Shown here piece after piece: positions 1-64,000 of a DNA stretch of 64,000 nt. The stretch is from Microbacteriaceae bacterium PS02343 (GTDB lineage Bacteria; Actinomycetota; Actinomycetes; Actinomycetales; Microbacteriaceae). The stretch is taken from assembly GCA_029959365.1 (NCBI GenBank), contig JASCOA010000001.1, positions 124,001-188,000 of the forward strand, read 5' to 3'. Every line of letters starts with the position of its first letter. The stretch's first letter is position 1. A program made the position numbers and the translations under genes. The notes below the pieces were generated by a model. It was not told the origin of the DNA. It made no database searches and saw only the letters and a program-made list of their open reading frames with translations.

Positions 1-612
1 CTCCCGCGACCACGGGGCCTCGTGACCGAGGAGTACGTCGACGCGCGCTGTGCCGAGAGCTTCCAGATCTGCTTCGGTGATTGCTTCCTGGGGCCACCAG
101 GAACCACCATGGCCATCGGCACGGGGAGGCTTGCGCCACCACCGGTCGATGCTGTTTGCGCCGCCGAGACTGGCGACGACGGTCCCGGCTCTCGTGCGGC
201 CCCGCCATCCACGGGGCAGGAACGTGATGTGCTCGGTGAGGTGCCGGTAGCCGAGTTCATCGGGCGGGAACTGGCGCTCGAGGGCTGCGTAGCCTTCGTG
301 GTTGCCACCGGTGACGAAGAGCCGGGCATCCCTCTTGGCGAGGATCTCATCGAGCTTGCCGAGGAGTTTGTGCTCTCGAGGTCCGCCGTACCAGATGAAG
401 CCGAAGTCGCCGAGGACATGGATGTGACGGATCCCGATCGCGAGGAAGCGGTAGAGCGTGTCGCGGGTCCAGGGGTAGTTGCCGTGGGTGTCGCCGAGGA
501 GCCCGATCCGGTCGTCGACGACGGAGATCGGGTCGGCGCGCGCGTGCATGTCGAGCTTCACGATCCCCCTCGGGACGCCTTCCGAAGCTGCAGCTCTCGA
601 TCCCTCGTCCAT
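1..612 (-). CDS. Metallophosphoesterase, 3' end beyond window edge
   Basis: Reading frame open from ATG at 612 down to base 1, 204 codons seen, C-terminus missing. The calcineurin-like phosphoesterase metal-binding motifs occur in order: GDTHGN near residue 39, GDFG near 63, GNHE near 95 and GHE near 198. This is the signature of binuclear metal phosphatases or nucleases. GAGGAG lies 8 nt before the ATG. The gene follows dnaB on the same strand after 129 bp, with an inverted repeat in the gap. The substrate cannot be told from sequence; the residues between the motifs resemble small stand-alone phosphoesterases often found in accessory loci. Motif assignment is secure, biological role is not. 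Confidence 0.85.
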   Translation of the reverse strand, partial: MDEGSRAAASEGVPRGIVKLDMHARADPISVVDDRIGLLGDTHGNYPWTRDTLYRFLAIGIRHIHVLGDFGFIWYGGPREHKLLGKLDEILAKRDARLFVTGGNHEGYAALERQFPPDELGYRHLTEHITFLPRGWRGRTRAGTVVASLGGANSIDRWWRKPPRADGHGGSWWPQEAITEADLEALGTARVDVLLGHEAPWSRE

Positions 613-640
613 CACCGTCGCTCCTCTCGAGGATGAGATC

Positions 641-659
641 GTGTTGCGGGACACAACAC
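641..659. promoter_or_regulatory. Inverted repeat, possible operator
   Basis: GTGTTG, a 7-nt spacer, then CAACAC, lying 29 bp upstream of the phosphoesterase start codon. Size and position suit a dimeric repressor site, but the stem is too short to act as a terminator for dnaB. Function is inferred. Confidence 0.35.
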
Positions 660-741
660 GTCGGCCGCTCGCTCACCGCGATCGCTACCAGCCGGCGACA
701 GCTCATATGACGGGCGACACTTCGCGTGGTCGATTCACAGA

Positions 742-2115
742 TCAGGCCGGAGCCATGTCCGCGAAGCGCGAGAAGTGGCCGTGGAAGCCGACCGTCACGG
801 TCGCCGTCGGGCCGTTGCGGTGCTTGGCGACGATGAGGTCCGCCTCGCCGGCGCGGGGGTTGTCCTTCTCGTAAGCGGCCTCGCGGTGCAGCAGGATCAC
901 CATGTCGGCATCCTGCTCGAGCGAGCCGGACTCTCGCAGGTCGCTGACGGCGGGCTTCTTGTCGGCGCGCTGCTCCGGTCCACGGTTCAGCTGCGAGAGC
1001 GCGATGACCGGCACCTTGAGCTCCTTGGCGAGCAGCTTGAGCGCTCGCGAGAACTCGCTGACCTCCTGCTGGCGGCTCTCGACGCGCTTGCCGCTCGTCA
1101 TGAGCTGCAGGTAGTCGATGACGATGAGCTTGAGGTCGTTGGTCTGCTTGAGACGGCGCGCCTTGGCGCGGATCTCGACCAGGGTCATGTTCGGGGAGTC
1201 GTCGATGAAGAGCGGAGCGTCGTTGATGCGGCCGCGCACCTGGGCGATCGTGGTCCAGTCGCGGTTGTCGACGGTGCCCTTGCGCATGTTCTGCAGCGGC
1301 ACGCTCGCCTCGGCGCTCATGAGGCGCATGGCGATCTCGCTGCGCCCCATCTCGAGCGAGAAGAAGACCGCGGCCTGGCCGTGCTTGATGGCGGCTGCGC
1401 GCGCGAAGTCGAGCGCGAGCGTCGACTTGCCGAGCGCGGGTCGCGCGGCGATGAGGATGAGCTGGCCGGGGTGCAGGCCGTTGGTGAGTGCATCGAGCTC
1501 GGCGAAGCCCGTGGGCACGCCGGTCATCTGACCGTCGCGGCCCTTGGCCGCCTCGATCTCGTCGATGGCCGTGGCGACGGCGTCGCTCAGCGGCACGTAG
1601 TCCTCGGTCTGCACGCCGCCGGTCACGTTGTAGATCTCGGCCTGGGCGCTGTTGACGAGGTCGACGACCTCGCCCTCGCTGCCGTAGCCCATCTGCACGA
1701 TGCGGGTGCCGGCCTCGACGAGGCGGCGCAGCACGGCCTTCTCGGCCACGATGGTGGCGTAGAAGCCCGCGTTGGCGGCGGTCGGCACGAGGCTCGTGAG
1801 CGTGTGCAGGTACTCGGCGCCGCCGGCTCGCGAGAGCAGGCCGTCCTTGCTGAGCTGGTCCGTGACCGTGATGACGTCGGTGGGCTCGCCGTGCGAGTAG
1901 AGCGCCAGGACGGCGTCGTAGATGATCTCGTGCTTGGGCAGGTAGAAGTCGACGCCGCGCACGGTCTCGATGACGTCGGCCACCGCGTCCTTGCTCAGCA
2001 GCATGCCGCCGAGGGCGCTCTGCTCGGCGAGCAGATCGTGCGGCGGGGTGCGCTCCGCGCCGCGCCGCGTGGTCTGCGCGCCATCGTCGGCCGGTCCCAG
2101 ATGAGCGATCGACAC
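742..2115 (-). CDS. dnaB: Replicative DNA helicase DnaB
   Basis: 457 aa, usual length for an intein-free DnaB. Hexameric 5'-3' helicase at the replication fork. The N-terminal DnaB domain (starting near HDLLAEQSALGGML) is followed by a RecA-like domain with Walker A ARPALGKST near residue 228, Walker B LIVIDYLQL, and the C-terminal segment ESGSLEQDADMVILLHR that holds conserved motor residues. GTG at 2115 was chosen because GGAGG sits 7 nt upstream; the open frame extends further to 2271 but without family similarity. No intein, unlike several mycobacterial DnaB proteins. It lies downstream of the rpsF-ssb-rpsR-rplI operon, separated from it by a strong terminator and a DnaA-box-rich stretch, so it likely has its own promoter. 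Confidence 0.97.
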   Translation of the reverse strand: MSIAHLGPADDGAQTTRRGAERTPPHDLLAEQSALGGMLLSKDAVADVIETVRGVDFYLPKHEIIYDAVLALYSHGEPTDVITVTDQLSKDGLLSRAGGAEYLHTLTSLVPTAANAGFYATIVAEKAVLRRLVEAGTRIVQMGYGSEGEVVDLVNSAQAEIYNVTGGVQTEDYVPLSDAVATAIDEIEAAKGRDGQMTGVPTGFAELDALTNGLHPGQLILIAARPALGKSTLALDFARAAAIKHGQAAVFFSLEMGRSEIAMRLMSAEASVPLQNMRKGTVDNRDWTTIAQVRGRINDAPLFIDDSPNMTLVEIRAKARRLKQTNDLKLIVIDYLQLMTSGKRVESRQQEVSEFSRALKLLAKELKVPVIALSQLNRGPEQRADKKPAVSDLRESGSLEQDADMVILLHREAAYEKDNPRAGEADLIVAKHRNGPTATVTVGFHGHFSRFADMAPA

Positions 2116-2278
2116 GCGCGGCCTCCAAAGGCTTCGGTGCGCTCGCGGATGCGACGAGCGGCTTGCTGCAGTTCTACGGCGGACCCCCGACACGTCCCCC
2201 GTGCGGGCCCTTCCGCCGGCCCTTCCGGGCGGCGCTGTCACACCATAGAGAGGGTCCGGCCCCAGGACCAAACGGGCC

Positions 2279-2420
2279 TGTGGATAACTCTGTGGAGGAC
2301 TTGGGAGAAACGCCGTGCGACATGGGGAAAGCCTGTGGGCAGACCTGTGGAATGTCAGTGGATTGTTTCACGTAATCCCGCCCTGAACAGGCATTTCCAT
2401 TTCCACATGCCGTGTGGAAA
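2279..2420. promoter_or_regulatory. DnaA-box-rich stretch upstream of dnaB
   Basis: The rplI-dnaB gap contains a perfect DnaA box TGTGGATAA (2279-2287). Related 9-mers in the same orientation are TGTGGAGGA (2291), TGTGGGCAG (2334), TGTGGAATG (2346) and AGTGGATTG (2357), mostly 11-12 bp apart. An 8-bp perfect inverted repeat TTTCCACA / TGTGGAAA follows at 2400-2407 and 2413-2420. DnaA binding is inferred from the consensus. A role in dnaB transcription or in titrating DnaA is possible. Confidence 0.55.
2364..2379. other. Degenerate parS half-site
   Basis: TGTTTCACGT matches the first ten bases of parS exactly, but the second half has diverged (AATCCC instead of GAAACA). It is also part of a GGATT/AATCC inverted repeat. 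It may be a decayed or weak ParB site; binding is doubtful. Confidence 0.25.
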
Positions 2421-2506
2421 AACTTGTTTAGAGCAGTGGTTGAAGCTTGCTCAGCAGAGCCGTCACCTGTGTACAAAGCACCCGCGAAAGGGGGTTGACA
2501 GGCGCG

Positions 2507-2548
2507 AAAAAGCGGCAGCGGTGGGGACGGATCCCCACCGCTGCCGCT
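2507..2548 (-). terminator. Rho-independent terminator of the rpsF-rplI operon
   Basis: A perfect 17-bp stem (2511-2527 with 2532-2548) with a 4-nt loop, followed on the minus strand by five T. It starts 16 bp after the rplI stop codon. It separates the ribosomal protein operon from dnaB. Confidence 0.93.
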
Positions 2549-2564
2549 TCGCGGAGCGCGCGCC

Positions 2565-3017
2565 TTACTTGGCGGCGACCACCTGCAGTGCGATCGTCGC
2601 GACGAGGTCGTCGCGAAGGCGCAGAGTGGCCTCGTGCTTGCCCGTGACCTTGATCGCGTTCGCGATCTCGATCTTGCGCTTGTCGACACCGGTGACGCCC
2701 GCGTCGGCGATGGCCTGAGCCACGTCCGCGGTCTTCACCGAGCCGAACAGACGACCCTCGGCGCCGGCCTTCACGCGCAGCGTGATGACGTTCGCCTCGA
2801 CACGGGCCTTGAGGTCCTTGGCCTCCTCGATCGTGGCGAGCTCGCGCGCGGCGCGGGCTGCCTTGATCTGCTCGACCTGCTTCTCGCCACCGCGCGACCA
2901 CGCGACAGCGAAGCCCTGCGGGATGAGGTAGTTGCGGGCGTACCCGTTCTTGACCTCGATGACGTCACCGGCGGAACCGAGACCGGACACCTCGTTGGTG
3001 AGGATGAGCTTCGACAT
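2565..3017 (-). CDS. rplI: 50S ribosomal protein L9
   Basis: 150 aa, normal length. The N-terminal rRNA-binding domain holds the family signature [20 protein letters not shown], joined by a long lysine/alanine-rich helix to the C-terminal domain. L9 binds 23S rRNA near L1 and limits frameshifting. Last gene of rpsF-ssb-rpsR-rplI; the ATG at 3017 is 11 bp after rpsR, with AAGGAGG in the gap. A strong terminator follows. Confidence 0.98.
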
Positions 3018-3028
3018 GTGCTTCCTCC

Positions 3029-3286
3029 TTAGCGGCCGGAGCCGGCGTAGGGGAGGAGCGCCATCTCGCGCGCGTTCTTGACCGCGCGGGCGATGAGTCG
3101 CTGCTCCTGGACGGAGACGCCGGTGATGCGGCGCGCGCGGATCTTGCCGCGCTCGGAGACGAACTTGCGAAGCGTCGCGACGTCCTTGTAGTCGATCACG
3201 CCGACCTTGATGGACTTCGCGGGAGCGGCGTTCTTGCCGCCCTTGCGGGCCGGCTTGCGGCGGTCGCCGCTGCTCTTTCCAGCCAT
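3029..3286 (-). CDS. rpsR: 30S ribosomal protein S18
   Basis: 85 aa. The core [19 protein letters not shown]...RRITG followed by [21 protein letters not shown] is the S18 signature. The N-terminus is lysine/arginine-rich. S18 pairs with S6 on the small-subunit platform, and the S6 gene rpsF opens this operon. No CxxC zinc-binding pair is seen near the N-terminus, so this is the zinc-independent type, the form made when zinc is scarce in organisms that carry two copies. Whether a second copy exists cannot be seen here. Confidence 0.97.
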
Positions 3287-3309
3287 GTTGCTACCTGCTT
3301 TCAGGATGT

Positions 3310-3330
3310 CGAGCGGATGCGATCCGCTCG
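3310..3330. repeat. Perfect 9-bp hairpin between ssb and rpsR
   Basis: CGAGCGGAT, spacer GCG, ATCCGCTCG. It lies within the 90-bp gap between ssb and rpsR and has no T-run on the minus strand. It could stabilise an mRNA end or lower read-through between ssb and rpsR. One arm contains the octamer GCGGATGC that is frequent across the window. Confidence 0.5.
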
Positions 3331-3376
3331 AAAGATGTAGAGAAGGGTTCTCGACGACGAGGTGGAGCCTCGACGT

Positions 3377-3904
3377 TTAGAAGGGGACCTCGTCGTTGTA
3401 CTGACCCGGCGTGCTCCAGACGTCGGCGCCGCCGCCCTGCTGGCCACCGCTCGGTGCCCAGGGCTCGTCGCCGCCGCGGTTCTGCTGCTGCGCGGGGGCG
3501 TTGCCGCCACCGCGGTTGCCGCCGCCGTTGCCGCCGCCACCCTGTGCACGGGTGACCTGCGCGGTCGCGTAACGGAGCGAGGGGCCGATCTCGTCGACCT
3601 CCAGCTCGATCGAGGTGCGCCGCTCGCCTTCCTTCGTCTCGTAGGAGCGCTGCTTGAGGCGGCCGGTCGCGATGACGCGGCTGCCCTTGGTCAGCGATCC
3701 CGCGACGTGCTCGGCGAACTCGCGCCAGACGGACGCGCGGAGGAACAGGGCCTCGCCGTCCTTCCAGTCGTTCGCCGCACGGTCGAAGGTGCGGGGCGTG
3801 GAGGCGATGGTGAAGTTGGCGACCGCGAGGCCGTTCTGGGTGTACCGGAGTTCCGGATCGGCAGTGAGGTTGCCGACCACCGTGATGATCGTCTCGCCGG
3901 CCAC
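3377..3904 (-). CDS. ssb: Single-stranded DNA-binding protein
   Basis: 175 aa. An N-terminal OB fold (residues 1-110, starting [19 protein letters not shown]) is followed by a Gly/Asn/Gln-rich flexible linker and the acidic tip NDEVPF, which recruits replication and repair partners. SSB coats single-stranded DNA as a tetramer. The start at 3904 lies 3 bp after the rpsF stop, indicating translational coupling. The rpsF-ssb-rpsR order is conserved in most bacteria. The linker is coded by a GC-rich, repetitive stretch (about 3420-3560). Confidence 0.97.
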
Positions 3905-3907
3905 GCC

Positions 3908-4276
3908 TTACTCCGCCTTCGCCGGGGCGGCTGCCTTGCGGGCGGCCTTCTCGTCAGCGATCTTCTTCGCAGCGGCGACCTGGGCGAAGCCCTCTTCCGC
4001 GCGGAGGATCTTGGTGCGCAGGACGGCCTCGCTGAGACCGAGCTGGCGGTCGAGCTCCAGGCTGCTGCTGGCCTCGGACGTGAAGTTCACGACGGCGTAG
4101 ATGCCCTCGCTCTTCTTCGCGATCTCGTACGCCAGGCGACGACGGCCCCAGATGTCGACGTTGTCGATCGTTCCGCCGTCATTGCGAATGACGTTCAGGA
4201 ACTTCTCAAGGCTGGGAGCCACAGTGCGCTCGTCGACCTCCGGGTCGAGAATCACCATCAACTCGTACTGATGCAT
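3908..4276 (-). CDS. rpsF: 30S ribosomal protein S6
   Basis: 122 aa. The S6 fold runs over residues 1-96 (starts [18 protein letters not shown]; contains [18 protein letters not shown]), followed by a 25-residue Ala/Lys/Glu-rich tail. S6 binds S18 in the 30S platform. GAGGAGG lies about 9 nt before the ATG. First gene of a four-gene operon with ssb, rpsR and rplI; a small hairpin in its leader may be regulatory. Confidence 0.97.
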
Positions 4277-4307
4277 AGTTCACCCACCTCCTCTGGACTA
4301 GAACGGC

Positions 4308-4322
4308 CACGGAATCTCCGTG
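4308..4322 (-). promoter_or_regulatory. Small hairpin in the rpsF leader
   Basis: CACGGA and TCCGTG separated by 3 nt, lying 32-46 bp upstream of the rpsF start. Many bacteria control this operon by an S6:S18-binding leader hairpin containing CCG. The stem here carries CCG, but I cannot confirm the full motif by eye. Confidence 0.25.
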
Positions 4323-4418
4323 ACAGGAGGGTAATAGCATCGTGCCGCCGGGGACGGGTGTCCCCAGGGCAACCTGCTCAGTGTAGTCGCCCCCGAGCGG
4401 ATGCGGCAAGCGCGCCGG

Positions 4419-5855
4419 TCAGGCCTGCTCGGCCCACCACGCCCGCAGCCGCTGCTCCGCGACCTCCGCGCCGATCGGGCCCTCGTCGAGGCGCACCTCC
4501 AGCAGGTGCTTGTAGGCCCGCCCGACCGCCGGACCGGGGCGGATGCCGAGGATCGCCATGATCTGCTCGCCGTCCAGCTCCGGGCGCACCGACTCGAGCT
4601 CCTCGCGCTCCAGGAGCTCCGCGATCCGCTGCTCCAGGTCGTCGTAGGCGAAGGCCAGGCGCTCCGCCTTCCGCTTGTTCTGGGTCGTCACGTCGGCGCG
4701 GGTCAGGATGTGCAGGCGCTCCAGCTGATCGCCGGCGTCGCGCACGTAGCGGCGCACGGCCGAGTCCGTCCATCCGCCCTCCGTGTACCCGAAGAAGCGC
4801 AGGTGCAGCTCGACGAGACGGCTGACCGCCGCGATCGTGTCGTTGTCGAGGCGCAGGGCCTTCAGCCGCTTGCGGGCCAGCTTCGCGCCGACGACGTCGT
4901 GGTGGTGGAAGGTCACCGCGCCCGCACCCTCGAAGCGGCGGGTGGCCGGCTTGCCGATGTCGTGCAGCAGGGCCGCCCAGCGCACGACGAGGTCGGGGGA
5001 GGGGGGAGCGGATGCGCGGCTGCGCTCCAGCGCGATCGCCTGGTCGAGCACGGTGAGGCTGTGCGCGTAGACGTCCTTGTGCCGGTGCGCGGCATCGCTC
5101 GTGAGCGAGAGCGCCGGCAGCTCGGGCAGCACGAGCTCGGCGATGCCGGTGTCGACGAGCAGGTCGAGGCCCTGCCGCGGCGCATCGGTCGCCAGCAGCT
5201 TCTGCAGCTCGTCGCGCACGCGCTCGGCCGAGATGCGGGTGATCGACTCCGCCAGCTCGTGCGCCGCGGCGGCGGTGTCGGGGTCCACCCGGAAGCCGAG
5301 CTGGCTGGCGAAGCGGGCCATGCGCATCATCCGCAGCGGGTCGTCGCCGAAGGAGACCTCGGGCTCGGCCGGGGTGCGCAGGCGCTGCGCCTCGAGGTCC
5401 ACGAGCCCGCCGGTCGGGTCGACCAGCGCGCCCGAGGGCAGTCGGAGCGCCATCGCGTTGACGGTGAAGTCGCGGCGCACCAGGTCGCCGTCGAGGCTGT
5501 CGCCGAAGGCGACCACGGGCTTGCGGGTCACGCCGTCGTAGAGGTCGGCGCGGTAGGTGGTGATCTCGACGGTCTCGCCGTCGATGCGGGCGGCGATGGT
5601 GCCGAACTCGCGGCCGATGTCCCAGTGCGCGGTCGCGAGCGGCTTGACGAGCTCGAGGATCCGGTCCGGGCGCGCGCTGGTCGTGAAGTCGAGGTCGGTC
5701 ACGTCGCGACCGAGCAGGGCGTCGCGCACCGGGCCGCCGACGAGGGCGAGCTCTTCGCCGCCGACGGCGAAGGCCTCTGCGAGCCGCGCGACCGTGGTCG
5801 AGCGGGCGAGGGAATCGAGCCGGGCGAGGCCCTCGGCGAGCGCGTGCATGGTCAT
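4419..5855 (-). CDS. cca: CCA-adding tRNA nucleotidyltransferase
   Basis: 478 aa, matching the actinobacterial family. Adds or repairs the 3' CCA of tRNAs. The N-terminal nucleotidyltransferase head has GGPVRDALLGRDVTDLDF, with the DxD metal pair in the last four residues. A middle RNA-binding part and a C-terminal HD domain (HDIGKP, with HHHDVVG following) come next. The ATG at 5855 is chosen; GTG 5867 and ATG 5849 are also possible because no ribosome binding site is visible. Divergent from the HExxH gene across about 65 bp, as cca is at the equivalent locus in mycobacteria. The HD domain often carries phosphohydrolase activity in this family. Confidence 0.94.
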   Translation of the reverse strand: MTMHALAEGLARLDSLARSTTVARLAEAFAVGGEELALVGGPVRDALLGRDVTDLDFTTSARPDRILELVKPLATAHWDIGREFGTIAARIDGETVEITTYRADLYDGVTRKPVVAFGDSLDGDLVRRDFTVNAMALRLPSGALVDPTGGLVDLEAQRLRTPAEPEVSFGDDPLRMMRMARFASQLGFRVDPDTAAAAHELAESITRISAERVRDELQKLLATDAPRQGLDLLVDTGIAELVLPELPALSLTSDAAHRHKDVYAHSLTVLDQAIALERSRASAPPSPDLVVRWAALLHDIGKPATRRFEGAGAVTFHHHDVVGAKLARKRLKALRLDNDTIAAVSRLVELHLRFFGYTEGGWTDSAVRRYVRDAGDQLERLHILTRADVTTQNKRKAERLAFAYDDLEQRIAELLEREELESVRPELDGEQIMAILGIRPGPAVGRAYKHLLEVRLDEGPIGAEVAEQRLRAWWAEQA

Positions 5856-5909
5856 GGAGTCTGCCACAGGGGTCCGGCACGCCTCGGGCCGTCCAGCGCT
5901 CGCATCGAC

Positions 5910-5915
5910 CATGAT
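5910..5915 (+). promoter_or_regulatory. -10-like hexamer CATGAT, leaderless start
   Basis: Lies 6 nt before the GTG at 5922, with no ribosome binding site between. No -35 is recognisable. Confidence 0.4.
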
Positions 5916-5921
5916 GGAGCG

Positions 5922-6938
5922 GTGACGACCACTCCGAATGGCCGCCGCGGCCCCCGCGCCCTGCTCGCCGTGCTCGCGGGCGTGCTCGCGCTCGCGCTCG
6001 TCGGCACGGCGCTCTGGGCGATGGCCAACCGCCGCTACCTGGAGGACGCCTACACGGGCTGGAACTACGAGGCCTCCGCCGAGCTCGCCGCGGTGCGCGA
6101 TCGCACGGCGATGAGCGACGAGGGGCGCTTCCTCTTCGCCGCCAGCACCCCGAGTCTCGAGGACGCGGAGCAGTTCAACGAGTCCTGCGGCCGCGAGGAT
6201 CCGACCTTCTACGTCCTCGGCTGCTACGCCGGCACGACCATCCACCTCTACCGCATCACCGACGAGCGCCTCGACGGCATCGTCGAGGTCACGGCCGCGC
6301 ACGAGATGCTGCACGCCGCGTGGGACCGCATGACCGAAGCGGAGCACGACGAGCTCGAGCCGCTGCTCGAGGCGGAGTACGAGCGCGTGGCCGACGACGC
6401 CTTCGCCGAGCGGATGGACTACTACGCCGAGGCCCAGCCCGGCACCCGGGTGAACGAGCTGCACTCGATCATCGGCACGGAGGTCGCCGATCTCTCGCCG
6501 GAGCTCGAGGCGCACTACGACCAGTACTTCGAGGACCGCTCGGTCGTCGTCGGCCTGCACGACGGCTACTCGAGCGTGCTCGCCGACATCCAGGAGCGCA
6601 GCGAGTCCCTCGTCGCCGAGCTCGACGCCCTGGCCGGCACGATCGAGGCCGGCCGCAGCGCCTACGAGGCCGGCACGACCGAGCTCAACGACGACATCGA
6701 GGTCTTCAACGCGCGCGCCAGCACGCCCGGCGGCTTCGACACCGACGAGTTCGAGCGGCAGCGCGACCGCCTCTACGACCGCGGCGAGGAGCTCGACGAG
6801 CAGCGCGATGCGGTGAACGCCGATGTGGCCCGCTACGAGGAGCTGCGCGCCGAGCTCGAGTCGCTCAACGCCGAATCCGCCGCGCTCCTGCAGAGCATGG
6901 ACAGCCTGCAGGCGCCCAAGGAGGTGCCGGTCCCCTGA
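5922..6938 (+). CDS. Membrane-anchored HExxH protein with C-terminal coiled coil
   Basis: 338 aa. A short basic N-terminus is followed by one transmembrane segment (residues 13-33), then an outer domain with the zincin-like motif AHEMLHAAWD (H127, E128, H131) and two cysteines near 89 and 101 that could form a disulfide. Residues 215-330 are Glu/Ala/Arg-rich with heptad character, predicted coiled coil. The HExxH motif with an upstream helix suggests a metallopeptidase, but I see no clear third zinc ligand, so catalysis is unproven. It takes the position held by a NUDIX gene in mycobacteria, next to the MurJ locus, so a cell-envelope role is plausible. GTG at 5922 is preceded by a -10-like hexamer and looks leaderless. 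Confidence 0.75.
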   Translation: MTTTPNGRRGPRALLAVLAGVLALALVGTALWAMANRRYLEDAYTGWNYEASAELAAVRDRTAMSDEGRFLFAASTPSLEDAEQFNESCGREDPTFYVLGCYAGTTIHLYRITDERLDGIVEVTAAHEMLHAAWDRMTEAEHDELEPLLEAEYERVADDAFAERMDYYAEAQPGTRVNELHSIIGTEVADLSPELEAHYDQYFEDRSVVVGLHDGYSSVLADIQERSESLVAELDALAGTIEAGRSAYEAGTTELNDDIEVFNARASTPGGFDTDEFERQRDRLYDRGEELDEQRDAVNADVARYEELRAELESLNAESAALLQSMDSLQAPKEVPVP

Positions 6939-6977
6939 CCGGAGCGGCGGGCGAGCCGGCCCCCAGCGGCCCGCGCC

Positions 6978-6983
6978 TAGAAT
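6978..6983 (+). promoter_or_regulatory. -10 hexamer TAGAAT, leaderless start
   Basis: Ends 7 nt before the ATG at 6991. There is no Shine-Dalgarno sequence, so transcription probably starts at the initiation codon. Confidence 0.6.
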
Positions 6984-6990
6984 CGGTCGC

Positions 6991-9123
6991 ATGCTGACGG
7001 CGCGCGCGAACCGGCTCCGGCGCGCCCTCGTTGCGACGCTCGGCGCGCTCGTGGCGCTGCCGGTGCTGCTCGCCGCGCAGCCCGCGCTCGCGGCGGTGGA
7101 ACCGGACGGTGCAGCGGATGCGGTCACCGCCTCCGTCCGAATCGCCGACGAAGGAGACCTCGTTCCCGGCGAGGACCTCGTGCTGCAGGTGACGGTCGAC
7201 AACGCCAGCACGATCGATGTGCCCGAGGCGGTCGCCACGGTGGCGCTCGGCGACGGCCCGCTGCGCCAGGAGTCGGCGCTCACGTCGTGGCTGGCCGGCG
7301 ACGACGACGTCTCGCTGCGCGCACGGCGCACCGTCGGATGGCTCGCGACGCCGGCCATCGAGGCCGGGCAGCGCAGCAGCTTCGAGCTCACCGTGCCCTC
7401 GGGCAACCTCGGCATCCGCGATGCCCCGTCGGTCTGGGGCGTGCGGCTGCTCGCGCTGGAGCTCGACCTCGGCGAAGGCCGTCAGGTGCAGGCGCGCAGC
7501 AGCATCACCTGGCTGCCGGAGGGCATCGATTCGCAGCAGCGGCTCGCCGTCGTCGTGCCGCTCACGAGCGGCATCGAGACGGAGAGCGGCGTGCTCGACG
7601 AGAGCGAGCTCACCGCTCTGACGAACCCTGGCGGCAGGCTGCGAGCACGGCTCGACTCGGCGATCGCGACCGGCGCGACCGTCGCGGTGGACCCGATGGT
7701 GCTGGCCTCCATCCGCCTGCTCGGGGCCTCGACGCCGGCGAGCGCGGGGGACTGGCTCGCCGACCTCGAGGCCGCGCAGCTCGACAGCTTCGTGCTCGGC
7801 TGGGCCGACGTCGACCCCGTCGAACTGCTGCGCGCGGGCGGCTCCGCGCTGCGCGCGCCGGCCAGCCTCGAGGCCGAGATCGACGCCGCGGACTTCGCGG
7901 AGGCCCCCGAACCCGACCCGAGCACGAGCACCGCCGCCCCGAGCGCGTCCCCGACGCCCCCCGCCGAGGAGCCCGTCGAGGGCGGGACGGTGCTGCCCGA
8001 CGTGGCGGCGCTCACGGCCTGGGAGCCGACCCTCACCGAGGTCGCCTGGCCTGTCGGGGCGGTCGGCCTCGGCGAACTGCAGGGGCTCGTCGGCGCGCAG
8101 ACCGTCCTGCTCGACGATCGGTCGCTCGCCCAGACGCCCGCCGACTCCGCCCGCATCGATGCATCGACGGCGACGATCCTCGAGCGCTCCTCGGTCTCCA
8201 CCGCCGTCGCCCGGGCGGCCTCCGCGACCACCACCGCCGCATGGCAGTCGGCGATGTCTCGGGTGCGCGCGCTGCTCGCGATCGCCGCCCGCGCCGACAC
8301 CGGCACGATCATCGCCGCGATGCCGCGCGACGGCGCCGACACCCCGCGCTTCGACGAGACGCTCCGCGCGCTGAACGAGCTCCCCTGGAGCTCACCCGGC
8401 ACGCTGACGGAGGCGCTCGACGAGCCCGCGGCCGAGGTCGAGGCCGCCGAGGTCGCGGTGCCCGAGCGCCAGGCGAGCGTCGACCGGCTGGTCGGGGCGA
8501 GCCTCGGGCTCGACGCGATCGCCAGCACCGTCGAGCAGCCCGCGACGCTGCTCGGTCAGCGCCGCACCGCGCTGCTCGGTCTGCTCTCCTCCGCCTGGCG
8601 CGACAGCGAGTCGTGGGGCCCCGCCGTGGAGCAGGAGATCGCCGCCATCGCGACCGTCAACGGCTCCATCAGCATCATCGGCGACACGATCAACCAGCTC
8701 TCCTCGCACTCCGAGCTGCCCATCACGGTCAGCAGCACCCTCCCGCAGCGCGCGACGGTCTACGTGACCGTCACCCCCTCGAATCCGTCGCTCTCGATCG
8801 AGGACCAGCGCGTCGAGCTCGTCGTACCGGCGAACGGCCAGGCCCGGGCGATCGTGCCCGTCGAATCGGTGGCGAACGGCTCCGTCACCTTGACGGTGGC
8901 GATCGCCTCCGGCTCCGGCGACTCCGTGGCCGCCCCCGCCTTCCTCGACCTCAACGTCCAGGCCGGTTGGGAGACCGCCATCACGGGCACCTTCGGCGTG
9001 CTCGTCGGCCTCGTCTTCATCGGCGGCATCGTGCGCACCATCCTGAAGCGCCGCAGGGCCCGGTCGGCCACCGAGCAGGGCGATGTGCAGAGCGCCGACG
9101 TCGAAGCGGATGCCCGTGGCTGA
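6991..9123 (+). CDS. DUF6049 family envelope protein
   Basis: 710 aa. A Sec signal peptide (basic n-region, hydrophobic core, cleavage near residue 33 after ALA) is followed by a large extracellular region with an immunoglobulin-like beginning (EDLVLQVTVDNAST), a Pro/Ser/Thr-rich linker near 308-332, and one C-terminal transmembrane helix (about 665-690) followed by an Arg/Lys-rich tail. Proteins of this type lie directly upstream of murJ across Actinobacteria (Rv3909 in M. tuberculosis), which suggests a role with the lipid II flippase. The gene overlaps murJ by 14 bp. No catalytic motif is visible. Confidence 0.8.
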   Translation: MLTARANRLRRALVATLGALVALPVLLAAQPALAAVEPDGAADAVTASVRIADEGDLVPGEDLVLQVTVDNASTIDVPEAVATVALGDGPLRQESALTSWLAGDDDVSLRARRTVGWLATPAIEAGQRSSFELTVPSGNLGIRDAPSVWGVRLLALELDLGEGRQVQARSSITWLPEGIDSQQRLAVVVPLTSGIETESGVLDESELTALTNPGGRLRARLDSAIATGATVAVDPMVLASIRLLGASTPASAGDWLADLEAAQLDSFVLGWADVDPVELLRAGGSALRAPASLEAEIDAADFAEAPEPDPSTSTAAPSASPTPPAEEPVEGGTVLPDVAALTAWEPTLTEVAWPVGAVGLGELQGLVGAQTVLLDDRSLAQTPADSARIDASTATILERSSVSTAVARAASATTTAAWQSAMSRVRALLAIAARADTGTIIAAMPRDGADTPRFDETLRALNELPWSSPGTLTEALDEPAAEVEAAEVAVPERQASVDRLVGASLGLDAIASTVEQPATLLGQRRTALLGLLSSAWRDSESWGPAVEQEIAAIATVNGSISIIGDTINQLSSHSELPITVSSTLPQRATVYVTVTPSNPSLSIEDQRVELVVPANGQARAIVPVESVANGSVTLTVAIASGSGDSVAAPAFLDLNVQAGWETAITGTFGVLVGLVFIGGIVRTILKRRRARSATEQGDVQSADVEADARG

Positions 9124-10744
9124 GCGCGGGCTCGGCCGTTCCAGCGCGCTGCTGGCCGCCGGCACGATGGTGTCGCGGGTGCTGGGCTTCGCCAAGGCGA
9201 TGCTGCTCGCAGCAGCGATCGGCCAGTTCGCCAGCCCGGCGGGGAACGCCTTCGCCGTAGCGAACCAGCTACCGAACAACATCTACGCGCTCATCGCAGG
9301 GGGCGTACTCAGCGCAGTGCTGGTTCCGCAGATCGTCAGGGCGAGCAGGGCGGCGGACGGAGGCAGCGCCTTCATCAATCGAATCCTCACACTCGGCATC
9401 TCGGTCTTCCTTGGCGCGACGCTCCTCGCGACCATCGCTGCGCCGCTGCTCGTGAATCTCTACGCGGCCCAAGGCGATGAGGGTCGTGGTCTCGGCGACG
9501 CCATGCCGCTCGCGATCGTCTTCGCCTACTGGTGCCTGCCGCAGGTGCTCTTCTACGCGATCTACAGCCTGCTCGGCGAAGTGCTCAACGCCCGCAAGGT
9601 CTACGGCCCCTTCACGTGGGCGCCCGTGATCAACAACCTGGTCGCGATGGCCGGTCTGGTCGTCTTCATGACGGCCTACGGTTCGGCGGACCGCTTCAGC
9701 GACCCTGGCGCTTGGGACGCCGGAGCCATCACCCTGCTCGCCGGCACGACGACGCTCGGCGTAGCCGCGCAGGCCGGATTCCTGGCGCTCTTCTGGCGTC
9801 GAGCCGGCCTTCGGTTCCGCCCCGACTTCCGCTGGCGGGGCGTGGGCCTCGGCCGCGCGGGCAAGGCTGCTGGATGGATGTTGGCGATGGTGGTCACCAG
9901 CCAGATCGCGGCGATCTTCCAGACCCGAGCCGCTACTGAGGCCGCACAGGAGGCCTCCGCCAACCTGGCGCTCCAGAACTCGTGGCTCGTCTTCATGCTG
10001 CCGCACTCGATCGTCGCCGTCTCGCTGATCACGGTCTACTACACGCGCATGAGCGCGCATGTGCACGACGGTGACAACCGCGCACTCCGTTCCGACGTGT
10101 CGCAGTCCCTCCGCAGCATCCTGCTGGTCATCGTTTTCTCGATGGCGGGTCTCATCGTGCTGGCCTACCCGTTCGCGAAGTTCTTCAACGGCACCTTCGC
10201 CGGTGTGCAGGGCATGGCGCATGTGCTGTTCGCCTACTTGCCGGGACTGGCCGCGTTCTCGACGCTCGCGGTGATGCAGCGTGTGCTCTACGCGCGCGAG
10301 GAGACACGCACCACTTTTTGGTTGCAGGCGGTCCAATCGGGCGTGGTCGTGATCTCGGCACTGATCTGTCGCACGCTGCCCGTCGAATGGATCGCGATCG
10401 GCATCGCGATCGGCACCACCGCTGCGGGCTCGCTGCAGGCCGTGCTCGCTGTGCTCGTGGTCCGCAAGCGCATCGGCGGCATCGACGGCCGCAAGGTCCT
10501 CGCCCGCGTCATCGTCTACACGCTCGCCGCGCTCATCGCGGGCGGCATCGGCATGGCCGTGCTGCACCCGCTGGGCGGCTTCCGGGAGGGCGGATGGGCG
10601 CAGTCCGGCATCCCGCAAGCCGGCCTGTCGATGCTGCTCGTCGGGGGGCTCATGGCGGCCGTCTACGGCGTGCTGCTGCTGCTCGCCCGCGACCCGGAAG
10701 TCCGCGGACTGGTCGGCGTCGTCCGCCGCCGGCTCGGCCGCTGA
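9110..10744 (+). CDS. murJ: Lipid II flippase MurJ
   Basis: 544 aa, about 14 transmembrane helices, MATE/MVF fold. Moves lipid II across the membrane for peptidoglycan synthesis. The N-terminal stretch GTMVSRVLGFAKAMLLAAAIG and NQLPNNIYALIAGGVLSAVLVPQ are MurJ signatures. The mycobacterial orthologue (Rv3910) carries a long cytosolic pseudokinase and extracellular tail; here the protein ends after the membrane core. ATG at 9110 overlaps the DUF6049 gene, implying coupling; GTG 9116 is an alternative. Followed by trxB on the same strand, but with a separate promoter. Confidence 0.93.
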   Translation: MPVAERGLGRSSALLAAGTMVSRVLGFAKAMLLAAAIGQFASPAGNAFAVANQLPNNIYALIAGGVLSAVLVPQIVRASRAADGGSAFINRILTLGISVFLGATLLATIAAPLLVNLYAAQGDEGRGLGDAMPLAIVFAYWCLPQVLFYAIYSLLGEVLNARKVYGPFTWAPVINNLVAMAGLVVFMTAYGSADRFSDPGAWDAGAITLLAGTTTLGVAAQAGFLALFWRRAGLRFRPDFRWRGVGLGRAGKAAGWMLAMVVTSQIAAIFQTRAATEAAQEASANLALQNSWLVFMLPHSIVAVSLITVYYTRMSAHVHDGDNRALRSDVSQSLRSILLVIVFSMAGLIVLAYPFAKFFNGTFAGVQGMAHVLFAYLPGLAAFSTLAVMQRVLYAREETRTTFWLQAVQSGVVVISALICRTLPVEWIAIGIAIGTTAAGSLQAVLAVLVVRKRIGGIDGRKVLARVIVYTLAALIAGGIGMAVLHPLGGFREGGWAQSGIPQAGLSMLLVGGLMAAVYGVLLLLARDPEVRGLVGVVRRRLGR

Positions 10745-10784
10745 CGCACCTCTCCCATCCGCTTCCCAGGCCTCGGCGGAGCCC

Positions 10785-10810
10785 GGAATAGCCGCTCGGT
10801 AGCATGTGTT
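10785..10810 (+). promoter_or_regulatory. SigR/SigH-type promoter of trxBA
   Basis: GGAAT at 10785-10789, exactly 18 nt, then GTT at 10808-10810. This matches the GGAAT-N18-GTT consensus of the thiol-stress sigma factor (SigR in Streptomyces, SigH in mycobacteria), which drives trxBA in those organisms. The trxB start lies 48 bp further on, with GAGGAG in between. Confidence 0.75.
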
Positions 10811-10858
10811 GTCACCCCTGCGGCGGTCGTTCCGTCGCGTGAGAACGAGGAGCTCCCC

Positions 10859-11806
10859 GTGCGTCAGGTCATCATCATCGGCTCCGGCCCCGCCGGCTAC
10901 ACCGCCGCGATCTACGCGGCCCGCGCGCAGCTGGAACCGCTGCTCATCGCGAGCAGCGTGCAGGCCGGTGGCGAGCTCATGAACACGACCGAGGTCGAGA
11001 ACTTCCCGGGCTTCCCCGAGGGCGTCATGGGCCCCGACCTCATGACCAAGATGCAGGAGCAGGCGGAGCGCTTCGGCACCGAGGTCGTCATGGACGACGT
11101 CGTGTCGGTCGAGCTCTCCGGCGACGTCAAGAAGGTCACGCTCGGCAATGGCGAGACCCATGAGGCGCAGACCGTGATCGTGGCGACCGGGTCCGCGTAC
11201 CGCAAGCTCGGCCTCGAGAGCGAGGAGCAGTACAGCGGCTTCGGCGTCAGCTGGTGCGCCACCTGCGACGGCTTCTTCTTCCGCGAGAAGACGATCGCCG
11301 TCGTCGGCGGCGGCGACTCCGCGATGGAGGAGGCCAACTTCCTCACCCGCTTCGCCGACAAGGTCTACGTGATCCACCGCAAGGACTCGCTGCGCGCGTC
11401 GAAGATCATGCAGCAGCGCGCCTTCGACAACCCCAAGATCGAGTTCCTCTGGAACAAGGAGGTCGCGCAGATCTTCGGCGACCAGCAGGTGCGCGGCATC
11501 ACGATCAAGGACACGGTCGACGGCACCGAGACGACGATGGACCTCGACGGCCTCTTCATCGCCATCGGCAACGACCCGCGCACGCACCTCGTGCACGGCC
11601 AGGTCGACCTGACTTCGGACGGCACCATCGCCGTCGAGGGCCGCACCTCGCGTACGAGCCTGCCCGGCGTCTTCGCCGCGGGCGACGTGGTCGACCCCAC
11701 CTACCGCCAGGCCATCACCGCGGCCGCTTCAGGCACCGTCGCGGCGCTCGACGCGGAGCACTACCTCGTCGCCGCGAACGACGGACTCGTCGCCGCCGGC
11801 GCCTGA
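10859..11806 (+). CDS. trxB: Thioredoxin reductase
   Basis: 315 aa. NADPH-dependent FAD flavoenzyme that reduces thioredoxin. FAD-binding GSGPAGYTAA at residue 8, redox-active CATC (C133 and C136), NADPH-binding GGGDSAMEEA at 150, and a C-terminal FAD motif GVFAAGDVVDP. GTG at 10859 is preceded by GAGGAG. trxA follows 31 bp downstream, forming the trxBA operon, with a SigR-type promoter upstream suggesting induction by disulfide stress. Confidence 0.97.
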   Translation: MRQVIIIGSGPAGYTAAIYAARAQLEPLLIASSVQAGGELMNTTEVENFPGFPEGVMGPDLMTKMQEQAERFGTEVVMDDVVSVELSGDVKKVTLGNGETHEAQTVIVATGSAYRKLGLESEEQYSGFGVSWCATCDGFFFREKTIAVVGGGDSAMEEANFLTRFADKVYVIHRKDSLRASKIMQQRAFDNPKIEFLWNKEVAQIFGDQQVRGITIKDTVDGTETTMDLDGLFIAIGNDPRTHLVHGQVDLTSDGTIAVEGRTSRTSLPGVFAAGDVVDPTYRQAITAAASGTVAALDAEHYLVAANDGLVAAGA

Positions 11807-11837
11807 TCGCATCCCGAACCGAAGCAAGGAGCACACC

Positions 11838-12158
11838 ATGTCCAACGCCACCACCGAGGCCACTTTCCAGGCCGACGTCCTCGACTCCTCCAAGCCCGTC
11901 CTCGTGGACTTCTGGGCCGAGTGGTGCGGCCCGTGCCGCATGGTCAGCCCGATCGTCGACCAGATCGGCGAGGAGAACGCCGAGAAGCTCACGGTCCTGA
12001 AGCTCAACGTCGACGAGAACCCCCAGCTCGCCGCGCAGTACCAGATCACCTCGATCCCGGCGCTCAAGGTCTTCCAGGGCGGCGAGGTCGTCAAGACGAT
12101 CATCGGCGCCAAGCCGAAGCCGGCCCTCGAGGCCGATCTTGCCGACTTCATCGGCTGA
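11838..12158 (+). CDS. trxA: Thioredoxin
   Basis: 106 aa, standard thioredoxin. FWAEWCGPC with the redox pair C30 and C33, and cis-proline segment TSIPALKVF. Ribosome binding site AAGGAG lies 8 nt before the ATG. Partner of TrxB in the same operon; a hairpin terminator follows. A second, longer thioredoxin-like gene lies at 49.6 kb. Confidence 0.97.
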   Translation: MSNATTEATFQADVLDSSKPVLVDFWAEWCGPCRMVSPIVDQIGEENAEKLTVLKLNVDENPQLAAQYQITSIPALKVFQGGEVVKTIIGAKPKPALEADLADFIG

Positions 12159-12174
12159 GTCCAATCACGACCTC

Positions 12175-12209
12175 GCGGCCCGCATCCCCTTCCCGGGGGT
12201 GCGGGTCGC
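12175..12209 (+). terminator. Hairpin after trxA
   Basis: A 15-bp stem with two G-T pairs (12175-12189 with 12195-12209) and a 5-nt loop, followed by TGGTTT. It lies 16 bp after trxA. The T-run is weak, typical of high-GC terminators. Confidence 0.7.
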
Positions 12210-12223
12210 CTGGTTTAACGGCA

Positions 12224-12229
12224 TATCCT
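12224..12229 (+). promoter_or_regulatory. -10 hexamer TATCCT, leaderless start
   Basis: Ends 6 nt before the ATG at 12236. No ribosome binding site can fit in between. Confidence 0.55.
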
Positions 12230-12235
12230 GAGACG

Positions 12236-13558
12236 ATGACGACCCCGAGCACTCCGCGGCGGGTCGAAGGCATCAGCCTCGATCCCTGGTACAACAGCTA
12301 CGCCGACCGCACCGCAGGCCTCAGCGCCTCCGAGGTCCGAGCCCTGTTCGCCGTCGCATCGCGCCCCGAGGTCGTCTCCCTCGCCGGCGGCATGCCGTAC
12401 GTCTCCGCGCTGCCGCAGGACGTGCTGAACGGGTCCATCGAGCGGGTCATGCAGGAGCAGGGTCCGGTCGCGCTGCAGTACGGCGGCGGTCAGGGCGTGG
12501 GCATCCTGCGCGAGCAGATCCTCGACATCATGGCCCTCGAGGGCGTGCGCGGCAGTGCCGACGATGTGGTCATCACGACCGGCTCGCAGCAGGCGCTCGA
12601 CCTGGTCACCAAGCTCTTCGTGAACCCTGGCGACGTCGTGCTCGCCGAGGCCCCCAGCTACGTCGGCGCGCTCGGCGTCTTCCGCTCGTACCAGGCCGAG
12701 GTCGCCCACGTGCTCATGGACGACGAGGGCATCATCCCCGAGTCGCTGCGCGAGACCATCGCGAACCTGCGCGCCGCGGGCAAGAGCATCAAGCTGCTCT
12801 ACACGATCCCCAACTTCCAGAACCCGACCGGCGTGACCATGAGCTTCGCGCGTCGCGCCGAGGTGCTCGAGATCGCCCGCAGCAACGACATCCTGGTCCT
12901 CGAGGACAACCCCTACGGCCTACTGCACTTCGGTACGCCGGCGCCGCACGCGATGCGCTCGCTCGACGACGACGGCGTGGTCTACCTCGGCACCTTCTCC
13001 AAGACCCTGGCTCCCGGCCTGCGCGTCGGTTGGGCGCTCGCCCCGCACGGCATCCGCGAGAAGCTCATCCTGGCCGCTGAGGCCGCGATCCTCTCGCCGA
13101 GCGTCTTCAATCAGCTGATCATCTCGGAGTACCTCAACCGCACCGACTGGATGGCGCAGATCGAGACCTTCCGAGAGACCTACCGTGTGCGCAAGGAGGC
13201 CATGATCTCGGCGCTAGGGGAGTACCTCCCCAAGCTCAGCTGGACGGATCCGGGCGGCGGCTTCTTCGTCTGGCTCAACCTGCCCCCGCACCTCGACTCG
13301 AAGGCGATGCTGCCCCGTGCGGTCAAGGAGCTCGTCGCCTACACGCCGGGCACGGCCTTCTACGCCGATGGCCGCGGCGGCAATCACATCCGCCTCTCCT
13401 TCTGCTACCCCCAGCCGGACTTCATCCAGGAGGGCATCCGCCGCCTCGCGACCGTCATCAACGGCGAGCTCGAGCTGCTGAACACCTTCGCCCAGACCGG
13501 CCCGCTGCATCTCTCGCAGCGCCACAACGTCATCGCACCGCCCCCGAACATCGGCTAG
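12236..13558 (+). CDS. PLP-dependent aminotransferase, class I/II
   Basis: 440 aa fold-type I enzyme. GSQQALD near residue 116, YTIPNFQNPTGV near 189, EDNPYG near 223 and the PLP-binding SKTLAPG (Lys256) are hallmarks of the 2-aminoadipate/alanine-like aminotransferase family related to MocR catalytic domains, but there is no N-terminal winged helix. Orthologues sit between trxA and parB in many Actinobacteria. The substrate is unknown. The ddl-like gene starts 6 bp after its stop, suggesting an operon, so amino acid supply for the wall is a possible link. Confidence 0.88.
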   Translation: MTTPSTPRRVEGISLDPWYNSYADRTAGLSASEVRALFAVASRPEVVSLAGGMPYVSALPQDVLNGSIERVMQEQGPVALQYGGGQGVGILREQILDIMALEGVRGSADDVVITTGSQQALDLVTKLFVNPGDVVLAEAPSYVGALGVFRSYQAEVAHVLMDDEGIIPESLRETIANLRAAGKSIKLLYTIPNFQNPTGVTMSFARRAEVLEIARSNDILVLEDNPYGLLHFGTPAPHAMRSLDDDGVVYLGTFSKTLAPGLRVGWALAPHGIREKLILAAEAAILSPSVFNQLIISEYLNRTDWMAQIETFRETYRVRKEAMISALGEYLPKLSWTDPGGGFFVWLNLPPHLDSKAMLPRAVKELVAYTPGTAFYADGRGGNHIRLSFCYPQPDFIQEGIRRLATVINGELELLNTFAQTGPLHLSQRHNVIAPPPNIG

Positions 13559-13564
13559 GACATC

Positions 13565-14524
13565 ATGAGCAACGCCCCCCGACAGGTCCTGATCCTCGCC
13601 GGAGGGATCTCCCATGAGCGCGACGTGTCGCTGCGATCCGGTCGCCGCGTCGCCGACAGCCTGCAGTCGCACGGCATACAGGTGACCCTGCGGGACCCGG
13701 ACGCGAGCCTCCTGCCGTTCCTGCGCGAGCACAAGCCCGACGTCGTCTGGCCGGCGCTGCATGGCGCCAGCGGCGAGGACGGCGCGCTCACCGGCCTGCT
13801 CGATTTCCTCGGCATCCCCTTCGTCGGATCTCGAGCGGATGCGGCCAGGCTCGCCTGGAACAAGCCGGTCGCGAAGGCCATCGTCTCCCGGGCGGGCGTG
13901 CCCACCCCGCGGTCGATCACGCTGACCAACGAGACCTTCCGCGAGCTCGGTGCCGCCGGTGTGCTCGCAAGCGTCGCCGAGGAGCTCCCCGTACCCGTCG
14001 TCGTCAAGCCCGCGCAGGGCGGTTCCGCGCAGGGCGTCACGCTCGTCGACGATCAGTCGGCGCTCCCTCGTGCGATGGTCAACGCCTACACCTACGGCGA
14101 CGAGGTGCTCATCGAGCAGCGCATCATCGGCACGGAGATCGCCGTGGGCATCATCGACACCGGCGACGGACCCGTAGCCCTGCCGCCCGTCGAGATCGAG
14201 CCGCTCTCGGGCGTCTACGACTACGAGGCCCGGTACACCGCCGGCATGACCCGGTTCTACGCTCCGGCGAGACTGTCGGATGAGGTCGCCGCGCGCGCCA
14301 CCGAGACCGCCATCGCCGCGCATCAGGCGCTCGGGCTCCGGCATCTCTCGCGTATCGACATGATCGTCGACGCTGCCGGCACTCCGTGGTTCCTCGAGGC
14401 GAGCATGATGCCCGGACTCACCGAGACCTCGCTCATGCCGCAGGCCCTCGAGTCGGCAGGCCACGATCTCGGGTGGGTCTACTCGGCGCTCGCCGACGCG
14501 GCCATCGCCGACGCCGGCCGCTGA
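13565..14524 (+). CDS. D-alanine--D-alanine ligase-like ATP-grasp protein
   Basis: 319 aa. Ddl landmarks are present: SHERDVSLRSG (Glu18), HGxxGEDG at 66, ATP-grasp VVVKPAQGGSAQGV at 145, Arg263-Ile-Asp265 and Glu278. The final metal-site motif, normally E-x-N-(T/S)-x-PG, reads EASMMPG, so the Mg-binding Asn is Ser280. The protein is shorter than typical Ddl (340-370 aa). It may be a true ligase with a changed metal site or a paralogue with another dipeptide product; the cell probably needs a canonical Ddl elsewhere. Six bases after the aminotransferase gene; a parS site follows its stop. Confidence 0.8.
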   Translation: MSNAPRQVLILAGGISHERDVSLRSGRRVADSLQSHGIQVTLRDPDASLLPFLREHKPDVVWPALHGASGEDGALTGLLDFLGIPFVGSRADAARLAWNKPVAKAIVSRAGVPTPRSITLTNETFRELGAAGVLASVAEELPVPVVVKPAQGGSAQGVTLVDDQSALPRAMVNAYTYGDEVLIEQRIIGTEIAVGIIDTGDGPVALPPVEIEPLSGVYDYEARYTAGMTRFYAPARLSDEVAARATETAIAAHQALGLRHLSRIDMIVDAAGTPWFLEASMMPGLTETSLMPQALESAGHDLGWVYSALADAAIADAGR

Positions 14525-14543
14525 AAGCAGTCCGCTTCGCTCG

Positions 14544-14559
14544 TGTTTCACGTGAAACA
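14544..14559. other. parS site 1, perfect palindrome
   Basis: TGTTTCACGTGAAACA, identical to the bacterial parS consensus. It lies 20 bp after the ddl-like gene. ParB loads here and spreads. Confidence 0.95.
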
Positions 14560-14774
14560 AGCACTGCTCTTCGGGTGTCACAAGCTCCTGATCGATGCAG
14601 AATATGCTGATCAGAGTTGGTTTCGCCCATAGGCGAATGCCTTCGGCCGTGCTCCGCTGATGCAGGTCGTCACGTGCAGGTCTTGGGCGGAGACGTTGAA
14701 CGCTATCGACGTCGAGAGTCCCGAGAAGTGCTGATGGCCGCAGCCTCGTTCGCGCGCTCTGCCAACAGCCACTT

Positions 14775-14804
14775 CGGCCGGGAGACAGCAGCGGCCGTCT
14801 TTTT
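14775..14804 (+). terminator. Terminator-like hairpin in gene-poor island
   Basis: CGGCCG twice, 11 nt apart, followed by TCTTTTT on the plus strand. No gene precedes it on this strand within 240 bp, so it may end a short non-coding transcript. Confidence 0.45.
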
Positions 14805-14993
14805 GCACCGAAGCAGATGACCTGACGCAGTCCAGGTTTTTCTACCTCGTGTCACAACCCGACGAGCACGTGCGTGTCTTCGCGCATGCCCATCTCACTC
14901 AGCCTTCCTCCGCGCTCACCGCACGGCTCGGACGGTACCCGACCTTGCGAGCGAGAGTCGTCCACGATTCCAACCGCTGCACCGCTCGACGAC

Positions 14994-15045
14994 GCGGGGG
15001 AGCGGCCGCGGGGGGGGGGAGCGGCCGCGCGGGGGAGCGGCCGCG
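14994..15045. repeat. Three copies of a G-run plus NotI-like palindrome
   Basis: GGGGGAGCGGCCGCG occurs three times in tandem, with the middle G-run expanded to ten G (15010-15019). The G-run is prone to slippage and could form G-quadruplex structure. Confidence 0.8.
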
Positions 15046-15355
15046 CGTCAGTACGGGTCCATCACAGATGCATCCTGGACGGACCCTCTTGGGTCGTCGT
15101 GACGAGCAACATCGCGCGTCAGCGAACGGCGGAGGTCCTCCGTCAGAACGGAAACCGAGGCCGTCGACTCCGCAGCGTATTCATCGCGCTGACGCGCACG
15201 TCTCATCATCGATTCCGTCGTCTTGGCCACAGACATGGTGGAACTATCGCGCCACGACACCGCACGCTCCCTAACCGAGCGGTTCCCGCTCGCTGTCACT
15301 GCACCTATCAGCGACAGCGCCCGTACTGATTGAGATCGGCCAGGTGCACCGGTTC

Positions 15356-15445
15356 GCTTTTCGAGTCGGCGCTTTTCGAGTCGGCGCTTTTCGAGTCGGC
15401 GCTTTTCGAGTCGGCGCTTTTCGAGTCGGCGCCCTTCGAGTCGGT
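15356..15445. repeat. 15-bp tandem array, five perfect copies plus one variant
   Basis: Unit GCTTTTCGAGTCGGC repeated five times without change (15356-15430), then a copy with three changes (15431-15445). It runs straight into the next array. Perfect identity implies recent expansion. Confidence 0.95.
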
Positions 15446-15513
15446 GCGCGGCGCGCGGCGCGCGGTGCGCGGTGCGCGGTGCGCGGTGCGCGGTGCGCGG
15501 TGCGCGGTGCGCG
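15446..15513. repeat. 7-bp tandem array GCGCGGY
   Basis: Nine units plus a partial one (two GCGCGGC, then seven GCGCGGT), ending 3 bp before a parS site. Strongly G/C and alternating, with Z-DNA potential. Confidence 0.95.
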
Positions 15514-15516
15514 AAC

Positions 15517-15532
15517 CGTTTCACGTGAAACA
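15517..15532. other. parS site 2
   Basis: CGTTTCACGTGAAACA, one mismatch at the outer base. It directly follows the 7-bp array. Confidence 0.9.
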
Positions 15533-15653
15533 CCTCTATTCGCGGTGGGGTCCACTACCCGCTTGCGCGGGGCCGAATCCTTCGTCGCCCGCCCGCTCTG
15601 CACAGGGAATGCGGCATCACGGAAGCTCGTTGCGGCGATCGAAAACCCGATGA

Positions 15654-15669
15654 TGTTTCACGTGAAACA
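15654..15669. other. parS site 3, perfect palindrome
   Basis: TGTTTCACGTGAAACA, 59 bp downstream of the parB stop codon. Confidence 0.95.
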
Positions 15670-15705
15670 GGAATATTCAGCGCGCAAACCCGATGAAAGT
15701 AGGCG

Positions 15706-15721
15706 GGTTTCACGTGAAACA
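15706..15721. other. parS site 4
   Basis: GGTTTCACGTGAAACA, one outer mismatch, ending 6 bp from the parB stop codon. Confidence 0.9.
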
Positions 15722-15727
15722 TCGCGG

Positions 15728-16708
15728 CTATTCTCCGAAGCCGCGCTCTCCCAGCTCCGTCAGGATGCGATTGAGGTCCTGAATCGTCGCAAAATCGATC
15801 GTCACACTGCCTTTAGAGCGCCCCAGAGCGATCCTGACGCGCGTATCGAGCCGATCTCCGAGACGTTCGGCGATCTCGTCGAGGTGCGCCTGTCGTGCAC
15901 CGGCGTTCGGTCGCACCTTCGAGGGCTTCGTGGATACAGCCCCTGCCGCTGCCTCGGCAGCGCGGACGGAGAGTTCCTCGTTCACGATCTTGTCGGCCAG
16001 TCGCTCCATGCCCTGCGGGTCGTCGCCGACGGAGAGGATCGCTCGAGCGTGACCCGCGCTCAGCACACCGGCAGCGACCTTGCTCTGCACCCGCTCGGGC
16101 AGCCGGAGGAGTCGCAGGGTGTTGGTGATCTGCGGTCGCGACCGGCCGATACGGTCGGCGAGCTGCTCCTGCGTGATGCCGAAGTCGGCCAGCAGCTGCT
16201 GGTACGCGGACGCCTCCTCCAACGGGTTGAGCTGAGCGCGGTGCAGGTTCTCGAGCAGCGCGTCGCGCAGCATGACCTCGTCAGCGGTGTTGCGCACCAC
16301 GGCCGGGATGGACGCCAGACCGGCCGCCTTGCTCGCCCTGAGACGACGCTCGCCCATGATGAGCTCGTACTGCGGCTCGCCCGACTTGGCGCCCTCTCGG
16401 GGGCGTACGACGATCGGCTGCAGCACGCCGAACTCCCGCACGGAGTGGATGAGCTCATTGAGCTCCTCCTCGCGGAACTCGGTGCGCGGCTGCGCGGCAT
16501 TGGGAACGATATCGGTGGGGGAGAGGCTGGCCAGGCGCGCGCCGGGGACCGCGAGCAGGTTCTCCTGCGCCGCCGCAGCTGCCGCGCCGCCCGCCTCCCC
16601 GAAGAACACGTCGACCGGGCGATCGGCCGCACCGCCGTCGGTTGCGACGGGAGCAGTGGGGATGAGAGCGCCGATACCCCGCCCGAGGCCGGTTCGCTTG
16701 GTTGCCAT
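15728..16708 (-). CDS. parB: Chromosome partitioning protein ParB
   Basis: 326 aa. N-terminal KRTGLGRGIGALIP contacts ParA; the CTP-binding/spreading domain has the box MGERRLRASK; a helix-turn-helix (ITQEQLADRIGRSRPQITNTLRLL) recognises parS; the C-terminus dimerises. ParB loads at parS, slides as a CTP clamp and recruits condensin and ParA to segregate origins. The ATG at 16708 shares one base with the parA stop (TGATG), so the two are coupled. Six parS sites lie within 3 kb around the gene. Confidence 0.97.
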   Translation of the reverse strand: MATKRTGLGRGIGALIPTAPVATDGGAADRPVDVFFGEAGGAAAAAAQENLLAVPGARLASLSPTDIVPNAAQPRTEFREEELNELIHSVREFGVLQPIVVRPREGAKSGEPQYELIMGERRLRASKAAGLASIPAVVRNTADEVMLRDALLENLHRAQLNPLEEASAYQQLLADFGITQEQLADRIGRSRPQITNTLRLLRLPERVQSKVAAGVLSAGHARAILSVGDDPQGMERLADKIVNEELSVRAAEAAAGAVSTKPSKVRPNAGARQAHLDEIAERLGDRLDTRVRIALGRSKGSVTIDFATIQDLNRILTELGERGFGE

Positions 16709-17595
16709 CAGCTGGGTGCTCCTCGGTGTGCGATCTCGGCGGCGGCCTCGAGGTACGAGACCGATCCGGGGGAACTGGGGTCGTAGCTCACGACGGTCTG
16801 TCCGTAGCTCGGGGCTTCGGAGATGCGAACCGAGCGGGGGATCAGCGTGCGCAGCACCTCCTTGGGGAAGTGCTGGCGCACGTCGTCCGCGACCTGATTG
16901 GCCAGATTGGTACGACCGTCGTACATGGTGAGCAGGATGGTCGACAGCATCAGCGTCGGGTTGAGATGCCGCTGGATCAGCTGGATGTTGGAGAGCAACT
17001 GGCTCAAGCCCTCCAGCGCGTAGTACTCGCACTGGATCGGGATGAGCACCTCACTGGCCGCGACGAAGGCGTTGATCGTCAGCAGTCCGAGCGAGGGAGG
17101 GCAGTCGATGAAGATGTAGTCGTAATCGCTCTGCGCCTTGAAGGGGTCCAGAGCGGTGCGGAGCCGCTGCTCCCGCGCGACCATCGAGACAAGCTCGATC
17201 TCCGCGCCGGCCAGGTGGATGGTCGCGGGTAGGCAGAACAGAGTGTCGATATCCGGGCTCTGCTGCACGATGCCCTCGATGGGGGAGTCGTTGATGATCA
17301 CGTCGTAGACGCTCGGTGTCTCGGAGCGATGCTCCGCGCCCAGAGCGGTCGACGCGTTGCCCTGCGGATCCAGGTCGATCACGAGGACTTTCATGCCCTG
17401 TGAAGCGAGCGCCGCGGCGAGGTTCACAGCTGTCGTCGTCTTACCGACGCCGCCCTTCTGATTGACGACCGTGATCACACGCGTCGACGCCGGGCGCGGG
17501 AACTCCCACTGCTCGATCGCGCGGCGACGACGTGTGATGTCGCTGAGTTCGCGAGCGAGCGGGGTGGTCTCGTCGAAGGCTCCGGGGCTCGTCAT
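16708..17595 (-). CDS. parA: Chromosome partitioning ATPase ParA
   Basis: 295 aa. The deviant Walker A KGGVGKTTTAVNLA near residue 47, IDLDPQGNAST and FIDCPPSLGLLT (Walker B) define a ParA/Soj ATPase. It binds DNA non-specifically as an ATP dimer and pulls ParB-parS complexes apart; in Actinobacteria it also contacts the polar growth machinery. The N-terminal 38 residues before the P-loop domain are charged. ATG at 17595 has GGAG 11 nt upstream, and a parS site lies just 21 bp upstream of the start. Confidence 0.97.
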   Translation of the reverse strand: MTSPGAFDETTPLARELSDITRRRRAIEQWEFPRPASTRVITVVNQKGGVGKTTTAVNLAAALASQGMKVLVIDLDPQGNASTALGAEHRSETPSVYDVIINDSPIEGIVQQSPDIDTLFCLPATIHLAGAEIELVSMVAREQRLRTALDPFKAQSDYDYIFIDCPPSLGLLTINAFVAASEVLIPIQCEYYALEGLSQLLSNIQLIQRHLNPTLMLSTILLTMYDGRTNLANQVADDVRQHFPKEVLRTLIPRSVRISEAPSYGQTVVSYDPSSPGSVSYLEAAAEIAHRGAPS

Positions 17596-17616
17596 GCTGC
17601 GTCACTCCAGTACGAA

Positions 17617-17632
17617 TGTTTCACGTGAAACG
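17617..17632. other. parS site 5
   Basis: TGTTTCACGTGAAACG, one outer mismatch, between rsmG and parA. Confidence 0.92.
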
Positions 17633-17690
17633 GAAGGATCGGGATGCCGACGGGATCCGGGATCCCACCGTGCGGAACGCTTCGCGGCGG

Positions 17691-18314
17691 TCAGACCACT
17701 GTAGCTCGGAACACCCGCGTGGGTTCCGCACCGATCTCCTCACCGAGCACGAGAACCTCAGGCTCCTTGATACCCGCCTTGAGCAGCTGCTTCCGCGCCG
17801 CCTCGATCTCGTCCTGGACACTCGCTCCCTTGAGGAACAGCATCTCACCACCCGCCGACAGCAGACCGCGGGAGTTCGGCACGAGCGTACGAAGGGCGCT
17901 CACGGCGCGAGCGGTCACCTGATCGACGGGCTCGGAGAGCCGCGCCTCTTCGGCACGCGCTCGGAGCACGGTGACATTCTGCAGTCCGAGCCGCTCCGAC
18001 TCCTCGTTGAGCCAAGCGACGCGCCGCTCCATCGGCTCGATGAGGATGAACGACGTCTCCGGTACCGCGAGCGCGAGTACCAGCCCCGGCAGACCCGCAC
18101 CACTGCCGACGTCGGCGACGCGGCCGCCGCGTCGGATCAGGGGAGCAACGAGCCCGCAGTTCACGACGTGCCGCGACCAGATGCGGCTCAGCTCCTGCGG
18201 CCCGATGAGACCGAGTGTCTCGCCGTGCTCCACGAGGTCGGCCGTGTACTGGCGAGCCACCTCGATGCGGTCGCCGAAGAGCGTGGCGGCCGCCGCGGGT
18301 TCGTGCTCGATCAT
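17691..18314 (-). CDS. rsmG: 16S rRNA m7G527 methyltransferase RsmG
   Basis: 207 aa. The SAM-binding motif VADVGSGAGLPGLVLA near residue 67 and RAVSALRTL are typical of RsmG (GidB). It methylates G527 of 16S rRNA; loss gives low-level streptomycin resistance. It lies between khpB and parA as in most Actinobacteria, with parS sites on both sides. Confidence 0.96.
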   Translation of the reverse strand: MIEHEPAAAATLFGDRIEVARQYTADLVEHGETLGLIGPQELSRIWSRHVVNCGLVAPLIRRGGRVADVGSGAGLPGLVLALAVPETSFILIEPMERRVAWLNEESERLGLQNVTVLRARAEEARLSEPVDQVTARAVSALRTLVPNSRGLLSAGGEMLFLKGASVQDEIEAARKQLLKAGIKEPEVLVLGEEIGAEPTRVFRATVV

Positions 18315-18344
18315 GGGGTGCTCCGCGCGCAGTGGGCTGCACGA

Positions 18345-18360
18345 TGTTCCACGTGAAACC
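18345..18360. other. parS site 6
   Basis: TGTTCCACGTGAAACC, two mismatches. It lies in the rsmG-khpB gap and its last base is the first base of the khpB stop codon on the plus strand. Confidence 0.8.
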
Positions 18361-18863
18361 TACTTGGCGGTGACGACCGTGTGACGGTCGCGACCCTCGC
18401 CCTCGGACTCCGAACCGTACCCGCGCTCGGCGACGATGTCGTGCACCAGCTTGCGCTCGTACGACGACATCGGGGGGAGTGCCGACGAGGAAGCGCCGCC
18501 CTCGATCCGCTCGATGGCCCGATCGACGAGCTGGGTGAGCTCCTGCGCCCGCGCGTCCCGGGATCCGGCGACGTCCAGGATGAGGCGCGAGAATGCGCCG
18601 GTCTTCGTCTGCACCGCGATGCGGGTGAGCTCCTGCAGAGCACCGACGGTCTCCGGGGAGGCGAGCAGACGAAGGCTGTCCGTGTCGTCGGCGGTCACGC
18701 TGACGTAAGCGCGTCCGGCGCGGGCCTCGATCTCGAGATCGCCGTCGAGATCGACGATGTCGAGCAGCTCCTCGATGTAATCGGCCGCGACCTCGCCCTC
18801 CTCTTCGAGGCTCTCGATGCTCGACTCGGGCTTGGTGTCGACGGAGTCCACGGAGTCGCTCAC
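18360..18863 (-). CDS. khpB: RNA-binding protein KhpB (Jag/EloR)
   Basis: 167 aa. An acidic N-terminus (residues 1-30) is followed by a KH-like domain (EIEARAGRAYVSVTADDTDSL..) and a C-terminal R3H domain with SYERKLVHD. KhpB with KhpA binds RNA and affects elongation and division in Gram-positives. The long Jag_N domain of firmicute proteins is absent, as is usual in Actinobacteria. Its ATG overlaps the yidC stop by 4 nt (ATGA), so translation is coupled. Confidence 0.93.
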   Translation of the reverse strand: MSDSVDSVDTKPESSIESLEEEGEVAADYIEELLDIVDLDGDLEIEARAGRAYVSVTADDTDSLRLLASPETVGALQELTRIAVQTKTGAFSRLILDVAGSRDARAQELTQLVDRAIERIEGGASSSALPPMSSYERKLVHDIVAERGYGSESEGEGRDRHTVVTAK

Positions 18864-19834
18864 TTCTTCTTCCTCTTGTTGCGGTTCTTGTTGTTGACCG
18901 GCTGCACGCGCTGGGCGGGCTTCGCCTCCTCGACGACCTCCGGCTCGTCCTCGACGATGACGATGCCCTTGCGCTGCTGCTTGCGCGCGAGGCGCGCCTC
19001 GCGGGCGAGTGCCGCCTCGCTACCGGGGGTCGGCATGTTCCGGATGACGAGGAACTGCTGGGCCATCGTCCACGCGTTCGAGACGAGCCAGTAGAACATC
19101 ACGCCGAGCGGGAAGGCCACACCGGAGACCGCGAAGACGAGCGGGAGGATGTAGAGCAGGATGCGCTGCTGACGGAACATCGGGCTCGCCTTGGCCTCCG
19201 GCGACATGTTCTTCGACACGATCTGCAGCTGCGTGATGAACTGCGACGCGGTCATCAGCACGACCATGATCGGCGCGAGGACCAGCACCTCCCAGGGACC
19301 ACCACCGCCCAGCACGCCGGAGAAGGACGCGTGCAGCGGAGCGCCGAAGATCTCCGCTGAGGAGAACTGCTGCGAGAGATCGAGGGTCATGAGGCCGACA
19401 CCGGCCTTGGGGTCGTTGCCGTTTGCACCAGCAGCCGTGCTGAGCACCGTGTACAGACCGAAGAAGATCGGCATCTGCAGCAGCAGCGGCAGGCAGGAGC
19501 TCAGCGGGTTGGCGCCCTCCTTGCTGTAGAGCGCCATGGTCTCGCGAGACATGGCCTCACGGCTGAACTGGTCGCGCTTGCCCTTGTACTTGTCCTGGAT
19601 CTTCTTGAGCTGCGGGGCGACCTCGAGCATCTTGCGCTGGCTCTTGATCTGCCGCACGAAGACGGGGATCAAGGCCGCGCGCACGATGAGCACGAGCACG
19701 GTGATGGAGAGCACCCAGGCCGGCCCGCCGGCAGGGTCGAGGCCGAGGTAGGTCAGTCCCTGGTGCGCGCCGACGAGGATCAACTCGATGACCCAGCGGA
19801 TCGGCCAGAGGATGGTGCCGAGAATGTCAGGCAT
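18860..19834 (-). CDS. yidC: Membrane protein insertase YidC
   Basis: 324 aa, Oxa1/YidC family of Gram-positive size, without the large periplasmic domain. Five transmembrane segments are visible. The first cytosolic loop is charged (QIKSQRKMLEVAPQLKKIQDKYKGKRDQ), and a Lys/Arg-rich C-terminal tail ends in NKNRNKRKKK, which may bind ribosomes. It inserts and folds inner-membrane proteins with or without SecYEG. ATG at 19834 is chosen at MPDILGTILWPIRWVIE. Follows yidD by 11 bp. Confidence 0.95.
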   Translation of the reverse strand: MPDILGTILWPIRWVIELILVGAHQGLTYLGLDPAGGPAWVLSITVLVLIVRAALIPVFVRQIKSQRKMLEVAPQLKKIQDKYKGKRDQFSREAMSRETMALYSKEGANPLSSCLPLLLQMPIFFGLYTVLSTAAGANGNDPKAGVGLMTLDLSQQFSSAEIFGAPLHASFSGVLGGGGPWEVLVLAPIMVVLMTASQFITQLQIVSKNMSPEAKASPMFRQQRILLYILPLVFAVSGVAFPLGVMFYWLVSNAWTMAQQFLVIRNMPTPGSEAALAREARLARKQQRKGIVIVEDEPEVVEEAKPAQRVQPVNNKNRNKRKKK

Positions 19835-19845
19835 GGTGCTTCGGA

Positions 19846-20157
19846 TCAGCCCTTTCCGTGGCCTACTGCAACGACGAACCCGGATCGCGTGATCCGGAAG
19901 CTCTGCTGTTCGCGCTCCGGCACATCGTCGATGCCGCCGCGCGCCCAGGGATGGCAGCGCGCGATGCGCTTGGTGCCCATCCAGATCCCGCGGACGACGC
20001 CGTACCGTTGGATCGCCTGGAGGGCATAGGAGGAACAGGAGGGATAGTACCTGCACACGTCGCCGTACAGCGGAGAGATCGCTGCGCGGTAGACGCGAAG
20101 GATCGCGACGCAGAGATTGCGCGGCAGGTACTGGATGGTGCGGAGCACGACGATCAC
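19846..20157 (-). CDS. yidD: Membrane protein insertion efficiency factor YidD
   Basis: 103 aa. The signature YRAAISPLYGDVCRYYPSCSSYALQAIQRYG, with conserved cysteines, and RCHPWARGG identify YidD. It helps YidC-dependent insertion at the inner face of the membrane. GTG at 20157 overlaps the rnpA stop by 4 nt (GTGA), the usual coupling. An ATG at 20211 would extend into rnpA and is not favoured. Confidence 0.94.
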   Translation of the reverse strand: MIVVLRTIQYLPRNLCVAILRVYRAAISPLYGDVCRYYPSCSSYALQAIQRYGVVRGIWMGTKRIARCHPWARGGIDDVPEREQQSFRITRSGFVVAVGHGKG

Positions 20158-20492
20158 GCGCCTGCTCGCTCGCGGAGCGCCTGCTGCAGCGAGGAGCGCA
20201 GCTCCGGCCACTGCATCGAGTCGAGCCCGGGCAGCGCGCGGATCACGATGTCGCTGTGCGGATCGAGATCGCCCCGCACCTCGGCGCAGAGCGCCTTGAG
20301 ACGGCGACGCACCGTGTTCCGAACGACCGCGACCCCCACCTGCTTGCTGACGATGAAGCCGAAGCGGGGAGTGGGGGTCGTGTCGTTGCGGCGCACGTAG
20401 AGCACCGCGTTGGGGGTCGTCAGGCGCCGACCACGGCGAACCGTGGCTCGGTAGTCCTCGCCCCGGGTGATCCGGTTGGCCTTCGCCAACAC
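20154..20492 (-). CDS. rnpA: Ribonuclease P protein component
   Basis: 112 aa. The RNR motif VVRNTVRRRLKAL and the N-terminal RITRGEDYRATVRRGRR are typical. It assists the RNA subunit in trimming tRNA 5' ends. GTG at 20492 is the likely start, 9 bp after rpmH. Order rpmH-rnpA-yidD-yidC is conserved. Confidence 0.95.
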   Translation of the reverse strand: MLAKANRITRGEDYRATVRRGRRLTTPNAVLYVRRNDTTPTPRFGFIVSKQVGVAVVRNTVRRRLKALCAEVRGDLDPHSDIVIRALPGLDSMQWPELRSSLQQALRERAGA

Positions 20493-20501
20493 CGGATCGA
20501 C

Positions 20502-20639
20502 TCAGGCGCTGAGCTCGGTGCGGCCCTTGCGACGACGAGCGGCCAGGATGGCGCGGCCGGCACGGGTCCGCATGCGCAGACGGAAGCCGTGCACCTTCGC
20601 GCGACGACGGTTGTTGGGCTGGAACGTGCGCTTGCTCAT
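20502..20639 (-). CDS. rpmH: 50S ribosomal protein L34
   Basis: 45 aa, [21 protein letters not shown], very basic, the classic L34 sequence. GGAGAAC lies before the ATG. Divergent from dnaA across 219 bp, with a good promoter for this strand. Confidence 0.98.
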
Positions 20640-20718
20640 GAGTTGTTCTCCGGATCGGGGGTCCCGCGCGAGGCGGGGAAGCTCTGTGCGCCCGAGGTGG
20701 ATGGACGCCAACTGATTA

Positions 20719-20747
20719 AAAATAGGCGTTGAATACACCATCGTCAA
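20719..20747 (-). promoter_or_regulatory. Sigma70-type promoter of rpmH operon
   Basis: On the minus strand TTGACG (20747-20742), a 17-nt spacer, then TATTTT (20724-20719). This is the closest match to the housekeeping consensus that I noticed in the window. It lies 80 bp upstream of the rpmH start. Confidence 0.8.
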
Positions 20748-20767
20748 ACGCGGGCTTCGGAACGACA

Positions 20768-20820
20768 CTCTCCACAGGCCCGCGCGAGGTTGTGGAGAGC
20801 CGCGAAGCGGCAACTACAGT
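20768..20820 (+). promoter_or_regulatory. dnaA promoter region with facing DnaA-box-like sites
   Basis: CTCTCCACA (20768-20776) and TGTGGAGAG (20791-20799) form a perfect 9-bp inverted repeat, each close to the DnaA box TTATCCACA. The second overlaps a possible -35 TTGTGG (20790-20795); a -10 TACAGT lies at 20815-20820, with a 19-nt spacer. The arrangement suggests DnaA autoregulation. Promoter elements are weak matches. Confidence 0.5.
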
Positions 20821-20858
20821 GGAGGGATTCCGCCGCCCCACCTCGTAGGAAGAGCCCG

Positions 20859-22286
20859 ATGAGCGACGCCCCCGATGACACCCAGCGCCTCTGGGCATCG
20901 ACGCTGTCCGCGCTCGACGAGGACCGTCGGATCACCCCGCAGCTGCGAGGCTTCCTGAGCCTGGTGCAGCCGAAGGGCGTCATGGCCGGCACCGTCTACC
21001 TCGAAGTGCCGAACGATCTGACCCGCGGCATGCTCGAGCAGCGCATCCGTCTTCCGCTCATCGAGTCGCTCGGCGGCGCCAGCGGCGGAACGGTCGTCAC
21101 CTTCGCCATCGTGGTGAACCCCGACGTCGAGCCGCAGGCCCCCGTCGAGGAGCCCGCGGATCCCGGCTACCTCGACGCCGCGCCTGCCACACCGAGCGCG
21201 CCGGCCTCCGCGGCGCACACCGAGGAGGGGCCGACCAACAAGCGGGCCGACTCGCGGCTCAACCCCAAGTACAACTTCGACAACTTCGTCATCGGCGGCT
21301 CCAACCGCTTCGCGCACGCCGCCGCGGTCGCCGTGGCCGAGGCTCCGGCGAAGGCGTACAACCCGCTCTTCGTCTACGGCGACTCGGGACTCGGCAAGAC
21401 CCACCTCCTCCACGCCATCGGCCACTACGCCGAGACGATGTACCCGGGCATCCGGGTGCGATACGTCAGCAGCGAGGAGTTCACCAACGACTTCATCAAC
21501 TCGATCGCGAACAACCGCTCGTCGCTGTTCCAGTCGCGCTACCGCGACATCGACATCCTGCTGATCGACGACATCCAGTTCCTGCAGGGCAAGGACTCCA
21601 CGCAGGAGGCCTTCTTCCACACCTTCAATACGTTGCACGACCACAACAAGCAGGTGGTCATCACCAGCGACCTGCCGCCGAAGGCGCTCACCGGCTTCGA
21701 GGACCGCATGCGGTCGCGCTTCGAGTGGGGCCTCATCACCGACGTCCAGGCGCCCGACCTCGAGACGCGCATCGCGATCCTGCGCAAGAAAGCGCAGAGC
21801 GAGCGGCTGCAGGTGTCGCACGAGATCCTCGAGTACATCGCCACCAAGGTCTCGTCGAACATCCGCGAGCTCGAGGGCACGCTCATCCGGGTCACCGCGT
21901 TCGCGAGCCTCAACCGCACGCCGGTCGACATGCAGCTCGTGCAGACGGTGCTCAAGGACCTGATCACGCTCGACGACGACAACGTCATCTCGCCGATCGA
22001 CATCATCAACAACACCGCCGAGTACTTCAAGCTCACGGTCGACGACCTCTACGGCTCGTCCCGCTCGCAGGCCATCGCCACCGCGCGCCAGATCGCCATG
22101 TACCTGTGCCGCGAGCTGACGAACCTGTCGCTGCCGAAGATCGGTCAGCTGTTCGGCAACCGCGACCACACCACGGTCATGTACGCCAACAAGAAGATCA
22201 GCGAGCTCATGAAGGAGCGGCGCTCGATCTACAACCAGGTGACCGAGCTCACCAACCGCATCAAGCAGGGCAACCGCTACAAGTAG
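20859..22286 (+). CDS. dnaA: Chromosomal replication initiator DnaA
   Basis: 475 aa. Domain I (residues 1-90), a variable linker rich in Pro/Ala, AAA+ domain III with Walker A GDSGLGKTHLL and Walker B LLIDDIQFL, and DNA-binding domain IV with the signature LFGNRDHTTVMYANKKI. It binds DnaA boxes and melts oriC. ATG 20859 follows GTAGGAAGAG. The linker is short compared with Streptomyces DnaA. First gene rightward of the rpmH divergence; oriC follows it. Confidence 0.98.
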   Translation: MSDAPDDTQRLWASTLSALDEDRRITPQLRGFLSLVQPKGVMAGTVYLEVPNDLTRGMLEQRIRLPLIESLGGASGGTVVTFAIVVNPDVEPQAPVEEPADPGYLDAAPATPSAPASAAHTEEGPTNKRADSRLNPKYNFDNFVIGGSNRFAHAAAVAVAEAPAKAYNPLFVYGDSGLGKTHLLHAIGHYAETMYPGIRVRYVSSEEFTNDFINSIANNRSSLFQSRYRDIDILLIDDIQFLQGKDSTQEAFFHTFNTLHDHNKQVVITSDLPPKALTGFEDRMRSRFEWGLITDVQAPDLETRIAILRKKAQSERLQVSHEILEYIATKVSSNIRELEGTLIRVTAFASLNRTPVDMQLVQTVLKDLITLDDDNVISPIDIINNTAEYFKLTVDDLYGSSRSQAIATARQIAMYLCRELTNLSLPKIGQLFGNRDHTTVMYANKKISELMKERRSIYNQVTELTNRIKQGNRYK

Positions 22287-22949
22287 GCCCGGTCGCCGTC
22301 CATCACGACGGCTCGACCGTGGATCCGAACGGATGCACTTCCGCGCCCTCGACGGCGAGCGGGCGTTGGCGGTTCGCTCCTCGACCGACGGAACCACCGC
22401 GGTCGGGGGCGCAGCGGTGCGCGCGACGACGGCTCGCTCGTGAGCTCCCGCCCGCATCCGCTCGACGCGTCGACGTCCGCCGGTCGAGGTGTCGTTCGAG
22501 CGTGCTCCGCGCCCTCGCGGCCGCTCCATCCACACCCGGATCGGGCCGCGAAACGCCGTGCCCGGAGCCCGCCGCGATCGAATTGCACAGTGTGGAGAAC
22601 TTGTGAGTAATGGTGCGACAGCGTGTGAGCGATGCGACCGTTCTTGTGAGTCACAAGGATCCGGGAGCGGCGATGTTCAAGATCCGTGTGATTCACCCTC
22701 CCCAATCCACCAACAGCTCACACGCATGTAGTTCCCTTGACCCGAAAGACTTTCCACCGACTTATCCACAGTTCCCACAGCCGTTAACATCATTAATTCA
22801 TTGCTCTGAAGGGGATCGGGCGATAACCCCCACCGCCGACCTGTGGATGAATCGCTCCGCCGGAATCACAAGGATTCGGGGCGTCGGGCGCTGTGGCAGG
22901 ATTGGGACGCCAACCACACGACGCCGCGAACGACAGGGGTGCCACGAGC
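22287..22949. other. oriC: Chromosomal replication origin oriC
   Basis: 663-bp dnaA-dnaN gap. A perfect DnaA box TTATCCACA lies at 22762-22770, with near matches TGTGGAGAA (22591), GTTCCCACA (22771), CTTTCCACC (22750) and TGTGGATGA (22842). A further set TGTGAGTAA (22602), TGTGAGCGA (22624), TGTGAGTCA (22645) and TGTGATTCA (22687) shares one orientation at steps of 22, 21 and 42 bp. The AT-rich stretch 22782-22803 (GTTAACATCATTAATTCATT core) is the likely unwinding element. Bases 22287-22560 carry no boxes that I can see and no gene. Confidence 0.9.
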
Positions 22950-24095
22950 ATGAGATTCGAAGTCAACCGGGACGTCTTCAGCGACGCGGTGTCCTTCGCG
23001 GTCAAGCTGCTGCCCCAGCGCACGACCCTGCCGATCCTGAGCGGCGTGCTGATCGAGGCCGACGAGCAGGGTCTGACCCTCTCCTCCTTCGACTACGAGG
23101 TCTCTGCCCAGACGCAGATCCAGGCCACCGTCGACGAGCCGGGCCGCGTCCTGGTCTCCGGCCGCCTCCTCGCGGAGATCGCGAACCGCCTGCCGAACGC
23201 TCCGGTGCGCATCAGCGTCACCGACTCCTCCGTCGCGGTCGCCTGCGGCTCGGCCAACTTCAGCCTGCTCTCCATGCCGGTCGAGGAGTACCCGAACCTG
23301 CCGCAGATCGGCGAGGAGACGGGGATGCTGCCCGCGGACGCCTTCTCGAGCGCGGTCTCGCAGGTCGCCGTCGCGGCATCCCGCGATGACGTGACCCCCG
23401 TCATCACGGGCGTGCAGCTCGAGGTCGGCGAGAACAGCCTCAGCCTCGTCGCCACCGACCGCTACCGCGTCGCGGTCCGCGAGATCCCCTGGGACTCGGG
23501 TGACACCGGCACCGAGACGCTCACCGCGCTGGTGCCCGCGCGCACCCTGCAGGAGGTCGGCAAGACCTTCGGAACCGCCGGCACGGTCTCCGTGAGCATC
23601 GCGCGCAGCGACGAGCGCGAGATCATCGCGTTCCGCGCCGACCGCAAGACGGTGACCTCGCTGCTCATCAAGGGCAACTTCCCGCCCGTCAAGCGCCTCT
23701 TCCCCGAGACGGTCGACAACTACGCCGTCATGAACACGGCGGAGCTCGTCGAGGCGGTGCGCCGCGTCTCGCTCGTGCTCGAACGCGAGGCCGCGCTGCG
23801 GTTCACCTTCACCGCCGAGGGTCTCACCCTCGAGGCCATCGGATCCGAGCACGCCCAGGCCTCCGAGGCCATCGACGCGCACCTCGTGGGCGACGACACG
23901 ACGGTCTCCCTCAAGCCCCAGTTCCTGCTCGACGGCATCGGCGCCGTGCACAGCGAGTTCGTGAGGATCTCGTTCACCAAGACCGAGAACCCCAACAAGC
24001 CCGGGCCCGTGCTCATCACGAGCCAGTCGTCCCGGGAACAGGCCGGAGCGGACAGCTACAAGTACCTGCTCCAGCCGAACCTCCTGCTGCGCTGA
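22950..24095 (+). CDS. dnaN: DNA polymerase III beta sliding clamp
   Basis: 381 aa, three clamp domains. MRFEVNRDVFSDAVSFAVKLLPQ is the standard N-terminus, and the C-terminus ends KYLLQPNLLLR, close to the usual LMPMRL end. It forms the ring that tethers polymerase and binds partners such as NucS. ATG at 22950, with GAGCATG context and a weak ribosome binding site (AGGGG 12 nt upstream). Followed by gnd after 29 bp. Confidence 0.97.
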   Translation: MRFEVNRDVFSDAVSFAVKLLPQRTTLPILSGVLIEADEQGLTLSSFDYEVSAQTQIQATVDEPGRVLVSGRLLAEIANRLPNAPVRISVTDSSVAVACGSANFSLLSMPVEEYPNLPQIGEETGMLPADAFSSAVSQVAVAASRDDVTPVITGVQLEVGENSLSLVATDRYRVAVREIPWDSGDTGTETLTALVPARTLQEVGKTFGTAGTVSVSIARSDEREIIAFRADRKTVTSLLIKGNFPPVKRLFPETVDNYAVMNTAELVEAVRRVSLVLEREAALRFTFTAEGLTLEAIGSEHAQASEAIDAHLVGDDTTVSLKPQFLLDGIGAVHSEFVRISFTKTENPNKPGPVLITSQSSREQAGADSYKYLLQPNLLLR

Positions 24096-24124
24096 ACCGC
24101 GCACCGATCGACGAAGGAATCTCC

Positions 24125-25009
24125 ATGCACATCGGCCTCATCGGCCTGGGTCGCATGGGCGGCAACATGCGCGCCCGTCTCCGCGACAACGGCATCACCG
24201 TCACCGGCTACGACCCCAACCCTGCGGTCACCGACGTCCCCACCATCGCCGAGCTCGCGCAGGCGGTCCCCAGCCCCCGCGTGGTCTGGGTCATGGTGCC
24301 GGCCGGCGAGATCACCACGGGCGTCATCCGCGACCTCGCCGAGGCGCTCGACGAGGGCGACCTCGTCATCGAGGGCGGCAACTCCAAGTTCACCGACGAT
24401 GCGGTGCACCAGGGGATCCTGGCCGAGAAGGGCGTCCGCTACATGGACGCCGGCGTCTCGGGCGGCGTCTGGGGCAAGGACAACGGCTACGGCCTCATGG
24501 TCGGCGGCGACGCCGCCGACGTCGAGCGGGCGCTCCCCGTCTTCGACGCCCTGCGCCCCGAGGGCCCCCGCGAGGAGGGCTTCGTGCACGTGGGACCGGT
24601 CGGATCCGGTCACTACGCGAAGATGGTGCACAACGGCATCGAGTACGCGATGATGCAGGCTTTCGCCGAGGGCTACGAGCTGCTCGAGAAGCGCAGCGAC
24701 CTCATCCACGATGTCACCGGCACCTTCGCCGCCTGGCAGCGCGGTACGGTCGTCCGCTCCTGGCTCCTCGACCTGATGGTGCTCGCGCTCAAGGAGGACC
24801 CGAAGCTGGCCGAGATCTCCGGCTACGTCGAGGACTCCGGCGAAGGCCGTTGGACCATCGAGGAGGGCATCAACAACGCGGTGCCGCTGCCGGCGATCAC
24901 CGCCTCGATCTTCGCCCGCTTCGTCTCGCGTCAGGACGACTCGCCCGCCATGAAGGCGGTCGCGGCGCTGCGCAACCAGTTCGGCGGCCACGCGGTCCAC
25001 AAGGCCTGA
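24125..25009 (+). CDS. gnd: 6-phosphogluconate dehydrogenase, decarboxylating, short form
   Basis: 294 aa, the NAD-type short GndA family seen between dnaN and recF in many Actinobacteria. Rossmann GLGRMGGNM at residue 7, substrate motif DAGVSGGVWGKDNGYGLMVGG at 112, and catalytic Lys in GSGHYAKMVHNGIEYAMMQ. It converts 6-phosphogluconate to ribulose 5-phosphate and CO2. AAGGA lies 7 nt before the ATG. Confidence 0.93.
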   Translation: MHIGLIGLGRMGGNMRARLRDNGITVTGYDPNPAVTDVPTIAELAQAVPSPRVVWVMVPAGEITTGVIRDLAEALDEGDLVIEGGNSKFTDDAVHQGILAEKGVRYMDAGVSGGVWGKDNGYGLMVGGDAADVERALPVFDALRPEGPREEGFVHVGPVGSGHYAKMVHNGIEYAMMQAFAEGYELLEKRSDLIHDVTGTFAAWQRGTVVRSWLLDLMVLALKEDPKLAEISGYVEDSGEGRWTIEEGINNAVPLPAITASIFARFVSRQDDSPAMKAVAALRNQFGGHAVHKA

Positions 25010-25091
25010 CCCTCTCGACATCCCGCCGGTGCGGGCTCGGCAGTGCCGGGTCCGCACCGGCATCGTCAGTTCTGCAGGAAGGAGCGGGCCG

Positions 25092-26285
25092 ATGATCCTC
25101 AGTCATCTCTCGCTGCTCGACTTCCGCAACTACCGCGCGGCCGAGGTCGGCTTCGTCGCCGGATCCAACGTCGTGGTCGGCCGCAACGGCCAGGGCAAGA
25201 CCAACCTGGTCGAGGCGGTCGGCTACCTCGCCACGCTCGGCTCCCACCGCGTCTCGAGCGATCAGTCACTCGTCCGACACGGTGCCGACGCGGCGATCGT
25301 GCGCGCACGTCTCGAGCACGAGGGGCGCGAGGTCACCGCCGAGCTGCAGCTCAATCGCGTCGGCGCGAACCGTGCCCAGCTCAACCGCTCACCGGTGCGG
25401 CCGCGCGAGATCGCGCGCTACCTCACCACCGTGCTCTTCGCTCCCGAGGACCTCGCCATCGTGCGCGGCGAGCCCGGCGGCCGACGCCGCTTTCTCGACG
25501 AGCTCCTCATCCAGCGCACCCCGCGCCTCGCCGGAGTCATCGCCGACTACGAGCGTGTGCTCCGCCAGCGCAACACGCTCCTCAAGACGGCTCGCTCCTC
25601 GGGCGCCGTCGAGAGGTCGCTCAGCACCCTGGAGGTGTGGGACGAGCGGATGATCGCCCTCGGCACCGAGATCGTGCTGGCCCGTCATCGGCTCGTCCGC
25701 GCCCTCGAACCCGAGCTCGTCGCCGCCTACGAGGGCATCGCGGGCGCCGGTCATCCGGTGCGGCTGGGGGAGTCGCTCAGCGTGCTCGGCGCCGACGCCG
25801 AAGCGGATGCCGGAGCCAGCCCCTTCGCCGAGGATCCGGATCCGGCGGAGGTGCGGGAGGCCTACGCCCGGACGATCGCCGACCGCCGGCGCGCCGAGCT
25901 CGAGCGCGGCGTGAGCCTGGTCGGCCCGCACCGCGACGACCTCGTGCTCGAGCTCAACGGCCTGCCGGCCCGCAGCACCGCGAGCCACGGCGAGTCCTGG
26001 TCCTACGCCCTCGCACTGCGGCTGGCCGCAGCGGAGGTGCTGCGCCGCGAGTCCAACGGCGGGGATCCGATCGTGGTGCTCGACGACGTCTTCGCCGAGC
26101 TCGACGAGCGCCGCCGTCAGCGTCTCGCAACCGCCATCGAGGGTTACGAGCAAGTGCTCATCACCGCCGCCGTCGAGGGAGACGTACCGCCGGCGCTGCT
26201 CGGCCACCGCGTGCGCATCGAGGCCGGCGCGGTCGTCGAGGACGAGGCATCAACCGACGCGGATGCTGCGGAGGAGCAGTCGTGA
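25092..26285 (+). CDS. recF: DNA replication and repair protein RecF
   Basis: 397 aa, SMC-like ABC ATPase. Walker A GRNGQGKTNLVEAV at residue 32, Q-loop near 110, signature region ASHGESWSYALAL and Walker B VVLDDVFAELDERRR. It loads RecA at gaps. AAGGAG sits 9 nt before the ATG. Its stop overlaps the dciA start (GTGA). Confidence 0.96.
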   Translation: MILSHLSLLDFRNYRAAEVGFVAGSNVVVGRNGQGKTNLVEAVGYLATLGSHRVSSDQSLVRHGADAAIVRARLEHEGREVTAELQLNRVGANRAQLNRSPVRPREIARYLTTVLFAPEDLAIVRGEPGGRRRFLDELLIQRTPRLAGVIADYERVLRQRNTLLKTARSSGAVERSLSTLEVWDERMIALGTEIVLARHRLVRALEPELVAAYEGIAGAGHPVRLGESLSVLGADAEADAGASPFAEDPDPAEVREAYARTIADRRRAELERGVSLVGPHRDDLVLELNGLPARSTASHGESWSYALALRLAAAEVLRRESNGGDPIVVLDDVFAELDERRRQRLATAIEGYEQVLITAAVEGDVPPALLGHRVRIEAGAVVEDEASTDADAAEEQS

Positions 26286-26806
26286 CCGCCGCTCCCCGCT
26301 CCATCGATCCCCTCGACGAGCCGGATGGCGAGGCGCGCCGCGTCTACCTGCGCCTGCGCAAGGTGCTCGGGGATCCCTCGACGATCGGCCGCGATGCGCG
26401 CCGTCGACGCGAGGCGGCGGGCGCCTCCGAGAGCGTGCCCTTCGGCGTCGGACGGGATCCGCGCGGCCTCGGCGACGTGATCGGCGGTCTCACCGCGCAG
26501 CTCGGCTGGGACACCCAGCTGGCCAAGGGCGACCTGCTGCTCTCCTGGTCGGACCTCGCCGGGGAGGACACCGCGAAGCACTCGGAGCCGGTCTCGATGG
26601 AGGACGGCCTGCTTGTCGTGCAGTGCGACTCGACCGCCTGGGCGACCCAGCTCAAGACCATGCGCGTGCGGATCCTGGCGGCCATCGCAGAGCGCTACCC
26701 GGAGGCCGGGATCCAGAACGTGCGCTTCCTGGGCCCCGACGTCCCATCGTGGAAACGCGGCCCCAAGTCGGTTCCAGGGCGGGGTCCACGCGATACCTAC
26801 GGCTGA
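26282..26806 (+). CDS. dciA: DciA-type helicase loader (DUF721)
   Basis: 174 aa. The DUF721 domain spans residues 75-150 (LLLSWSDLAGEDTAKHSEPVSMEDGLLVVQC..). This family is the ancestral loader of DnaB in bacteria lacking DnaC or DnaI. A charged N-terminal extension precedes it. Located recF-dciA-gyrB as in mycobacteria (Rv0004). The DnaB it should load is encoded at 0.7-2.1 kb in this window. Confidence 0.9.
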   Translation: MTAAPRSIDPLDEPDGEARRVYLRLRKVLGDPSTIGRDARRRREAAGASESVPFGVGRDPRGLGDVIGGLTAQLGWDTQLAKGDLLLSWSDLAGEDTAKHSEPVSMEDGLLVVQCDSTAWATQLKTMRVRILAAIAERYPEAGIQNVRFLGPDVPSWKRGPKSVPGRGPRDTYG

Positions 26807-26883
26807 GGATGCAAATCCGGTCACCGGTGCGAGGAAATCCCCGCAGAACGGCGATTTCGGCCTCTGGCGAAGGCCACTCCGGG

Positions 26884-28947
<2,064 letters not shown>

Positions 28948-28995
28948 TCCGACAGGACGGATGCAGCGACCGCGCACGATCACGAGAGAGACGAC

Positions 28996-31557
28996 ATGGC
29001 AGACGACGAGACCACCGGCCCCGAGGGCACTGCGCCCGAGGAGGCCTCGGTGACCGCCACCGACCGCATCAAGGCGGTCGACCTCCAGCTGGAGATGCAG
29101 CGCTCCTACCTCGACTACGCGATGAGCGTGATCGTGGGCCGGGCCTTGCCCGAGGTGCGCGACGGGCTCAAGCCCGTGCACCGCCGCGTGATCTACGCGA
29201 TGTACGACGGCGGCTACCGCCCCGACAAGGCCTTCTCGAAGTGCTCGCGCGTCGTCGGCGACGTCATGGGGCAGTTCCACCCGCACGGCGACAGCCCGAT
29301 CTACGAGGCGCTCGTGCGCCTCGTGCAGCCGTGGAGCCTGCGCTACCCGCTGGCAGCCGGCCAGGGCAACTTCGGCTCGCCCGGTAACGACGGCGCTGCC
29401 GCTCCGCGGTACACCGAGACCAAGATGTCCCCGCTCGCCATGGAGATGGTGCGCGACATCGACGAGGACACCGTCGACTTCCAGGACAACTACGACGGCC
29501 GCACGCGCGAGCCCACCATCCTGCCCAGCCGGTTCCCCAACCTGCTCGTCAACGGATCCGTCGGCATCGCGGTCGGCATGGCCACGAACATCCCGCCGCA
29601 CAACCTGCGCGAGGTGGCCGAGGGCGCCCTCTGGCACCTCGCCAACCCCGAGGCGAGCCGCGAGGAGCTGCTCGAGGCGCTCATTCAGCGCATCAAGGGA
29701 CCCGACTTCCCGACCGGCGCGCAGATCCTGGGCGTCAAGGGCATCCACGACGCCTACCGAACGGGCCGCGGCTCGATCACGATGCGCGCCGTCGTCAGCG
29801 TCGAGGAGCTGCAGGGTCGCACCTGCCTCGTCGTCACCGAGCTGCCGTACCAGGTCAACCCCGACAACCTGGCGATCAAGATCGCCGACCTCGTCAAGGA
29901 GGGCAAGGTCGCCGGCATCGCGGACATCCGCGACGAGACCTCGGGCCGCACCGGCCAGCGCCTCGTGATCGTGCTCAAGCGCGACGCGGTCGCCAAGGTC
30001 GTGCTCAACAACCTGTACAAGCACACGCAGCTGCAGGAGAACTTCGGCGCGAACATGCTGGCGATCGTCGACGGCGTGCCCCGCACGCTGTCGGTCGACG
30101 GCTTCATCACCGCCTGGGTGGCCCACCAGATCGAGGTCATCATCCGGCGCACCGAGTTCCGGCTGCGCAAGGCCGAGGAGCGCGCGCACATCCTGCGCGG
30201 CTACCTCAAGGCCCTCGACATGCTCGACGAGGTCATCGCCCTCATCCGCCGTTCGCCCACCGTGGACGAGGCGCGCGAGGGGCTGAAGACGCTGCTCGAG
30301 GTCGACGACCTGCAGGCCGACGCCATCCTGGCCCTGCAGCTGCGCCGCCTCGCCGCTATGGAGCGCCAGAAGATCGTCGACGAGCACGACGAGATCGAGG
30401 CGCAGATCACCGAGTTCAAGGCGATCCTGGCCTCCCCGCAGCGCCAGCGCGACATCGTCACCGACGAGCTCACCGAGGTCGTCGCCCGCTTCGGCGACGA
30501 CCGGCGCACGGAGATCATGCTCGGCTACGACGGCGACGTCAGCATCGAGGACCTGATCCCCGAGGAGGAGATGGTCGTCACCATCACCCGCGACGGCTAC
30601 GTCAAGCGCACCCGCAGCGACAACTACCGGGCCCAGCGCCGTGGCGGCAAGGGCGTGCGCGGCGCGACCCTGCGGGCCGACGACCTCGTCGACCACTTCC
30701 TGGTCACGACGACGCACCACTGGCTGCTCTTCTTCACCTCGGCGGGCCGCGTCTACCGCGCGAAGACCTACGAGCTGCAGGAGGGCGGCCGCGACGCGAA
30801 GGGTCAGCACGTCGCGAACCTGCTGGCGATGCAGCCGGACGAGGAGATCACCCAGGTGCTCGACATCCGCGACTACGCGGCGGCCGAGTACCTGGTGCTG
30901 GCGACCAAGGGCGGTCTCGTCAAGAAGAGCGCGCTCTCCGACTACGACACCAACCGCACCGGCGGCATCATCGCCATCAACCTGCGCGACGGCGACTCGC
31001 TCGTCTCGGCGCTGCTGCTCGATGGCGACGACGAGGTGCTGCTCGTCTCGCGCAAGGGCCAGTCCCTGCGCTTCGAGGCCAACGACACGGCGCTGCGCCC
31101 GATGGGTCGCAGCACATCGGGCGTCACGGGCATGAAGTTCCGTGAGGACGACGACCTGCTCAGCGCCTCGGTCGTCAGCGACGAGGGTTACGTGTTCGTC
31201 GTCACCGAGGGCGGCTACGCCAAGCGGACGAGCGTGGCCGAGTACCGCGTGCAGGGGCGCGGCGGACTGGGCATCAAGGTGGCCAAGCTCGCCGAGGAGC
31301 GCGGCGACCTCGTGGGCGCCATCATCGTCGGCGACGACGACGAGGTGCTCGTCGTGCTTGCCAGCGGCAAGGTGGTACGGTCTTCGGTGGCCGAGGTGCC
31401 GGCGAAGGGACGCGACACCATGGGTGTCGTCTTCGCCCGCTTCGCGGCCCAGGATCGCATCATCGCGATCGCCCGCAACAGCGAGCGCGCCATCGAGGCG
31501 GCGGTCGAGGACTCCGAGTCGGAGCCCGCCGAGCAGCAGCAGGAGGATTCCGAATGA
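28996..31557 (+). CDS. gyrA: DNA gyrase subunit A
   Basis: 853 aa. Catalytic Tyr139 in [12 protein letters not shown], the quinolone-resistance region [15 protein letters not shown] with Ser100 and Glu104 at the positions most often altered in resistant strains (Glu replaces the usual Asp), and the GyrA box QRRGGKG with six C-terminal beta-pinwheel repeats. The stop overlaps the DUF3566 gene by 4 nt. Confidence 0.98.
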
Positions 31558-31958
31558 GTAGCGTTGGCGAGAAGCTTCGCCGCAAGGCCCCCAAGGGCCA
31601 GGCGAGCAAGCAGGTCCGTCTGAAGCTCGTCTACATCGACTTCTGGTCGATGGTGAAGCTGTCGTTCCTCATCGCGGTCGCCGTCGGCGTGATCACCGTG
31701 GTGGCCACCTTCCTCAGCTGGATGGTGCTGATCGCCACCAACACCTTCTCGAGCATCAACGACATCGCCGCCGACGTGCTCGGCGACGGCTTCGACCTGC
31801 TGGAGATCTTCAACCTCGGTCAGGTGATGTCCTTCGCCCTGGTCATCGCGCTGCTGGACGTGATCGTGATCACCGCGCTCGGCGCGGTCGTCGCCCTCAT
31901 GTACAACCTCAGCGTGCGGATCACGGGCGGTCTGCTGGTCGGATTCACCAACAACTGA
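31554..31958 (+). CDS. DUF3566 membrane protein
   Basis: 134 aa. Basic N-terminus, then two transmembrane helices (about 33-57 and 86-112). DUF3566 proteins follow gyrA across Actinobacteria (Rv0007 in M. tuberculosis, there with a long Pro-rich N-terminus that is absent here). Starts ATGA on the gyrA stop, so it is translated from the gyrase mRNA. Function is unknown. Confidence 0.88.
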
Positions 31959-31985
31959 TCGACGATTTGGGTGGAGCGAGTCTCG

Positions 31986-31991
31986 TAGGGT
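31986..31991 (+). promoter_or_regulatory. -10 hexamer TAGGGT of tRNA-Ile/Ala
   Basis: Lies 23 bp before the mature tRNA-Ile end. No good -35. Confidence 0.45.
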
Positions 31992-32014
31992 ACTCTCGAA
32001 CTCGCTGCCCTCAC

Positions 32015-32088
32015 GGGGCTATAGCTCAGGCGGTTAGAGCGCTTCGCTGATAACGAAGAGGTCCCAGGTTCAAGTCCTGGTAGCCCCA
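32015..32088 (+). tRNA. tRNA-Ile (GAT)
   Basis: 74 nt. Acceptor GGGGCTA/TAGCCCC, anticodon loop CTGATAA with GAT at 32049-32051, T-loop GTTCAAGTC. CCA is not encoded, so it needs the CCA-adding enzyme encoded at 4.4 kb. The gyrA-tRNA-Ile-tRNA-Ala order is widespread in Actinobacteria. Confidence 0.97.
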
Positions 32089-32147
32089 CTGGAATCCCAG
32101 TGGATTCCCCGCCCCGAACTCGTTCGGGGCAGGTCCCTCGGGACCAT

Positions 32148-32223
32148 GGGGACGTAGCTCAATTGGCAGAGCACCTGCTTTGCAAGCAGGGGGTTAGGGG
32201 TTCGATTCCCCTCGTCTCCACCA
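32148..32223 (+). tRNA. tRNA-Ala (TGC)
   Basis: 73 nt to the discriminator A, followed by encoded CCA. Acceptor GGGGACG/CGTCTCC with one G-U pair, anticodon loop TTTGCAA with TGC at 32181-32183. Lies 59 bp after tRNA-Ile, probably co-transcribed. Confidence 0.97.
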
Positions 32224-32239
32224 TCTGCTCCACGGGAAC

Positions 32240-32269
32240 GGAACGCGTCGCCTTCGGGCGGCGCGTTCC
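32240..32269 (+). terminator. Hairpin after tRNA-Ala
   Basis: A 13-bp stem (one G-T pair) with a TTCG loop, 16 bp after the CCA. No T-run follows, but the position suits termination of the tRNA transcript. Confidence 0.6.
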
Positions 32270-32313
32270 GCCGTTAACGGGATCGGGGCATCAGCTCGTC
32301 CTGCGCCAACGAC

Positions 32314-32347
32314 GAAGCCGCCGGCCCCGAGGGGGCGCGGCGGCTTC
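32314..32347 (-). terminator. Hairpin after the 32.4 kb membrane protein gene
   Basis: GAAGCCGCCG and CGGCGGCTTC flank an inner GC-rich hairpin; ends 19 bp from the stop codon of the minus-strand gene. No T-run. Confidence 0.55.
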
Positions 32348-32366
32348 GATCGGCTGGAGCGATCGC

Positions 32367-32888
32367 TCAGTCCTGGTCATCCGAGTCGTCGGTGATCCAC
32401 AGGTCGTCGTCGGCGCGCAGCGTCTGCCACGCGGCGTAGGCGACGGTGGCGACGGCGGCGACGCCGAGACCGATCAGCAGGTAGCCGCCGACGCCGGGGC
32501 CGGTGCGAGGCGCCTTGATGCGGCCGCCGGACGCCTTCGACAGCGCCTTGGCGAGCTGCGGGTGCTTCTTGAGCTCCAGGGCTCCGACGACGGAACCGAC
32601 CGCCCCGGCGAAAGCGGGGGCGATGCTCTTGTCGTAGGTCTTCTTCGCCGAGCTGACCGTGTTCTCCGCGGTCGCGACGCCGGAGGCGACGGCCGGACGG
32701 ATGCGGTGGTCGACGACATCGCGCACCGTCGGGCCCACCTGCTCACGGGTGAGCTGGGCGAGCTGGCCGCGCGCAGTGCGGGCCACCTCGTTGGCATGGT
32801 CGAGCACGACGCGCTGCTCGGCGATGACCTTGTTCGCGGACTTGCGAAGACGCTTGAGCTGGCGCTCGCGCTTGCGGGTGATGGCCAT
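32367..32888 (-). CDS. Hypothetical single-pass membrane protein
   Basis: 173 aa. Highly basic helical N-terminus (residues 1-20), a helical Ala/Val/Thr-rich middle, one transmembrane segment (about 122-147), and a very acidic C-terminal end rich in Asp. GGAGG lies 9 nt before the ATG. I do not recognise a family; similar proteins are common, and uncharacterised, in Microbacteriaceae. Confidence 0.75.
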   Translation of the reverse strand: MAITRKRERQLKRLRKSANKVIAEQRVVLDHANEVARTARGQLAQLTREQVGPTVRDVVDHRIRPAVASGVATAENTVSSAKKTYDKSIAPAFAGAVGSVVGALELKKHPQLAKALSKASGGRIKAPRTGPGVGGYLLIGLGVAAVATVAYAAWQTLRADDDLWITDDSDDQD

Positions 32889-33025
32889 TGGAAACCTCCG
32901 TGGTTGACGCGGGATCCCACCCATCCTTCCACGCGAGCGGCGGGCGGGACGGATGAAGGCCTGTGGACTCCCTGATAGCGAGGGGAGCGCCGTCCCACCG
33001 CGACCTGAGTGCTGGGGTGCTGTGG

Positions 33026-33031
33026 GAGAAT
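33026..33031 (+). promoter_or_regulatory. -10-like GAGAAT, leaderless start
   Basis: Ends 6 nt before the cyclophilin ATG; no ribosome binding site. Confidence 0.45.
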
Positions 33032-33037
33032 GGGTGC

Positions 33038-33571
33038 ATGCACACCGCCGTCGCCACGCTGCACACCAACCACGGGGACATCACCCTCAACCTCTTCGGC
33101 AACCACGCGCCGAAGACCGTCGCGAACTTCACCGGTCTCGCCACCGGCGCGATCGAATGGACGCACCCCGGCACCGGCGTGAAGTCGAGCACGCCGCTCT
33201 ACGACGGCGTCGTCTTCCATCGCATCATCCCGAACTTCATGATCCAGGGCGGCGACCCGCTCGGTCAGGGCATCGGCGGACCGGGCTACCAGTTCGACGA
33301 CGAGATCAACCCCGAGCTGAACTTCAACGACTCCTACGTGCTCGCCATGGCGAACGCCGGCGTGATCGCCGGTCGCGGCACCAACGGATCGCAGTTCTTC
33401 ATCACCACGGCTCCCACTCCGTGGCTACAGGGCAAGCACACGATCTTCGGCGTCGTCGCGGATGAGGCCTCGAAGCGCGTCGTCGACGCGCTCGGCGTCG
33501 CACCGACCGACGGACGCGACCGACCGCTCGACGACATCGTCATCGAGAAGGTCACGGTCACCGAGCTCTGA
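33038..33571 (+). CDS. ppiA: Peptidyl-prolyl cis-trans isomerase, cyclophilin type
   Basis: 177 aa cytosolic cyclophilin. FHRIIPNFMIQGGDP with the catalytic Arg, GTNGSQFFIT, and the W of TPWLQGKHTIFG that binds cyclosporin. Speeds proline isomerisation. No signal peptide. The location near gyrA matches mycobacterial ppiA (Rv0009). Rhomboid gene follows after 19 bp. Confidence 0.95.
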   Translation: MHTAVATLHTNHGDITLNLFGNHAPKTVANFTGLATGAIEWTHPGTGVKSSTPLYDGVVFHRIIPNFMIQGGDPLGQGIGGPGYQFDDEINPELNFNDSYVLAMANAGVIAGRGTNGSQFFITTAPTPWLQGKHTIFGVVADEASKRVVDALGVAPTDGRDRPLDDIVIEKVTVTEL

Positions 33572-33590
33572 CTCGACTGACGCCCCGCAC

Positions 33591-34421
33591 ATGAGCCAGC
33601 CGGCCGGCAATTCGAACGACTTCTGCTACCGGCATCCGGACCGGCGCAGCTTCATCCTGTGCCAGCGCTGCGGCCGCACGGTCTGCCCGGAATGCCAGGT
33701 GCAGGCCGCGGTCGGCGTGCAGTGCCCGGAGTGCGTGCGCGAGGCGAGCAAGGCGATGCCGAAGGTGCGCCGTCCGCTGCGGTTCGGCCGCAACTCCGGC
33801 GCGCCCGTGACCTACGCGATCATGGGGATCAATGCCGCGGTCTTCGCGGTCAACTTCTTGACGACGAGCATCTTCAGCGGCGGGCTGATGTACCAGCTCT
33901 TCGTCTACGCGCCATGGCTGACGGCGGCGGAGCCGTGGAGGATGCTGACCTCGGTCTTCCTGCACGCGCAGTTCCTGCACATCCTGTTCAACCTCTACAC
34001 GCTGTGGATCTTCGGGCGCATGCTCGAGCAGTCGCTCGGCAAGGCTCGGTTCCTCGCGCTCTACCTCATCAGCGGGTTCGCCGGCTCGGTGGCCGTGCTG
34101 CTGCTCGCGCCGAACACCGCAGTGCTCGGCGCCTCGGGTGCGGTCTTCGGCCTCTTCGGGGCCTTCGCGGTGATCCAGCGTCGGCTTGGGGGCAACTCCG
34201 TGCAGATCCTCGTCGTGGTCGGGCTGAACCTCGCGCTGGGCTTCATCATCCCCAACATCTCGTGGCAGGCCCATCTCGGCGGTCTGCTGATCGGCGCCGC
34301 GGTCGCCGCGGTGCTGCTCGCGACGAGGGAACGGCGTCAGCGGACGCTGCAGATCGCCGGGATCGCGGGCATCGTCGTCGTGCTCATCGCGATCGCGACC
34401 GTGCGGGTCCTGACGGGCTGA
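33591..34421 (+). CDS. Rhomboid family intramembrane serine protease
   Basis: 276 aa. The N-terminal zinc-ribbon-like cysteine cluster CYRHP..CQRCGR..CPEC..CPEC (residues 12-49) is followed by about seven transmembrane helices with the catalytic Ser182 in GASGAVFG and His228 in the last helices (WQAHLGG). Rhomboids cut membrane proteins within the bilayer. The position after ppiA matches the Rv0110-like/actinobacterial pattern. Start ATG at 33591. Substrate unknown; sortase, CrgA and the wall kinases nearby are candidate clients only by location. Confidence 0.93.
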   Translation: MSQPAGNSNDFCYRHPDRRSFILCQRCGRTVCPECQVQAAVGVQCPECVREASKAMPKVRRPLRFGRNSGAPVTYAIMGINAAVFAVNFLTTSIFSGGLMYQLFVYAPWLTAAEPWRMLTSVFLHAQFLHILFNLYTLWIFGRMLEQSLGKARFLALYLISGFAGSVAVLLLAPNTAVLGASGAVFGLFGAFAVIQRRLGGNSVQILVVVGLNLALGFIIPNISWQAHLGGLLIGAAVAAVLLATRERRQRTLQIAGIAGIVVVLIAIATVRVLTG

Positions 34422-34424
34422 GCG

Positions 34425-34494
34425 AGTTCTCCACGGGTTATCCCCGCGCTGTCCACGGGGTTATCCACAGCGTTGTGCACAGCTGGGGAGAACT
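34425..34494. promoter_or_regulatory. Phased DnaA-box array
   Basis: Five 9-mers in one orientation: TTCTCCACG (34427), TTATCCCCG (34438), CTGTCCACG (34449), TTATCCACA (34461, perfect box), TTGTGCACA (34473). Spacing 11, 11, 12 and 12 bp puts them on one face of the helix. The array is flanked by an 8-bp inverted repeat AGTTCTCC / GGAGAACT (34425-34432 and 34487-34494). It lies in the 106-bp gap between the rhomboid and crgA stop codons, so it is not a promoter for either. DnaA binding is inferred. Confidence 0.6.
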
Positions 34495-34527
34495 ACACGG
34501 ATGTAACTCCGGAGCGGGATGCGCGGA

Positions 34528-34773
34528 TCAGCGCCAGCGCGTCGTCATCAGGAAGCCGATGAAGAGCACGCCGGCGCCGATGAGGATGTTGTACGACTCC
34601 AGCGCGGCGATGGGCAGCGCGCCGTTGCTCACGTAGAACGTGATCAGCCAGAGGAAGCCGACGATCATGAAGCCGAACATGATCGGCTTGAACCAGACAG
34701 GGTTCGGGGCGTCCTCGCGGGTCTCGAGCTCGGAGTCCGCGGGGGACGAGCCATTCTTCTTCTGCCGGGCCAT
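34528..34773 (-). CDS. crgA: Cell division protein CrgA
   Basis: 81 aa. Short charged N-terminus, then two transmembrane helices (about 30-48 and 61-77) with the family motif NPVWFKPIMFGFMIVGFLWL. CrgA is an actinobacterial divisome scaffold that binds FtsZ, FtsQ, FtsI and CwsA. Usually next to the pknAB operon, as here. A -10 hexamer 7 nt before the ATG suggests a leaderless mRNA. Confidence 0.95.
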   Translation of the reverse strand: MARQKKNGSSPADSELETREDAPNPVWFKPIMFGFMIVGFLWLITFYVSNGALPIAALESYNILIGAGVLFIGFLMTTRWR

Positions 34774-34780
34774 GCCCCGC

Positions 34781-34786
34781 AGTCTA
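34781..34786 (-). promoter_or_regulatory. -10 hexamer TAGACT, leaderless crgA
   Basis: Minus-strand TAGACT ends 7 nt before the crgA ATG. Faces the sortase promoter. Confidence 0.6.
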
Positions 34787-34822
34787 GCGCGACGGTACGG
34801 CCGGGTAGAGCGGAGCTGCGCC

Positions 34823-34828
34823 TAGACT
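34823..34828 (+). promoter_or_regulatory. -10 hexamer TAGACT, leaderless sortase
   Basis: Ends 6 nt before the sortase ATG; same hexamer as crgA on the other strand. Confidence 0.6.
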
Positions 34829-34834
34829 CGTCGC

Positions 34835-35602
34835 ATGACCTCCGACGCCCTCCGCCCGCGCCGGCGGCCGCGCCGCGGCGTGAGCGTCATCGGCGTCCTC
34901 GGCGAACTGCTCATCACCGCCGGACTGCTCGTCGTGCTGTTCCTGGGCTGGCAGGTCTGGTGGAACGACATCGTCGTGGGCGGGCAGCAGGCGACGGCCG
35001 CCCAGGAGCTCACCGAGCAGTGGGGTCCCATCGAGAGCGCGCCCACGCCGGACCCGAGCGCTGATCCGCAGGACTACGGCGACCCCGTCGTCTCGGCGGT
35101 CGCCGCCGAGCACAGCGGCTTCGCGACCATCTACGTGCCGCGGTTCGGTGCGGACTGGCAGCGCGTCGTCGGCGAAGGCGTCGACATGAGCGAGGTGCTC
35201 AACGACACGACGCTCGGGGTCGGGCACTACGAAGGAACCCAGATGCCCGGTGAGGTCGGCAACTTCGCCGTCGCGGCGCACCGGCAGACCCACGGCGGGT
35301 CCTTCAACCAGATCAACCAGCTGGCGGTGGGCGACCCGATCTACGTCGCGACCGCAGACGGCTTCTACACGTACCGCTACCGCTCGACCGAGTACGTGCT
35401 CCCCACCGGCGTCGGCGTGCTCGACCCGGTGCCGCAGGTCGAGAACGCGCAGGCGGGTGACCGCATCATCACGCTCACGGCCTGCAATCCGCTGTTCTCC
35501 ACCGCGGAGCGCATCGTCGCCTACGGCGTGATGGAGTCCTGGCAGCCGCGCTCCGCCGGGCCGCCCGCGGAGATCGCGCACTTCTTCTCCGGAGCCGCCT
35601 GA
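34835..35602 (+). CDS. Class E sortase
   Basis: 255 aa. N-terminal transmembrane anchor (residues 17-43), Pro/Asp-rich linker, then the sortase barrel with catalytic His149 (VAAHR), Cys217 (TLTACNP) and Arg226 (AERIVAYG). Class E sortases attach proteins bearing LAxTG to the wall. This gene, the small membrane protein after it and the amidotransferase overlap end to end. In Streptomyces and others, sortase E genes lie at this same spot near the pknAB operon. Confidence 0.94.
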   Translation: MTSDALRPRRRPRRGVSVIGVLGELLITAGLLVVLFLGWQVWWNDIVVGGQQATAAQELTEQWGPIESAPTPDPSADPQDYGDPVVSAVAAEHSGFATIYVPRFGADWQRVVGEGVDMSEVLNDTTLGVGHYEGTQMPGEVGNFAVAAHRQTHGGSFNQINQLAVGDPIYVATADGFYTYRYRSTEYVLPTGVGVLDPVPQVENAQAGDRIITLTACNPLFSTAERIVAYGVMESWQPRSAGPPAEIAHFFSGAA

Positions 35603-35760
35603 TGTACGGCGCGCTCTGGCGAGTCCTGCCCGGGCCCTGGTGGGTTCGGGTGCTGATCTTGCTGCTGCTCGCGGCGGCCGTGCTCTACGCCCTCGTCACC
35701 TGGGTGTTCCCCTGGGTCGACACGATCGTCAACGTGCAGGAAGCGACGGTGGAGGAATGA
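35602..35760 (+). CDS. Small single-pass membrane protein
   Basis: 52 aa; starts with ATG overlapping the last base of the sortase stop (TGATG), ends overlapping the next gene (ATGA). One transmembrane helix (residues 14-37), starting with MYGALWRVLPGPWWVRV. Tiny proteins of this kind sit between sortase E and trpG/pabA in many Actinobacteria. Function unknown; tight coupling suggests a sortase partner. Confidence 0.8.
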   Translation: MYGALWRVLPGPWWVRVLILLLLAAAVLYALVTWVFPWVDTIVNVQEATVEE

Positions 35761-36398
35761 CCCGGGTCCTCGTCATCGACAACTACGACAGCTTCGTCTA
35801 CACCCTCGACGGCTACCTGCAGCAGCTGGGCGCCGAGACCGACGTGGTGCGGAACGACGCGATCCCGGAGGCCGAGCTGGCCGAGCGGATGGCGCAGTAC
35901 GACGCCGTGCTCGTCTCGCCGGGCCCCGGCGCCCCCGCCGATGCCGGAGCCTCGATCCCCGCGGTGCGCATCGCACTCGGCACCGGCCAGCCGCTGCTCG
36001 GCGTCTGCCTCGGGCACCAGGCGATCGCGGAGGCTTTCGGAGCCACGGTCACGCACGCCGAGGAGCTCATGCACGGCAAGACGAGCCAGGTGGCCCACGA
36101 CGAGAGCGCGTTCTGGGACGGGGTCGCGGGCACCTTCCGCGCCACCCGCTACCACTCGCTCGCCGTGGTTGACGGCACGGTGCCCGAGGAGCTCGTGGTG
36201 ACGGCACGGACAGCGGAGGGCGGCGTGATCATGGCGGTGCGGCACGCCAGCGCGCCGATCTTCGGCGTGCAGTTCCACCCGGAGTCGGTGCTCACCGAGG
36301 GCGGCTACCGCATGCTCGGCAACTGGCTCGAGGGAGCCGGGCTCACGGGAGCGGCCGCGCGGGCGGCGGAGCTGCATCCGCTCGTCTCGCTGAGCTGA
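35757..36398 (+). CDS. Glutamine amidotransferase, TrpG/PabA family
   Basis: 213 aa class I glutaminase. DNYDSFVYTL near residue 8, catalytic Cys84 in GVCLGHQAI and FHPESV with His-Glu. Supplies ammonia to anthranilate or 4-amino-4-deoxychorismate synthase. In mycobacteria the orthologue at this locus (Rv0013) is called trpG; no synthase large subunit is nearby, so trpG or pabA cannot be decided. Overlaps the small membrane protein by 4 nt. Confidence 0.92.
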   Translation: MTRVLVIDNYDSFVYTLDGYLQQLGAETDVVRNDAIPEAELAERMAQYDAVLVSPGPGAPADAGASIPAVRIALGTGQPLLGVCLGHQAIAEAFGATVTHAEELMHGKTSQVAHDESAFWDGVAGTFRATRYHSLAVVDGTVPEELVVTARTAEGGVIMAVRHASAPIFGVQFHPESVLTEGGYRMLGNWLEGAGLTGAAARAAELHPLVSLS

Positions 36399-36411
36399 GC
36401 AGTCCACTGAG

Positions 36412-36429
36412 CCGCCGCTCCTGCGGCGG
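36412..36429. terminator. Hairpin between convergent pabA-like gene and pknB
   Basis: CCGCCGC, TCCT, GCGGCGG. It lies 14 bp after the amidotransferase gene. Bases 36430-36552 hold further GC-rich self-complementary sequence but no gene. Confidence 0.5.
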
Positions 36430-36552
36430 AGCGCTCCGCGCGGCAGAGCGCAGAGCGCACGGCTGTACGCCCGGGGCGCGGAGCTCGCACGACGCCGTAG
36501 CGGAGATCACGGCGCCGCGCACCGTCCAACGCTCAGCGCCGGCGAGGCGGGA

Positions 36553-38235
36553 TCAGCCGGTGCAGTAGGTGATCTGGATGGTCGAGCGCTGCGGGTGATC
36601 GCCCGGGGTGAGCGACTGCTGCGTGACCAGGCTGCCGCCGCAGCCGGGATCCGGGATCGGCTGCACCGAGAGCTGCAGTTCATCGCTGCGCAGCTGGGCG
36701 GCGGCGTTCGCGACGGTCTGGCCGACGACGTTCGGCACCGTGACCAGGCCGCTGGAGAGCAGGAGGTCGACGGACGAGCCGGCCTCGACCTGCGTCTCCG
36801 CGATCGGTTCCGAGCCGATGACTTGACCGGCGGGCACGGTGGCGGAGTTCTGCTGACTGGTCTCGCCGACCGCGATGCCGAGCGCCTCGAGCGCCGAGCG
36901 CGCGGACTCCTCGCTGCGGCCCGTGAGGTCGGGCAGCGCCACCTGCTGCACGCCCAGCGAGACCGTGATGCGCACGAGGTAGTCCTGAGGCACGTTGCGA
37001 CCCGCGATCGGCGTGCTGCTGATCACGTCGCCGGCGGGGACCTCGGCGTTGTACTCCTCGAAGACCTCGACGCCCAGCTGGTCGTCCTCGATCTCCGAGG
37101 TCGCCGCCTCCTGGCTCATGCCGACCACATCGGGCACCGACACCGAGAGGTTGCCGCCGATCGCGACGGGACCGAGGTTGACGACCCAGATGACGACCGC
37201 GACGAGCACGAAGGCGACACCGAGGATGCCCGACCAGATCCAGACGGCCGGCGGCCGGCTCTGCGTGCGGGGACCGCTCTCGGAACCGGCCTGCAGACGA
37301 CGGAGGGTCTCGTCCGAGTCCTCGCGCGCGGCGGCGTCGGCGAAGAGGCCGTCCTGCTCGCCGCGCTTCGGCAGCTCCGGCACCCGTCCCGCGACGGCCT
37401 GCTGCAGCTGCGTGCGGAAGTCCGCCGCCGACTGGAAGCGCTCGGTGCGGTCCTTCGCCAGGGCGGCGTCGACGACCGCGTCGATCGCCGGGCTGACGGA
37501 CGGGTTGAGCGTGCTCGGCGCGACGGCCTGCTCGCTGACGTGCTGGTAGGCGACCGCGACCGGGCTGTCGCCGCGGAAGGGCGGCCGTCCGGTGAGCATT
37601 TCGAACAGCACGACGCCGGTCGAGTAGAGGTCGGTACGGGCGTCGACGCCCTCGTTGCGGGCCTGCTCCGGCGAGAAGTAGTTGGCGGTGCCGAGCACCG
37701 CGGTGGTCTGCGCCACCGTCGAGGCGGTGTCGGCGACCGCGCGGGCGATGCCGAAGTCCATGACCTTCACCTGGCCGTTGCGGGCCAGCATGATGTTGCC
37801 GGGCTTGATGTCGCGGTGCACGACACCCGCGCGGTGCGAGTACTCGAGTGCGGTCAGCACGCTGCCGGCGATGCGGGCCGCCTCCTCGGGGTCGAGCGGC
37901 CCCTCCTCGAGGCGGTCGCGCAGCACCGTGCCGTCGATGAACTCCATGATGATGAAGGGCTGCTGGCGCTCGACGCCGCCGTCCTCCACGGTGTCCTCGC
38001 CGGCGTCGAAGACGCGGACGATGGTGGGATGCGCCATGCGCGCTGCGGCCTGCGCCTCCTTGCGGAAGCGGGCGCGGAAGGTGGGATCCGTCGCGAGGGA
38101 GGGCTTCAGCAGCTTGATCGCCACCGTGCGCCCGAGTCGCGAGTCGCGTCCCTTGTGGACGTCGGCCATGCCGCCATGACCGATGAGCTCCCCGACCTCG
38201 TAGCGACCCGCGAGCAGGGAGATGCCGTCGGTCAC
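36553..38235 (-). CDS. pknB: Ser/Thr protein kinase PknB with PASTA domains
   Basis: 560 aa. Kinase domain (residues 10-275) with Lys41, HRDIKPGN at 140, DFG at 160 and an activation loop with several Thr before GTANYFSPEQ. A juxtamembrane linker, one transmembrane helix (about 333-352), and three extracellular PASTA repeats follow, the last ending in a disulfide-like Cys pair. PASTA domains sense muropeptides and lipid II. Substrates in other species include FhaA, CwlM and PbpA. GTG at 38235 has AGGAG 8 nt upstream. Last gene of the operon, separated from pknA by a strong hairpin. Confidence 0.96.
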   Translation of the reverse strand: MTDGISLLAGRYEVGELIGHGGMADVHKGRDSRLGRTVAIKLLKPSLATDPTFRARFRKEAQAAARMAHPTIVRVFDAGEDTVEDGGVERQQPFIIMEFIDGTVLRDRLEEGPLDPEEAARIAGSVLTALEYSHRAGVVHRDIKPGNIMLARNGQVKVMDFGIARAVADTASTVAQTTAVLGTANYFSPEQARNEGVDARTDLYSTGVVLFEMLTGRPPFRGDSPVAVAYQHVSEQAVAPSTLNPSVSPAIDAVVDAALAKDRTERFQSAADFRTQLQQAVAGRVPELPKRGEQDGLFADAAAREDSDETLRRLQAGSESGPRTQSRPPAVWIWSGILGVAFVLVAVVIWVVNLGPVAIGGNLSVSVPDVVGMSQEAATSEIEDDQLGVEVFEEYNAEVPAGDVISSTPIAGRNVPQDYLVRITVSLGVQQVALPDLTGRSEESARSALEALGIAVGETSQQNSATVPAGQVIGSEPIAETQVEAGSSVDLLLSSGLVTVPNVVGQTVANAAAQLRSDELQLSVQPIPDPGCGGSLVTQQSLTPGDHPQRSTIQITYCTG

Positions 38236-38290
38236 GTTCGTACTCCTGCTGCAGTCGGTCGGGGACGGCTCAGTCTACCGGCCGGGATCC

Positions 38291-38316
38291 GCTGTGCCCC
38301 GCGCACGGGGCACAGC
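38291..38316 (-). terminator. Strong hairpin between pknA and pknB
   Basis: GCTGTGCCCC and GGGGCACAGC, perfect 10-bp stem with a 6-nt loop, starting 4 bp after the pknA stop. No T-run. It may reduce pknB relative to upstream genes or protect mRNA ends. Confidence 0.6.
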
Positions 38317-38320
38317 GAGG

Positions 38321-40102
38321 TCACGGTTGCGTCTCGCCTTCATCCCCCTCGCCGGGAGCGGCCGTGATGGTCGCGCTGGCCGGTGTGGAGGCGCCTGAGG
38401 TGACTCCGGAGCAGGTCGCCGTGTAGCTCAGGGTGACCGTGCCCGACTGGCCCGCGACGATCTGCACCGACGTCTGGCCGGCGCCGATGGTGTTCAGATT
38501 GTTCGTGGTCGTGCCGCCCTGCACCGAGACGGTGTAGTTGTCGAGCGTGCTCTGGCCGGGGCACGAGGTGTACTGCGGCCAGCTGAAGCGCACGGTGCCG
38601 CCCGGGGCGACCGTGGTCGGGTTGGCGGTCGGCGCGCCGGGCGCGCTGGGCGCGGGGAAGTCGCCGTAGACCTGCACCGTGATCGTGGCACCTCGACGCA
38701 CCGTGCCGGCGGGGTCGATCGAGGTGACCTGGCCGACCTGCGACGGCGTGGGCGCATTGCCCGACACGACGCGGCTGATCTCGAAGTCCGCCTCGAGCGC
38801 GTTGAGGGCCGCCTCGACGTCCTCGAAGGAGTTGCCCTCGTAGTCGCTGCGGTTGATCGTGAAGGTGTCGTCGGACGGATCCTCCGTGGGCTCCGGCGTC
38901 GGGGTGTCCGACGGCGTCACCGAAGGGGTCGGGCTCGACGGCTGCGAGCTCGAGGGGGTCGTCGGAGCGGGTTGCGGGTCGTCGTCGCCGCTCGTGAGCA
39001 TGCTGAACACGATCGCGCCGATCGCCAGTACGAGCACGGCCACCGCGATGATCAGCGGCCAGAACCACGGGCTGCGCCGCTTCTTCTCCTCGTCCTGCTC
39101 CTCGCCGGGCTCGCCGTCCTGCAGGGGCAGCTGAGCGGTGGAGGAGAGCAGCTGCGTGGCCGCATCGCCGGCACCTGCCGCCGCGCCCGCGGCTCCGGTC
39201 GCGCCCAGCACCTGGGTGAAGGTCTCCTCGAGCGCTCCCTCGGGTCCGGCGACGCCGGGCACGGCTGCGATCGCGGAGGCGACGTCGCCGCGTCGCAGCG
39301 CCTCGGCCGCGCGGGCCATGTGCTGCGCGGTCTGGGGCCGATCGGACGGCTTCTTCGAGATCGAGGTGATCACGAAGTGCCGCACGGGCTCGGAGACGGT
39401 GACCGGCAGATCCGGCGGGGTCTCGTTGATCTGCGCCATCGCGATGGCCACCTGCGACTCGCCCGTGAAGGGGCGGCGGCCGGCCAGAGCCTCGTAGGCG
39501 ACGATGCCGAGGGAGTAGATGTCGGTGCTCGGCGAGGCCGGTTGACCGCTCGCCTGCTCGGGCGACAGGTACTGCACGGTGCCCATGACCTGGCCGGTTG
39601 CCGTCAGCGGCACCTGGTCGGCGATGCGGGCGATGCCGAAGTCGGTGATCTTGACCCGGCCGTCCGGGGTGATCAGCAGGTTGCCGGGCTTGATGTCGCG
39701 GTGCACGAGCCCGGCCTGGTGCGCGGCGTGCAGGGCCGACGCGGTCTGCGCGACGATGTCGAGCACGCGGTCGGTGGACAGCATCCGCTCGTTCTCGAGC
39801 ACGGTGGAGAGCGCCTTGCCGGGCACGAGCTCCATGACCAGGTAGGCGCTGCCCTCCTCCTCGCCGTAGTCGTAGACGTTGGCGATGCCCTCGTGGTTGA
39901 CGAGGGCGGCGTGCCGGGCCTCGGCGCGGAAGCGCTCGAGGAACCCGGGGTCGCCGAGGTACTCGTCCTTGAGGATCTTGATCGCCACGGTGCGCCCGAT
40001 GACGAGATCGGTCGCCTCCCAGACCTCGCCCATGCCGCCGATGGCGATACGGGACGACAGCTGGTACCGCCCACCGAACGTGAGTCCGCTCATTGGCCTC
40101 AT
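38321..40102 (-). CDS. pknA: Ser/Thr protein kinase PknA-like
   Basis: 593 aa. Kinase domain with Lys42, HRDIKPGN at 134, DFG at 154 and GTVQYLSPEQ. One transmembrane helix (about 340-363) follows a juxtamembrane Ala-rich part. Outside are a Ser/Thr/Pro stretch, a PASTA-like repeat (about 415-470) and a final beta domain of fibronectin-like look (FSWPQYTSCPGQ.., two Cys). Mycobacterial PknA lacks such an outer part, so ligand sensing may differ. ATG at 40102 overlaps the pbpA stop by 4 nt. Confidence 0.93.
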   Translation of the reverse strand: MRPMSGLTFGGRYQLSSRIAIGGMGEVWEATDLVIGRTVAIKILKDEYLGDPGFLERFRAEARHAALVNHEGIANVYDYGEEEGSAYLVMELVPGKALSTVLENERMLSTDRVLDIVAQTASALHAAHQAGLVHRDIKPGNLLITPDGRVKITDFGIARIADQVPLTATGQVMGTVQYLSPEQASGQPASPSTDIYSLGIVAYEALAGRRPFTGESQVAIAMAQINETPPDLPVTVSEPVRHFVITSISKKPSDRPQTAQHMARAAEALRRGDVASAIAAVPGVAGPEGALEETFTQVLGATGAAGAAAGAGDAATQLLSSTAQLPLQDGEPGEEQDEEKKRRSPWFWPLIIAVAVLVLAIGAIVFSMLTSGDDDPQPAPTTPSSSQPSSPTPSVTPSDTPTPEPTEDPSDDTFTINRSDYEGNSFEDVEAALNALEADFEISRVVSGNAPTPSQVGQVTSIDPAGTVRRGATITVQVYGDFPAPSAPGAPTANPTTVAPGGTVRFSWPQYTSCPGQSTLDNYTVSVQGGTTTNNLNTIGAGQTSVQIVAGQSGTVTLSYTATCSGVTSGASTPASATITAAPGEGDEGETQP

Positions 40103-41553
40103 TGGTTGAGCACCGCCTCCATGACTTGACGTGCGATCGGTGCGGCAAGGGCGTTGCCGCTGAGTTGCTGACCTCGGCCGCCGCCGTCGCCGACGACCAC
40201 CGAGACCGCGACCTGGGGGTTGTCGGCGGGCGCGAAGCCCGAGAACCAGAGGTTGAAGGGTTCGCCGGGACCGTTCTCGCCGGTGCCCGTCTTGCCGCCC
40301 ACCGCGACCCCGTCGATTCTCGCACCACTCGCGGCCCCGTTGCTGACGCCGTCGACCAGCATGTCGATCATGGTGCTCGAGGTGGCGGCGCTGATCGGGC
40401 GGCCGAGCTCGGTGGGCTCGAACTCGTCGATCACCGACAGGTCGGCGCCGATGACCGAGTCGACGAGCGACGGCTGCATGAGGACGCCGCCGTTGGCGAC
40501 CGCGGCGACCACCATGGCGTTCTGGATGGCGTTCACCCGCACGCTCGACATGCCGAAGGCGGAGAGCATGAGCTGCGCGTCGTCGACGTCGCGCGGGTAG
40601 CGCGAGGCGGTAGTGGTCATCGGGATGCTCGTGGTGCTGTTGAAGCCGAAGGCCTCGGCCATGTCGGCGACCGTGTCGGAGCCGAGCTGCTGTGCGAGCT
40701 CCGCGTAGGGGATGTTGCAGGAGAGGTTGAGCGCGGTGGCCATCGACACCGTGTCGCCGCCGCCGCCGCACTGGCCGACGACGGGGTTGTTGATGTCCGT
40801 GCTCGTGCCGGGCAGGGTGAGCGTCGCCGGGTTGTCGAACTGGCTGTCGGGCGCGTAGCCGTTCTCGAGCGCCGCCGCGGTCATCACGATCTTGAAGGTC
40901 GAGCCGGGGGAGTACTGTGCGCCGCCGTAGGCGCGGTTCTGCAGCGGCGACGGGCTGGCCTCGTCGAGCGCGGTGTACTGCTCGATCACGTCGGAGGTGG
41001 TGTGCGAGGCGAGCGGGTTCGGGTCGAAGCCGGGCGTCGAGACGAGCGCGAGGATCCGTCCGGTGGCCGGTTCGATCGCGACGACCGCGCCCTCGTAGCC
41101 CTGCATCGCATCCCACGCCGCCTGCTGGGCCTCGGCGTCGAGGGTGGTCGCGACGGATGCGCCCGTCGGCTCCTGACCCGTGATGATGGCGTTGAGCTGG
41201 TCGAAGAACTGCGAGTTCGCGGTGCCGCTGAGCTGCCGGTTGAGGGATCCCTCGAGGCCGGTGCTGCCCTGGTTGAGCGTGAAGTAGCCGGTCACGCCGG
41301 AGTACTTGTCGCCCTCGGAGTAGATGCGTTGGAAGCGGTAGACGTCGTCGCTCGGCTCGGAGTACGCGATCGGCGTGCCCTCCACGAGGATCGCGCCGCG
41401 CTGCGCGGAGTAGCTGTCGAGCACGACGCGGCGGTTGTTGGACTGCGCGGCGAGGTTGTCGGCCTCGATGGCGCTGATCACCGTCGTCGAGCCGAAGAGG
41501 GCGAGGAACATGACCAGGACGACCACGCTCACCCTGCGGAGCTCCTTGTTCAC
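40099..41553 (-). CDS. pbpA: Penicillin-binding protein PbpA (class B transpeptidase)
   Basis: 484 aa. One N-terminal transmembrane helix (residues 8-28), a dimerisation part and a transpeptidase domain with SxxK (Ser218-Thr-Phe-Lys221), SxN (Ser278-Cys-Asn280) and KTGTGE. Crosslinks peptidoglycan; works with the RodA glycosyltransferase encoded just upstream. In mycobacteria it is needed for septation and is phosphorylated by PknB. ATGA overlaps with both rodA and pknA. Confidence 0.96.
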   Translation of the reverse strand: MNKELRRVSVVVLVMFLALFGSTTVISAIEADNLAAQSNNRRVVLDSYSAQRGAILVEGTPIAYSEPSDDVYRFQRIYSEGDKYSGVTGYFTLNQGSTGLEGSLNRQLSGTANSQFFDQLNAIITGQEPTGASVATTLDAEAQQAAWDAMQGYEGAVVAIEPATGRILALVSTPGFDPNPLASHTTSDVIEQYTALDEASPSPLQNRAYGGAQYSPGSTFKIVMTAAALENGYAPDSQFDNPATLTLPGTSTDINNPVVGQCGGGGDTVSMATALNLSCNIPYAELAQQLGSDTVADMAEAFGFNSTTSIPMTTTASRYPRDVDDAQLMLSAFGMSSVRVNAIQNAMVVAAVANGGVLMQPSLVDSVIGADLSVIDEFEPTELGRPISAATSSTMIDMLVDGVSNGAASGARIDGVAVGGKTGTGENGPGEPFNLWFSGFAPADNPQVAVSVVVGDGGGRGQQLSGNALAAPIARQVMEAVLNQ

Positions 41554-42950
41554 GGTCCCACCACCAATCGAGGCTGGTTGCGCACGGCGTCGGAGAGGCG
41601 CAGCAGGATGGCCACGATGATCCAGTTCGCGATGAGTGAGGAGCCGCCGGCGGCGAGGAACGGCGTGGTGAGGCCCGTCAGCGGGATCACCCGGGTGACG
41701 CCGCCGATGACGATGAACACCTGCAGGGCCACCACGAAGGAGAGGCCGACGGCGAGCAGGCGACCGAAGTCGTCGCGCCCGGCGAAGCCGATGCGGAAGC
41801 CGCGCGAGACGAGCAGCAGGTACAGCGCGAGCAGGGCGAAGAGGCCGGCGAGACCGAGCTCCTCGCCGAGCGACGCGATGATGAAGTCGCTCTCGGCGAG
41901 GGGCACGATGTTCGGCCGGCCCTGGCCCAGCCCGGTGCCGACCATGCCGCCCTGGGCGATGCCGAAGATGCCTTGCACGAGCTGATAGGCGTCGCCGTCG
42001 GCGTACCGCGGGTTGAACGCGTCGAGCCAGACCGTGAAGCGGGAGTTGACGTAGACCAGCGTCTGGCTGGCGATCACCGCGCCGCCGAGGAAGAGGCCCA
42101 TGCCGAGCAGCACCCAGCTGAGTCGACCCGTGGCGACGTAGATCATGACGAGGAAGAGACCGAAGTAGAGCAGCGAGGTGCCGAGGTCGCGCTGGAAGAC
42201 CAGCACGCCCATCGCGGCGGCCCAGATGAGCAGGATCGGTCCGAGATCGCGGATGCGCGGCAGGCGCATGCCCAGGAGCTTGCGACCGCCGACGGCGAGC
42301 GAGTCGCGGTGCTGCACGAGGTAGCCGGCGAAGAAGACGCCGAGCGCGATCTTCGCGATCTCACCGGGCTGGAAGCTGAACCCGGCGACGTCGATCCAGA
42401 CCTTCGCGGCGACGTCGTCTGTGCGGGCGAGCCCCGGTACGAGGGGCAGCAGCAGCAGCACGATCGCGGTGAACATGGCGAGGTAGGTGAAGCGCTGCAG
42501 CACGCGGTAGTTCCGCAGGCCGGCCAGCACGACGGTGGCCACGATGACCGCGAGCGTGGTCCAGACGATCTGCCGCACGCTCGCGGCGCCCCAGCCCTCG
42601 AAGCCCTTGGCGAGGTCGAGCCGGTAGATCATCGCGAGACCGGTGCCGTTGAGGACGGTCGCGATCGGCAGGATGAGCGGGTCCGCATCCGGTGCGCTGA
42701 TGCGCAGCGCGACGTGCATCGCCAGCGCGAGCCCCGCGAGCACGAAGGAGGCGCTGAGCATGCCGGGCTCGATCTCGCCGAGCACCCCGAACTGCACGAG
42801 CACGAAGGAGCCCGCGTTGATGGCGATCGCGAAGAGCAGCAGCACGAGCTCGAGGTTGCGCAGCCGCGAGGGCGTGCGCAGCTTGAGCGTGATGACGCCG
42901 GTGAGGTTCTGCAGCTGACCGGTCGCCGTGCTCACGGCCTCGGTGGTCAC
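41550..42950 (-). CDS. rodA: Peptidoglycan glycosyltransferase RodA (SEDS family)
   Basis: 466 aa, about 11 transmembrane helices. SEDS landmarks include FLVMIYVATGRLS, GLGQGRPNIVPLAESDFIIASLGEELG and the final VTRVIPLTGLTTPFLAAGGSSL. Polymerises lipid II together with a class B PBP. Starts within the pstP stop (ATGA) and ends within the pbpA start. The operon position rather than sequence decides RodA over FtsW. Confidence 0.95.
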   Translation of the reverse strand: MTTEAVSTATGQLQNLTGVITLKLRTPSRLRNLELVLLLFAIAINAGSFVLVQFGVLGEIEPGMLSASFVLAGLALAMHVALRISAPDADPLILPIATVLNGTGLAMIYRLDLAKGFEGWGAASVRQIVWTTLAVIVATVVLAGLRNYRVLQRFTYLAMFTAIVLLLLPLVPGLARTDDVAAKVWIDVAGFSFQPGEIAKIALGVFFAGYLVQHRDSLAVGGRKLLGMRLPRIRDLGPILLIWAAAMGVLVFQRDLGTSLLYFGLFLVMIYVATGRLSWVLLGMGLFLGGAVIASQTLVYVNSRFTVWLDAFNPRYADGDAYQLVQGIFGIAQGGMVGTGLGQGRPNIVPLAESDFIIASLGEELGLAGLFALLALYLLLVSRGFRIGFAGRDDFGRLLAVGLSFVVALQVFIVIGGVTRVIPLTGLTTPFLAAGGSSLIANWIIVAILLRLSDAVRNQPRLVVGP

Positions 42951-44248
42951 GGCGCGGGCTCCGGGGTCGGCGACGGCGTCGCGCCGGGCTGCGGACCCGC
43001 TTCGACCTCGGAGTCGGGATCGATGCGCTCGACGATGGCGCGCGCGCCGGGCAGGCTGCCGGCGCTGATCGTGCCCTCCAGCTGCTGCTGCGTGTACGCG
43101 TCGAGCTCGTCGAGGCGGATACCCGTGTCGACGTACTCGCTCGAGAGCGAGAGCGGGCCGATGCCCTGCTGCACGCCCTGGTAGATGATGACGGTCTGGC
43201 CGTCGGTGCCGACGAAGTAGCGGCTCTGGGTCCAGCGGTAGCCGAGCATGCCCGACGCGACGATGGCGAGCACGACGATGCTCACGCCGACCAGCCAGCC
43301 GATGCGGCGGCGGCGCGCGCGCAGGCGGTCCTCCTCGATGAGCTCATCGAGGTACTCGTCGCTCTCGGGCTCGAAGTGGGAGTCCTCCTGCTGCTGCACG
43401 CTCTTGATCGGGTGCAGCAGCAGGGTCGGCAGGCGCACGGGGCGCTTGGTCGGCGCCACGTCGAAGGTGAGCGGCTTGGCGGCGGAGCCGACCGTCGCGC
43501 GGCCGAGCTCCTGCTCGCCCGGCTGCTCGGCGACGTCGAGGACGATGACCGTGACGTTGTCGGGCGCGCCCTGGTCGAGCGCCTCCTTGATGAGCCGGTC
43601 CGTCGCCTCCCGGGGCGAGCGCGCCGTGCCGAGGAAGGCGGCGATCTTCTCCTCGGCGACGTAGCCGCTGAGGCCGTCGGAGCAGAGCATCCATCGGTCG
43701 CCGGCGACCAGGTCGACGATCGCGGTGTCGATCTCCGGGTCGGGCTCGATGTCGCCGAGCACGCGCATGAGGACGGAGCGGCGCGGATGCACCGCCGCCT
43801 CCTCCGCCGTGATGCGGCCGCTGTCCACGAGCCGCTGCACGAAGGTGTGGTCGACCGTCTGCTGGATGAGGTCGCCGTCGCGGAGCCGGTAGATGCGGGA
43901 GTCGCCGATGTGCGCGATGGCGAGTCGACCATCCGCCACCAGCATCGCGCTGACGGTCGTGCCCATGCCGGTGAGCTCCGGGTGCTCGCGCACGACCTCG
44001 GAGAGCGTCGCGTTGGCTGCGACGAGCGAGTCGCGCAGGGCCTCGACGGCCAGCTCGGCGCTCTGCTGCGGGCCGTCGATCTCGCGGATGCGCTGCACCG
44101 CGATCGCCGAGGCCACATCGCCGCCCGCGTGGCCGCCCATGCCGTCGGCGACGACGAAGAGCTGCCGGCCGGAGTAGCCCGAGTCCTGGTTGTTGGCGCG
44201 GATCTTCCCGACATGGGAGCCCGCGGCGCTCTGCGCGATGGCGGCCAT
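42947..44248 (-). CDS. pstP: PP2C-type Ser/Thr phosphatase PstP
   Basis: 433 aa. Phosphatase domain residues 1-240 with VVADGMGGHAGG, IGDSRIYRL and SDGLSGYV metal-binding motifs; transmembrane helix near 295-315; a 110-residue extracellular tail ending Pro-rich. Reverses PknA and PknB phosphorylation. ATG at 44248 starts 6 bp after the fhaB stop. Confidence 0.96.
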   Translation of the reverse strand: MAAIAQSAAGSHVGKIRANNQDSGYSGRQLFVVADGMGGHAGGDVASAIAVQRIREIDGPQQSAELAVEALRDSLVAANATLSEVVREHPELTGMGTTVSAMLVADGRLAIAHIGDSRIYRLRDGDLIQQTVDHTFVQRLVDSGRITAEEAAVHPRRSVLMRVLGDIEPDPEIDTAIVDLVAGDRWMLCSDGLSGYVAEEKIAAFLGTARSPREATDRLIKEALDQGAPDNVTVIVLDVAEQPGEQELGRATVGSAAKPLTFDVAPTKRPVRLPTLLLHPIKSVQQQEDSHFEPESDEYLDELIEEDRLRARRRRIGWLVGVSIVVLAIVASGMLGYRWTQSRYFVGTDGQTVIIYQGVQQGIGPLSLSSEYVDTGIRLDELDAYTQQQLEGTISAGSLPGARAIVERIDPDSEVEAGPQPGATPSPTPEPAP

Positions 44249-44254
44249 CGGGGG

Positions 44255-44770
44255 TTACCGCCGGAGCTCGAACGTCGTCGTGCCGATCTTGACGGGCGTG
44301 TTCAGGGGCACCGGGGTGGGGACGGTCACGCGGCGACCGTCCAGGAATGTGCCATTCGTCGAGTCTAGGTCGTGGATGACCCACTCCTCGTTCCAGACCA
44401 TCAGGCGGGCGTGATGGGTGGAGGTGTAGTCGTCGCGGATCACGAGGCCGCTGTCGGCGGAGCGCCCGATCGTCAGCGTCTCGCGGCCGAGGTCGAGCTC
44501 GAGGCCCTCCTTGGCGCCGGTGGTGATGACGAGCCGGCTGGGCAGCGCATCCGACACCGGAGCGGCGACCGGCTCGGTGAGCGCGGGCTCGGCGGGTTTG
44601 GGCCGGGCCGGGGCTGGCGCCGGCACGGATGCGGGCGCCGCGGCCGTCGGCATGCGTCGCGCCCGCTGACCCAGCAGGTCGCTGCGCAGGGCGTAGACGA
44701 TCGCGAAGACGAAGCCCCACAGCACCAGCAGGAAGCCGATGCGCAGCACCAGCAGGGTCAGCTCGCTCAT
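44255..44770 (-). CDS. fhaB: FHA-domain membrane protein FhaB (FipA)
   Basis: 171 aa. N-terminal transmembrane helix (residues 5-27), a Pro/Ala-rich linker, then an FHA domain (about 80-170) with IGRSADSGLVI, STHHARL and STNGTFLDG. It binds phosphothreonine on kinases and FtsZ in mycobacteria. Overlaps fhaA by 4 nt. Confidence 0.94.
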   Translation of the reverse strand: MSELTLLVLRIGFLLVLWGFVFAIVYALRSDLLGQRARRMPTAAAPASVPAPAPARPKPAEPALTEPVAAPVSDALPSRLVITTGAKEGLELDLGRETLTIGRSADSGLVIRDDYTSTHHARLMVWNEEWVIHDLDSTNGTFLDGRRVTVPTPVPLNTPVKIGTTTFELRR

Positions 44771-45450
44771 CGGCGGCCCTCCGAACGTCGTGGCTGCACG
44801 CGGAACACGAGACGCGTGCGCCCGATCTCGATCACCGAGTCCGGCGGCAGCTGCGCCTTGTCGATGCGCCGGCCGTTGAGCTTGCTGCCGTTGGTGGAGC
44901 CGAGGTCGTGGACCTCGGCCTTCTCGCCGTCCCAGAGCACGGCGACGTGCTTGCGGGAGGTGCCGGTGTCGTCGATCGTGATGTCCGCATCCGATCCCCG
45001 CCCGATGACCGTGCGGCCGCGGCGCAGCGGATGCCGGGTGCCGGCGACCTCGAGCACGCCCTGCCAGGACACGCCCTCGCCGCGCACGTTCTCGCTGTCG
45101 ATGCGGATCATGCCCTCGCCGAGGGAGGGATCCTCGCGCAGGTCGATGGAGAGCGGACCGGCGAAGGAGTACTGCTGGGCGGCCGCGTGCCGGGTGACCA
45201 GCTGGTGCAGCTCCTGCACGAGCGACGGGCCCAGCGAGGCCATGCGCTCGTGGTCGGTGACGCCGAGGCGCACGGTGTACGCGTTGGGCACGAGGATGCG
45301 GTCGCGGGCGATCATGGCCGACTTGGTGTCGAGCTCGCGGCGCAGCGCGTTCGTGATCTCCATCGGCTGCAGGCCGCTCTTGAAGGTGCGGGCGAAGGCG
45401 CCGTTGACGGCGCGCTCGAGACCTTTCTCGAAGCTGTCGAGGAGCCCCAT
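44767..45450 (-). CDS. fhaA: DUF3662/FHA protein FhaA
   Basis: 227 aa. The N-terminal DUF3662 domain (residues 1-120; starts GLLDSFEKGLERAVNGAFARTFKSGLQP) is joined directly to an FHA domain with IGRGSDADITI, SRKHVAVL and STNGSKLNG. The disordered Gln-rich linker of the 527-aa mycobacterial protein is absent. FhaA controls MurJ through pseudokinase binding in mycobacteria; MurJ here has no such domain, so its partner must differ. GGAGG 5 nt before the ATG; first gene of the seven-gene operon. Confidence 0.94.
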   Translation of the reverse strand: MGLLDSFEKGLERAVNGAFARTFKSGLQPMEITNALRRELDTKSAMIARDRILVPNAYTVRLGVTDHERMASLGPSLVQELHQLVTRHAAAQQYSFAGPLSIDLREDPSLGEGMIRIDSENVRGEGVSWQGVLEVAGTRHPLRRGRTVIGRGSDADITIDDTGTSRKHVAVLWDGEKAEVHDLGSTNGSKLNGRRIDKAQLPPDSVIEIGRTRLVFRVQPRRSEGRR

Positions 45451-45568
45451 GAGACCTCCGGTTCGGGCGAGCGGCTTCGATGATGCTAGCGGCTGGGGCT
45501 GGCGGGTCCCTGCAGCCGGCCTCATCTCATCCGCTCGGAGCATGCTGCAGAGCACCTCTGCGGCGTGC

Positions 45569-45574
45569 TATCTT
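45569..45574 (+). promoter_or_regulatory. -10 hexamer TATCTT of tRNA-Leu
   Basis: Lies 31 bp before the tRNA. A hairpin GCAGAG-CAC-CTCTGC occupies 45547-45561 just upstream. Confidence 0.55.
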
Positions 45575-45605
45575 ATGGAGGTTGGCGTGCGCGAGCACGC
45601 CTCCT

Positions 45606-45689
45606 GCGCGAGTGGCGGAATTGGCAGACGCGCTGGCTTCAGGTGCCAGTGCCCGAAAGGGCGTGGGGGTTCAAGTCCCCCCTCGCGCA
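45606..45689 (+). tRNA. tRNA-Leu (CAG)
   Basis: 84 nt class II tRNA with a long variable arm. Acceptor GCGCGAG/CTCGCGC, anticodon loop TTCAGGT with CAG at 45640-45642, T-loop GTTCAAGTC. CCA not encoded. Same locus in many Actinobacteria, beside fhaA. Confidence 0.97.
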
Positions 45690-45729
45690 CAGGGTCCTCA
45701 TCACGAGGAACCGTGCGCCGCAGGATGAG

Positions 45730-45765
45730 GGCCCCGGATCGATGATCCGGGGCCTTCGTCGTTTT
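45730..45765 (+). terminator. Terminator after tRNA-Leu
   Basis: An 11-bp perfect stem (45730-45740 with 45744-45754) and 3-nt loop, followed by TTCGTCGTTTT. It also faces the end of the NUDIX gene and may serve both. Confidence 0.85.
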
Positions 45766-46313
45766 CAGCGCACGATCGGCGCGAGCCGGCGCGCCACGTC
45801 CGGCGCGACCTCCGCCAGCTCGTCGATGCGGAACCAGCGCACGTCGTCGCTCTCGTCGCTGATCACCGGGGCGGATGCGGCGGGCACGGTGGCGAGGAAG
45901 CCCAGGTCCCAGTGCACCCGGCAGGCGCCGAATGCGCCCACGAGCTCGTGCCGGTCGAGGTCGGCCAAGCCGACGAGCCGCGCGCCGGGCACGCCGCCCT
46001 CCTCGAGGGCCTCGCGGAGGGCGGCCTCGGCCGGATCCGCATCCGTCGGCTCGTAGTGGCCGCCGAGCTGCAACCAGCGGCCCGCCTTGCGGTGCAGGGT
46101 GAGCAGCACCTGCGAGCGGTCCTCGGTGAGCAGGAAGCAGCTCGCGGTGAGGTGCTCGGGGCCGGCGGGCTTGCGCACGGCATCGGCGCCGAGGCGCTCG
46201 ATGAAGGCCAGGTACTGCTCGCGGAGCACGCCCTGCTGCGGCCGGGCCGGCGACCAGCCGCCCAGGAGGTCGGCGGTGCGGTTGGCGAGCTGCTGCGCGA
46301 TGAGGTCGTCCAC
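45765..46313 (-). CDS. NUDIX hydrolase
   Basis: 182 aa. NUDIX core [24 protein letters not shown] near residue 88; REALEEGG holds the catalytic Glu pair, though the first Glu of the box is replaced (DAD), as is common in an actinobacterial subgroup. Hydrolyses nucleoside diphosphate-linked compounds; substrate unknown. GTG at 46313 has a -10 hexamer 6 nt before it. Confidence 0.88.
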
Positions 46314-46319
46314 CCCGCC

Positions 46320-46325
46320 ACGGTA
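46320..46325 (-). promoter_or_regulatory. -10 hexamer TACCGT, leaderless NUDIX gene
   Basis: Ends 6 nt before the GTG at 46313 on the minus strand. Confidence 0.45.
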
Positions 46326-46332
46326 GCGGCGC

Positions 46333-46968
46333 TCAGACGAGCCCGGACTCGCGGGCGACGATCGCCGCCTGCACGCGGGAGCGCACGCCCAGCTTGGCGA
46401 GCACGCTCGAGACGTGCGTCTTGGCGGTCGCCTCGCCGAAGCCGAGCCGGGCGGCGAGCTCGGCGTTGCCGAGGCCGCGGCCGAGGGCGGCGAGCACCTC
46501 GCGCTCCCGCGGCGTGAGCTGCTCGAGGCCCGGTGCGGGCTCCGCGCGCGGCGCCTCGACGAAGGCGGCGAGCACGCGGCGGGTGACCTCGGGGGCGAGC
46601 ACCGACTCGCCGGCGGCGACGCGCAGCACAGCATCCGTCAACGCCTCGGCGGTGGCCGACTTGAGCAGGAACCCGGCGGCCCCCGCCCGCAGTGCGCCGA
46701 ACACCACCTCGTCGAGGTCGAAGGTGGTGAGCACGAGCACCTGCGCGGCGCCGTCGGCGACGACGGCGCGCGTGGCCTCGATGCCGTCGACGCCGGGCAT
46801 CCGCACGTCCATGAGCACGACGTCGGGGCGCAGGGCGCGGGCGTTGCGGATCGCGGCCGCACCGTCGGCGGCCTCGCCGACCACGGTGATCCGCTCGCCC
46901 TCGAGCAGCAGGCGCAGGCCGGCGCGCACGGCGGCGTGGTCGTCGGCGATCAGCAGGCGCACGCTCAT
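46333..46968 (-). CDS. LuxR/NarL-type response regulator
   Basis: 211 aa. Receiver domain with phospho-acceptor Asp54 (VLMDVRMPG) and Lys near 104, and a C-terminal LuxR helix-turn-helix ([25 protein letters not shown]). ATG at 46968 overlaps the stop of the histidine kinase (ATGA), so the two are made together. Target genes are unknown; the divergent GAP-family gene across 108 bp is a candidate. Confidence 0.94.
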
Positions 46969-48101
46969 CCGTCCGCCCCGATCGGCAGGGTGGCGGCGAC
47001 CCGCCAGCCGCCGCCGTGCGGGCCCGCGTTGAGGGCGCCGCCGAGCGCGACGGCCCGCTCGCGCATCATCGCGATGCCGAGCCCGTCGCCGCCGACGCCT
47101 GTGGCCGACCCGCCGCGCGACTGGATCGTGAGGCTGCAGAGGTCGTCGTCGACGGCGAAGCGGATGCGCACATCGCCGCCCGAGGCGTGCTTGAGCGCGT
47201 TCGTGAGCGACTCCTGCAGGATGCGCGCCGCGGCCTGGTCGGCCGCGACGGGCAGCGCCGGAGGGGCGCCCTCGAGGTCGACGGAGAGCCCGGCGGCGCG
47301 GAACCGATCGATCAGCTCGGGCAGCTGCTCGAGGCGACCGGGCGCCGTGAGCGCCTCGCCCTCGGAGCGCAGCACGCGGATCATGGCGCGCGTCTGCTCG
47401 AGGCCCGCGACGCCGGAGGCGCGCACCGCCTGGAGCGCGGCCCGCTCCCGGCCGCCACCCGCGAGCCCGGCTTCGGCATGGATCGCGATCGCGGCGAGCT
47501 CGCCGGCGAGGGTGTCGTGCAGATCGCGGGCCATCGCGGCGCGCTCCTCGCGCAGCGCCTCCTCGCGGCGGGCGTCGGCGAGCCGCTCCTGCGCGGCGAG
47601 GCGGTCGCGGCCCTCCCGCACCGCCGCCGCCCAGGCGTAGGGGGTGCTCAGCAGGGCGACGAGCTGCAGGCAGATCACGACGGCGATGCGCACGTCGCCG
47701 CGACTCGCGATCGCCGCGGCGGCGGTGCCCAGCACGATCGCGAGCACGACGGCGAGCAGCAGCATCCGGCGGCGCGCTGCCGTGGTCCGCAGCACGGCCG
47801 AGTAGAGCGCGTCGAAGAAGACGAGCAGCATGCCGACGCTGCCGCCGAGCACGAGGTCGGCGCCGGCGAGCAGCGTGACGCCGAGCAGCACGCGCACCGG
47901 CGCCCGCCGCTGCAGCAGCAGGAGGCCGGCGCCGACGAGCAGCGGGACGAGGTGCCACCAGCGCGAGAGCGGTGCGGCGTCGACGCCGAGCCAGATGCCG
48001 GTCGTGTCGAGCGCGATGAGCAGCACGCCGACGAGCACGACGGAGGCGGCGTTCCAGGCGAGCGGGGCGGCGCGGTAGAGGGCGCGCATCCGCTCGGTCA
48101 T
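46965..48101 (-). CDS. Sensor histidine kinase, HisKA_3 type
   Basis: 378 aa. N-terminal membrane region of about five helices with no large outer loop (residues 15-160), then HisKA_3 dimerisation with [16 protein letters not shown], and a GHKL ATPase end with [12 protein letters not shown]. The sensor appears to read a membrane signal directly. Cognate regulator is the overlapping gene. A TGTGAT hexamer 6 nt before the ATG suggests a leaderless message. Confidence 0.93.
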
Positions 48102-48107
48102 GCAGTC

Positions 48108-48113
48108 ATCACA
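48108..48113 (-). promoter_or_regulatory. -10-like TGTGAT, leaderless kinase gene
   Basis: Minus strand, 6 nt before the ATG at 48101. Confidence 0.4.
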
Positions 48114-48209
48114 GCACAGCGAGCGGAGGCGCGCCTCCGTCGAAATGCGGAGGCGCCGCCCCCTCCTTCCGCCGATGCGCGGCCGCGCCGCCGCACGGAG
48201 GCTCGGAGC

Positions 48210-48926
48210 ATGTCCCTCGAACTGCTCGCCCAGCTGGCCGTGCTCGCCCTGCTCGACAGCCTGAGCTTCGGCACGCTGCTCATCCCGCTCTTCTTCCTGC
48301 TCGCCCCGACGAGGCCGCGGCCGGGACGGATGCTCGGCTATCTCGCCGTGATCGCCGGCTTCTACTTCGCGGTCGGTCTGGCCCTCGCGGCGGGCTTCTC
48401 CGGCATCGTGACCGGCTTGGGCGGTTTCCTCGACAGCCCCGGCGCGCAGGTCGGTCAGCTGCTGCTGGGCGGAGCGCTGCTGGCCGCGGCCTTCCTGATC
48501 CCCACCAAGCCGAAGGAGGGTGCGAAGCCGGGGCGCCTCGCGCGCCTGCGCGACCGGGCGATGGGGGAGGGCGGCACGCTGCCGCTGCTCGGGCTGGCCC
48601 TCGGCGCCGGAGCCGTGGAGCTGGCGACGATGCTGCCCTACCTCGGTGCGATCGGCCTGCTGACCGGTGCGGGGCTGCCGGTGGCCAGCACCGTGACCGT
48701 GCTGGCTGGTTACTGCCTCGTGATGGTCGCGCCGGCGCTGCTGCTGCTCGTGGGCCGGACGGTGGCCGGGCGCCTCGTCGAGCCGCCTCTGCGCAGGCTC
48801 GCGGCGTGGCTCGAGCGCACCGGCGGGGAGACGACGGCCTGGATCCTCGGCATCGTCGGCTTCATCCTCGCCCGCGAGGCGGCGACGGCGCTCGATCTCT
48901 TCGAGCGGATCGGCGACCTGGTGTAA
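48210..48926 (+). CDS. GAP-family (LysE-like fold) membrane protein
   Basis: 238 aa, six predicted transmembrane helices. The beginning LAQLAVLALLDSLSFGTLLIP and the middle loop with basic KPKEGAKPGRLARLRDRA fit the GAP (Sap) family, whose mycobacterial members export glycopeptidolipid. Substrate here unknown. CGGAGG lies 13 nt before the ATG. Divergent from the two-component system, which may control it. Confidence 0.82.
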   Translation: MSLELLAQLAVLALLDSLSFGTLLIPLFFLLAPTRPRPGRMLGYLAVIAGFYFAVGLALAAGFSGIVTGLGGFLDSPGAQVGQLLLGGALLAAAFLIPTKPKEGAKPGRLARLRDRAMGEGGTLPLLGLALGAGAVELATMLPYLGAIGLLTGAGLPVASTVTVLAGYCLVMVAPALLLLVGRTVAGRLVEPPLRRLAAWLERTGGETTAWILGIVGFILAREAATALDLFERIGDLV

Positions 48927-48945
48927 CCGGCCGGGCCGGTTGCGC

Positions 48946-49632
48946 TCACGCGGTGGCGGCCCGATGCGGGAAGAGCAGGCGGATGAGGTCGGCGGGGGTC
49001 TCCGCGACCGCGATCGCGCGCTCCCGCTCCTCGACGGGTCCGTACCCCCAGTCCACGAAGATCGTGGGGATGCCGTGGGCGGCGGCGCCCTCGACGTCGT
49101 GCTTGCGGTCGCCGACCATGACGGGGTTCGAGAGGTCGACGCCGAGCTCCGTGAGGCGGCGCAGGGCCTCCTCGATCACATCCGCCTTGGCGCTGCGCAC
49201 CTCGTCGGCCGAGGCGCCGCAGAGCACGGTGAAGCGGTCGGCGAGGCCGAACTTCTCGATGATGAGCGACGCGGGCAGCTCGGGCTTGCTCGTCGCGAGC
49301 GAGAGCGGAACGCCCTCGTCGCGGATGGCCTGGAAGACCGCGGGCATCCCCTCGAACATGACGCTCTCGTAGGCGCCCTGGTCGAGGTAGTGGGTGCGGT
49401 AGACGACCAGCGCCTCCGCCGACTCGGCCGGGGTCATGCCGGCGAAGTCGCGGAAGGCGTCGAGCAGCGGCGGGCCGACCCAATGCAGCAGGGACTCGTA
49501 CGAGGGCACCTCGCGGCCGAGCTCGCGGAACATGTGCTGCAGCGAGCCGATGATGCCGGGCGCCGAATCGGCGATGGTGCCGTCGAGGTCGAGGAGGATG
49601 CAGGACCAGGGCGCGGTGGGTGCGGTGCTCAC
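48946..49632 (-). CDS. HAD-family phosphatase, Gph-like
   Basis: 228 aa. LLDLDGTIADS (nucleophile Asp at residue 15), a helical cap, SLATSKPE (motif II), Lys in SAKADVIEEAL (motif III) and VGDRKHD (motif IV). Closest to phosphoglycolate phosphatases and pyrimidine nucleotidases. Leaderless-looking GTG start. Confidence 0.88.
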   Translation of the reverse strand: MSTAPTAPWSCILLDLDGTIADSAPGIIGSLQHMFRELGREVPSYESLLHWVGPPLLDAFRDFAGMTPAESAEALVVYRTHYLDQGAYESVMFEGMPAVFQAIRDEGVPLSLATSKPELPASLIIEKFGLADRFTVLCGASADEVRSAKADVIEEALRRLTELGVDLSNPVMVGDRKHDVEGAAAHGIPTIFVDWGYGPVEERERAIAVAETPADLIRLLFPHRAATA

Positions 49633-49639
49633 GCTGCCG

Positions 49640-49645
49640 ACTCTA
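49640..49645 (-). promoter_or_regulatory. -10 hexamer TAGAGT, leaderless HAD gene
   Basis: Ends 7 nt before the GTG at 49632. Confidence 0.5.
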
Positions 49646-50038
49646 GGCCTCCGGCTGGGCGCTCTCGGCCTCGGCCGCGGCGCGCTGCGCGGCGACCTGG
49701 GCGTGCACCTGCTGCATGTCGAGGCCCTTGACCTGGCCGATGAGCTGCTCGAGCGCGGGCGCGGGCAGCGCGCCGGCCTGCGAGAAGACGAGCACGTTCT
49801 CGCGGAACGCCATGAGCGTGGGGATCGAGGTGATGCCCGCCATGCCGGCGAGGCGCTGCTCGGCCTCGGTGTCGACCTTGGCGAACACGACGTCGGCGTG
49901 CTGCTCGCTCGCGCCCTGGAAGACGGGGGCGAACTGCTTGCAGGGCCCGCACCAGTCGGCCCAGAAGTCGACGATCACGATGTCGTTGCCGGTGACGGTC
50001 TGCTCGAAGGTCGCTTCGGTGATGTCGATCGTGGCCAT
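49643..50038 (-). CDS. Thioredoxin-like protein with C-terminal extension
   Basis: 131 aa. FWADWCGPCKQF with the CxxC pair near residues 30-33, and ITSIPTLMAF. A 25-residue Ala/Gln/Glu-rich helical tail follows the fold. It is distinct from trxA at 11.8 kb. Start ATG at 50038 with a -10 hexamer 6 nt before it. Could be a cytosolic thioredoxin with specialised clients. Confidence 0.92.
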   Translation of the reverse strand: MATIDITEATFEQTVTGNDIVIVDFWADWCGPCKQFAPVFQGASEQHADVVFAKVDTEAEQRLAGMAGITSIPTLMAFRENVLVFSQAGALPAPALEQLIGQVKGLDMQQVHAQVAAQRAAAEAESAQPEA

Positions 50039-50044
50039 GCGATC

Positions 50045-50050
50045 ACGCTA
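50045..50050 (-). promoter_or_regulatory. -10 hexamer TAGCGT, leaderless thioredoxin gene
   Basis: Ends 6 nt before the ATG at 50038. Confidence 0.5.
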
Positions 50051-50090
50051 ACAGCCGGGCGGATGCGTCGGGCAGTCGGCCCCGACCCGC

Positions 50091-50786
50091 TCAGAACAGC
50101 GTCGGTCGCCCCGAGTCGACGCCCTTCATGGCGTCGTAGTCGAGCACGAGGCAGCGGATGCCGCGATCCTCGGCGAGCGTGCGCGCCTGCGGCTTGATCT
50201 CCTGCGCCGCGAAGACGCCGGTGACCGGTGCGAGGTGCGGGTCGCGGTTCATGAGCTCGAGGTAGCGGGTGAGCTGCTCGACGCCGTCGATGTCGCCGCG
50301 GCGCTTGATCTCCACGGCCACTGCGGCGCCCTTCGCGTCGCGGGCGAGGATGTCGACCGGCCCGATCGCCGTCATGTACTCGCGGCGCACGAGCAGGTGG
50401 CCCTCGCCGAGGTGCTCGATCTGCTCGGCCAGCAGCTTCTGCAGGTGCGCCTCGACGCCGTCCTTGACGAGGCCCGGGTCGATGCCGAGCTCGTGCGAGC
50501 TGTCGTGCAGGATCTCGAAGATCGACACCACGAGGGTGTCGGCGGTCTTCGCGTGAGTGACCTGCCAGACCTGCCGCACGCCGGCCGCGGTCTGCTCGTC
50601 GTCGAGCTCGACCTGGCTGAGGGTGCAGGGCGGGCTCATCCAGTTGAGCGGCTTGTAGCTGCCGCCGTCGGAGTGGATGAGGATGCTGCCGTCGCCCTTG
50701 AGCATCAGCACGCGGGTAGCGAGCGGCAGGTGGGCGCTCAGCCGACCTGCGTAATCGACGGAGCAACGGGCAACCACGAGACGCAC
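50091..50786 (-). CDS. nucS: Mismatch endonuclease NucS (EndoMS)
   Basis: 231 aa. N-terminal DNA-binding domain ([16 protein letters not shown]), and a RecB-like nuclease domain with GPVDILARD and AVEIKRR holding the Asp and Glu-x-Lys active-site residues. The C-terminus ends RPTLF, a beta-clamp binding peptide. NucS replaces MutS/MutL mismatch repair in Actinobacteria. A -10 hexamer lies 7 nt before the GTG at 50786. Confidence 0.96.
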
Positions 50787-50793
50787 GACGACG

Positions 50794-50799
50794 AGCCTA
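50794..50799 (-). promoter_or_regulatory. -10 hexamer TAGGCT, leaderless nucS
   Basis: Ends 7 nt before the GTG at 50786; overlaps the 3' end of the MFS gene. Confidence 0.5.
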
Positions 50800-52008
50800 C
50801 GATGCGCGGGCTGCGCTCCGTTCCCGGGCCGCGCCGGAGCAGAGCCCGGCGACCACGATCAGCACGAGCGCGACGGCCAGCGCCCAGCGCACCCCGATCT
50901 CGTGGCCGAGGAAGCCGATCAGCGGCGGGCCGACGAGGAAGGCGCAGTAGCCGACCGTGGCGACGACGCTGACCCGCGCGGCGGCGGTGCGCGGATCATC
51001 CGCTGCCGCCGACATGCCGACCGGGAAGCCGAGGGCCGAGCCGAGACCCCAGAGCACGATGCCGATCATCGCGATGACCGGCGAGTCGACGAGGATGACC
51101 GCGCCGAGTCCGATGACGGCGAGGACGGCGCTGCCGCGCAGCACCGGGATCCGACCGAAGCGGTCGAGGATGCGCACGCCGGCCACTCGGCCCACCGTCA
51201 TGCTGCCGACGAAGACCGCGAGCGCGATGGCGCCGGTCGTCTCGTCGACGTCGTGGCCGTCGACCATCGCGATGGCGAGCCAGTCGTTCGCGGTGCCCTC
51301 GGCGAAGGCCATGCCGAGCACGATGAGGCCGATGAGCAGCGTGGTGGGGTCGCGCCACATGGCGAGGCGCTCGCCGAGGCTCGGCTTCGCCTCGTCCTCC
51401 GGCAGGTCGCCACCGGAGAGCGCCTGGTTCTCGGGCAGGAGGAAGAAGGAGCTGAGGACCGCGCCGCCGGCGAGCAGCCCGCCGACGATGAGCACGTGCG
51501 CCGCGAAGGAGAGGTCGATCAGCTCGGCGACCGCGCCGATGCCCGCGCCGAGCACCGCGCCGCCGCTGAAGAAGGCGTGGTAGATCGGCATGATCGTGCG
51601 GCCGAGAGCGCGCTCGTTGGCCGCACCCGAGATGTTCATGTTGACGTCGACGATCGAGGCGCTCATGCCGAAGAACGCGAGCCCTCCGGCCACGACGAAG
51701 GGGTCGGGCGCGAGCGCCACCGAGCAGCCGGCGACGACGAAGCCGATCGAGCCGATGGGCAGGGCGTAGCGGATGACGCGCTTCGCGCCGAAGGCCGTGC
51801 CGAGGTGGCCGGCGGCGAGCAGGCCCACGATCGAGCCGATGGAGAAGCAGACGATGAGCAGGCCGTACTGGGCGGTGTCGATGCCGAGCGCCTCGCGGAC
51901 GCTCGGCCCGCGCGCCATCCAGGAGGCCAGGCCCATCCCGCAGAGCGTGAAGACGAGGAAGAGGGCGTTGCGCCAGGCGCGGACGGGTGCGGTAGCGACG
52001 TTGCTCAC
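50797..52008 (-). CDS. MFS transporter
   Basis: 403 aa, 12 transmembrane helices, no large soluble domain. It resembles the YbjJ/fucose-permease-like branch ([20 protein letters not shown] near the start). Substrate unknown. GTG start at 52008 with a -10 hexamer 6 nt upstream. Confidence 0.88.
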
Positions 52009-52014
52009 CCGGAC

Positions 52015-52020
52015 AGGCTA
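52015..52020 (-). promoter_or_regulatory. -10 hexamer TAGCCT, leaderless MFS gene
   Basis: Ends 6 nt before the GTG at 52008. Confidence 0.5.
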
Positions 52021-52048
52021 GCCGTGAAAAGCGTCCGGTGGAAGGGAT

Positions 52049-53365
52049 TCAGGCGCCGAGTCGCATCCAGCGCTCGCCGCGGGCGCGCAGACCGAGCGTC
52101 AGTGCCCGGATGCCCTGGTAGCCGAAGGTGAACGCCGCCCACAGCGCGAGCAGCGAGCCGTCGCCGACCAGCGCGAGCAGCGGGAGGAAGACGAGCACGT
52201 TCACGACGCCGGCCAGCGCCAGGTACCGCGCGTCGCCGGCGCCGATCAGCACGCCGTCGAGCACGTACGCGAAGCCCGAGAGCGGTGTGCCGATCGCGAG
52301 CACGAGCAGCAGCGGCGGCAGCAGCGCGAGCACCGCCGCGTCGCCGGTGAAGACGAACCCGAGCACCGGCGAGGCGAGCGCCAGCAGCGCCCCGAGCGCA
52401 AGCCCGCCGCCCACGCCGAGCACCATGAGCCGACGCGTCACGGCGCGCACGCGCCCGACGTCGCCGGATCCGAGCCCGTGACCGACCATCGCCTGCCCGG
52501 CGATCGCCAGCGCGTCCAGGGCGAAGGCCAGCGTGCTGGTCAGGGTCATGGCGATCTGCAGGGCGCCGAGCTGCGGGGTGCCGAGGCCCGCGGCGATGAC
52601 GACCGGGGCGATCACGGCGACGCGCAGGCTGACCGTGCGCAGCAGCATCCATCCGCCGTCCATCGCCGTGCGCAGCACGCCGCCGAACCCGGGCCGCAGC
52701 GGAGCGCCGGCCGCCCGTGCCGCCCGGACGGCGATGACCGCGTAGACCGAGGCCATGCCCCACTGCGCCACGACGGTGCCGGCGGCCGAGCCGGCCAGGC
52801 CCCAGCCGAAACCGTAGAGGAACAGCGCGTTCAGCGCCGCGTTCGCCGCGAAGCCCGCGCCGGCGACGATCAGCGGCGTGCGGGTGTCCTGCAGTCCGCG
52901 CAGCAGGCCCGTCGCCGCGATGACCAGCAGCATCGCGGGGATGCCGACCAGCGAGACGAGCAGGTACTCGGTGGCCGCCGCCGTCACCGCCGCATCGGCG
53001 CCGAACAGCGCGAGCAGGGGAGCGGATGCGACGAGCCCGGCCAGCGCGACCAGCAGCCCCAGCCCCAGCGCCAACCAGAGCCCGTCGATGCCGGCCCGCA
53101 CCGCACCGGTCGGGTCGCCGGCGCCCAGACGGCGGGCGACGACCGGGGTGGTCGCGTAGGCGAGGAAGACGAGCAGGCCGATGGTGGTGTGCAGCACGGT
53201 GCCGGCGAGCCCGAGGCCCGCGAGAGGCACGGCGCCGAGATGGCCGACGAGCGCGGTGTCGGTGAGCAGGAAGAGGGGCTCGGCGATGAGGGCCCCGAGG
53301 GCGGGCAGCGCGAGGCGTCCGATCTCGCGATCGAGGGACCGGGTGGAGGTGCTGCGCAGTGCCAT
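52049..53365 (-). CDS. MATE-family efflux transporter, DinF-like
   Basis: 438 aa, 12 helices in two similar halves. Starts REIGRLALPALGALIAEPLFLLTDTALVGHLG, typical of DinF-like MATE exporters using H+ or Na+. Substrate unknown. Overall Ala content is high. A TAGGGT hexamer lies 9 nt before the ATG at 53365. Confidence 0.9.
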   Translation of the reverse strand: MALRSTSTRSLDREIGRLALPALGALIAEPLFLLTDTALVGHLGAVPLAGLGLAGTVLHTTIGLLVFLAYATTPVVARRLGAGDPTGAVRAGIDGLWLALGLGLLVALAGLVASAPLLALFGADAAVTAAATEYLLVSLVGIPAMLLVIAATGLLRGLQDTRTPLIVAGAGFAANAALNALFLYGFGWGLAGSAAGTVVAQWGMASVYAVIAVRAARAAGAPLRPGFGGVLRTAMDGGWMLLRTVSLRVAVIAPVVIAAGLGTPQLGALQIAMTLTSTLAFALDALAIAGQAMVGHGLGSGDVGRVRAVTRRLMVLGVGGGLALGALLALASPVLGFVFTGDAAVLALLPPLLLVLAIGTPLSGFAYVLDGVLIGAGDARYLALAGVVNVLVFLPLLALVGDGSLLALWAAFTFGYQGIRALTLGLRARGERWMRLGA

Positions 53366-53374
53366 CGACTCCGC

Positions 53375-53380
53375 ACCCTA
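53375..53380 (-). promoter_or_regulatory. -10 hexamer TAGGGT of MATE gene
   Basis: Ends 9 nt before the ATG at 53365, so leader at most 2-3 nt. Confidence 0.45.
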
Positions 53381-53407
53381 GCCCGGCCCGGCCGCGGTGG
53401 GCGCCGC

Positions 53408-53413
53408 TAGGGT
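53408..53413 (+). promoter_or_regulatory. -10 hexamer TAGGGT, leaderless hypothetical gene
   Basis: Ends 7 nt before the ATG at 53421. Confidence 0.5.
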
Positions 53414-53420
53414 GGGCCGC

Positions 53421-54119
53421 ATGAGCGGCACCCCCGAATCCGAGCTCTTCGCCCGTCTCGTCGACCTCGGGGCGCTGCTGGCCTACGAGCACCGGCTGCA
53501 GCTGGACGAGGTGCTCGGCGAGACCGCCTTCGCGGCCGACGTCGTCGAGGGCACCCTGCGGCTCGAGGGCACCGTCGGGCGCTCGATCGAGACGCAGCTG
53601 CACCTGCTGGGCACCGCCGCGCCGGGGCCGGCCACCTGGCTCTGGTCCTGGGCCAACCCGGGCGAGCTGCCCGCGCCCGTCTCCCAGCTGGCCCGGCAGC
53701 TGCGCGCCTACGGCGAGGAGCACGGCGTGCCCGAGTTCACCGAGCCGGAGCGGCCGCTCGACGGCGAGAGCACCTGGCGCCGCCTCGGCATCGCGGCCGG
53801 GCTCGCGCTGCGCAGCCCGCGCACCGTCTTCCCCGGCCCGATCGAGGGCGGCACCGTCGCGGTGCTGCTCGTCGACGACGAGCGTCTCGCGCTGCCCGGC
53901 CCCACCGTCGCGCGCACGCTGCGGGTGCTGCGGGAGGGCATCGGCAGCACGGAGCTGCGCTCGCACTCGGCGGCGCTGACCCGCTACGCCCAGGACCGCG
54001 GCATCGAGCTCGACTGGAACGGCGGCGAGCCCGTGCTGCGGCTGCCCGACGGGCGCATCACGGTGCGCCTCGACCACGCGCTGGACCGGATCGCGCAGCT
54101 GACCGGCTCCGCAGCCTGA
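53421..54119 (+). CDS. Hypothetical cytosolic protein
   Basis: 232 aa. No signal peptide or membrane segment. A notable stretch TWLWSWANPGELPAPVSQLARQL (residues 73-95), rich in Trp, precedes helical Ala-rich sequence. I do not recognise the function; Trp-Ser-Trp-Ala-Asn proteins of this size are widespread and uncharacterised. It stands alone between the MATE and DsbA-like genes. Confidence 0.75.
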   Translation: MSGTPESELFARLVDLGALLAYEHRLQLDEVLGETAFAADVVEGTLRLEGTVGRSIETQLHLLGTAAPGPATWLWSWANPGELPAPVSQLARQLRAYGEEHGVPEFTEPERPLDGESTWRRLGIAAGLALRSPRTVFPGPIEGGTVAVLLVDDERLALPGPTVARTLRVLREGIGSTELRSHSAALTRYAQDRGIELDWNGGEPVLRLPDGRITVRLDHALDRIAQLTGSAA

Positions 54120-54183
54120 GCACAGGCCGAGCGACCTACGATCGGGAGCACCCCACCGCCTTCCCGAGAGGAACCCGCCGCGC

Positions 54184-54846
54184 ATGAGCAAGGCCGCCAA
54201 GATCAACATCGCCATCGTCGCGGGCCTCGTGCTGCTGCTCGGAGCGGTGATCGCGGTGATCGTGGCCGTCAGCGGCGCGAATCAGCAGCCTGCGGCATCC
54301 GGCGACCTCGACCCGGCGCTCATCGAGAACGCCGACTCCCACGTGCTGACCGACCCGGCCGATGCGCAGGTCACCGTCGTCGAGTTCCTCGACTTCCAGT
54401 GCCCCGGCTGCGGCGACCTCGAGCCCACGATGCAGGAGCTGCGCGCCGACCTCGGCGACGAGGTGCGCTTCGTCGTGCGCAACTTCCCGCTCATCGACAT
54501 CCACCCCAACGCCGTCGACGCGGCGATCGCCGCCGAGGCCGCCGCCGACCAGGACGCGTACGCGGAGATGCACGACGCGCTCTTCGCGAACCAGGACGAG
54601 TGGACCGGCCTCGACGACGCCACCGACTACTTCCGCGACCTCGCCGACGAGCTCGGTCTCGACCTCGACGCCTACGACGCCGCGGTCGCCGACCCGGCCA
54701 CCGAGGAGCGGGTCATGGCCGACCGCTCCGACGCTCTCGAACTGGGCCTGCAGGGCACGCCGAGCATCATCGTCGACGGTCAGCTGGTGCGGCTGCAGCA
54801 GCTCAGCGACGTGCGCACGGCCATCGAGGCGGCGCTCGCGGAGTAA
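54184..54846 (+). CDS. Membrane-anchored DsbA-like thiol oxidoreductase
   Basis: 220 aa. N-terminal signal anchor (residues 9-31), then a thioredoxin fold with a helical insert; redox motif CPGC in VVEFLDFQCPGCGDLEP near residue 75, cis-Pro in LQGTPSIIVDG. Outside the membrane it probably makes or repairs disulfides. AGAGGAAC lies 11 nt before the ATG, so it is not leaderless. Confidence 0.92.
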   Translation: MSKAAKINIAIVAGLVLLLGAVIAVIVAVSGANQQPAASGDLDPALIENADSHVLTDPADAQVTVVEFLDFQCPGCGDLEPTMQELRADLGDEVRFVVRNFPLIDIHPNAVDAAIAAEAAADQDAYAEMHDALFANQDEWTGLDDATDYFRDLADELGLDLDAYDAAVADPATEERVMADRSDALELGLQGTPSIIVDGQLVRLQQLSDVRTAIEAALAE

Positions 54847-54885
54847 TCCTCCGCTGCTTCCAGGTCTCGCGTCGGGCGTCGCGCC

Positions 54886-54891
54886 TAGGCT
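54886..54891 (+). promoter_or_regulatory. -10 hexamer TAGGCT, leaderless M13 gene
   Basis: Ends 6 nt before the ATG at 54898. Confidence 0.5.
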
Positions 54892-54897
54892 GGCCGC

Positions 54898-56859
54898 ATG
54901 AGCGACCTCCTCCCCGCCGGCATCGATCGCGACGAGCTCGACGCGGAGGTGCGCCCGCAGGACGACCTCTTCCGCCACGTCAACGGCAAGTGGATCGAAC
55001 GCACCGCGATCCCGAGCGACAAGGCGCGCTACGGCGCCTTCTACGCGCTGGCCGAGGAGGCCGAGCAGGCGGTCAAGGCGATCATCCTCGAGTCGCAGTC
55101 GGCGGAGCCCGGCACCGAGGCGCGCAAGATCGGCGACCTCTACGCCTCCTTCATGGACGAGGCGCGCATCGACGCCCTCGGCACCGCGCCCCTGGCGCCG
55201 CTGCTCGCCGAGGTCGACGCGATCGACGACCGCACCTCGCTGCTCGCGACCCTCGGCCGCCTCGAGCGCCAGGGCATCAGCGGCGCCGTGCACCTCTTCG
55301 TCGACAACGACCCGGGGGACCCCGACCGCTACCTCGTCTTCCTGCACCAGGGGGGCCTCTCGCTGCCCGACGAGTCCTACTACCGCGAGGAGTCCTTCGC
55401 GGAGGTGCGCGCGAAGCACCGCAGCCACGTCGAGCGGATGCTGGCCCTCGCCGGCCTGGACGGCGCGGCCGAGCGCGCCGAGCGCATCGTCGCGCTGGAG
55501 CACGTGCTCGCCGCGAGCCACTGGGACAAGGTGCGCGCCCGCGACAGCCAGGCCTCGTACAACCTGCGCGGCTGGGCCGAGGTGCTCGAGGCGACCGCCG
55601 CGGTCGACCTCGACGTCTGGCGCGAGGCCATCGGAGCCCCCGAGCGCGTCTTCGACGAGGTGGTCGTGCGCCAGCCCGAGTACCTCGAAGCGGCCGCCCG
55701 GGCGCTCGCCGAGCAGCCCCTCGAGGCGTGGGCCGACTGGCTGCGCTGGCAGATCGTGCGCGCCTACTCGCCCTACCTGCCGAAGGCGTTCGCCGAGGCG
55801 AACTTCGACTTCTACGGCCGCACGCTCACCGGCACCCCCGAGCAGCGCGTGCGCTGGAAGCGCGGCGTCTCCTTCGTCGAGGGCTCGCTCGGCGAGGCCG
55901 TCGGCAAGGTCTACGTGGAGCGGCACTTCTCGCCGACCGCGAAGGGCGCGATGGACGCGCTGGTCGCGAACCTCATCGAGGCGTACCGCCGCTCGATCGT
56001 GGATCTCGAGTGGATGACCGACGAGACCCGCGAGCGCGCGCTCGAGAAGCTCGGCAAGTTCACCCCCAAGATCGGCTTCCCCGACCGCTGGCGCGACTAC
56101 ACGAACCTCGCCGTCGACGCGGGCGACCTGGTGGGCAACGTGCAGGCGGCGAACGAGTTCGAGTTCCAGCGCGAGCTCGGCAAGATCGGCGGCCCGATCG
56201 ACCGCGACGAGTGGTTCATGACGCCGCAGACGATCAACGCCTACTACAACCCCGGCTTCAACGAGATCGTGTTCCCCGCTGCGATCCTGCAGTACCCGTT
56301 CTTCGACGAGGCGCGGGACGCGGCCGCGAACTACGGCGCGATCGGCGCGGTGATCGGGCACGAGATCGGCCACGGCTTCGACGACCAGGGCTCGCGCTAC
56401 GACGGCGACGGCAGGCTGACGGACTGGTGGACGGATGCGGACCGCGCGGCCTTCGAGCAGCGCACGGCGAGCCTCATCGCCCAGTACGACGCGCTCGCCC
56501 CGGCGCAGACCCCGGAGCACCACGTCAACGGCGCACTGACCATCGGCGAGAACATCGGCGACCTCGGCGGCCTGGGTATCGCCTGGCTCGCGTACCTGAT
56601 CTCGCTCGACGGCGAGGAGCCGCCGGTGATCGACGGGCTGACCGGCGCGCAGCGATTCCTCATCTCCTGGGCGCAGGCCTGGCAGACCAAGGCCCGGGAC
56701 GAGGAGGTCGTCCGGCTGCTCGCGATCGACCCGCACTCGCCGAGCGAGTTCCGCTGCAACCAGATCGTGCGCAACCTGCCCGTCTTCTACGAGGCGTTCG
56801 GGGTGACGGAGCAGGACGCCCTGTGGCTGCCCGCCGACGAGCGGGTCGCCATCTGGTGA
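54898..56859 (+). CDS. M13 family (neprilysin-like) metallopeptidase
   Basis: 653 aa, full-length M13. N-terminal domain, then substrate-binding NAYYNPG, zinc site VIGHEIGHGFDDQGSRYD and GENIGDLGGL (third ligand), and Arg near the end FRCNQIVRNLP. The usual C-terminal CxVW is replaced by a short tail ending AIW. There is no signal peptide or membrane anchor; mycobacterial Zmp1 is also leaderless of a signal. The stop overlaps the next gene (GTGA). Confidence 0.95.
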   Translation: MSDLLPAGIDRDELDAEVRPQDDLFRHVNGKWIERTAIPSDKARYGAFYALAEEAEQAVKAIILESQSAEPGTEARKIGDLYASFMDEARIDALGTAPLAPLLAEVDAIDDRTSLLATLGRLERQGISGAVHLFVDNDPGDPDRYLVFLHQGGLSLPDESYYREESFAEVRAKHRSHVERMLALAGLDGAAERAERIVALEHVLAASHWDKVRARDSQASYNLRGWAEVLEATAAVDLDVWREAIGAPERVFDEVVVRQPEYLEAAARALAEQPLEAWADWLRWQIVRAYSPYLPKAFAEANFDFYGRTLTGTPEQRVRWKRGVSFVEGSLGEAVGKVYVERHFSPTAKGAMDALVANLIEAYRRSIVDLEWMTDETRERALEKLGKFTPKIGFPDRWRDYTNLAVDAGDLVGNVQAANEFEFQRELGKIGGPIDRDEWFMTPQTINAYYNPGFNEIVFPAAILQYPFFDEARDAAANYGAIGAVIGHEIGHGFDDQGSRYDGDGRLTDWWTDADRAAFEQRTASLIAQYDALAPAQTPEHHVNGALTIGENIGDLGGLGIAWLAYLISLDGEEPPVIDGLTGAQRFLISWAQAWQTKARDEEVVRLLAIDPHSPSEFRCNQIVRNLPVFYEAFGVTEQDALWLPADERVAIW

Positions 56860-57770
56860 GCGACGCCACGCCCGCGCTGCGCCGCGACCGTCGCCGGTCG
56901 CGCGACCGCGGGCGCCATCGCGGCGAGGCCTCCCCGGACTTCGCGGTGACCTTCGCGCGCCTCGGTGAGCTCGCCTACACGGGCGCGCAGGTCTCGGCGA
57001 GCGTGCGGGTCGTCGGTCGCACCGCGGAGGACGACCGCTCGCTGCTCGCCGTGGACGACACCGTGGCGATGCCGACGGCCAGCATCGGCAAGGTGCTGCT
57101 GCTCATCGAGGCCGCGGCGCGCATCGGCGAGGGGCGCGTGCCCGGGCTCGGGGTGCTCGATCGCACGGTGGCCGACGCGGCCGCCGACTCGGGCATCTGG
57201 CGCTACCTGCAGGCCTCCTCCCTGCCGACCGCGGACCTCGCGGTGCTCGTCGGTGCGCTCAGCGACAACCTGGCCACCAACGTGCTGCTGCGCGAGATCG
57301 GCCTCGACGCGGTGCGCACCCGGGCGGAGGCGCTCGGGCTGCGGCGCACGGCCCTGCTCGACCGGGTGCGCGACCGTCGCGGCCCGGACGACGCCCCGCA
57401 GCTGTCGGTCGGCAGCACCGCGGAGCTCGCCGGGCTGTTCGCCGCGCTGACCCGCGGTGAGGCCGTCGACCGGCTGACGAGCCACCGGGTGCTCGACTGG
57501 CTGTCGCTGGGGGCGGACCTGTCGATGACCGCATCCGCATTCGGCCTCGATCCGCTCGCCCACACCGGCACCGACCACGGGCTGCGGCTCAGCAACAAGA
57601 CCGGCACCGACGATGGTCTGCGCGCCGAGGCCGGCGTGCTCACCGGGCCTCGCGGTCGTCTCTCGTACGCGATCGCCGTGCGCTTCGAGGACCGCAGCCT
57701 GGGCGACCGGCTGCGGGTGCTCTCCGCGATGCGCACCCTCGGCGAGGAGCTGCTCGAGTACGTGCACTGA
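56856..57770 (+). CDS. Serine hydrolase of the class A beta-lactamase fold
   Basis: 304 aa. SxxK as Ser-Ile-Gly-Lys near residue 76 (TASIGKVLLL), SDN near 133 (LSDNLATN), and KTG near 250 (SNKTGTDDG). These three motifs are those of class A beta-lactamases and PBPs. The N-terminus (residues 1-30) is Arg-rich without a signal peptide, so it is probably cytosolic and not a resistance enzyme. GTG overlaps the M13 stop by 4 nt. Confidence 0.87.
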   Translation: MSDATPALRRDRRRSRDRGRHRGEASPDFAVTFARLGELAYTGAQVSASVRVVGRTAEDDRSLLAVDDTVAMPTASIGKVLLLIEAAARIGEGRVPGLGVLDRTVADAAADSGIWRYLQASSLPTADLAVLVGALSDNLATNVLLREIGLDAVRTRAEALGLRRTALLDRVRDRRGPDDAPQLSVGSTAELAGLFAALTRGEAVDRLTSHRVLDWLSLGADLSMTASAFGLDPLAHTGTDHGLRLSNKTGTDDGLRAEAGVLTGPRGRLSYAIAVRFEDRSLGDRLRVLSAMRTLGEELLEYVH

Positions 57771-57824
57771 GTCCCTGCCTGAGAGCAGGGTGCGTGCTCC
57801 CTGCATCCGCGGAGGGCCCGCCGG

Positions 57825-57830
57825 TACGCT
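57825..57830 (+). promoter_or_regulatory. -10 hexamer TACGCT of the 57.9 kb cluster
   Basis: Lies 27 bp before the ATG at 57858; TTGGAG follows, so this gene has a leader. A hairpin CCCTGC/GCAGGG (57773-57790) precedes it, likely ending the hydrolase mRNA. Confidence 0.4.
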
Positions 57831-57857
57831 GGGGAGCCCGCAACGATTGGAGCCCAC

Positions 57858-58262
57858 ATGCGCGGCAAGCTCATCCTCGTCACCGGCGTCGCCATCGGCT
57901 ACGTGCTCGGCGCGAAGGCCGGACGCGAGCGCTACGAGCAGATCAAGAAGGGCGCTTCGCGGCTCTGGAACGACCCCCGCGTGCAGGGCCCCGTGCAGCA
58001 GGCCGAGGACTTCGCGAAGGACAAGGCCCCCGAGGTCGTCGAGTTCCTCGCGGACGGCGCCAAGAAGATCGTCGTCTCCGCTCGCGGCGCCAGCCGCAAG
58101 GGCGCTGAGAAGGCCGCGGATGCGACCAGCACCGCCGCTTCGAAGGCCAGCACCGCCGCGTCGAAGGCGAAGACAGCGGCCAAGTCGACCGCCCGCAAGA
58201 CCACCGCGAGCAGCAGCACGAGCACCCGCTCGACCGCCGCGAGCACCGCGGACGAGTCCTGA
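57858..58262 (+). CDS. YtxH-like small membrane protein with Ala/Lys/Ser-rich tail
   Basis: 134 aa. Short N-terminal hydrophobic segment (KLILVTGVAIGYVLGAKAGRERYEQI), a helical middle, and a tail from residue 75 made of Ala, Ser, Thr and Lys with repeated SKASTAA and KTAAK-like units, histone-H1-like. Such tails often bind DNA or wall polymers. First of a three-gene cluster with a holin-X-like protein and a DUF3618 protein. Confidence 0.8.
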   Translation: MRGKLILVTGVAIGYVLGAKAGRERYEQIKKGASRLWNDPRVQGPVQQAEDFAKDKAPEVVEFLADGAKKIVVSARGASRKGAEKAADATSTAASKASTAASKAKTAAKSTARKTTASSSTSTRSTAASTADES

Positions 58263-58290
58263 TCCGCGCAGCACGACCGGAGGAGACCCC

Positions 58291-58713
58291 ATGAGCAAGA
58301 GCACGACCGAGGAGCGCCGATCGCTCGGCAGCCTCATCTCGTCGCTGCCCGGCCTCGTGACCGACCTGTTGAAGGCCGAGTTCACCAACCTGCAGCGAGA
58401 GATCGTCGGCAAGCTGAAGGCCATCGGCATCGGCGTCGCCTTCTTCGTCGTCGCGGCGGTGCTCGCCTTCTTCATGCTGGGCGTGCTGCTCGCAGCCGCC
58501 GTGCTCGGCTTCGCGACGATCATGCCGGGCTGGGCGGCCGCGCTCACCGTGGCGGGCATCATCCTGATCGTCATCATCGTGCTCGTGCTGATCGGCGTGA
58601 ACCGGCTCAAGCACGGCGTGCCGCCGGCACCGACCGAGACCATCGAGAGCGTGAAGGACGACGTGCGCGCCCTCAAGGGCCTGCCGAGCTCGAACGCGGA
58701 GGAGACCCGATGA
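58291..58713 (+). CDS. Actinobacterial holin-X-like (phage holin family) membrane protein
   Basis: 140 aa. Cytosolic amphipathic N-terminus LISSLPGLVTDLLKAEFTNLQREI, then two transmembrane helices (about 47-72 and 80-104) and a charged tail. This chromosomal family is named after phage holins but is widespread in Actinobacteria and need not be lytic. GGAGGAG lies 7 nt before the ATG. Overlaps the next gene by 4 nt. Confidence 0.85.
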   Translation: MSKSTTEERRSLGSLISSLPGLVTDLLKAEFTNLQREIVGKLKAIGIGVAFFVVAAVLAFFMLGVLLAAAVLGFATIMPGWAAALTVAGIILIVIIVLVLIGVNRLKHGVPPAPTETIESVKDDVRALKGLPSSNAEETR

Positions 58714-58916
58714 ACGACGCCGTCAAGGCCCGGGCCGAGCTCGAGGCCGTCCTCGACGAGCTCGAGGACCGCATCAACCCGGCGAAGGTCGCCGCGCGCA
58801 CCAACGCCAAGCTGCGCCGCTCGTACCGGCGCAACCCCGGCGCCTGGACGGCCGGCGCCGCCGCGGTCGTCGTCGTGGCCGGAGGGGCGCTGCTCCTGCT
58901 GCTGCGCCGCGGCTGA
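58710..58916 (+). CDS. DUF3618 small membrane protein
   Basis: 68 aa. N-terminal helix RAELEAVLDELEDRINPAKVAART, a basic segment, and one transmembrane helix (residues 48-66). DUF3618 genes usually follow holin-X genes. Starts ATGA on the stop before it. Confidence 0.85.
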   Translation: MNDAVKARAELEAVLDELEDRINPAKVAARTNAKLRRSYRRNPGAWTAGAAAVVVVAGGALLLLLRRG

Positions 58917-59061
58917 TCCGGCCGCGTCGAGAGGAACTCGTTATCCGGCGCGCTTGGACGCGGTGCGCTCCAGGGGAGATGATGGGGGTCATGATCCGTT
59001 CCGCCGCGCCCGCACCACCCGTCCGCAGTTCGCGCGATCGCGTGAGCCTGCGCGGGGACGC

Positions 59062-59832
59062 GTGAGGGCCGGGGCTCCGGCCAAGCCGCTCGCGGGCTGG
59101 AACGTGCTGGTGCCGCGCGGCGGCGCCTGGGGCGACTCGGTCGCCGCGCTGCTGCGCGCGCAGGGCGCCTCGCCCGTCGTCGCGCCGCTGATCAACTTCG
59201 CGGCCGCCGACGACGGCGCCGCGCTCGATTCCGCGCTGCGCGAGCTGGCCGACGGCGCCTTCGACTGGATCACCGTCACGAGCGCCACGACCGTCGACGT
59301 GCTCGCCTCGCTGCGGGCCGTGGTGCCGGAGCGCACCCGCATCGCGGCGGTCGGCGAGACAACCGCCGCGGCGCTCTCGGCTGCCGGCTACCGGGCCGAC
59401 TTCGTGCCGAGCGACGACAACTCCGCCAGCGGCATGCTCCGCGAGTGGGTGGAGCTGCCCTCGAGCGCCGAGCCGCAGCGCATCCTCGCTCTGCGCTCCT
59501 CCATCGCCAAGCCCGTGCTCACCGCGGGCCTGCGGCGCATGGGCAACGACGTCGAGTCGGTCGTCGCCTACCGCACCGTCGGTGTGGCCGCGCCGCAGGG
59601 CGTCGTGCAGCAGGTCGCCGAGGGCGCGCTGCAGGCCATCATGGTGACCTCGGGCAGCGTGGCGGAGCAGGTGCACGCCCAGTTCGGCGAGGTGCCCGAG
59701 CGCACTATCGTCGCCTGCATCGGACCGACGACGGCAGCGGATGCACGCCGATACGGCCTGCGCGTCGACCTCGTCGCCGAGACCCCGGGCGCGCAGTCGC
59801 TCATCGACGCGCTCGTGGCCGCCGCGCGCTGA
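59062..59832 (+). CDS. Uroporphyrinogen-III synthase family protein
   Basis: 256 aa. Two Rossmann-like halves with WNVLVPRGGAWG, WITVTSATTVDVL, IAAVGETTAAAL and VACIGPTTAADA, as in HemD. HemD closes hydroxymethylbilane to uroporphyrinogen III. No other haem genes are near. The GTG at 59062 is the first start that keeps only the conserved domain; longer open sequence upstream lacks similarity. The usual HemD is very divergent, so function is likely but not certain. Confidence 0.75.
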   Translation: MRAGAPAKPLAGWNVLVPRGGAWGDSVAALLRAQGASPVVAPLINFAAADDGAALDSALRELADGAFDWITVTSATTVDVLASLRAVVPERTRIAAVGETTAAALSAAGYRADFVPSDDNSASGMLREWVELPSSAEPQRILALRSSIAKPVLTAGLRRMGNDVESVVAYRTVGVAAPQGVVQQVAEGALQAIMVTSGSVAEQVHAQFGEVPERTIVACIGPTTAADARRYGLRVDLVAETPGAQSLIDALVAAAR

Positions 59833-59898
59833 CGGCACCACGACGCATTCGCGCCGCCGCTCTCCGCTGCGCCCGCGTTCCCGACGCGTCGCGGACGC

Positions 59899-60894
59899 TC
59901 ACGCGCGGACGTCGACGACCGTCCGACCGCGCACGTCGCCGGCGAGGATGCGCTCGGCGAGGTCCGGCGCCTCCGCCAGCGGGATCGTGGTGCTCAGCGA
60001 TCGCAGCAGCGACCGGTCGAGATCGACCGACAGTCGTTCCCAGGCCTCGTGGCGCAGCCCGATCGGCGCCTGCACGGAGTCGATGCCGGCGAGCGTCACC
60101 GCCCGCAGGATGAAGGGCAGCACCGTGGCGGGCAGGTCGGGCCCCTGCGCCAAGCCGCAAGCGGCGACGGCTCCGCCGGCGCGGATCGACGCGAGCGCCC
60201 CGGCGAGGGTCGTGGAGCCGACCGAGTCGATCGCGCCCGTGAAGCGCTCGGAGCGCAGCGGCTTGCCCGGCTCCGACAGCGCGGCGCGGTCGACCACCTC
60301 GGCGGCGCCCAGGTCGCGCAGGTAGCCGGCCAGCGCATCCTCTCGCCCGGTGGAGGCGATCACCCGGCGACCGCTGGCGGACAGCAGGGCGATCGCGATG
60401 GAGCCGACGCCGCCTGCGGCGCCGGTGACGAGCACGTCGCCGCCGAGCACCGAGCCGGGGCCGTAGGGGCTCGTGGCGTCGAGGCGCTCGAGGGCCAGGA
60501 CGCCGAGCATGGCCGTGAAGCCGGCGGTGCCGATGGCCGCGGCCTCCCAGGTGGAGATCGTCTCGGGCAGCCGCAGCAGGTGCTCCGCGTGCACCGCGGC
60601 GACCTCGGTGAGGCCGCCGTCGACGCGCTCGCCGAGGCCGGAGCCGGTGAGCACCACGCGGTCGCCGGGGGTGAAGCCGGAGTGCTCGGAGGTGCGCACG
60701 GTGCCGGCCAGGTCGATGCCCGGCACGAGCGGATGCGCGCGGATCACCCCGGGACGGCCCGCCATCGCGAGCCCGTCCTTGTAGTTGACGCCCGAGTACT
60801 CCACGTCGACGAGCACCTCGCCGCTCGGCTCGGGCCGATCGTCGAGGATCGTGACGATCCGCTCGTCCTGCCGTTCGACCACCAGTGCTCGCAT
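59899..60894 (-). CDS. YhdH/AcuI-family quinone oxidoreductase-like dehydrogenase
   Basis: 331 aa medium-chain dehydrogenase/reductase without zinc ligands. GVNYKDGLAMAG and PGIDLAGTV near the start, and the NADPH-binding VTGAAGGVGSIAIALL, are AcuI/YhdH signatures (acrylyl-CoA reductase). Substrate here is not proven. Confidence 0.88.
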   Translation of the reverse strand: MRALVVERQDERIVTILDDRPEPSGEVLVDVEYSGVNYKDGLAMAGRPGVIRAHPLVPGIDLAGTVRTSEHSGFTPGDRVVLTGSGLGERVDGGLTEVAAVHAEHLLRLPETISTWEAAAIGTAGFTAMLGVLALERLDATSPYGPGSVLGGDVLVTGAAGGVGSIAIALLSASGRRVIASTGREDALAGYLRDLGAAEVVDRAALSEPGKPLRSERFTGAIDSVGSTTLAGALASIRAGGAVAACGLAQGPDLPATVLPFILRAVTLAGIDSVQAPIGLRHEAWERLSVDLDRSLLRSLSTTIPLAEAPDLAERILAGDVRGRTVVDVRA

Positions 60895-60900
60895 GGGGCC

Positions 60901-60906
60901 AGTCTG
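60901..60906 (-). promoter_or_regulatory. -10-like CAGACT, leaderless AcuI-like gene
   Basis: Ends 6 nt before the ATG at 60894. Confidence 0.4.
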
Positions 60907-60923
60907 CGCGCCGTCCCTGCGCG

Positions 60924-61949
60924 CTATCCGAACAGGATGGCGGCCTCGTCGTAGCGCTCGCCGGGAACGGTCTTGAGCTCGCCGAGCGCGTCCTCGAAGC
61001 TGACGTGCACGATGTCGGTGCCGCGCAGGGCGACCATGCGGCCCCAGCGCTGCGCGACGACCGAGTCGATGGCGCTCATGCCGAGACGGGTCGCGAGCAC
61101 GCGGTCGTAGCTCGTCGGGGTGCCGCCGCGCTGGATGTGGCCGAGGGTGGTGTTGCGGGTCTCGATGCCCGTCGCGTCCTCGATCAGCGGGGCGAGCAGG
61201 TCGCCGATGCCGCCGAGGCGGGGGCGGCCGAAGGCGTCGAGGCCGCGCTCGGAGTGCGCGTCGTCCATGGTGTCGAGCTTGAAGCCCTCGGCGACGACGA
61301 CGAGCGGCGAGCGACCGCGCTCCGCGGCCGAGCGCACCCAGTCGGTGATCTGCGCCATGCTCGTCTTGCGCTCGGGGATGAGGATCGCGTGCGCGCCGGC
61401 GGCCATGCCGGAGTGCAGGGCGATCCAGCCGACGTGGCGGCCCATGACCTCCGCCACCATGCAGCGGTGGTGCGAGTCGCCGGTGGTGCGCAGGCGGTCC
61501 ATCGAGTCCGTTGCGATCTGCACGGCGGTGTCGAAGCCGAAGGTGTAGTCGGTGGCGCTGAGGTCGTTGTCGACCGTCTTGGGCACGCCGACGATGTTGA
61601 TGCCCGCATCCGTCAGCCGCTTCGCCGCGGCCAGGGTGCCCTCGCCGCCGATGGCGATGAGCGCGTCGACGCCGTTCCTCTCGAGCACCTCCTGCACGCG
61701 CTCGACGCCGCCGCCCTCGCTGAAGGGGTTGGTGCGACTGGTGCCGAGGATCGTGCCGCCCTGCTTCGAGATGCCCTGGATCTCGTTGCGGGTGAGCGGC
61801 ATGGTGTCGTCATCGACGAGGCCGCGCCAGCCGTCCTTGAAACCGATGAAGTCGAGGCCGTGGATCTCGGTGCCCTTGCGGACCGCGCCGCGGATGACGG
61901 CGTTGAGGCCGGGGCAGTCGCCGCCGGAGGTGAGGATGCCGATGGTCAT
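60924..61949 (-). CDS. pfkA: 6-phosphofructokinase
   Basis: 341 aa. TSGGDCPGLNAVIRG at residue 7, catalytic TVDNDL, and MGRHVGWIALHSG. The position equal to E. coli Gly104 is Gly (GGEG) and that of Gly124 is Lys (PKTVDND), a pair seen in the ATP-using actinobacterial group III enzymes rather than the PPi type (Asp104). Controls glycolytic flux. A CAGGAT hexamer lies 6 nt before the ATG. Confidence 0.94.
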   Translation of the reverse strand: MTIGILTSGGDCPGLNAVIRGAVRKGTEIHGLDFIGFKDGWRGLVDDDTMPLTRNEIQGISKQGGTILGTSRTNPFSEGGGVERVQEVLERNGVDALIAIGGEGTLAAAKRLTDAGINIVGVPKTVDNDLSATDYTFGFDTAVQIATDSMDRLRTTGDSHHRCMVAEVMGRHVGWIALHSGMAAGAHAILIPERKTSMAQITDWVRSAAERGRSPLVVVAEGFKLDTMDDAHSERGLDAFGRPRLGGIGDLLAPLIEDATGIETRNTTLGHIQRGGTPTSYDRVLATRLGMSAIDSVVAQRWGRMVALRGTDIVHVSFEDALGELKTVPGERYDEAAILFG

Positions 61950-61955
61950 GGCATC

Positions 61956-61961
61956 ATCCTG
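61956..61961 (-). promoter_or_regulatory. -10-like CAGGAT, leaderless pfkA
   Basis: Ends 6 nt before the ATG at 61949. Confidence 0.4.
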
Positions 61962-62042
61962 GCGCAAAGTGCTGGACGGCGCGGAGACGGTCGGATGCTG
62001 GATGGGGACCGATACCCGTGGCGAGCGCTTGCCCGGCTTCGC

Positions 62043-62048
62043 TAAGGT
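62043..62048 (+). promoter_or_regulatory. -10 hexamer TAAGGT of DUF4190 gene
   Basis: Lies 48 bp before the ATG at 62097; the leader carries GGAGG and a small hairpin CCCC/GGGG. Confidence 0.4.
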
Positions 62049-62096
62049 CTGGCTGTCCCCACAGCTGGGGGCGTCCATCACGGGAGGGAACCCAAC

Positions 62097-62378
62097 ATGA
62101 CGAACTACAGCGCTCCGCAGCCCGCCGCCGGCACCGGCGAGGACCCGGGCAAGACCCTCGGCATCGTCGGCCTCGTGCTGGCGATCGTGGCCCCGCTGAT
62201 CGGCCTCATCGTGAGCATCATCGCTCGCAACAAGTCCAAGCAGGCCGGCTTCCAGAACGGCCTCGCCAAGGCCGGCATCATCGTGTCGATCATCCTCATG
62301 GTGCTCTACGTCGTCCTCATCGCCGTCTCGTTCGCCATCGGCTTCGCGGCGATGGACGCCGGCGTCACCACGTACTGA
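62097..62378 (+). CDS. DUF4190-like small membrane protein
   Basis: 93 aa. Short Pro/Gly-rich N-terminus, two transmembrane helices (about 20-43 and 60-85) with the loop RNKSKQAGFQNGLAKAG between, as in DUF4190 proteins. Function unknown. GGAGG lies 10 nt before the ATG. Confidence 0.8.
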   Translation: MTNYSAPQPAAGTGEDPGKTLGIVGLVLAIVAPLIGLIVSIIARNKSKQAGFQNGLAKAGIIVSIILMVLYVVLIAVSFAIGFAAMDAGVTTY

Positions 62379-62416
62379 CGCCGACGGCGGGGGTTCCCCC
62401 TGCGGTACCAGAGGAC

Positions 62417-62827
62417 TCAGACCGACAGCGGCGGTCGCTCCACACCCGGGGCGACCGCCGCTGCCGCGTCGTGGCCCAGCTCGATGATGCGGTTCGCCGC
62501 GTCGACGTGCACGATGCGCGGCTCGATCGCCCGCGCCTCCTCCGGGGTCGCCTGCGCGTAGGCGATGAGGATGACGATGTCGCCCACGTGCGCGAGGTGC
62601 GCCGCGGCGCCGTTGATGCCGATCACACCCGAGCCGCGCTCGCCGGCGATCGTGTACGTGTCGAGGCGCGCGCCGTTGGTGACGTCGACGATGCTGACGA
62701 GCTGACCGGGCAGGATGCCGGCGGCGTCGAGCAGATCGAGGTCGACGGTGATCGAGCCGACGTAGTGGAGATCGGCGTGGGTCACCGTCGCGCGGTGGAT
62801 CTTGCCGGTGAGCATGGTGATGAGCAT
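62417..62827 (-). CDS. panD: Aspartate 1-decarboxylase
   Basis: 136 aa proenzyme. [14 protein letters not shown] contains the self-cleavage Gly24-Ser25 that creates the pyruvoyl group; Tyr near 58 ([22 protein letters not shown]) is catalytic. Makes beta-alanine for pantothenate and CoA. The ATG at 62827 shares a base with the trhO stop, so the two are co-translated. Other pan genes are not nearby. Confidence 0.95.
62426..62463. repeat. 13-bp perfect hairpin at the 3' end of panD
   Basis: CAGCGGCGGTCGC and GCGACCGCCGCTG with a 12-nt loop, inside the last codons of panD and facing the DUF4190 gene. No T-run. It could end convergent transcripts. Confidence 0.55.
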
Positions 62828-63696
62828 CAGGGTCCAGGGTACGCCGGGTGGGCGGGGCAGCGGACGTCCGCGTGCTCGTCGCAGACGACCAGCTCGGTGC
62901 GGCAGGACGGGTCCGCGCAGTTCTCCAGGCGAGCGGACGGCGTGCCGCAGCGCACGCAGGACGAGACGACCGCCGCATCCTCGCTGAAGGTCACGGCCTT
63001 GCGGCCGTCGAAGACGTACACCGAGCCCTGCCAGAGCCCGGCGTCGCCGTAGCGCTCGCCGTAGCGCAGGATGCCGCCGTCGAGCTGGTACACCTCGCGG
63101 AATCCGCGCTCGACCATGAGGCTCGAGAGCACCTCGCAGCGGATGCCGCCGGTGCAGTACGTGACCACCGGCTGGTCCTTGAGGTGGTCGTAGCGGCCGC
63201 TGTCGAGCTCGGCGACGAAGTCGCGGGTGGTCTCGACCGGCGGCACGACCGCATCAGCGAAGCGACCGATCTCGGCCTCGACGGCGTTGCGGCCGTCGAA
63301 GAAGACGACCTCCTTCTCGGCGACGAGCTCGTGCAGCTGCTCGGGGCTGAGCCGGGTGCCGCCGCCGACCACGCCGTGGTCGTCGACGCGCAGCGCCCCC
63401 GGGGCGCCGAAGCTGACGAGCTCGGGGCGCACCTTGACGCTGAGCTTCGGGAAGTCGCCGCCCTCGCCCTCGCCCCACTTCTCGTCGAGGTCGCCGAAGT
63501 ACTCGCGCGTGGCGCGCAGGTAGCGCTTCACGTCGGGCAGGTCGCCGCCGACCGTTCCGTTGATGCCGTGCGGCGAGACGATGATGCGCCCGGTGAGGCC
63601 GAGCGACTCGCAGAGGGTGCGCTGCCAGAGGCGGATCGCCTCCGGGTCGGCCAGGGGCCGGAACGCGTAGTAGAGCAGGATCTTGGGCACGGCCAC
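62827..63696 (-). CDS. trhO: tRNA uridine 5-oxyacetic acid/5-hydroxylation protein TrhO, rhodanese family
   Basis: 289 aa. N-terminal acylphosphatase-like part ([12 protein letters not shown]), rhodanese domain with catalytic Cys in YCTGGIRCE, and a C-terminal cysteine-rich end ([21 protein letters not shown]) likely binding zinc. TrhO hydroxylates U34 of tRNAs using oxygen. GTG at 63696 is preceded by a -10 hexamer. Confidence 0.92.
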
Positions 63697-63702
63697 CGGG
63701 CA

Positions 63703-63708
63703 AGCGTA
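63703..63708 (-). promoter_or_regulatory. -10 hexamer TACGCT, leaderless trhO
   Basis: Ends 6 nt before the GTG at 63696. Confidence 0.45.
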
Positions 63709-63770
63709 GGCGAGCGGATGCGCGCTTGTGCGGCGTCGACAATGGAGCCCCGCATCCGCTGGAGGTCTCG

Positions 63771-63776
63771 TAGGGT
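63771..63776 (+). promoter_or_regulatory. -10 hexamer TAGGGT, leaderless thioesterase gene
   Basis: Ends 6 nt before the GTG at 63783. Confidence 0.5.
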
Positions 63777-63782
63777 GGCGCG

Positions 63783-64000
63783 GTGAACATGTACCTGCGC
63801 GTGCTCTGGCACACCTGGCTCGCCCGGCGCGGGCAGCGGATGAGCGTCTGGGATGTCGCCCGCACCGCGTTCCGCGTGCTGCCGGCCGACCTCGACATCT
63901 ACAAGCACGTCAACAACGGCCGCTACCTCTCGATCATGGACCTCGGCCGGCTCGACTGGATGCTGCGCACCGGCCTCTGGCCGGAGTTCGAGCGCCGCGG
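63783..64000 (+). CDS. Acyl-CoA thioesterase family protein, 3' end beyond window
   Basis: First 72 codons seen. After a short hydrophobic and basic start, [27 protein letters not shown] matches the hotdog 4HBT motif with catalytic Asp, here [10 protein letters not shown]. Probable thioesterase for acyl-CoA or related thioesters. GTG at 63783 chosen for the -10 spacing; ATG 63789 is possible. Confidence 0.85.

What the first reader, a model, noticed from the sequence alone, without database searches (positions are those of the whole stretch)
34425..34494. Five helically phased DnaA-box-like sites in a convergent gap 11.7 kb from oriC
TTCTCCACG, TTATCCCCG, CTGTCCACG, TTATCCACA and TTGTGCACA share one orientation and start 11, 11, 12 and 12 bp apart, one per helical turn, framed by an 8-bp inverted repeat. 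The gap lies between two converging stop codons, so it is not a promoter. In-phase boxes favour a DnaA filament. By analogy with datA and DARS of E. coli or the DnaA box clusters of Bacillus, it could titrate or reset DnaA. I know of no described locus of this kind between rhomboid and crgA.
Basis: partly seen in the sequence, partly recalled or inferred. Interest (0 to 1): 0.72.

Follow-up and report, generated by a model that had tools for sequence, protein, structure and literature searches.

The report
Conserved DnaA control site near oriC
Beside the replication origin of this actinobacterium lies a short non-coding DNA element of DnaA-binding boxes next to a palindrome; it recurs across the class Actinomycetes and very likely helps control the replication initiator DnaA.

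Summary
The five phased DnaA-box-like 9-mers are real (0 of 200 shuffles), but the full array is clade-specific: its three outer boxes recur together in 1 of 66 related gaps. The conserved unit is two same-strand boxes 12 bp apart, then an inverted box abutting a palindrome, TnACACnnGTGTnA. A sequence profile hits 239 of 249 Microbacteriaceae genomes, 196 of 218 in the order and 151 of 197 in the class at E<=0.01 (fewer at stricter cut-offs). In nearly all loci inspected it lies 3' of rhomboid, usually by crgA. It stays with rhomboid where crgA has moved and sits directly before dnaA in three genomes. The mycobacterial counterpart, Rv0010c-Rv0011c, is published as one of the five most DnaA-bound regions and is recurrently mutated (PMC7738170), so the site was known there. 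The class-wide spread, the fixed layout, and the palindrome's reuse before nrdH and whiB, and in looser form in Microbacteriaceae oriC, appear new. Best reading: a trans-acting DnaA control site with a partner factor, more likely activating than titrating (inferred).

The parts
34422..34527 (.). convergent gap between rhomboid stop and crgA stop
   Evidence: ORFs; Pfam Rhomboid and CrgA; no promoter or terminator
34427..34435 (+). weak DnaA-like box 1 TTCTCCACG (2 mismatches)
   Evidence: the three outer boxes together in 1 of 66 gaps
34438..34446 (+). weak DnaA-like box 2 TTATCCCCG (2 mismatches)
34449..34457 (+). weak DnaA-like box 3 CTGTCCACG (3 mismatches)
34461..34469 (+). box A, perfect DnaA box TTATCCACA
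   Evidence: conserved block in alignment A1
34473..34481 (+). box B TTGTGCACA, 12 bp after A
   Evidence: a box-like 9-mer (<=3 mismatches) 11-13 bp after A in 66 of 66 gaps
34485..34493 (-). box C, inverted DnaA-like box TTCTCCCCA (TTATCCCCA in many relatives)
   Evidence: each G of GGGG kept in 43-45 of 47 cores, which were chosen partly by this feature
34493..34506 (.). palindrome P, CTACACGGATGTAA (commonest family form TTACACnnGTGTAA); ACA and TGT in 47 of 47 cores, chosen partly by this feature
34451..34509 (+). conserved composite core matched by profile R1 (52.3 bits; the window is one of the 47 model sequences)
22718..22731 (.). degenerate P-like palindrome inside oriC (TCACACGCATGTAG); its TGT lies 35 bp before the oriC box 22762-22770
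   Evidence: same layout in 13 of 13 Microbacteriaceae oriC regions examined, left half loose

Best explanation
The gap carries an old, cis-encoded DnaA control site. DnaA loads on perfect box A, extends to weak box B one turn away, and meets a DnaA on inverted box C; the adjacent palindrome P holds a dimeric DNA-binding partner (unidentified) at a fixed distance from C. The complex acts in trans on DnaA rather than on the neighbouring genes. Most likely it keeps DnaA active or recharges it, as DARS does with IHF and Fis in E. coli. SHOWN here: box and palindrome layout, its conservation, its independence from crgA, reuse of the P+box unit before nrdH and of P before whiB. SHOWN IN PRINT for mycobacteria: DnaA binds this site; changed sites behave like changed dnaA. 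INFERRED: that P binds a separate partner, that the complex changes DnaA activity, and the positive direction.
For: Profile hits at E<=0.01: 239/249 (family), 196/218 (order), 151/197 (class); at E<=1e-6, by my hand count of the tables, 222, 90 and 62. The 30 best family loci: 30 of 30 beside CrgA; 21 of 21 newly fetched class loci beside CrgA. 80 of 80 named loci hit; 14 of these were neither in the model nor near-duplicates of it, and 12 of the 14 hit at E<=6e-9. The cassette is inverted relative to crgA in 7 of 80, so it works as DNA. In f12 genomes it stays 3' of rhomboid (4 of 4 checked) while crgA is far away or on another contig. In three f3 genomes it ends 22, 80 and 60 bp before the contig end where dnaA opens at base 1 (circular contigs assumed). 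nrdH promoters: a DnaA box abuts P at +14 in 4 of 5 examined, and P abuts a perfect box before nrdH in the window's own genome. PMC7738170 sections 7 and 9: the five top DnaA-bound regions include this site; M. smegmatis ChIP-seq found the same five; recurrent clinical changes fall in its palindrome; site variants have longer cells like dnaA variants, which the authors liken to hypomorphic alleles.
Against: No DnaA binding data for this genome or family. No P-binding partner is known; P could be two weak DnaA boxes, as PMC7738170 reads the mycobacterial palindrome. The dnaA variants showed no change of initiation rate, so an effect on initiation is not demonstrated. In the three oriC gaps outside Microbacteriaceae that I scanned (L250, L251, L252) no P-like palindrome passed my criterion; within Microbacteriaceae oriC the P-like site is degenerate. 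Two Streptomyces-like genomes (f37) have DnaA boxes in the same gap but match the profile only in part. 46 of 197 class genomes gave no hit, and weak hits may be other DnaA clusters, since oriC also gives partial hits. In M. tuberculosis HigA2 binds the palindrome in vitro and Rv0010c rises without HigA2, which points to some local control there.
Confidence: 0.5

Rival explanations
1. Titration or inactivation site (datA-like): the boxes hold DnaA away from oriC and delay re-initiation.
For: Kind known in S. coelicolor and B. subtilis (passage of PMC10950094); mostly oriC-proximal, so it doubles early after initiation (inference).
Against: Only three conserved boxes, few for plain titration (inference); published site variants resemble dnaA hypomorphs, not over-initiators.
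Confidence: 0.25
2. P is no partner site but an inverted pair of weak DnaA boxes, so DnaA alone makes the complex.
For: PMC7738170 calls its palindrome two sequences resembling DnaA boxes; CACA-like ends in the TCACAC form of f22 genomes.
Against: The base matching C6 of a DnaA box is T in 32 of 47; a P-half box would overlap box C; P stands without any DnaA box (<=1 mismatch, 120 bp) at 11 of 11 whiB sites examined.
Confidence: 0.3
3. Local control of the neighbouring genes: terminator, insulator or regulatory site for rhomboid/crgA, or for Rv0010c in mycobacteria.
For: Usually lies between these genes. In M. tuberculosis the palindrome is 65 bp upstream of Rv0010c, and Rv0010c is up-regulated in a higA2 mutant (PMC11205783 passages).
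Against: No terminator; cassette inverted in 7 of 80 and 0.8-2.4 kb from crgA in 10 of 80; crgA far away in f12 genomes; directly before dnaA in three genomes; PMC7738170 reports neither neighbour gene altered in dnaA mutants.
Confidence: 0.1
4. Origin-positioning or segregation anchor bound by DnaA and/or the P factor.
For: Mostly oriC-proximal and beside cell-division genes.
Against: P differs from the parS sequence (recalled); no direct evidence.
Confidence: 0.1

Closest known systems
Rv0010c-Rv0011c DnaA interaction site of M. tuberculosis / M. smegmatis (PMC7738170)
   Same: Same genomic position; f22 genomes, taken to be mycobacteria, carry the same order box, inverted box, palindrome, with GAATC at the C/P junction and, in L227, ATCAC-N6-GTGAT (letters of the published site); DnaA-bound.
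   Different: Described there only in mycobacteria, with 'no obvious correspondence' in other species; the window version has a TACAC-type palindrome, another B box and three extra upstream boxes.
DARS1/DARS2 of E. coli
   Same: Compact core of three DnaA boxes plus helper proteins, away from oriC (PMC4245941, passages).
   Different: Helpers are IHF and Fis, not a palindrome binder; no nucleotide-exchange data here.
datA of E. coli; DnaA-box clusters of S. coelicolor and B. subtilis
   Same: DnaA-box cluster outside oriC; in B. subtilis oriC-proximal by the title of the cited paper (PMC10950094).
   Different: No fixed box+palindrome layout is known to me there (recalled; the original papers are not held).

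Membership tests
Mycobacterial Rv0010c-Rv0011c DnaA site | Position between the ppi side and crgA, near oriC | tested here: met
   Window 34422-34527, 11.7 kb from the oriC box; f22 loci L227, L228, L229, L238 have ppi and CrgA on either side, L226 ppi only
Mycobacterial Rv0010c-Rv0011c DnaA site | DnaA boxes beside a palindrome | tested here: met
   the profile built on Microbacteriaceae finds the five f22 sites at E 9e-7 to 1e-9
Mycobacterial Rv0010c-Rv0011c DnaA site | DnaA binding in vitro and in vivo | not testable with these tools
   Published for mycobacteria only
DARS | Core of three DnaA boxes | tested here: met
   A, B and C in the 47-sequence alignment; box strength not measured
DARS | Promotes ADP-to-ATP exchange on DnaA | not testable with these tools
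   needs a biochemical assay
DARS | IHF and Fis sites | not tested
   not searched; palindrome P lies where a helper could bind
datA / titration cluster | Lowers initiation by binding or inactivating DnaA | not testable with these tools
   needs deletion and copy-number tests
MtrA binding site | Direct repeat of G-T-n-A-C type | tested here: not met
   Compared by eye: P is an inverted repeat; motif from PMC6265350 (passages)
RNA family (Rfam) | Match at the element | tested here: not met
   Searches (window 33900-35000; 6 loci): none at the element

The most novel reading that the evidence does not exclude
Actinomycetes share an ancient DnaA control element whose dedicated, still unidentified palindrome-binding partner also sits beside a DnaA box in front of nrdH (nucleotide supply), in front of whiB (division/development) and, at least in Microbacteriaceae, in oriC, so that one factor would couple initiation, dNTP supply and division: the actinobacterial answer to DARS with IHF/Fis.
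Probability: 0.33. Interest if true: 0.86.

Novelty: new variant of a known kind. Interest (0 to 1): 0.72.

Why it matters
How DnaA is switched on and off outside E. coli and Bacillus is largely open. This gives a short, precisely bounded element, found from Microbacteriaceae to mycobacteria-like genomes, with an experimentally DnaA-bound mycobacterial counterpart whose role its authors leave open. The palindrome offers a direct handle (DNA pull-down) on a possible missing DnaA partner, and its reuse before nrdH and whiB makes a coupling of replication, dNTP supply and division testable.

Tried and rejected
Rejected. (1) Chance. (2) The full five-box array as the conserved feature; single extra boxes at whole turns are nevertheless commoner than background there. 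(3) RNA or terminator function: and inversion in 7 of 80 loci. (4) Local crgA control as the main role; see the rival for contrary data. (5) P as an NrdR box: in nrd promoters P lies beside separate NrdR-like boxes (the NrdR motif is recalled). (6) P as an MtrA site: by eye. (7) HigA2 as the general P factor: PMC11205783 (passages) reports in-vitro binding of the M. tuberculosis antitoxin HigA2 to this palindrome. I did not search for HigA2 in other genomes; I think it unlikely to explain the wide conservation.

Led nowhere: literature search by palindrome half-sites; the original Streptomyces and Bacillus cluster papers are not held. I recall that one Streptomyces cluster (H69) may be this very gap but could not check it; two f37 genomes, which I take to be Streptomyces, have DnaA boxes there.

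Limits: 46 of the 80 named loci helped build R1; of the other 34, 20 have cores more than 90% identical to ones used and 14 were dropped before the column counts (13 scored <16, two of these, L060 and L080, because of my edge limit, plus L086). All 80 gave an R1 hit, L067 and L086 weakly. The 47 cores were chosen partly by similarity to box C and P, so their invariance is partly selected. Order and class samples include family members (16 of 218, 9 of 197). Genomes have 1-6 R1 matches; only the best-scoring loci were inspected. Class loci inspected are the best-scoring ones plus 14 hand-picked. The 20 second P-sites and 12 oriC regions were hand-picked. Counts at E<=1e-6 were made by hand from the tables.

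Full report
OBSERVATION. The gap between the rhomboid stop (34421) and the crgA stop (34528) holds five same-strand DnaA-like 9-mers at 34427, 34438, 34449, 34461 and 34473, with 2, 2, 3, 0 and 2 mismatches to TTATCCACA. One such five-step chain exists in the window and none in 200 dinucleotide shuffles; at <=2 mismatches no chain of three exists. Pfam confirms rhomboid, CrgA, a cyclophilin-type isomerase upstream, and DnaA.

WHAT IS CONSERVED. In 80 named Microbacteriaceae loci fetched with CrgA, the gap mostly shows one geometry: box A TTATCCACA, box B 12 bp on, inverted box C, then palindrome P abutting C. In 47 non-redundant cores, chosen partly by similarity to C and P, ACA and TGT of P are in 47 of 47 and each G of box C's GGGG in 43-45 of 47. 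B was not part of the selection: a box-like 9-mer (<=3 mismatches) stands 11-13 bp after A in 66 of 66 cores, against about 0.43 of 66 per offset in DNA 300-334 bp upstream, or about 1.3 for the three offsets. The three outer boxes of the finding recur together in 1 of 66 (L033, Arenivirga flava). Single boxes at 12, 22-24, 34-35 and 44 bp before A are commoner than that background (6, 15, 14 and 5 of 66), so some helical phasing of extra boxes is real in parts of the family (the loci are related).

EXTENT. A sequence-only profile (R1) hits 80 of 80 named loci. Of these, 46 built the model, 20 have near-duplicate cores, and 14 are independent; 12 of the 14 hit at E<=6e-9, L067 and L086 weakly. 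Ten of the 80 have the element 0.8-2.4 kb from crgA, and 7 (five Curtobacterium, two unclassified) carry the cassette in opposite orientation, while Curtobacterium L066 and L085 do not. By hand count 222, 90 and 62 reach 1e-6. Weaker hits may be other DnaA clusters, since oriC regions give partial hits too. The larger sets include 16 and 9 family members. The 30 best family loci lie beside CrgA in 30 of 30. Of 29 order loci (14 of them family members), 27 have rhomboid and/or CrgA in the flanks. Of 21 newly fetched class loci (one of the order), 21 have CrgA. In 14 hand-picked further genomes an R1 hit lies 3' of the ppi or rhomboid gene within about 0.7 kb in 14 of 14; the two f37 hits are partial. 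The f22 genomes, which I take to be mycobacteria from gene order, read TTATCCACA, then inverted TCATCCCCA, then a palindrome of TCACAC..GTGTGA type.

NOT TIED TO CRGA. In f12 genomes crgA is 409 kb (G400) or 747 kb (G259) from the element, far off on the circle (G387), or on another contig (G374, G347), while rhomboid is adjacent in the four checked (G400, G259, G374, G347). The element lies 91-305 kb from dnaA in five f12 genomes and about 12-98 kb in 23 others of the 31 examined. In the remaining three (f3) the cassette ends 22, 80 and 60 bp before the contig end and dnaA opens at base 1 of the contig start, so it lies in front of dnaA if the contigs are circular.

THE PALINDROME ELSEWHERE. 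TTACACNNGTGTAA is found in 116 of 249 family genomes, 0-3 times each; the backward control matches once each in 2 genomes. A stricter class form, ATNACACNNGTGTNAT, has 17 places in 15 of 25 hand-picked genomes: 9 at the element, 2 in front of dnaA, 6 elsewhere; control 0. Of 20 hand-picked second sites, I read 11 as lying between a galE-like gene and a whiB gene, 5 in front of nrdH-nrdI-nrdE, and 4 elsewhere. WhiB is confirmed by Pfam in three loci, a glutaredoxin-like NrdH by Pfam in two and by TIGR02194 in one; the rest is my reading of translations. A DnaA box (<=1 mismatch) lies within 120 bp at 5 of 5 nrd sites, starting exactly at +14 (abutting P, as box C does) in 4; at whiB sites 0 of 11. 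The abutting unit with TTATCCNCA occurs 49 times in 45 of 120 family genomes, control 0: the box is TTATCCCCA in 43 and TTATCCACA in six. Three of the six were looked at and lie before nrdH (G012, G027, and the window's own genome); the other three were not inspected.

oriC. In 12 complete Microbacteriaceae genomes and the window a P-like palindrome precedes the plus-strand DnaA box of the dnaA-dnaN gap, its TGT 34-35 bp before the box, in 13 of 13: twelve by a pattern for the right half, one (L137) read. The left half is loose (8-10 of 12 positions match P) and in some genomes another stretch of the gap scores as well. In three oriC gaps of other families (L250, L251, L252) my scan for a P-like palindrome found none. 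The oriC link is thus limited to Microbacteriaceae on present evidence.

KNOWN COUNTERPART. PMC7738170 (sections 7 and 9 read whole, other parts as passages) mapped DnaA of M. [quoted passage not shown] M. smegmatis ChIP-seq found the same five. Clinical isolates carry recurrent changes, all convergent sites but one in a small palindrome of Rv0010c-Rv0011c; rebuilt site variants had longer cells, like dnaA variants. The authors leave open whether the site restrains or assists DnaA and see no obvious correspondence in other species. The GAATC named there and the ATCAC-N(4-7)-GTGAT motif of PMC11205783 (passages) both occur at the C/P junction and in P of f22 sequence L227. I conclude that this is the same element. 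The second paper also reports that HigA2 binds there and that Rv0010c rises without HigA2, which speaks for some local control in that species.

MECHANISM. Strong and weak boxes close together with one inverted partner, next to a helper-type site, resemble a DARS core (PMC4245941 passages) more than a titration array. Site variants that behave like dnaA hypomorphs argue that the site helps DnaA. Against this, initiation rate was unchanged in the dnaA variants, and there are no functional data in this family. I give about 0.7 for a trans-acting DnaA control site of any sign and about 0.45-0.5 for the positive sign.

NOVELTY. DnaA-box clusters outside oriC are a known kind (PMC10950094 passage). 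The listings of searches show no paper on a class-wide element of this layout. Limits: only open-licence papers are searched; one search found none, searches listed 20 of 44, 15 of 86 and 12 of 20,998, and four of the six papers were seen as listings only.

Noticed in passing
window 2274-2476: Three DnaA-box-like sites on the minus strand (2279, 2413, 2468) in the gap between an rplI-like and a dnaB-like ORF (read from translations), i.e. upstream of dnaB, which is also a top DnaA-bound region in mycobacteria.
   Followed up: partly
L281 about 2259-2330 (window genome, contig C190): P palindrome abutting a perfect DnaA box directly upstream of NrdR-like boxes (motif recalled) and an nrdH-like gene in the window's own genome.
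   Followed up: partly
L113, L114, L115, L117, L118, L122-L124, L127, L128, L132: Palindrome TTACACnnGTGTAA between galE-like and whiB genes, at a plausible promoter by eye, without DnaA boxes within 120 bp.
   Followed up: partly
L038, L039, L041, L052, L054, L107, L239: P flanked by DnaA-like boxes on both sides, so that R1 matches on both strands around one palindrome.
   Followed up: no
L121, L129: P with DnaA boxes beside a TetR-like gene (read from translation) in two related genomes.
   Followed up: no
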